Of a stretch of DNA of 20,064 nucleotides, positions 1-20,064 are shown one piece after another. Within the stretch, counting starts at the first letter, position 1, and the number at the start of each line of letters is the position of its first letter. The translations under genes were made by a program, and so were the position numbers. Source of the stretch: a virus; the IMG/VR virus record IMGVR_UViG_3300037294_000048, positions 1 to 20,064 of that record; one strand, written 5' to 3'. The notes beneath the pieces were generated by a model that did no database searches, had not been told where the DNA came from, and saw nothing but the letters and a program-made list of their open reading frames with translations.

Positions 1-476
1 TACTTTTTGAGTTCGACGGCGTGCGCAGGGATCTTGCGCCGAGCCGAGAAGCGGGGGAAAAAGTTGCCCCCTGCGTTACAAACGGCCCTCCTTTCAGTCG
101 CACAGGCAACGAGCGAGTAGAGTGCGAAGCGATAGTACCGGTTGGCAACGTACAAGGCGGGGACGTGACGACCTTGTCTTCACGCGAGTACAAGGGCTTG
201 AGTTGTGGCAGGGACGGCATGACATCTGCTGCTGTCATACACGCAGTAGCACAAGGTAGGAATAATGAGGGAGAGAACGTTTTGGTGCAATCAATGCAAG
301 TCCGCAGATTAACACCTGTTGAGTGCGAACGCTTGCAAGGCTTTCCTGACACTTATACAGACATACAGCCCAACGGCAAGCAAACACCAGATGGACCGCG
401 ATATAAGGCACTGGGTAACAGCATGGCAGTTCCAGTTATGAAATGGATTGGACAACGGATAAAGGAATTAACATGA
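1..476 (+). CDS. C5-cytosine DNA methyltransferase, C-terminal part (5' end outside window)
   Basis: The reading frame is open from the window edge (first full codon at base 3), so this is the 3' part of a larger gene. The C-terminal third carries the two closing motifs of the m5C methyltransferase family: motif IX-like RRLTPVECERLQGFP and motif X-like GPRYKALGNSMAVPVMKWIG, which contribute to DNA and S-adenosylmethionine binding. The preceding ~90 residues would be the variable target-recognition segment. The catalytic PCQ motif and the N-terminal cofactor motifs must lie upstream and are not seen. In phages such enzymes modify the phage genome, usually against host restriction; no partner endonuclease is seen here. 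The stop overlaps the ATG of the next gene (ATGA), consistent with one operon. Confidence 0.93.
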   Translation, partial: LFEFDGVRRDLAPSREAGEKVAPCVTNGPPFSRTGNERVECEAIVPVGNVQGGDVTTLSSREYKGLSCGRDGMTSAAVIHAVAQGRNNEGENVLVQSMQVRRLTPVECERLQGFPDTYTDIQPNGKQTPDGPRYKALGNSMAVPVMKWIGQRIKELT

Positions 477-628
477 AAAAGAAACTACCAGACCCAAAGT
501 TAGTATCCCGTAAAGAGTACAAGTACGACAGAGCCATGCTAGAGGCGATTAAGCGCATGGAGAATCACCCCAAGCCAATCGCAATTTCAAGCAATGTAAA
601 ACAAGTCTTTTTAGGAGGCGACAGATGA
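473..628 (+). CDS. Small basic protein of unknown function
   Basis: A 51-residue protein starting at the ATG that overlaps the methyltransferase stop, with AAAGGA about 6 nt upstream. An upstream in-frame codon at 443 would lie inside the methyltransferase and is less likely. The protein is Lys/Arg-rich at its N-terminus (MKKKLPDPKLVSRKEYKYDR) and has one predicted helix (MLEAIKRMENH). No recognisable domain. It sits directly before, and overlaps by 4 nt, the ribbon-helix-helix gene, so the two are probably translationally coupled. A DNA-associated or accessory role would only be a guess. Confidence 0.65.
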   Translation: MKKKLPDPKLVSRKEYKYDRAMLEAIKRMENHPKPIAISSNVKQVFLGGDR

Positions 629-843
629 AAGACGTATTTGTAAACATCCGCATGACTGCTGACATGAAGGCTCAGATTGCCGCCTTAGCCGTGTCTGAGC
701 ATCGGTCACTGTCAGGACAAATAGCACTCATGCTACAGAGCAGGTTAGCCAGCGTACCAAATGATGTACGTACACGCCCCAAAGTGACGGTAAACACCGA
801 TTTACCTAAAAGCGTTTTTGAGGGAGATAGAGATGAGCATTAA
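625..843 (+). CDS. Arc-like ribbon-helix-helix DNA-binding protein
   Basis: A 72-residue protein preceded by a strong Shine-Dalgarno (AGGAGG at 613-618, 6 nt spacing). The first ~45 residues fit the Arc/MetJ ribbon-helix-helix fold: a beta strand with alternating hydrophobic residues (VFVNIRM), helix A (TADMKAQIAALAVSEHR), a turn, then helix B (SLSGQIALMLQSRL). In this family a dimer inserts the paired strands into the DNA major groove, and phage members are typically repressors of early genes. The last ~25 residues are polar and probably disordered. The gene lies inside the early operon, overlapping both neighbours, so autoregulation of early transcription is plausible. No operator could be identified in the window. 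Confidence 0.85.
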   Translation: MKDVFVNIRMTADMKAQIAALAVSEHRSLSGQIALMLQSRLASVPNDVRTRPKVTVNTDLPKSVFEGDRDEH

Positions 844-1075
844 AGCCATGAAGCAAGCCTTAAATGCGCTTAGGAATACCTGGGTTCCTGATGTGCAGGA
901 AGTTAAAGCCATAGACGCTTTAAGAGAAGCAATTAGGGAGTATGAAGTTGAGCGCGAATGGGTCGGGCTAACAGACGACGAGATAGCGTTTATCTACTGC
1001 GACCCTGATTCCTATGCTAGCTGCCACGTCTTTGCACGTGCTATCGAAGCCAAACTTAAGGAGAAAAACACATGA
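833..1075 (+). CDS. Conserved phage early protein, unknown function
   Basis: An 80-residue protein starting at the ATG after GGAGATAG, 11 nt inside the end of the RHH gene. An in-frame TTG at 818 is possible but lacks this ribosome site. It has an N-terminal helix (residues ~1-45) and a C-terminal segment, WVGLTDDEIAFIYCDP then FARAIEAKLKEKN. The combination of a 'GLTDDEI' box and an 'F.RAIEAKLKEKN' ending is common in small phage proteins of proteobacterial phages. Function is unknown. The stop overlaps the next ATG (ATGA), so it is part of the same coupled string. Confidence 0.8.
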   Translation: MSIKAMKQALNALRNTWVPDVQEVKAIDALREAIREYEVEREWVGLTDDEIAFIYCDPDSYASCHVFARAIEAKLKEKNT

Positions 1076-1281
1076 CTGAAGAAAACGAGTACGCCGAACT
1101 GGGGAAGCTCTATACCAAGAATCTGGCCGCTGCTATGCGCAAAACCTTGGACGATGCTTGCAACAAATTTCCTGCGTACAAGGAGATGACCCCACCCGAG
1201 CAGGAGTTCATTAAAGTGATGGTGGCGGCAAATCTAGGCGGGCACTACGGTGGCTTTAACAACAAGGAGAAGAACAAATGA
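1072..1281 (+). CDS. Small hypothetical protein
   Basis: A 69-residue, largely helical and charged protein, with no signal peptide or membrane segment. It starts at an ATG overlapping the previous stop (ATGA) after AAGGAGAAAAACAC, and its own stop overlaps the next ATG in the same way. The C-terminus contains a Gly-rich patch (LGGHYGGFNNKEKNK). No family recognised. It is supported as a gene by its ribosome-binding site, the end-to-end packing and the lack of a competing frame. Confidence 0.72.
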   Translation: MTEENEYAELGKLYTKNLAAAMRKTLDDACNKFPAYKEMTPPEQEFIKVMVAANLGGHYGGFNNKEKNK

Positions 1282-1583
1282 CAAGCGATGAAATAATTAA
1301 ATTGGTTCAAGACAACGGACTGACCTTGCATGGGGACATTGAACACTTTGCCGCCCTTGTCAGGGACGATGTCTTCAACAAGCACACTCATTTGTGGCTC
1401 ACGCGCATCAAAGGGGCAGTGTTGGCAGAGCGTGAGGCATGTGCAAAGGTGTGTGATGACATTGACGCCGAATACGGCGGCGAGGATGTGCTGGCGACTT
1501 GGTGTGCAAAAGCCATCCGTGCAAGGGATGCACAAGAAGTTAAATTTCGTGAAATGTTTTGCGATACTTCGGAAATTAAATAA
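1278..1583 (+). CDS. Conserved phage hypothetical protein
   Basis: A 101-residue protein with AAGGAG upstream and an ATGA overlap with the preceding gene. It begins with a short helix-forming segment (SDEIIKLVQDNGL) and has a central segment AVLAEREACAKVCDDIDAEYG followed by TWCAKAIRARD. The 'EREACAKVCD...CA.AIRAR' pattern recurs in small early proteins of many phages, but no biochemical role is established. Two cysteines in this segment and one later could be structural. Antisense and +2 frames over the same bases are also open but lack ribosome sites and the packing pattern. Confidence 0.75.
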   Translation: MTSDEIIKLVQDNGLTLHGDIEHFAALVRDDVFNKHTHLWLTRIKGAVLAEREACAKVCDDIDAEYGGEDVLATWCAKAIRARDAQEVKFREMFCDTSEIK

Positions 1584-1672
1584 TGAAAAACCCACAAGCA
1601 GAAAGCCACGAGGCTGGTGAAAAGCTATCACTAATTCAAATTAAGTTATATACCGAGGTGTTAAATGGATAA
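1583..1672 (+). CDS. Possible 29-residue microprotein
   Basis: A 29-codon reading frame that fills the gap between two better-supported genes. Its ATG overlaps the upstream stop (TAATG) and its stop overlaps the downstream start at 1665 by 8 nt. No clear Shine-Dalgarno precedes it, so translation would rely on coupling. The product is polar then mildly hydrophobic (LSLIQIKLYTEVLN). No family recognised. The alternative is that the 81 bases are simply a leader for the gene at 1665, which has its own ribosome site (GAGGTG) inside this ORF. Confidence 0.35.
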   Translation: MKNPQAESHEAGEKLSLIQIKLYTEVLNG

Positions 1673-1913
1673 AACTTGTTCAAACTGCAAGCATTGGTGT
1701 TACGCCGGAGGTGAAGAAGGCCGCTGTAGACGATACCCGCCCGTAATACTTCATAATTTAATCAATAAAGGATGTATGTTTGAATCAGAATTGCTTCATA
1801 TGTGTACTCAGCCAGTTTCAGTAGATACAGATATGTGTGGCGAATGGTGTTATGACTTTGATGGCGATAACGGTTATCCGTTTGACTCAAGTCCGTTTGA
1901 CCGAACAATGTAA
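1665..1913 (+). CDS. Cys-rich, probably metal-binding small protein
   Basis: An 82-residue protein, ATG preceded by GAGGTGTTAA. It has eight cysteines, at residues 5, 8, 12, 21, 37, 47, 58 and 62. The arrangement CSNCKHW...GRCRRYPP near the N-terminus and CGEWC near residue 60 matches a widespread small-protein pattern (CxxCxxW...C...PP...CGEW) that resembles zinc-ribbon or high-potential iron-sulphur-type small subunits. No function can be assigned from the sequence. An acidic Asp/Phe-rich tail (DFDGDNGYPFDSSPFD) follows. It lies in the early operon between unknown genes and a nuclease-like gene. Confidence 0.75.
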   Translation: MDKTCSNCKHWCYAGGEEGRCRRYPPVILHNLINKGCMFESELLHMCTQPVSVDTDMCGEWCYDFDGDNGYPFDSSPFDRTM

Positions 1914-1924
1914 GGTACATACAG

Positions 1925-2233
1925 ATGACGCTTACTCTTAGAACCACCAAGCACCTCCGAGAACAGGGCTATATGGTCGCCACTGTTGAGACGTACAACT
2001 ATTTTACAAAACGCAAGCACGACTTGTTTGGTTGCATTGATCTTTTGGCTATCGGCAACGGTGAGACCTTAGCTATCCAAGTTACCAGTAAGTCAAATAT
2101 GTCTGCCAGGATACACAAGATTGAGGACAGCGAGGCATTGCCTGAGATGTTGCGATCTAACTGGCGTGTGCTTGTACATGGCTGGTTTCGAAAACCAAAT
2201 GGTCGTTATGATTTAAAGGAGTTTGAATTTTGA
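1925..2233 (+). CDS. PD-(D/E)XK nuclease-like protein
   Basis: A 102-residue protein. An N-terminal helix (LRTTKHLREQGY) is followed by the strand-turn-strand core of a minimal restriction-endonuclease fold: E22, then KHDLFGCIDLLAI with D39, then TLAIQVTSKSN with Q52-V-T54 and K56. The spacing fits the active site of PD-(D/E)XK enzymes of the Holliday-junction-resolvase/VRR-like type, though Gln replaces the usual Glu before the Lys site. Small proteins of this kind are common in phages. A role in DNA processing or recombination is likely but unproven. Because E becomes Q, catalysis may be altered. It is separated from the upstream gene by 11 nt. Its stop codon overlaps the -35 box of a candidate promoter. 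Confidence 0.8.
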   Translation: MTLTLRTTKHLREQGYMVATVETYNYFTKRKHDLFGCIDLLAIGNGETLAIQVTSKSNMSARIHKIEDSEALPEMLRSNWRVLVHGWFRKPNGRYDLKEFEF

Positions 2234-2256
2234 CAATTAGGGAAAACACCTATACA
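2230..2256 (+). promoter_or_regulatory. Candidate sigma-70 promoter in the largest early-region gap
   Basis: A perfect TTGACA (2230-2235) is followed after 15 nt by TATACA (2251-2256). A 17-nt-spaced but poorer -10 (TACACA, 2253-2258) is also present. It lies at the start of the only sizeable gap (2234-2306) in the early block, directly upstream of the membrane peptide, ERF and exonuclease genes. The 15-nt spacer is shorter than ideal. The rest of the gap is A-rich and holds the AAGGAG of the gene at 2307. Confidence 0.35.
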
Positions 2257-2306
2257 CAAAAGCAACACAAACGGACACAATGTAGTTTCTAACTAAGGAG
2301 AAACAA

Positions 2307-2393
2307 ATGTACGACAACACAATATACGCCATCGGCGCAGCGGTAACAGTAGCCTTCGTAACCTTCGTGGCCATGGGATGGATCGTATTATGA
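2307..2393 (+). CDS. 28-residue single-pass membrane peptide
   Basis: A 28-residue ORF with one of the best ribosome sites of the region (AAGGAG at 2295-2300, 6 nt before ATG). After a short polar N-terminus (MYDNTIY) the rest is one hydrophobic segment (AIGAAVTVAFVTFVAMGW), long enough to cross the inner membrane once. Its TGA overlaps the next ATG, so it is the first cistron of the recombination block. No family can be named. Phages often encode such tiny membrane peptides, for example for membrane perturbation or superinfection exclusion, but nothing here shows which applies. Confidence 0.6.
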   Translation: MYDNTIYAIGAAVTVAFVTFVAMGWIVL

Positions 2394-2623
2394 ATATTGA
2401 ACACATCTGCCAAACAATGTCGGCCTTAGCAGGTTCTGATAGCTTCCCACAGGATGACCGAGAGTGGTGGGTTGCTTACTTTTGCGACCCAGTGCTAGTA
2501 GAACGCCTAATCGTGCATATCGCTCAGTCTTATCTCTCTACAGACGAAGATATGTGCAAATTACTAGACATGGTCGAAGGCCATATACAGCGTGTTAAGG
2601 AGCGTGAAAATGAGTGTGTATAA
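2390..2623 (+). CDS. Small acidic hypothetical protein
   Basis: A 77-residue protein starting at the ATG that overlaps the stop of the membrane peptide. An in-frame ATG at 2378 would lie inside that gene and is less likely. The sequence is acidic and helical, with aromatic and Cys residues (DDREWWVAYFCDP, LIVHIAQSYL). It is translated in an overlapping arrangement with the ERF gene, whose start lies 14 nt before this stop. No domain recognised. Its place directly before the annealing protein suggests, but does not prove, a role in DNA metabolism. Confidence 0.7.
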   Translation: MNIEHICQTMSALAGSDSFPQDDREWWVAYFCDPVLVERLIVHIAQSYLSTDEDMCKLLDMVEGHIQRVKERENECV

Positions 2624-3161
2624 GAAACTAGAGGCTATCCAAAAGTCCCTGAAAGCACCCAAAAGTCAGATGAACAAGTTTGGTGGCTACCGTTATCGTT
2701 CTTGCGAGGATATTCTGGAAGCCGTTAAACCTCTGCTAGACGGTGCGGTAGTTACACTAAGCGATACTATCCGAGAAGTTGGTGGCCGTGTTTATGTGGA
2801 GGCTGAGGCTACTTTTGTTGACGGTGAAAACAGTGTCACTGTTACCGCATACGCTCGTGAAGCAGAAACCAAAAAAGGTATGGATGAATCGCAGATCACT
2901 GGTGCGGCTAGTAGCTATGCAAGAAAGTATGCGCTGAACGGTTTGTTCTTGATCGACGACACCAAGGATGCTGATGCGACCAACGTAGGAGAGCCACAGG
3001 ACGTTTCTGTGGCGATTAAGGGTGTTATGTCGGCCGAGTCGCTAGATGCGCTTAAAGCCCAGTTTACAGCCGCCTACGCTATGTTTAAAAGTGATAAAGA
3101 CGCATTAGCCAAGATTAATGCGGCTAAAGACGCTCGGAAGAAGGAGTTGACCGATGTTTGA
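2610..3161 (+). CDS. erf: ERF-family single-strand annealing protein
   Basis: A 183-residue protein. The ATG at 2610 is preceded by AAGGAG (2597-2602) and begins MSVYKKLEAIQKSL. Family hallmarks include FGGYRYRSCEDILEAVKPLL near residue 30 and the Gly/Ala-rich GAASSYARKYALNGLFLIDD with following DTKDAD near residue 100. These define the ERF superfamily of phage annealing proteins (P22 Erf type), which bind ssDNA and pair complementary strands during recombination and genome circularisation. The C-terminal ~55 residues are helical and charged. It overlaps the start of the exonuclease gene by 8 nt. The pair forms a classic two-component recombination system. Confidence 0.93.
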   Translation: MSVYKKLEAIQKSLKAPKSQMNKFGGYRYRSCEDILEAVKPLLDGAVVTLSDTIREVGGRVYVEAEATFVDGENSVTVTAYAREAETKKGMDESQITGAASSYARKYALNGLFLIDDTKDADATNVGEPQDVSVAIKGVMSAESLDALKAQFTAAYAMFKSDKDALAKINAAKDARKKELTDV

Positions 3162-3771
3162 GCAAGGATCGGATGAATGGTTTGCCGCCAGAGCAGGGAA
3201 GGTGACAGCTTCCCGTGTTGCTGATGTTCTATCTAAAGGCAAGGACGGGGAGTCAGCTAGCCGCAAGAACTACAAAGCAGATTTAGTAGTAGAACGCCTG
3301 ACCAAACAAAAGACAGCAGGGTTTAGTAACGCAGCTATGCAATGGGGTGTAGACACAGAACCTCAAGCCAGAGCCGTATACGAGGTTAGGACGGGTGATT
3401 TTGTTGAGCAGATAGCGTTTGTAGACCACCCTGCCATTGTTAATTTTGGGTGTAGTCCAGACGGTTTGGTAGGTGAAGTTGGGTTGATAGAAATAAAGTG
3501 TCCCAACACGGCTACTCATTTAGAGTACTTGGAAGCAGACGCACCGCCCAAGAAGTACTTTATCCAGATGCAAGCACAGATGGCTGTGACTGGGCGCAAG
3601 TGGTGCGATTTTGTATCGTTTGACCCTAGACTACCGGATGGTCTTGAATTGTTAATTGTTAGGGTAAACCGCGATGACAAGTACATCGAGATAATGGAAA
3701 CTGAGGTTAGTAAGTTTTTGCAAGAAATAGACAATAAAGTCGAATCGTTAACGAAAAGGAATGACAAATGA
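3154..3771 (+). CDS. YqaJ/lambda-exonuclease-type 5'-3' exonuclease
   Basis: A 205-residue protein with AAGGAG 7 nt before the ATG. It starts with the family signature QGSDEWFAARAGKVTASR (residues 4-21). The metal-binding active site of the PD-(D/E)XK exonucleases is intact: D103 in CSPDGL, and E113 and K115 in LIEIKCP, the same 10- and 2-residue spacing as in lambda Exo. It is followed by KYFIQMQAQMAVTG, a conserved helix. Such enzymes resect one strand of double-stranded DNA and hand the ssDNA to an annealing protein, here the adjacent ERF. Length is typical (~200-230 aa). The stop overlaps the next ATG (ATGA), consistent with a coupled recombination operon. Confidence 0.94.
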   Translation: MFEQGSDEWFAARAGKVTASRVADVLSKGKDGESASRKNYKADLVVERLTKQKTAGFSNAAMQWGVDTEPQARAVYEVRTGDFVEQIAFVDHPAIVNFGCSPDGLVGEVGLIEIKCPNTATHLEYLEADAPPKKYFIQMQAQMAVTGRKWCDFVSFDPRLPDGLELLIVRVNRDDKYIEIMETEVSKFLQEIDNKVESLTKRNDK

Positions 3772-4010
3772 GCGTTAAGTACGAAGTGATCGCAAGCACC
3801 GGAACCTACACAAACAAGCAGGGTGAGGAAAAGAAACGGTGGCTAAAGTGTGGGGTTGTGATGGAGACCAAGAACGGTGGGTTGGCAATGAAGCTAGAAG
3901 CTGTGCCAGTTGGTTCAGACGGTTGGTTTACGCTGACAGAGCCAAAAGAGTACGAGCCTAAATCATCGCCTAGAAATGTGGCTGATATAGATTCTGACGT
4001 GCCTTTCTGA
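3768..4010 (+). CDS. Small ssDNA-binding-like protein with SSB-type acidic tail
   Basis: An 80-residue protein. The first ~60 residues look like short beta strands (KYEVIASTGTYTNKQGEEKK, WLKCGVVMETKNGG, AMKLEAVPVG). The chain ends DIDSDVPF, which resembles the acidic C-terminal tip (DDDIPF) by which bacterial SSBs recruit partner proteins. In many phages a protein of this size and ending follows the exonuclease/annealing genes and is annotated as an SSB-like or accessory protein. An OB fold is likely but cannot be proven from the sequence alone. It is flanked by 4-nt (upstream) and 1-nt (TGATG, downstream) overlaps, so it is tightly coupled to the recombination genes. Confidence 0.72.
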   Translation: MSVKYEVIASTGTYTNKQGEEKKRWLKCGVVMETKNGGLAMKLEAVPVGSDGWFTLTEPKEYEPKSSPRNVADIDSDVPF

Positions 4011-4384
4011 TGCCAGCGAACGAAAAACAGGTTGGTGGCAACCACTACCAATCGGCTATCCAGACGTGGGACTACATACTGTCCCATGATCTGGGGTTCC
4101 TGGAGGGCAATGTTATTAAGTACATTACCCGCCACAGCAAGAAAAACGGGATGCAGGACTTAGAAAAAGCACTGCATTATCTCAACAAACTTATAGAAGT
4201 GGAAAATGATCGACTACAGCACCCACACGATAGAACTGAACAGATTGCTAAAGATGTTCCAGAAGCAATGCCTCAAGAACGACCCAGCGGCCTTAGAAAC
4301 GTGCTTGAAAATTCAGGCAGAAGCCAAGTTGCTCACGAATTCAGTACGGGCTACCGACCAACCTGCCTTAGCGACGTGATCTGA
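4010..4384 (+). CDS. DUF3310 (SaV-like) protein with unusual C-terminal tail
   Basis: A 124-residue protein. Residues ~5-65 match DUF3310 of phage proteins: KQVGGNHYQ, then WDYILSHDLGFLEGNVIKYITRH and MQDLEKALHYLNKLIE. T7 gp1.7, a nucleotide kinase, belongs to this group, but most members are uncharacterised. Start and previous stop overlap (TGATG). The domain normally ends near the LNKLIEVE segment. Here a further ~55 Pro/Arg-rich, low-complexity-looking residues follow, and these bases also encode a compact helical ORF in another frame (4206-4379). The tail may therefore be the by-product of an overlapping gene. The stop overlaps the next ATG by 1 nt. Confidence 0.88.
   Translation: MPANEKQVGGNHYQSAIQTWDYILSHDLGFLEGNVIKYITRHSKKNGMQDLEKALHYLNKLIEVENDRLQHPHDRTEQIAKDVPEAMPQERPSGLRNVLENSGRSQVAHEFSTGYRPTCLSDVI
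4206..4379 (+). CDS. Embedded 57-residue ORF overlapping the DUF3310 tail
   Basis: A 57-codon frame lying wholly inside the 3' part of the DUF3310 gene, shifted by one base. Its product is a coherent amphipathic helical protein (HTIELNRLLKMFQKQCLKND, then ALETCLKIQAEAKLL). This resembles small helical proteins that follow DUF3310 genes in other phages more than random overlap sequence does. Ribosome site: AGAAGTGG about 5-9 nt upstream, weak to moderate. Codon third positions are G/C-rich, unlike the neighbouring frame. It ends 5 nt before the next gene. Both frames could be translated, or only one; the sequence alone does not settle it. Confidence 0.5.
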   Translation: MIDYSTHTIELNRLLKMFQKQCLKNDPAALETCLKIQAEAKLLTNSVRATDQPALAT

Positions 4385-4734
4385 TGCACGACCACATAGA
4401 CGGACACATTAAGTTAATCAACGCGATTGTTGCGCTTGCAGTGCTAGACACGACCCGACAATGCAAGCACAAGCTAGACACGACCCGACAATGCAAGCAC
4501 AAGCTAGACACCGAGGCACAAACAGCGTTTAGGTTTTTGTTTAGCGACGATGTGGATGTTTACCTTGAATTGATTGACATAAACCCTGACCACTTTAAGC
4601 GCAAACTAAAGGAATCTATGTATAACAACAGTACAGCCTTTACAGACACCCAGAAACGAGCGTTCAAAATGAACTTTGTAAAATGGGAAAATTACAGCAA
4701 AGTTGCCCGCCTTAGCCTTGCTACCACAGAGTAA
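4384..4734 (+). CDS. Conserved phage hypothetical protein with internal 10-residue duplication
   Basis: A 116-residue helical protein. The core reads TAFRFLFSDDVDVYLELIDINPDHFKRKLKESM, followed by FTDTQKRAFKMNFVKW. The 'F.FLFSDD...YL.LIDI.P..F...L' pattern is typical of a small uncharacterised family in marine and freshwater phages. Near residue 21 the ten residues LDTTRQCKHK occur twice in tandem, encoded by two identical 30-bp copies. Without one copy the protein would join smoothly (LDTTRQCKHKLDTEAQ), so the second copy looks like a recent insertion that keeps the frame. Function unknown. Confidence 0.8.
   Translation: MHDHIDGHIKLINAIVALAVLDTTRQCKHKLDTTRQCKHKLDTEAQTAFRFLFSDDVDVYLELIDINPDHFKRKLKESMYNNSTAFTDTQKRAFKMNFVKWENYSKVARLSLATTE
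4444..4511 (+). repeat. Perfect 30-bp tandem duplication plus 8-bp partial third copy
   Basis: The unit starts CTAGACACGACCCGAC and ends AAGCACAAG. Copies occupy 4444-4473 and 4474-4503 with no differences. The next 8 bases (4504-4511, CTAGACAC) match the unit's beginning, the geometry expected from slippage between short direct repeats. It adds ten in-frame residues to the host protein. Confidence 0.97.
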
Positions 4735-4739
4735 CGATA

Positions 4740-5093
4740 ATGCAACGTACAATACTTCGCCTCACCGCAGACAGGTCTCGTGTCATCGAAATGATATCAC
4801 AAGCGCCAGATGGCTACGTGGTGGAGATCAGGCAGACATCTCGGACGCTTGAGCAAAATGCGCTTTACTGGACGACTGTGCATGAGATAGCGGAATCTAT
4901 GCGTATAGATGGCAAAGCGTTTACACCACAAGTGTGGCACGTTTACTTTAAGCAGCGGTTCCTGCCAGGCAAGATTATTGAGCTACCAAACGGGCAACTG
5001 ATGGAGTCAGACCCTAGCACCACCGATCTTACAAAAGAAGAATTTACAGACTTTATCAACAGTGTGTTACTTTTCAAGGACGAAAACCAATGA
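4740..5093 (+). CDS. ninB: NinB-like recombination protein
   Basis: A 117-residue protein. The diagnostic stretch is SRTLEQNALYWTTVHEIAESM (residues ~34-54), followed by PQVWHVYFKQRFLPG and, near the C-terminus, TTDLTKEEFTDFINSVLLF. These are the landmarks of the NinB/Orf family of lambdoid phages, which bind ssDNA and SSB and can replace RecFOR functions in the Red pathway. Length is a little below lambda NinB (~146 aa). It lies downstream of the ERF/exonuclease pair, which fits a recombination role. The ribosome site is weak (GAGTAACGATA). The stop overlaps the next start (CAATGA). Confidence 0.88.
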   Translation: MQRTILRLTADRSRVIEMISQAPDGYVVEIRQTSRTLEQNALYWTTVHEIAESMRIDGKAFTPQVWHVYFKQRFLPGKIIELPNGQLMESDPSTTDLTKEEFTDFINSVLLFKDENQ

Positions 5094-5236
5094 GAACAAT
5101 CTTAGCCCTAGTGTTGACTATGTCGTTTACGGCAGCACACGCCGCCTGCACCACCCAGATATTTATGGTTGGTGGTAAGACAACCATCTGCAATACCTGC
5201 TGTAATGGCACATCTTGCACAACGATCTGCAACTAA
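5090..5236 (+). CDS. Secreted Cys-rich 48-residue micropeptide
   Basis: A 48-residue ORF starting at the ATG overlapping the ninB stop, after CAAGGACGAAAACCA. It has a textbook Sec signal peptide: MR, a hydrophobic core (TILALVLTMSF), then a signal-peptidase I site AHA (residues 16-18). The mature part would be ~30 residues with six cysteines (20, 34, 37, 38, 43, 47), including a CNTCC motif, consistent with up to three disulphides formed in the periplasm. There is no proper lipobox (the -3 residue is His), so it is probably not a lipoprotein. Function unknown. An exported disulphide-rich peptide made from the early operon suggests action on the host envelope. Confidence 0.65.
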   Translation: MRTILALVLTMSFTAAHAACTTQIFMVGGKTTICNTCCNGTSCTTICN

Positions 5237-5237
5237 T

Positions 5238-5660
5238 ATGGATACCAGACAGTTAATCCTAAAGTATATTGAACATGAGGGTGCTTGTCATGTACGAGAT
5301 ATTGCACAAGAGTTTTCGGTGGACAAGTCTCGCATCACCTACCACCTCAAGATACTAAAATACGAAGGCAGGATACACATATCCACATGGAAGCCAGACA
5401 GCGGAGGTACACCACGAGCTTTATGGTCGCTAGGCAATGAGCCTGATGCCCCAAGACCTAACGCCAAGCCAACGCGACACAAACGTGGCAAAGTTTCAAC
5501 TATCATCAAAATTCAACCGGACATAGCGTCATCATGGCTACAACAACAACCCTACCAGGTGGTCAGGAGGTACATACGGATTCAGAGGAGTGGAGGGCTT
5601 GGTGTGAGGCAAAACACGTCTGCAAGCTACCGGACAGAGACAGCAGACAGCGGTACATAA
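5238..5660 (+). CDS. Winged-helix (ArsR/MarR-like) DNA-binding protein
   Basis: A 140-residue protein from the ATG at 5238. In-frame starts at 5169 and 5205 would run back through the micropeptide gene. Residues 1-65 form a winged helix-turn-helix: MDTRQLILKYIEHEGACHV, recognition region VRDIAQEFSVDKSRITYHLKIL, then a wing, YEGRIHI...GGTPRALW. A basic linker follows (NAKPTRHKRGK). The last ~45 residues overlap the gene at 5534 in another frame and look low in structure. In phages such proteins are usually regulators or replication accessories. No strong ribosome site is seen, so expression may depend on coupling to the gene ending at 5236. Confidence 0.75.
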   Translation: MDTRQLILKYIEHEGACHVRDIAQEFSVDKSRITYHLKILKYEGRIHISTWKPDSGGTPRALWSLGNEPDAPRPNAKPTRHKRGKVSTIIKIQPDIASSWLQQQPYQVVRRYIRIQRSGGLGVRQNTSASYRTETADSGT

Positions 5661-5746
5661 AAACCATCCGTAGGGTTCGTGGTGATCGGGCAGCGGATGA
5701 TCTACAGGAGAATGTTCGTGTCGTATGGAACTTACAGAAATCGTAA
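5534..5746 (+). CDS. Small conserved phage protein
   Basis: A 70-residue basic helical protein. The stretch TDSEEWRAWCEAKHVCKLPDR then RYIKTIRRVRGDRAADDLQENVRVVW follows a pattern found in many small phage proteins (S-x-x-W...CEA...L....R..Y....RGD.A...L), usually adjacent to nuclease genes. No molecular function is known. It overlaps the 3' part of the winged-helix gene by 127 nt in a different frame and overlaps the next gene by ~30 nt. Only a weak ribosome site precedes its ATG. Confidence 0.72.
   Translation: MATTTTLPGGQEVHTDSEEWRAWCEAKHVCKLPDRDSRQRYIKTIRRVRGDRAADDLQENVRVVWNLQKS
5706..5710 (+). promoter_or_regulatory. Ribosome-binding site that bears on the start of the HNH-like gene
   Basis: AGGAG lies only 1 nt before the ATG at 5712 but 7 nt before an in-frame GTG at 5718. 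The spacing therefore favours GTG 5718 as the true start, two codons inside the conservative call. Confidence 0.5.
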
Positions 5747-6020
5747 ATTGCTAGATATGATAAGAGAATCGCCTGAGTGTATGCACTGCGGTAAGTACAA
5801 CGATGGAACTGTAGTTGCCGCACATAGTAACCAGTTACGGGACGGAAAAGGCAGGAGCATAAAGGCGCATGACTACCGTGTGGCAGCGATGTGTAATACT
5901 TGCCACATGGAGTTAGACCAAGGCAAGAACCTGAATAAAGCAGAGCGTGTGGAAATGTGGGAAGAGGCGCACCGCAAGACCATAGGGTGGCTATTTGAGT
6001 CTGAAAGGATAAAGATATGA
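5712..6020 (+). CDS. HNH/DUF1364-like zinc-binding nuclease domain protein
   Basis: A 102-residue protein, or 100 if the GTG at 5718 is used, which has better Shine-Dalgarno spacing. It begins YRNRKLLDMIRESPECMHC. Zinc or metal ligands typical of treble-clef/HNH-like phage nucleases are visible: C23-x-x-C26, H38 in VVAAHSNQ, and C61-x-x-C64-H65 in AAMCNTCHMELDQ. The 'AHSN...DGKG...C..CH...D' layout matches the DUF1364/NinG-like proteins of phage nin regions, thought to be structure-specific endonucleases. A role in processing recombination intermediates fits the neighbouring ninB, ERF and exonuclease genes, but activity is inferred. The stop overlaps the next ATG (ATGA). Confidence 0.83.
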   Translation: MFVSYGTYRNRKLLDMIRESPECMHCGKYNDGTVVAAHSNQLRDGKGRSIKAHDYRVAAMCNTCHMELDQGKNLNKAERVEMWEEAHRKTIGWLFESERIKI

Positions 6021-6370
6021 CATTACGAGATCGTCTGGTTAACTGGTCATTTGCGATGCAAGGCTACACTGGGCCAGAAGTCCCTAGTGTGTGTGCCAGC
6101 GCAGAAAGGCACTACCTGTCTGAAGCTGGAACAGTATGGGATGACGCAGAACCGGACGAAATCAAGCCAGACACACTAGACGCTGACATTGTAGAGAAAG
6201 AAGTTTGCGCCTTAAATGCAATGTTACGTGCGGTTGTCAAAGCAAAGTACATTGCATACTTGTACGAAAACGACTATTACTGCGCCCATAGGCTCAGAAT
6301 GAAACCAAATAAATTCAAGGAGAGATTGGATGAAGCACACAAAAAACTTAGCAAAGCACTTGGACAATGA
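6017..6370 (+). CDS. Antitermination Q-like / sigma-region-4-like regulator
   Basis: A 117-residue protein with AAAGGATAAAGAT before the ATG. The opening LRDRLVNWSFAMQGYTG, the central VCASAERHYLSE...WDDAEPD and the C-terminal half (VEKEVCALNAMLRAVVKAKYI...DYYCAHRLRMKPNKFKERLDEAHKKL) correspond to phage proteins annotated as Q-type antiterminators or sigma-70 region-4-like regulators. In these the C-terminal helices form an HTH that contacts DNA and RNA polymerase. It is nearly the last gene of the early block, the classical place for a late-gene activator. Here the lysis and virion genes are on the opposite strand, so it would have to act in trans at a promoter outside the window. Confidence 0.72.
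   Translation: MTLRDRLVNWSFAMQGYTGPEVPSVCASAERHYLSEAGTVWDDAEPDEIKPDTLDADIVEKEVCALNAMLRAVVKAKYIAYLYENDYYCAHRLRMKPNKFKERLDEAHKKLSKALGQ
6317..6322 (+). promoter_or_regulatory. Ribosome-binding site supporting the start at 6330
   Basis: AAGGAG 7 nt upstream of the ATG at 6330, inside the 3' end of the Q-like gene. It favours this frame over the longer alternative frame starting at 6367, which has no such site. Confidence 0.6.
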
Positions 6371-6515
6371 GTTTATTTACACCAAGGCAGGTACTTGCAT
6401 TACAACACGGTGGCGCACACTCGGGTGGGTCCCAGCTAGTGAAGTTCCTGAGATACAAGAGAAATGGGCAATGTACCAAAATATGCCCATCAGGACATTG
6501 GATTCAGGTTTCTGA
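6330..6515 (+). CDS. Small hypothetical protein, last gene of the early block
   Basis: A 61-residue protein with an ideal Shine-Dalgarno (AAGGAG, 7 nt spacing) located inside the previous gene, giving a 41-nt overlap. The sequence has a plausible folded core (CITTRWRTLGWVPASEVPEI, then EKWAMYQNMPIRTLDSG) of a kind found in small early proteins of aquatic phages. A longer overlapping frame (6367-6669) exists but has no ribosome site and reads like non-coding translation. The 3' end overlaps the last gene of the opposite-strand lysis block by 12 nt. Confidence 0.65.
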   Translation: MKHTKNLAKHLDNEFIYTKAGTCITTRWRTLGWVPASEVPEIQEKWAMYQNMPIRTLDSGF

Positions 6516-6686
6516 TAGTTTGACGTTTATACAGGTCAGGTCAAAAGCAATGACAGTGGGGTCATCTATAAGCTGTCTGCTTGCGGCCTGTGCCATTTCT
6601 ATACAACCTTCTTTTGTGTACGCAGGTGGCGAGTCAACAAAAAAACATTTATCGGCTAGGCACAAATAAACAACTGCTATCCACAT
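6504..6686 (-). CDS. Small exported/membrane-associated phage protein at the end of the lysis block
   Basis: A 60-residue protein, ATG preceded by GAGGTGATGAT. It has a short hydrophobic N-terminus with a cysteine (MWIAVVYLCLADKCFFVDSP), a helical middle (TKEGCIEMAQAASRQLIDD) and the ending TCINVKLSE. Small proteins with an N-terminal hydrophobic segment, a few cysteines and a closing 'C..VKL' are common next to phage lysis genes; their role is unknown. Weak signal-peptide character and four Cys suggest export and disulphides. It is translated from the same message as the Rz1-like gene, whose stop lies 5 nt before its start, and it ends in convergent overlap with the early block. Confidence 0.7.
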   Translation of the reverse strand: MWIAVVYLCLADKCFFVDSPPAYTKEGCIEMAQAASRQLIDDPTVIAFDLTCINVKLSET

Positions 6687-6690
6687 ATCA

Positions 6691-6933
6691 TCACCTCACA
6701 AGTTGATCCTCACAGACTGCGTTAAATACGTCAATAAACCTTGCGCCGCTTTCTAGCGTCTCTGGCGTGTCTTCGGTTGAGTAGGTAGGCAAGTCCCTAT
6801 CTAGCTCTCTACAGACCGTCCGAAAGGTCTCTGATGCGCTTGGCACGGCGCAAGCGCTCAACAGCAGGCAGGTTATCACCGTCAGCCCTACGCGCCCTAT
6901 CCGCCAAGTCTTCAATCTTTCGTGCTTTCGCAT
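6691..6933 (-). CDS. Rz1-like outer-membrane lipoprotein spanin (o-spanin)
   Basis: An 80-residue protein. The ATG at 6933 has GAGGG 6 nt upstream; an in-frame TTG at 6948 is a poorer start. Basic residues are followed by a hydrophobic segment and a clear lipobox L25-S26-A27-C28 (LTVITCLLLSAC), so the mature protein would be a ~53-residue lipoprotein. Its body (CRELDRDLPTYSTEDTPETLESG then FNAVCE) resembles small lipoproteins that accompany phage endolysins. The first 125 nt overlap the Rz-like gene out of frame, the hallmark of Rz/Rz1 pairs. In such pairs the two proteins bridge the periplasm and fuse inner and outer membranes at lysis. Confidence 0.75.
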   Translation of the reverse strand: MRKHERLKTWRIGRVGLTVITCLLLSACAVPSASETFRTVCRELDRDLPTYSTEDTPETLESGARFIDVFNAVCEDQLVR

Positions 6934-7066
6934 GGTCAGCCCTCTCAATCTTTAACTTTGCATCAGTCGCACCACTGCTTCGCCCGTACAAATAAACGCC
7001 AAATAGCGCAGTTAATCCTGCACCAAATGCAAAGATATACGCTTTGAACTTTAGCCAAATTGCCAT
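6809..7066 (-). CDS. Rz-like inner-membrane spanin (i-spanin)
   Basis: An 85-residue protein with GAGGACAGGGCA before the ATG. An N-terminal transmembrane helix (residues ~8-27, AYIFAFGAGLTALFGVYLYG) is followed by a highly charged, helical, probably coiled-coil periplasmic domain (AKLKIERADHAKARKIEDLA). This is the i-spanin layout, shorter than lambda Rz (153 aa). It overlaps the endolysin 3' end by 16 nt and the Rz1-like gene by 125 nt. Partner and role follow from position and topology rather than from sequence identity to Rz. Confidence 0.72.
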   Translation of the reverse strand: MAIWLKFKAYIFAFGAGLTALFGVYLYGRSSGATDAKLKIERADHAKARKIEDLADRARRADGDNLPAVERLRRAKRIRDLSDGL

Positions 7067-7614
7067 TGCCCTGTCCTCATTTGTTCCGCCAGTCGGTTGG
7101 CTCGGTTGGGTGTTTGTCTTGCCCAGAGGCTTTTCATCATGTTAACTGATGCGTTCTCGAATTCGCCCATCTCGATGTAAGCCAACGTCGATTTGAACTT
7201 AAGCAGACCAGCGATGCCAAGCTGAAATGACATATTTAACAGCACCGCTTTACGCGCATCGTCGAGCAGAGCAAAGAAATCAATCGTATTTTCTAGCACG
7301 TTCAATCGAGCGTTGACATCATTTTTCAGCAGGTAAAGTGCTTCCTCTTCGCTGATGCCACCGTTCTTGCGACGGTCAACCAGCCGCCCATAGCCGATAG
7401 TGGAATACCCTAAGCTGTCATCGTAGACGTGTAAGACAAGCCCTTCGTCCTCTTTAATCTGGTCTGTCGCTTTAGCTATCCAGCTTACTTTGCTTGATGA
7501 CACGGGCGACTGGACTGGCGAGGACGCAGACGATGCCGATGACCTTGAAGAGTCCGTCTGGGACTGTGGTGGTGATTTCTGCGGGAAGAGCAGAGACAAT
7601 AGTCGAGACAGCAT
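7051..7614 (-). CDS. Endolysin, T4-lysozyme type (GH24 muramidase)
   Basis: A 187-residue protein in the frame given. The catalytic triad of T4 lysozyme is conserved with exact spacing: E57 in KEDEGLVLHVY, D66 in YDDSLGY and T72 in YSTIGYG (T4: E11, D20, T26). It cleaves peptidoglycan between N-acetylmuramic acid and N-acetylglucosamine. The C-terminal AEQMRTGQW resembles other GH24 endolysins. The start is uncertain. The ATG at 7614 has AGAGG 9 nt upstream and adds a ~45-residue Ser/Pro-rich leader overlapping the holin gene by 143 nt. An in-frame GTG at 7503 would give a ~150-residue enzyme of normal family size. The leader (MLSRLLSLLF) is too short for an obvious signal-anchor. Confidence 0.93.
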   Translation of the reverse strand: MLSRLLSLLFPQKSPPQSQTDSSRSSASSASSPVQSPVSSSKVSWIAKATDQIKEDEGLVLHVYDDSLGYSTIGYGRLVDRRKNGGISEEEALYLLKNDVNARLNVLENTIDFFALLDDARKAVLLNMSFQLGIAGLLKFKSTLAYIEMGEFENASVNMMKSLWARQTPNRANRLAEQMRTGQWQFG

Positions 7615-7714
7615 GGGGAAACGCCTCTAGGAAAGTTAATAAAGCACCGCCGATAATAGATAACCTGACTGACCACCACTTCGACCAGTCGCGGGAATCA
7701 TCTACGAGTTTCAT
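7472..7714 (-). CDS. Putative holin (small membrane protein)
   Basis: An 80-residue protein with GGGGCTGAAGT before the ATG. The N-terminus MKLVDDSRDWSKWWSVRLSI is followed by two hydrophobic segments, ~18-37 (LSIIGGALLTFLEAF) and ~56-72 (GLFKVIGIVCVLASPVARVI), and a short basic tail. This is typical of a phage holin-like family (the 'LVDD..DWWKWWS.R' proteins) found directly upstream of endolysin genes. Two membrane spans would make it class-II-like. It would permeabilise the inner membrane so that the endolysin reaches the wall. It overlaps the metallophosphoesterase stop by 4 nt. The coiled-coil membrane protein at 8913-9146 is the rival holin candidate. Confidence 0.78.
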   Translation of the reverse strand: MKLVDDSRDWSKWWSVRLSIIGGALLTFLEAFPHAVSTIVSALPAEITTTVPDGLFKVIGIVCVLASPVARVIKQSKLDS

Positions 7715-8667
7715 ACTTCAGCCCCGCGAAAGTAAGCCTTGCCGCCGACAACATAGCAAAACTCAGGGTAAAGTAAAACGCCGTCTTTAATTGTCAGCAC
7801 AGCAAAGCCAGATGCGTGATTCTTTGGGTTGTCCTCACCATACGACATGTGCTCACCATCAACCTCTCCTAGCGTTCCAGTATCTACGCCAAATCTAGAG
7901 CCGACATAATCAGACCAGATGGTTGTTTGCAATCGGTGCAAGTGTCCTGTAACAATACTAATACCCGCTTTTACAGCATTGTTGTACGTGGCGTGAATTC
8001 CAGAAGCATACCGATGCTTAATCATTATCTTGTCGTTAACCATTACGCTAAGAACGTGCGTCCAAGCAGGGAAATGATCTTTAAGCGCAAAACCCTGAAC
8101 GCCTTCATATTGTGGCGCTGCCTGACAAAGCCTCGCCTCATATCTAGTGTCGTGATTACCAAGCGTCCAGATGCGTAAAGCGTTACCAGCCACCTTGTCG
8201 ATCTCGTCTAATCGCTCTGCCACTGCCTCGAGTTCTTCTTTAACCGTTGGTGGTCTGACTGCTTGCCAGTTCATCTGCGGGTATCTTGAGACTGTAGCAC
8301 CGTCGAACACGTCGCCGTTCATAACGACGATGTCGGGCTTGTGTTTATTAATAAGTCGCACGAACGCTTTATGCGCTACTGATGGTTCGCCAGGATGATA
8401 ATGGCAGTCCGAGGCCACAAATATTATACCGTTGTATAACTTTGCGTCGGCTCTGGCCATCGAGTGTCGGTAGTAAAACGCTCGGTTTTCAACTTTGCCG
8501 GAGTGAACATCGGCACTTAATACAATGCCACCGCTAGCCTCAAGGGTTGCACGTCGCCGCATTACTTGGCGAATCCCCATGCCGCTAGCCTCTGCTACTT
8601 TTTGACCGCTCGCGTATTTTTGCCAGAGTGCAATAAATTGTTCGTCGCTAAGTTTTGGAGCTGCCAT
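7711..8667 (-). CDS. HTH-metallophosphoesterase (calcineurin-like) fusion
   Basis: A 318-residue protein with AGAGGTAGCAC before the ATG. Residues ~5-45 look like a helix-turn-helix (EQFIALWQKYASGQKVAEA, GIRQVMRRRATLE). From residue ~80 the dinuclear-metal active site of calcineurin-like phosphoesterases is complete: D87-x-H89, G118-D119, G170-N171-H172-D173, H218 and G241-H242-x-H244. Enzymes of this type in phages include nucleases and phosphodiesterases. The N-terminal HTH suggests a DNA substrate, but the real substrate is unknown. It sits at the head of the lysis cassette and overlaps the holin gene by 4 nt, although a lysis role is not implied. Confidence 0.9.
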   Translation of the reverse strand: MAAPKLSDEQFIALWQKYASGQKVAEASGMGIRQVMRRRATLEASGGIVLSADVHSGKVENRAFYYRHSMARADAKLYNGIIFVASDCHYHPGEPSVAHKAFVRLINKHKPDIVVMNGDVFDGATVSRYPQMNWQAVRPPTVKEELEAVAERLDEIDKVAGNALRIWTLGNHDTRYEARLCQAAPQYEGVQGFALKDHFPAWTHVLSVMVNDKIMIKHRYASGIHATYNNAVKAGISIVTGHLHRLQTTIWSDYVGSRFGVDTGTLGEVDGEHMSYGEDNPKNHASGFAVLTIKDGVLLYPEFCYVVGGKAYFRGAEV

Positions 8668-8670
8668 GTG

Positions 8671-8916
8671 CTACCTCTTAATATCACCCAAAATGGTGAT
8701 CTTGGTTATCATGCCACGTGGAATGGCAATGATATTTGCACAGTCTTGGGGGAACCAAGTTTGTGCCAGAAGAATTCCTTTTTTGCGTTTCTCAATTAAG
8801 AATCCAACTGAGTACACAGGCTCAAAATCTACTTGGATTTCTTCGCCGAACTGCCACCCACTCGGTGCATGGCAAGCGTCTATCCACTGTACCAGCACGA
8901 GTTTGGGTGATTTCAT
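8671..8916 (-). CDS. Small conserved phage protein
   Basis: An 81-residue, beta-rich protein that begins KLVLVQWIDACHAPSGWQF and continues with VYSVGFLIEKRKKGILLAQTWF and AIPRGMITKITIL. The pattern 'V.W.DA....GW..........SVG....' followed by 'P...I..I..L' is known from many short phage proteins of unknown function. No catalytic motif is visible. Start and stop of neighbours overlap or abut (ATGA with the upstream gene, 3 nt before the phosphoesterase), so it is co-translated with the lysis block. Confidence 0.78.
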   Translation of the reverse strand: MKSPKLVLVQWIDACHAPSGWQFGEEIQVDFEPVYSVGFLIEKRKKGILLAQTWFPQDCANIIAIPRGMITKITILGDIKR

Positions 8917-9146
8917 TTAGTCCACCGTTCCCAGACTATTGTTGTCGCCACGCCTACTGCTGTGACAAGCCCTGCGATTTTTAATATCGTGCCTGAGAAT
9001 TTGGCAATCCAATTAAGTGCGATAAATGCACCCTTGGCGTTTTCAAAAGCAGCCACGACTTCCTGAGTGTTGCCGTCAATCTTATCTACCTTTGACTCGA
9101 CGGCAACTAGGCGATCATATATATCTTTGTGGCTAACTTCATCCAT
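8913..9146 (-). CDS. Coiled-coil membrane protein (XhlA/holin-like)
   Basis: A 77-residue protein. The ATG at 9146 follows AAGGTG with 5 nt spacing; a GTG at 9152 is the alternative. Residues ~5-45 form an amphipathic/coiled helix (DIYDRLVAVESKVDKIDGNT). The C-terminal part is one long hydrophobic helix (FSGTILKIAGLVTAVGVATT) followed by a basic end (VWERWTK). This layout (soluble coiled coil, one transmembrane helix, charged C-terminus) resembles XhlA-type phage lysis-accessory proteins. It may be a holin partner or a second holin. It is the first gene after the 42-nt gap (9153-9194) that follows the virion genes. Confidence 0.68.
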   Translation of the reverse strand: MDEVSHKDIYDRLVAVESKVDKIDGNTQEVVAAFENAKGAFIALNWIAKFSGTILKIAGLVTAVGVATTIVWERWTK

Positions 9147-9194
9147 TGTCACACCTTAATGGGTTAGTAGGTTGATTTATAACATAAGGTTAGT

Positions 9195-9476
9195 TTAACT
9201 TCCGAGTAACCTTTGCTGGTTAGAAATCATTTCGGCTGTAGAGGCATTGGCTTGTACCATCTCATTTCTAAAGCTCTCTACTGCCGCACCTGTCTGTCGC
9301 TGTTGCTGACTATTCTCAATCGTAAGGATAGGCATCCAAGCGATAGCACAACCCCACTCGTCTATCTCTTTACCAGTGTTAGGGTTGTTGCCACGTAGCT
9401 GTGTAAACCAAGCACACTTTGTTTGGATACAGTCTTTCTTTATCAGCGGGCAGAATGTGCCAGGTTCTATTTTCAT
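9195..9476 (-). CDS. Four-cysteine conserved virion-region protein
   Basis: A 93-residue protein with four cysteines at residues 9, 16, 21 and 43 (CPLIKKDCIQTKCAWF and EIDEWGCAIAWMP). The pattern C-x6-C-x4-C-x21-C, followed by a polar helical tail rich in Gln (ENSQQQRQTGAAVESFRNE), recurs in podoviruses of aquatic proteobacteria, always next to tail-fibre genes. The four-Cys arrangement suggests a metal or Fe-S site, but this is unproven. It is coupled to the collar-fibre gene by an ATGA overlap and is followed by 42 non-coding bases before the lysis block. Confidence 0.78.
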   Translation of the reverse strand: MKIEPGTFCPLIKKDCIQTKCAWFTQLRGNNPNTGKEIDEWGCAIAWMPILTIENSQQQRQTGAAVESFRNEMVQANASTAEMISNQQRLLGS

Positions 9477-10255
9477 GTCTTGGAGCAGATAATAAGGTCA
9501 ACGTATTGGACGGCTAAGTCTATTGAGTGATTGTGTGAATCACCACTTCCTGTGCCACCAGTGGAGCCTGAAACACTAAATGAGTGGGCATGGTTCCCTA
9601 CAGCGTTAATCGTAATACCTGTCGTTCTAGACGGGATATTAAACGTAATATTGGTATTGAGATTGACATCGCCACCTCCTAAATTGCCATTCGCTCCAGG
9701 AGAAATTGCCGCAGCTTGCGAATATGCGTGGTTGTGGCCAGGGTCACTAACTCCGTGACTGTGGCTTCCAGCATCACCTGTATTGCCGCTACCGCTAAAC
9801 GTATGCGTGTGGCTAGGAATTTGAGCCGTTGTCAGCGTTGTGCCGCCCACGTTTTGACTACCAAATGCCGTAGTAAAGTTAATAGATCCACCCGTACCCG
9901 CAGTTCCAGTAACAACACGCAAAGCCTTGTTATCGTGCGTGGTGTCTTTTGTCCAGCCTGTAGGTGCTGTAGTCTGCTGAAACAACATCTTAGTGCCGCT
10001 AGGAAAAGCATCAATAGCCCTGCCAGCAAGCGTAGCCGCACCCGTTAATGTTGTCGTTCCAGTAACGGATAGATTGCCACCAACGGAAACGTTGTCGCTA
10101 GCTAGACCTGCTTGGAAGTCCTTTAGCTGTGCCATCAACTCCCGCATGGCATTGTTTACGAGACCAGGAGCCATACCTTCGGCTAAGTTAATACCGTCAA
10201 TATCGGTGTTGTTCACCGGATTGGAGTCGAACTCCGAGATTTTTGTCTTTGCCAT
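9473..10255 (-). CDS. Tail collar/short-fibre protein with HxH metal motifs
   Basis: A 260-residue protein with AAAGGACGATA before the ATG. Residues 1-50 (AKTKISEFDSNPVNNTDIDG, then AMRELMAQLKDF) are the virion-attachment head seen in many phage fibres. Residues ~55-80 are a Thr/Gly-rich repeat shaft (SVGGNLSVTGTTTLTGAATL). From ~82 comes a tail-collar-type domain (PSGTKMLFQQTTAPTGWTKD). Five H-x-H pairs follow at H149/151, H165/167, H174/176, H222/224 and H241/243, like those binding metal ions along the trimeric T4 gp12 fibre. The C-terminus AVQYVDLIICSK is typical of collar-domain fibres. It is probably a trimeric receptor-contact fibre. Confidence 0.88.
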   Translation of the reverse strand: MAKTKISEFDSNPVNNTDIDGINLAEGMAPGLVNNAMRELMAQLKDFQAGLASDNVSVGGNLSVTGTTTLTGAATLAGRAIDAFPSGTKMLFQQTTAPTGWTKDTTHDNKALRVVTGTAGTGGSINFTTAFGSQNVGGTTLTTAQIPSHTHTFSGSGNTGDAGSHSHGVSDPGHNHAYSQAAAISPGANGNLGGGDVNLNTNITFNIPSRTTGITINAVGNHAHSFSVSGSTGGTGSGDSHNHSIDLAVQYVDLIICSKT

Positions 10256-10264
10256 TATCGTCCT

Positions 10265-12136
10265 TTATTGAGAAGCGTTTAACCCAAACGTTGCGCCGTA
10301 GCCCATCTGAGCCGCCTTTTGTGCAAGAGACATCCCTGTCTGGTTAAGGTTTTGTGCTGTTGCTTTCTTCATAAGTTGAGCAGCTAACTTAGGGTCTAGC
10401 ATGGCATCAACTAATAGTTGCCGTACAGCGTCCTCGCCGCCCGAATACAGCCAGCTAATAGGTCTAGCAAGGTTGGTGACAATTTGAGAAGTCAATCCGC
10501 TTGGGTTTGCCGATACGTTACCTAGCAGGTTTGCCACTGTCAGGTTTTTGAATGTGTCTGAGCCTGCTGGTTTAATACCAGGCAAGTTAACCATAGCACC
10601 CTCATCTAACTCTGCCGCTACTTTCTTTAACACGCTCATCTGTGTTTTAGACAAAGGGTTACGTGGGTCTTTAGAGACCTGATCCACCAACTTACCGAAC
10701 CTTACTGGGGTAAATGTTCTAAAACCTGTTGTCGGGTCAACAGTGCCGCCAGAGGCTTTTGTGGATATATTTTCAATAGTCTTAATTTGATTGATAGGCT
10801 GTGACATCGTGCGATACATTCTCATGTACTCAGCGTAGCCAGGCGCACCAGATTCAATAATGTTATCTAGTGCGTTACGAACCTCAATCAATTGCGCACT
10901 TGCCGCCTTTCGTGTGTTCTCTGCCCGTGACCCTGCTACATTACCTTCGATAATGTCGTTAATGTCTTTGCGGATAGAATACAAACGCTCAGGGTCAGCG
11001 AATCCCGTTTGACCAGCTTCGGCATTAATACGAGACTTGATGCCAGATAACTGGTCTCGCACTAGCTCTCTTGCCCCTACTGGCGAGCTAAGTATGTTGT
11101 CTATGCGATCAATAACCAAGGTTGGTTTTACAGCGGTTTTGCCTTCAAAAGACTGAGTTCTGATGGGTGCTGTAATTTCGTCCCGTTTGGCTATGGCACT
11201 TCCCAACACTTTATCAGCGGTAAACTTTTCCATCAGAAGGTTTCTTGCAGCGTTGTTCTGTGCAAGACGCTGGGCATAGTTACCAGAGGCTTCAGGAACT
11301 TGCGACAGTGTTCGCTCAAGCGACGCTAAACCATAGTCCTGAGATGCCCCTGCCATTGTTGGCTGGCTACCAGTAACAGACGGTTGCGTAGACTGCATAC
11401 GACGGATAGCTTCCATTGGGTCGGTGGCTTGGTTAGCCAACAGCCTTCCAGCCATTTGTTGCTGACCGCCTTGAGTAAACGGCTGTGCCAATGCTCTAGC
11501 ACCACGAGCCGCTGTTCCTGTAGCACCCATAGATGCTGGGGCAAACAAGCCTGCACCTAAACCTGCCGCCATTTGTGCGCCTTGGCCACCACCGCCTTCC
11601 CGTACCGATCCAGCCCCTGCACCCGCCGCACCAGCAGCCGTTGTTTGTAAACCCAAACGCTGCAACAGTGGGCTAATCATATCCATAGCTTGTGGTGCTA
11701 ACTTACTTGCGCCACGAGCGATAGCAGGAACAGCCCCAACACCAGACATACCTGCCACCACGTCTTGTGACACCCTTTCTGTTGGGGTTCTTGGCTGAGG
11801 CACACCCGCCATGTTCATTAAGTTTTGCAAGGATTCGCTTGCTGGTGGGATATTAGAGCCAGTAATCATGTTGATTAACTGGTTTAACGGATCGCCTAGC
11901 ATTGTCGCTGGAGATGCCGCACCAGTCACCGCACCCCTTGCTGTCAAACCGACTTGCCTTACTGCCTCGGATGCGTAGCCACCAAAATCTGGTGTAACAA
12001 CACCGCCTTCCATTGTGGTCGGCAATCCCTCTGGCATTTGTTGCTCTAAAAAAGACAAACCAGCATCAGATAACTTTCTAAAATCACCCGATTCAATTGC
12101 TAACAAATCATCGTCTGAAAGTTGTGATAAATCCAT
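10265..12136 (-). CDS. Large internal virion / DNA-ejection-type protein
   Basis: A 623-residue protein with AGGGGTGGTCAATA before the ATG. The start (DLSQLSDDDLLAIESGDFRK) is a motif seen in virion proteins of podo-like phages. Residues ~165-215 are a long Gly/Ala-rich, glycine-zipper-like hydrophobic stretch (TTAAGAAGAGAG, AAGLGAGLFAPASMGATGTA). The rest is predominantly helical. No lysozyme or transglycosylase motif was found. Length, composition and place between two other Ala/Gly-rich virion genes and the fibre fit an ejection protein that is injected and helps form the envelope channel, as T7 gp15/16 do, but there is no recognisable sequence similarity to these. Confidence 0.62.
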   Translation of the reverse strand: MDLSQLSDDDLLAIESGDFRKLSDAGLSFLEQQMPEGLPTTMEGGVVTPDFGGYASEAVRQVGLTARGAVTGAASPATMLGDPLNQLINMITGSNIPPASESLQNLMNMAGVPQPRTPTERVSQDVVAGMSGVGAVPAIARGASKLAPQAMDMISPLLQRLGLQTTAAGAAGAGAGSVREGGGGQGAQMAAGLGAGLFAPASMGATGTAARGARALAQPFTQGGQQQMAGRLLANQATDPMEAIRRMQSTQPSVTGSQPTMAGASQDYGLASLERTLSQVPEASGNYAQRLAQNNAARNLLMEKFTADKVLGSAIAKRDEITAPIRTQSFEGKTAVKPTLVIDRIDNILSSPVGARELVRDQLSGIKSRINAEAGQTGFADPERLYSIRKDINDIIEGNVAGSRAENTRKAASAQLIEVRNALDNIIESGAPGYAEYMRMYRTMSQPINQIKTIENISTKASGGTVDPTTGFRTFTPVRFGKLVDQVSKDPRNPLSKTQMSVLKKVAAELDEGAMVNLPGIKPAGSDTFKNLTVANLLGNVSANPSGLTSQIVTNLARPISWLYSGGEDAVRQLLVDAMLDPKLAAQLMKKATAQNLNQTGMSLAQKAAQMGYGATFGLNASQ

Positions 12137-13362
12137 TATTGACCACCCCTTTGTCTGCGTTCACGCTCTGCTCTGGCTTGTGCGGCTAAACCACCAGATG
12201 GCTGTGCGGATTGTGTTGGTTGCGCACTTACTGCCGTTCCTGCCGCGCGACGCATCGCCTCAGTAGCCGTTTGTCTTGCGCGTTGTTTCTGTGCAATCAC
12301 AGCCGAAGTGTCGCCTGGCTGTGGGAAGTAAGTATTGTATTCTGAGCGCATTTCGTCATCAGAAATAACAGCACCCGATTCTTTGCGTAACTTAGATCGA
12401 ATCCAGTCGTCAGCCGCTTGTTGGTATTGTTGTTGCTCTGGTGACATAGACAATCGCCGAGCAACATCCCCTACAAATGGAACGCTTCCCGCTATTGCCG
12501 CGCCGTAACTAGGATACTGACCCGCCGCTTCTAGTGGAGCCAGAATTGTATTGGCGTTATTCATCCTCTCAAAGTAACCACTAGCTGTTAATTGGGTATC
12601 GGTTGGTGGCTTGACAGATGGTCGAGGGTCTACTTCATTAGCTAAATCGTTTAATCGTTTTGCCTCTGCCGAGTTGGTTGGTGCAATTACCCTTGCCTGA
12701 TCACGATAAATTGCCGCCGTTTCTTCTGGTGTGGCGTTTTGAGGAATAACAAAAGGAGCAGCCTGAGCTTGTTCGCCAAACCCATCAACACGAGTTACCG
12801 TGCCTGTGCGAGGATTAAATACAGTACCAGTTTTAGCGTCAAACTGTAGGTTCACATCCGACGATGGATTAAATCCATCAACAGTGGTAACTTGACCTGT
12901 GCGAGGATTAAATACAGTACCCGTCTTAGCGTCAAATTGTAAGTTAACCGATGGTGCTGTGGGTTGCTTAGCGGCGTTCAGGGCTGTCATTACCTGACCA
13001 ACACGCTCTGGGTTTATTAAAGCTAACTTTTGAAGCCCGTTGTAATCAATTTTACCGCCTTGAAACACTTTAGTTAAAGCTATATTAAAAGCATCATCCG
13101 CTTCTTTTTCCCTAAGCACTTCATTTAGTTCCATGCCTCGCAAACCTTGTTGCTCTGCCTGATCCATAGCTCCGCCATAGGCTTGCACACCAGCCATACC
13201 AGCCTGCCCCAATATCTGACCAGCAGACGTTGGCATTAGGCTTGGCCCACTAGCCATCAGACCTTGTAAACCAGCCATTAGCAAAGAGCTGTTTAACGCA
13301 TTTTGCTTGGTTGATGCAAATTCATCATCACCCAAAAGTCCTCTTAGGTATTCGTTAGCCAT
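12136..13362 (-). CDS. Virion (ejection-associated) protein with 31-residue duplication
   Basis: A 408-residue protein with GAGGTCAT before the ATG. The N-terminal ~80 residues are helical and Gly/Met-rich (NSSLLMAGLQGLMASGP, GILGQAGMAGVQAYGG-like). Residues 139-169 and 170-200 are two copies of a 31-residue unit (core VNLQFDAKTGTVFNPRTG). Residues ~290-365 carry the conserved block DDWIRSKLRKESGAVISDDE then YNTYFPQPGD and VIAQKQRAR, shared by a family of phage structural/internal proteins. The C-terminus is Arg/Gln-rich (RAERERRQRGGQ). Function is inferred as internal virion or ejection protein. The TAA overlaps the next ATG (TAATG), which couples it to the 623-residue protein. Confidence 0.65.
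   Translation of the reverse strand: MANEYLRGLLGDDEFASTKQNALNSSLLMAGLQGLMASGPSLMPTSAGQILGQAGMAGVQAYGGAMDQAEQQGLRGMELNEVLREKEADDAFNIALTKVFQGGKIDYNGLQKLALINPERVGQVMTALNAAKQPTAPSVNLQFDAKTGTVFNPRTGQVTTVDGFNPSSDVNLQFDAKTGTVFNPRTGTVTRVDGFGEQAQAAPFVIPQNATPEETAAIYRDQARVIAPTNSAEAKRLNDLANEVDPRPSVKPPTDTQLTASGYFERMNNANTILAPLEAAGQYPSYGAAIAGSVPFVGDVARRLSMSPEQQQYQQAADDWIRSKLRKESGAVISDDEMRSEYNTYFPQPGDTSAVIAQKQRARQTATEAMRRAAGTAVSAQPTQSAQPSGGLAAQARAERERRQRGGQ
12769..12948 (-). repeat. Two-copy 93-bp (31-residue) tandem repeat
   Basis: Units are 12856-12948 and 12763-12855 (the second loses similarity in its last residues). The protein units share VNLQFDAKTGTVFNPRTG and VDGF, while their DNA differs at several silent sites. 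This indicates an older duplication maintained at protein level, unlike the perfect 30-bp repeat at 4444. Confidence 0.92.
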
Positions 13363-13368
13363 ATGACC

Positions 13369-13944
13369 TCACAATAAAGATATTCTACGACGAGAAGGCA
13401 TCATTTGACGCTCTTCTAATAAAGACCGAGCTGGCTGGTATTGACCTTGGCTCACGGGTCTAGGTTTTAGCGGGGCTTGTTGGGGCTGACCCCCGCCCAT
13501 GCCCTGCATACCCATTAATTTTCTCATATCGCCTGCGCTTGGCATACCGCCGCCTAGTGCGCTAAATGTCGTACTAGGCTCACGCATAAGGTGTTGCATA
13601 CCAGCCGCAAAGGGGTTGCTACTGTAGGACATACCGCTTAACGCAGCCTGTTCCATAACGTCACCCAACACGCCGCTAGTGCCGCTTTCTAACGCCGCCG
13701 CACCTACCGTTTGTGCCGCCGTATCACCCGCTAAACCAGCCAACGGAGCCACTGCTGTGTTAGCACCAGCCGATGCCGCAGACCCAACAGTGCTAAGACC
13801 AGCCGACAGTCCACCACCAGCCGCACCAGTCAGCCCACCCATCAGCGCACCCTGTAGCGGATCACCGCCACGGATTGCAGATGTAGCACCGCCGACACCT
13901 GCACCGAGTGCCGCACCAATCAATAAAGGTTCCATTCCACTCAT
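13369..13944 (-). CDS. Gly/Ala-rich hydrophobic virion protein
   Basis: A 191-residue protein with AGGGTGATGAC before the ATG. The first ~100 residues are dominated by small residues with GxxxG/GxxG patterns (LIGAALGAGVGGATSAI, GALMGGLTGAAGGGLSAGL), typical of glycine-zipper membrane helices. The second half is Met/Gly/Pro-rich and ends in a basic tail (MMPSRRRISLL). No enzyme motif. It is sandwiched between two other small-residue-rich virion genes, with only 4-6 nt between them. It is probably a minor virion protein inserted into the membrane during DNA entry; this is inference from composition and place. Confidence 0.6.
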   Translation of the reverse strand: MSGMEPLLIGAALGAGVGGATSAIRGGDPLQGALMGGLTGAAGGGLSAGLSTVGSAASAGANTAVAPLAGLAGDTAAQTVGAAALESGTSGVLGDVMEQAALSGMSYSSNPFAAGMQHLMREPSTTFSALGGGMPSAGDMRKLMGMQGMGGGQPQQAPLKPRPVSQGQYQPARSLLEERQMMPSRRRISLL

Positions 13945-13948
13945 GTCA

Positions 13949-14974
13949 TCACCCTAAAAGTCCGCCGCCAATTGCGCCAAGAGCCGCACCAGGTGCGCCC
14001 CCTAAACCGTAGCCAGCCAGGCCACCACTAATAGCCGACCCTGCTTGGTTTCGATAGATTGGCTGTGATGTCACCGAACCTTGTGGCGAGCCAAATGCTG
14101 CCGAAAGGAACGACTGTAACGAGTTCTGAGGGGCTTGTTGTGCAAAGTTAAACCGATTCATTGAGTCGCCTAGTGCCATTTCCTGATAACCCTCTTGCAT
14201 CTGTCCTAAGTCAATCATGCGTTGTATGTCAGCATAGTCCTGAGCAGCCATATCAGGCGACGCAAGCGATGCTTTTAGCTGCCGATCGTAATCAGATGCC
14301 GCAGTCTGTGCCATGTCACCAGCCGCCACCAATTGTGTCTGCAACCCTCGGTTGTAGATGTTGCCAACGTTCTGGATAGCCTGCTCTTGGAAGTCGCGCT
14401 CTTGTCCGTAGTTGCCGTATGCCAATTTACCTGCCGTATCTGTCAATGATTGGGCAAACTGACCAGATGATCTATCTTGCAGTTGCCCCATCGCGCCAGA
14501 ACCATAACGCCCTGATTGAGACGCTCGTGAGCCGATACCCTGCATACTTTGCTCAAATACATCCTGAGCCGCCCTAGCCGCTGGTTGGAAAGCACCCTGA
14601 AAGAATGGGTTGCCACCCAAATACCCACCTTGTGCAGTCTGCTGAGTCATCCCCATCGCTGGGTTAGAGCCTGCTCGCCCGTACACATTAGCAAAACCAC
14701 CTAATGCTGGGTTGGTTGCCGATTGTAGAGCGCCTACTGTTTGCTGCGCTCCTTGTGTTAGTGGGCTACCTGCCATCGCTCTTTGCTGAGCGGCCTGCAT
14801 ACCCGTTTGGGTCATCTGCGATGGGCTAATATAGGTTTGTCCCGAGTAAAACTCCATCGGCCCTGCGTTATATTGCCGCTGAGATTCATTTAAACCATAC
14901 TCAACAAATGGACGAACCACTGGGTCTAACTCTGTGCGGACTGTTTGAGTACCGCCGCTTCCACCACCAGCCAT
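13949..14974 (-). CDS. Conserved tail/virion protein with C-terminal glycine zipper
   Basis: A 341-residue protein with GAAGGAG 6 nt before the ATG. It starts with a Gly-rich tip (MAGGGSGGTQTVRTELDP). The central part is Gln/Ala-rich and helical (GQTYISPSQMTQTG, NPFFQGAFQPAARAAQDVFE, SRASQSGRYGSGAMGQLQDR), a pattern I recognise from phage structural proteins of the podo-like type, often called tail or internal proteins. The C-terminus is a glycine-zipper segment (SAISGGLAGYGLGGAPGAAL) able to insert into a membrane. It may interact with the adjacent Gly/Ala-rich protein. Function is not demonstrated by sequence. Confidence 0.65.
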   Translation of the reverse strand: MAGGGSGGTQTVRTELDPVVRPFVEYGLNESQRQYNAGPMEFYSGQTYISPSQMTQTGMQAAQQRAMAGSPLTQGAQQTVGALQSATNPALGGFANVYGRAGSNPAMGMTQQTAQGGYLGGNPFFQGAFQPAARAAQDVFEQSMQGIGSRASQSGRYGSGAMGQLQDRSSGQFAQSLTDTAGKLAYGNYGQERDFQEQAIQNVGNIYNRGLQTQLVAAGDMAQTAASDYDRQLKASLASPDMAAQDYADIQRMIDLGQMQEGYQEMALGDSMNRFNFAQQAPQNSLQSFLSAAFGSPQGSVTSQPIYRNQAGSAISGGLAGYGLGGAPGAALGAIGGGLLG

Positions 14975-15361
14975 TTATAGCTCCTTCGCCCAACTACGGG
15001 GCTTAAATCCAAGTTCTTTAGCAACCCTGCTCCATGCAGGTCGCCACGAATCAAAAGTAATGCGTGTGCATTGTGTCTTTGCTATCTTTTCTAATTCTGT
15101 AAACCACCACTGTAGTTTTCCATGTGAATTTCCAAAAGCGCACCAAATGTGGAAATCGTTGCCGTTAACATACCCGACCACAAACCCCAACGCTTGGTCG
15201 TTCTCAACAGCCAACCACAAATTAGCACGATTAGACACAAGCGATGCATATACATCTTCTGGTATCCAATCTTCTTTGGTTTTGCGTAAAATATGTTCAA
15301 GTCCTTTTTTTACAAAAGGCCAATTAACTCTCACATCTTTAGGTTGTACGTATGTGAACAT
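14975..15361 (-). CDS. GNAT-like acetyltransferase-fold protein in the virion gene cluster
   Basis: A 128-residue protein with GGTGGGTTA before the ATG. It has the GNAT layout: N-terminal helix (WPFVKKGLEHILRKTKEDWI), central beta strands (NLWLAVENDQALGFVVGYVN, FHIWCAF), a helix after a Gly-containing turn (GKLQWWFTELEKIAKTQ) and closing strand/helix (ITFDSWRPAWSRVAKELGF). The Q/RxxGxG/A acetyl-CoA loop is not clear, so catalysis is uncertain. T7's internal virion protein gp13 also has a GNAT-like fold, and a similar gene occurs at this place in many podo-like phages. It may therefore be a structural or chaperone-like role rather than an acetyltransferase. It abuts the upstream gene (1-nt overlap). 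Confidence 0.68.
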   Translation of the reverse strand: MFTYVQPKDVRVNWPFVKKGLEHILRKTKEDWIPEDVYASLVSNRANLWLAVENDQALGFVVGYVNGNDFHIWCAFGNSHGKLQWWFTELEKIAKTQCTRITFDSWRPAWSRVAKELGFKPRSWAKEL

Positions 15362-15660
15362 TAACCCACCACAATATAATCGTATATTTTATCTGTTGAA
15401 ACATTACCTGTATGCAATATGGTTGCTGAGCCATATGCTTGAGCTGATATATAAACTCCCGTTGCTCCAGCAGAATCCGCTGTTTTCGGTATTAACACAA
15501 TTTTACTGCTTGGGCTTATACGCTCATCTGTCAAAGTTGTTGTGGCCCCAGTTGCTAACGTAACCGAACCGGTGTTGTTTGTTTTTCCGTTTAAGGTGTT
15601 ATTAACAATTTCTGACACATCCCTAGCGGTTCCACCCTGTGGTGGGAGTCCCCTAAACAT
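15361..15660 (-). CDS. Small conserved virion-cluster protein
   Basis: A 99-residue, beta-rich protein: N-terminal helix (GGTARDVSEIVNNTLNGKTN), then Thr/Gly-rich strands (GSVTLATGATTTLTDERISP, KIVLIPKTADSAGATG) and the end GSATILHTG...YDYIVVG. The 'VNN..NGKTNNTG.VTL' beginning and 'GSATI.H......YDY...G' ending belong to a small family found beside phage tail/fibre genes, probably a structural (fibre-adaptor or decoration-like) protein. It has a weak ribosome site and 1-nt overlaps on both sides (TAATG). Confidence 0.75.
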   Translation of the reverse strand: MFRGLPPQGGTARDVSEIVNNTLNGKTNNTGSVTLATGATTTLTDERISPSSKIVLIPKTADSAGATGVYISAQAYGSATILHTGNVSTDKIYDYIVVG

Positions 15661-17081
15661 TATCTGCCACTCACTGGTTGAACTTCAATATCCACCGCCA
15701 TAGCTGTTGTCCAGTTGCCCGTAGGTTTTACCCTGAGCCTGTGATACCTGCCAATAGACCTAAGAGGGACACGGTTCTCAGATGACGCAGAGTTATCTGA
15801 GCTAAAGTTAACCCCCCCATCTAACCGAAATCTACTAGCAACCGCTATATCAGCAGACCCACCCTCAATTTGTGGAAAAGCCATCTTGGTAATAGACTGC
15901 ATTCCTTCCTCGAAATCGCCCGTTACTAACTGAGGCAACATAGGCGTACCAGCAAATAAGATAATTTGAGCGTCCCTAACTCCTGCAAACAACGATTTAC
16001 CACCCGCCCACAGCCGAGAATCTAACGAGGCTGGAACACCCTCTAGGCTGGTGTAAATATCTAACTGTTCAAGCGTAGTCCCTACGGTAGAAACGTTACA
16101 CACAAAATGCGCCGTTGTAATTCCATAGCTCCATTTACCTGTTTGCCAGTTGTACATTAAAATAGTCTGCTCTGCGTTTGTGTTCGGGTAACACCAAGCC
16201 ACTATGTTGCGAGTGGGGTCAATCGATGTGGACATCTGATCTAACTTACCCTCGTCTACGTCGTCAAAGAACCAGCGGTCTACCTTCTCTGCGCCGATTG
16301 GTGTAATGGTATTTCCGTCGCATACATAAAAGCCATCAGCGGACAAAAAGAAAGTTCTGGCTCCATACTGCACAATGCTGTTGGGTTCATAACAACCCAG
16401 ATTGCGTGAAATGGCATCAAACTGAAAGAACAGAGGGCTGCCAATGTACGACATGCGATAAGTAGATGAATCCAATAATACTAAGCCAAACTCGCCCCCT
16501 GTAACTCCATGTATGTTGCCACCGTCTGGTATGTCTTGGAAATCTGATTGAGAAGTTGTACCAGGAGTCCAATCGGTTTCATCGTTGATGTCTGACCAGT
16601 AAATTCTGTTCGGGTAACTAGAGTTGTTTGCTGCCACCACAAAGTCGCGCACAACCGTCACGAATCTTGCAACAGGGGCGGACGCTGATAAGTCTGCCCA
16701 TGCCGTTGAAGTGCCGATAGTCCAGCCTTGTAGATCGTCGTTTCCGTTAGCAGCCACCAAAACTTTACCGAATTGCGTAAAGTTCCACCGAGAAACACCC
16801 GTGTATCCGCCAGCCTTAGACACGTCGTCTAAATCTAGATCGTTCGGGTCAAACTTAAGCAGTTTAGAATCCCCGCCAGCAAACAATTGAACGGTGTCTC
16901 CAAACTTACCCACAACAGCCGTTAATAAGTCCTCGGACGCACTGTTTGAAAACACTTCTACCGATGGCAGTGGCCCGTAACCGTTCAGCACTGGGACAAC
17001 ATTTTTTGCATCTGTCAGTGCCCCCGTTAATCCTGGCTGGTCTGGTAACCACTCGCCTAGTACTAGCCTCTTTGTAGCCAT
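15660..17081 (-). CDS. P22 gp10-like structural (tail/head-completion) protein
   Basis: A 473-residue protein with AAGGGACAAACAT before the ATG. It starts LGEWLPDQPGLTGALTDAKN and then contains repeated beta-strand segments with Gly/Asp turns (VGKFGDTVQLFAGGDSKLLK, VAANGNDDLQGW, IYWSDINDETDWTPG, AWCYPN, ILMYNWQTGKWSYG). This beta-propeller-like layout, and its position between tail and fibre genes, is that of the phage family that includes the P22 gp10 'packaged DNA stabilisation' / tail-completion proteins. Role: probably part of the head-tail or tail-hub assembly. No enzymatic motif. It overlaps the upstream repeat protein gene by 19 nt. Confidence 0.8.
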   Translation of the reverse strand: MATKRLVLGEWLPDQPGLTGALTDAKNVVPVLNGYGPLPSVEVFSNSASEDLLTAVVGKFGDTVQLFAGGDSKLLKFDPNDLDLDDVSKAGGYTGVSRWNFTQFGKVLVAANGNDDLQGWTIGTSTAWADLSASAPVARFVTVVRDFVVAANNSSYPNRIYWSDINDETDWTPGTTSQSDFQDIPDGGNIHGVTGGEFGLVLLDSSTYRMSYIGSPLFFQFDAISRNLGCYEPNSIVQYGARTFFLSADGFYVCDGNTITPIGAEKVDRWFFDDVDEGKLDQMSTSIDPTRNIVAWCYPNTNAEQTILMYNWQTGKWSYGITTAHFVCNVSTVGTTLEQLDIYTSLEGVPASLDSRLWAGGKSLFAGVRDAQIILFAGTPMLPQLVTGDFEEGMQSITKMAFPQIEGGSADIAVASRFRLDGGVNFSSDNSASSENRVPLRSIGRYHRLRVKPTGNWTTAMAVDIEVQPVSGR

Positions 17082-17653
17082 ATGTTTGTCCCTTCAGGCA
17101 CGACTGTCCAGTTTTCGCCGATCAACTCAGCATTGATCTCATAAACTGCCAAACCATTGACGCTGGCAGACGTAACAAATGTGACTTGAGTATCTAGGTT
17201 AACAGTAGCCAATGCATTCATATCCGACACAGCCGAATATATAGCAATTGGGCTAAACACTATTGTAGCGTCACCCTCAACAGAACTAGAGATAAGCCTG
17301 ATACGGATAGCGTCTGCATTAACCGTTGCCTCAGCAGAAACGGAAGCGTCAGCAAATGTAAATCTATTCGCGTCTAGGTTAACGATAGCTACGCTAGTTA
17401 CGCTTGATTCTGCTACAGCAGTTAAGAAAGCGTCTGCGCTAATAATCGCTTGGCCAGAAGCAGATAGGTTTACAAATACGATAAGGGTTGTGCTTGCCTG
17501 AACCGACGCGACGACATTGATATTAGATGCCGCTAAAAACCTAGCTACCGCATTGGCATTAACACTAGCCACGCCAGAGGCAAAGCCAGCAGCATCAAAC
17601 GTCGGCTTGCTGTCTGAGAACGGAAAAGCTGATAAAGGATGGTCGCCAAGCAT
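17063..17653 (-). CDS. Structural protein made of eight exact 20-residue repeats
   Basis: A 196-residue protein with GGGG 7-8 nt before the ATG. Residues 1-23 (MLGDHPLSAFPFSDSKP) form a conserved cap. Residues 24-183 consist of eight consecutive 20-residue repeats, each with the approximate pattern S-V-x-(G/A)-x-A-x-V-(N/x)-(A/L)-(D/x)-A then alternating hydrophobic residues and a Ser/Ala ending. Residues 184-196 (VVPEGTNIWLQRG) are a conserved end seen in related phage proteins. No Cys. The regular register suggests a beta-solenoid or fibre-shaft segment. It lies between the large fibre and the gp10-like gene, so it may be a connector or tail spike shaft. The function is inferred. Confidence 0.75.
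   Translation of the reverse strand: MLGDHPLSAFPFSDSKPTFDAAGFASGVASVNANAVARFLAASNINVVASVQASTTLIVFVNLSASGQAIISADAFLTAVAESSVTSVAIVNLDANRFTFADASVSAEATVNADAIRIRLISSSVEGDATIVFSPIAIYSAVSDMNALATVNLDTQVTFVTSASVNGLAVYEINAELIGENWTVVPEGTNIWLQRG
17105..17584 (-). repeat. Eight-unit 60-bp (20-residue) repeat array, diverged
   Basis: Eight units in exact register with no insertions or deletions. The protein pattern is kept but the DNA units have diverged, so this is an old structural repeat rather than a recent expansion. Confidence 0.85.
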
Positions 17654-17656
17654 TGT

Positions 17657-17974
17657 TTAACCCCAAACACGCATTGGGTATGGCTCTGGGTCAATTGAAT
17701 ACGCCATTAGCGGCTCTGCGTCCTCACCCACTACGCGCACATTTACAAACCAACCATCGTAAGGTACAGGCACGTAACCTTCTGTCACTGGGTCAGGCGC
17801 AGGTTGATAGATCACGCCAATCGTGTCGATATTAACGTAATTAGGTGTCCAGCTCACAATCACATCGGGCAACGGGTCTTCAGGCGTAGACTCAGGGTCA
17901 GGCGCATAGGTCGGTGTGTATAGAACAGATTGCGCTTGCTCTTCGTCAACAAATTTTAGGTAAAAATCTTGCAT
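17657..17974 (-). CDS. Small conserved fibre-associated protein
   Basis: A 105-residue acidic, Pro-rich protein with AGGGAACCAAT before the ATG. It begins MQDFYLKFVDEEQAQSVLYT, then DTIGVIYQPAPDPVTEGYVP, YDGWFVNVRVVG and the ending PYPMRVWG. This layout ('FYLKF....A..VLY...ID.IG.IYEP......GY..V.G.HVN.R...P....RVW') is a very common companion gene of phage tail fibres. It is thought to be a virion or fibre-assembly protein, though its role is not established. It lies 12 nt downstream of the large fibre gene and 3 nt before the repeat protein. Confidence 0.82.
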   Translation of the reverse strand: MQDFYLKFVDEEQAQSVLYTPTYAPDPESTPEDPLPDVIVSWTPNYVNIDTIGVIYQPAPDPVTEGYVPVPYDGWFVNVRVVGEDAEPLMAYSIDPEPYPMRVWG

Positions 17975-17986
17975 ATTGGTTCCCTA

Positions 17987-20064
17987 TTATGTATTAATCT
18001 GAGTTACGCCACCCGACAGGTATGGTTTCAGCCCGTTAGCATTGTTGGCGAATGTAGCGTTTGCGCTCAAGGAGAATGCGTTTGGCTGTGCTGTTAGACC
18101 CGTTACCATGCCCGATAAGTCTTGGTTAAATGCTGACGCACTTTGGAACATTTGTGACATATTAGTAACTGCACTTGTGTTCCAAGCTCCGATGTTTTGG
18201 TTAAATGCTGATGCAAAGAGGAACATAGCAAGCATACTAGTAACTGCACTTGTATTCCATAACCCGATGTCTTGGTTAAATGCTGATGCAGTGTGGAACA
18301 TACTAGCCATATTAGTAACTGCGCTTGTGTTCCAAGAACCTATGTCTTGGTTAAATGCTGATGCTAGGTAGAACATCTGAGTCATTGTAGTAACTTCACC
18401 TGTGTTCCAAGAACCTATGTCTTGGTTAAATGCTGATGCTTGTCGGAACATATTAGCCATATCAGTAACTTCACCTGTGTTCCAAGAACCTATGTCTTGG
18501 TTAAATGCTGATGCTTGTTGGAACATTTGAGACATATAAGTAACTGCACTTGTGTTCCAAGAACTAATGTCTTGGTTAAATGCTGATGCTAGGTAGAACA
18601 TACTAGCCATATTAGTAACTGCACTTGTATTCCAACTACCGATGTCTTGGTTAAATGCTATTGCACTTTTGAACATACTAGCCATATTAGTAACTGCACT
18701 TGTGTTCCAGTTACCAATAGCACCGTTCAATACTGTACAGCCTTGAAACATAGTATTTACCGCGCCAATCAAAACAGGCGCGTCAGTAGCTGTGCCAACT
18801 AAATTAGCACAACCAGTAAACGCTACATTCCAAGTAGTCATACCCGTAACGCTACCCCATTGCCTAACATCCACGCACTTGAGTCTATCCCCTGCGTTAT
18901 TAAAAAATGGTGCTGTATATGTACCCGTTACACTAATATCGTAGTATCCCGCAAGCGCATAGGTCTTAGCAGTTAAGTCACCCGTTGAAGTAACGCTAGT
19001 ACCATCACCCCAATTAACAACACCATTACGAGTACCCGCACGGTTAGGCCATTGGAATGTGCCACCGTCTGCACTGATAAACACGGTCATTACAAACGCA
19101 TTAGCAGGAGCGTCTACAGGCGTTACCAGTGATCGATACTCTACATCTGATGGGTAGTAGCTTAGTTTCTTATGTGTGCCGACACCTAGAGTTAGGCTTG
19201 TGGTAGCCGTTGGGTAAAAAGGTAAGCCGTAGCTACGGTCAGCGACCACAGGCGCACGAAGGTTAGCAGTACCCGCTGTGACAATGATGCCTGACTCTGG
19301 TGTGTCTACGTCAGCGATTAAAGTGCCTTGACCCGATTGGTTATACCATTGAGTGAAGTTAGAGCCTGAGAGCGTGAATGCGTCTGCGGCTCGTGTGACT
19401 TGTGATTCTACTGTTGGAATGTAAGATGATGCGTAAGAGCCTGCTTCTAGTTGTGCGCCCCAAAGATAGATACCTGATACTCCATCGCCTGTGTATGAAA
19501 TAGGGTTGCCCATACCCATTACAAAATAAACTGTTTTATTTAATGTGGGTGTGGTAATAGAGCATTTATACCAACCGTTACCAACATTTTCTATGTCTGC
19601 ACTTGCTAATTGAACGCCTGTAGTTACAGAAACTGCCCCATTACTTAAATTGAAATAAGCAATTCCGTAGAAAGAGCTATCTGACCATATATTAAATATG
19701 TTGCGTTCTCCGGCTTTAGCATACATACTTAAAGTGTAAACTCCATTTATAGCAATAGGTCTAAGTAAATAATGTGTATTAGTAGCAGAATTTTCCACTA
19801 ACTTATCACCTGTTAAATTACCATCAGGCGTAATAATAACGTTCGGTGTTACCGTTGCATTTGTTTTAGCCCAAGCCGCATTACTAAAATCTTGACTATA
19901 CGTCATCAAATTAGTCCTCTGCGCTTCCCGCATCAACCCTAAACACTCGCCTGTCACCGCATCATATGTAATCCTCGGCTCATTAGCGACAGCAGTCTGG
20001 ATAACACCGAACTTGTCTGTGTATGTTGCTGTAGAGGCTCGTGCGGATACGATACGTGGGTCTA
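17987..20064 (-). CDS. Large tail fibre/adhesin with DUF285 (BspA-like) repeats (5' end outside window)
   Basis: The frame is open to the window edge: upstream of an in-frame GTG at 19957 it still reads [19 protein letters not shown] and [12 protein letters not shown]. The gene is therefore partial, with at least 691 codons inside. Order of parts: (1) residues [20 protein letters not shown]...[19 protein letters not shown] (about 19400-19950), a carbohydrate-binding/lectin-like domain common in phage fibres; (2) a WGDG motif (19001-19015) followed by [13 protein letters not shown], a PKD-like fold; (3) a transition ([13 protein letters not shown]); (4) eight 25-residue DUF285/BspA-type repeats (18110-18709); (5) a ~40-residue end ([17 protein letters not shown]). 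It is probably a receptor-binding fibre. DUF285 proteins elsewhere are cell-surface adhesins. The left neighbour is the small fibre-associated gene. Confidence 0.9.
18110..18709 (-). repeat. Eight exact 75-bp units: DUF285/BspA-like repeats with conserved frame and variable codons
   Basis: 600 bp = 8 x 75 with no indel. The framework (WNT..VT.M..MF...AFNQDIG) is close to invariant, even at silent sites. Codons 8, 10-11 and 14-15 of the unit vary strongly; codons 14-15 form a 6-nt block with six different versions in eight copies. One degenerate copy precedes the array (~18710-18745) and a decayed one follows. Confidence 0.95.

Follow-up and report, generated by a model that had tools for sequence, protein, structure and literature searches.

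How can eight repeat units of a phage fibre gene agree down to the silent sites in most of their columns and still differ by whole codons at a few fixed positions? The window analysed here is an entire 20,064-base virus record, IMGVR_UViG_3300037294_000048. At positions 18110-18709, on the minus strand, it carries an array of eight 75-bp PARCEL/DUF285 units, running from unit 1 (18635-18709, minus) to unit 8 (18110-18184, minus) and delimited by Tandem Repeats Finder, PF03382 and TIGR02167. The Tandem Repeats Finder score of 655, at a period of 75 with 0% indels, indicates that the array is not a product of chance, and together with the translation it bears out the eight units of exactly 75 bp described in an earlier, sequence-only reading. 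We consider it likely that the array forms a receptor-binding fibre solenoid of PARCEL/DUF285 units, and that its diversity arises from a shared pool of cassettes through homologous recombination, together with selection.

The fibre gene and its repeat family

The array lies in a gene for a fibre protein of 691 aa (17987..20062, minus strand), identified from its open frame, a phrog_5939 match and synteny with phage Venkman. Its 5' end is cut by the window edge and missing, since the window is the whole record. Residues 1-263 match the tail protein family phrog_5939 (PHROG), and residues 46-226 (19385..19927, minus) match the GTA/phage head-spike fibre domain NF048003 of NCBIfam with 169.5 bits against a cut-off of 36. 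This domain makes up the N-terminal half of the protein and the DUF285 array its C-terminal part. The array is preceded by degenerate units or half-units, probably an N-terminal solenoid cap, with approximate limits 18710..~18859 (minus; translation and a Tandem Repeats Finder row at 18597-18752), and is closed by a C-terminal cap, MVTGLTAQP...GGVTQINT (17987..18109, minus), which the alignment shows to be kept in relatives.

Immediately downstream of the array gene lies a small conserved gene (17657..17974, minus, phrog_18574), and in the relatives L004, L005, L006 and L016 the array gene is likewise followed by a gene that starts in the same way. A phage stabilisation or virion structural protein (15660..17081, minus, phrog_3287) is 55% identical to its counterpart in Methylophilales phage Venkman, in which the tail-fibre block is the stretch between the tail tube and the stabilisation protein. 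By this synteny the array gene belongs to the tail-fibre block, and judging from these sequence matches the gene most likely encodes a fibre or spike adhesin.

The window as a whole gave no megablast match to named phages. Elsewhere it holds a C5 cytosine methylase that the window start truncates to its C-terminal part (3-476, plus strand), a perfect 30-bp tandem repeat of 2.3 copies (4443-4511) within the ORF at 4384-4734, and a calcineurin-like phosphoesterase gene (PF00149; 7711-8667, minus) that adjoins the holin and lysozyme genes.

The units match DUF285 (PF03382) with an E-value of 2e-95 and the NCBIfam model TIGR02167, 'PARCEL repeat-containing surface protein', with 150.8 bits over seven stretches (cut-off 30), which confirms the DUF285/BspA-type assignment made from the letters alone. 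As defined by Roske et al. 2010 (PMC2996958), PARCELs (Palindromic Amphipathic Repeat Coding ELements) are repeats of 25 residues in which hydrophobic positions are conserved and hydrophilic ones vary. Column entropies of the units track those of 1143 DUF285 units from other loci with a rho of 0.90; the place of the variable positions is thus a rule of the family and not special to the window phage. One further locus, L056, carries a long Thr/Pro-rich stretch of the TPTNTATQ type before its DUF285 units, in one open frame.

AlphaFold2 predicts a beta-solenoid for the cap and array, with modest confidence (mean pLDDT 64.9, pTM 0.72). In the later units of the model, one strand spans codons 8-14 and short strands lie at codons 17-19, 23 and 1-2. 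Of the variable codons, 8, 10, 11 and 14 fall in the one strand and 15 comes just after it. The model is compatible with an arrangement of the variable positions on one face, where the variable residues would be surface-exposed. Viral structures matched by Foldseek include BspA-annotated proteins. In the PDB, Foldseek returned no fold match at E <= 0.001, and there was no useful sequence match and no solved relative; the model of the full-length fibre was too poor for use.

Framework and variable codons

Four framework positions carry the same codon in 8/8 units (ACA at codon 3, GTT at 6, ACT at 7 and TTC at 13), and so does each codon of the run GCA TTT AAC CAA at 18-21. Whole-codon differences between units occur at codons 8, 10, 11, 14 and 15; the codons quoted earlier for positions 8 and 14-15 were right. 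The reported alternation of Ser-Ala with Gly-Glu at codons 4-5 did not stand, as Gly-Glu is confined to the neighbouring units 4 and 5. Likewise, the framework is identical at synonymous positions in most units and columns, but not at codons 23-25 (Ile-Gly-Ser), which are not silent-homogeneous. These three codons are saturated at silent sites (codon identity for Ile23 is 0.33 against 0.38 expected) and behave as linked 9-bp alleles, for example at 18635-18643, placed between two silent-homogeneous blocks. Otherwise the segments of the unit are weakly linked to one another, except for some neighbouring codons. Each unit contains two conserved 21-bp blocks, codons 1-7 and 16-22. At column 8 the third base is T in 80/83 units while bases 1 and 2 vary.

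Several causes of the silent identity were considered and rejected. Codon bias does not account for it, as one amino acid takes different codons by column: Thr is ACA at column 3 but ACT at column 7, and Phe is TTC at 13 but TTT at 19, the chance identity of two Thr codons in phages of this group being 0.27. A constraint from RNA structure or palindromes found no support, since recoded arrays fold equally well or better than the natural one (GC-adjusted z +1.05); only two inverted pairs, 11 nt long and imperfect, are present in the array DNA. A universal conserved DNA element is at odds with the other patterns of silent homogeneity found in other DUF285 arrays, some of which show a pattern opposite to the one described above for codons 23-25.

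Turnover and recombination among related phages

The orthologues L004, L005, L006 and L016 were found by protein search, so that their silent sites were unselected by the search. Their arrays have 10, 10, 9 and 7 units; the framework codons recur in them, the variable codons differ. The variable codons are thus not fixed across strains, the point on which the sequence-only reading had staked its diversification idea, and copy number, which it thought might change, ranges from 6 to about 11-13 units across relatives. All these sequences are metagenomic contigs, in which repeats are open to misassembly.

Tempo is best seen among close relatives. L086, L130 and L139 differ at 14-21 of 392 upstream codons (7-12 synonymous and 5-9 nonsynonymous changes), and their arrays hold 11, 6 and 8 units, respectively, with even the best-matching units still differing at 2.7-2.9 of the 5 variable residues. 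In a comparison of eight phages, closer flanks do not bring more similar arrays (rho -0.60 for framework and -0.30 for variable codons). Unit number and variable residues of the array turn over far faster than the rest of the fibre gene.

Recombination can be followed in near-identical pairs. L078 has flanks identical to those of L121 and L133 (734 and 1500 bp) but 6 units instead of 9, having lost exactly three units (225 bp) in frame relative to L121; its third unit is chimeric, combining parts of L121 units 3 and 6 that meet within 26 shared nucleotides. L105 and L137 share 99.87% identity over 1500 upstream bases and identical units 1-4, while units 5-6 and the C-terminus differ as one block. 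On a finer scale, codons 10, 11, 14 and 15 are jointly shared between phages in 5 pairs against 0.5 expected, a count reached by 1 of 1000 permutations, and L086 and L105 have an exact match of 49 nt. The same array framework also occurs in G006, a 55-kb phage (L102, L234, L235) whose fibre gene is otherwise different and which matches the window by blastn in the array only, over the stretches compared (L102/L234). Within the array, the two ends of this contig share an exact 46-bp overlap, a sign that the genome may be circular.

Same-amino-acid codon identity is 0.78-1.00 in most framework columns and equal within and between phages, despite a pS of 0.31-0.61 between phages over the 170 codons that precede the array. 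The earlier proposal that recombination keeps the framework homogeneous is thereby upheld, although the silent-saturated codons 23-25 are not what a simple homogenisation of entire units would lead one to expect. Recombination acts within and between phages, as seen in the chimeric unit, the tract replacement, the shared sub-unit modules and the array in an unrelated backbone. No silent donor cassettes were found elsewhere in the same record as an array.

The window itself encodes candidate enzymes: an Erf-family single-strand annealing recombinase, which may be the engine of array shuffling (2592..3161, plus; PF04404, E 2e-39; phrog_155), a YqaJ/RecE-like recombination exonuclease (3154..3771, plus; PF09588, E 8e-31; phrog_149, phrog_434) and a NinB/Orf recombination mediator (4740..5093, plus; PF05772, E 1e-11; phrog_72). 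On DNA of 78% identity, Erf of phage D3 recombined with roughly the efficiency of lambda Red (PMC3945230). Among the records, most of them fragments, only that of L005 shares Erf with the window, and only those of L016 and L106 share YqaJ with it; neither gene was found in the 37-kb record with the copy-number change or in the apparently circular G006. Since relatives rarely show recombination genes in their fragments, we infer rather than observe that Erf is the enzyme responsible for the shuffling.

Origin of the diversity and related systems

In the explanation that we favour, units would be added, removed, joined and replaced by homologous recombination, both within an array and between arrays of co-infecting phages, with homology supplied by the 21-bp conserved blocks of each unit and with the phage's own Erf, YqaJ and NinB genes as the likely engine. 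Framework DNA would stay uniform across the phage pool while variable codons reassort, and selection on binding would then choose among the combinations. More tentatively, one circulating pool of 75-bp PARCEL cassettes, shared across backbones, could constitute a diversity-generating system free of reverse transcriptase, in which co-infecting phages would build new binding solenoids with their annealing recombinases, in the way that immune repertoires are put together from segments; we regard this wider idea as possible but doubtful.

One alternative gives recombination little part: point mutations at exposed codons would be under strong diversifying selection, and the framework would be uniform only because the array expanded recently. 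It would explain why some variable columns, such as column 8, largely retain their third base while bases 1 and 2 vary. It would also fit the arrays of L097 and L107, which differ by three nonsynonymous changes (columns 11, 15 and 18) and zero synonymous ones. The chimeric unit with its exact in-frame loss, the block replacement, the shared modules and the array in an unrelated backbone nevertheless point to recombination, and a recent expansion predicts low silent diversity everywhere, against the saturation of codons 23-25, so that we hold this account to be quite unlikely. The sequence-only reading saw no retroelement, and none emerged from 15 records searched: RVT_1 matched 0/15, including the 55-kb record with overlapping ends, most of the records being fragments, and each record had one array region without a separate template copy. 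A diversity-generating retroelement or related targeted mutator that rewrites the variable codons would suit the fixed variable positions within an invariant framework, and the 328/415 variable codons ending in C or T are reminiscent of NNY outcomes. Framework A sites do vary more often than other sites (7.1% vs 1.5%), yet 93% of framework adenines are unchanged, and the variable codons do not derive from A only: G/C-rich codons such as GCT form the majority in some of their columns, and changes between close pairs (GGA>GCA, TTA>TCA, TCT>GCT) are not restricted to adenine. Such a mutator appears extremely improbable.

Two other accounts accept the turnover and dispute its meaning. If recombination merely reshuffled unconstrained variable positions, with no selection for host tracking, this would suit the variation seen at the same positions in the 1143 DUF285 units from other loci, and also the pN/pS near 1-1.5 measured within variable columns of many arrays. 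Taken over most arrays this ratio is about 0.8-2 in the variable columns alone, which does not prove selection beyond relaxed constraint. Against neutral turnover stand a variable-column pN (about 0.4-0.6) that exceeds the pS of the neighbouring framework (about 0.1-0.3) and the position in a tail-fibre locus beside a spike-fibre domain, where selection on binding is expected; neither is decisive, and we judge neutrality improbable. Alternatively, the protein might serve on the virion surface or as a spike in some other way, for example in decoration, structural length or generic capsule contact, and not determine specificity. The head-spike fibre domain in its N-terminal half is in keeping with this, as is the occurrence of DUF285 in other surface proteins, whose function is unknown (PMC2996958). 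However, the RcGTA head-spike fibre binds encapsulated cells in a capsule-dependent manner, and binding to surface polysaccharide is supported for RcGTA (PMC10218006), so that a spike role would still mean receptor contact; rapid array replacement also fits binding better than a structural role. We consider this alternative unlikely as well.

The recombined, receptor-binding solenoid is therefore retained as the preferred reading. The family, the variable copy number, the recombination and the unfixed codons of the original proposal hold; by its domain matches the fibre protein probably binds a receptor, and selection for host tracking may act on it, a step that stays conditional. Reshuffling of the array, most likely by ordinary recombination, would then let the virus change what it binds. 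If so, fast change of binding specificity needs no retroelement, and short identical blocks in a repeat, acted on by the usual recombination of phages, would suffice. The 283 phage records in which the whole fibre protein is matched would hold many hypervariable receptor-binding candidates, and changes of host range could be traced in metagenomes from array content.

Diversity-generating retroelements of phage tail fibres likewise place variable codons at fixed positions of a fixed framework in a fibre; here, in contrast, no reverse transcriptase or template repeat was found, and unit-to-unit recombination would take their part. The repeats of TAL effectors, with their variable diresidues, also combine near-identical units with few variable codons, in an unrelated fold and function. 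The RcGTA head-spike fibre shares the N-terminal domain family (NF048003), to which the window fibre adds a C-terminal DUF285 solenoid. The same repeat family is present in the genomes of Vibrio phage vB_VhaM_pir03, whose ORF 200 bears a PARCEL/BspA-family annotation (PMC7765460), Aeromonas phage D3 and Edwardsiella phage pEt-SU; many of the phages with the best array matches are large and have their repeats on record as annotations only, and the literature searched describes no diversification mechanism for phage proteins of this family. The PARCEL elements of PMC2996958 resemble the present array in their tandem unit of 25 residues or 75 nt, their conserved hydrophobic and variable positions and their variable copy number, and horizontal transfer and intragenomic shuffling were proposed for them too. 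In contrast to those elements, the window array sits in a phage fibre, its turnover is shown directly between near-identical phages, and its silent-site choice gives no excess RNA folding, so that the palindromic hallmark is not evident. As far as the literature searched shows, the repeat type and the variable positions were already known, and what is new is the tempo and the exchange across phages.
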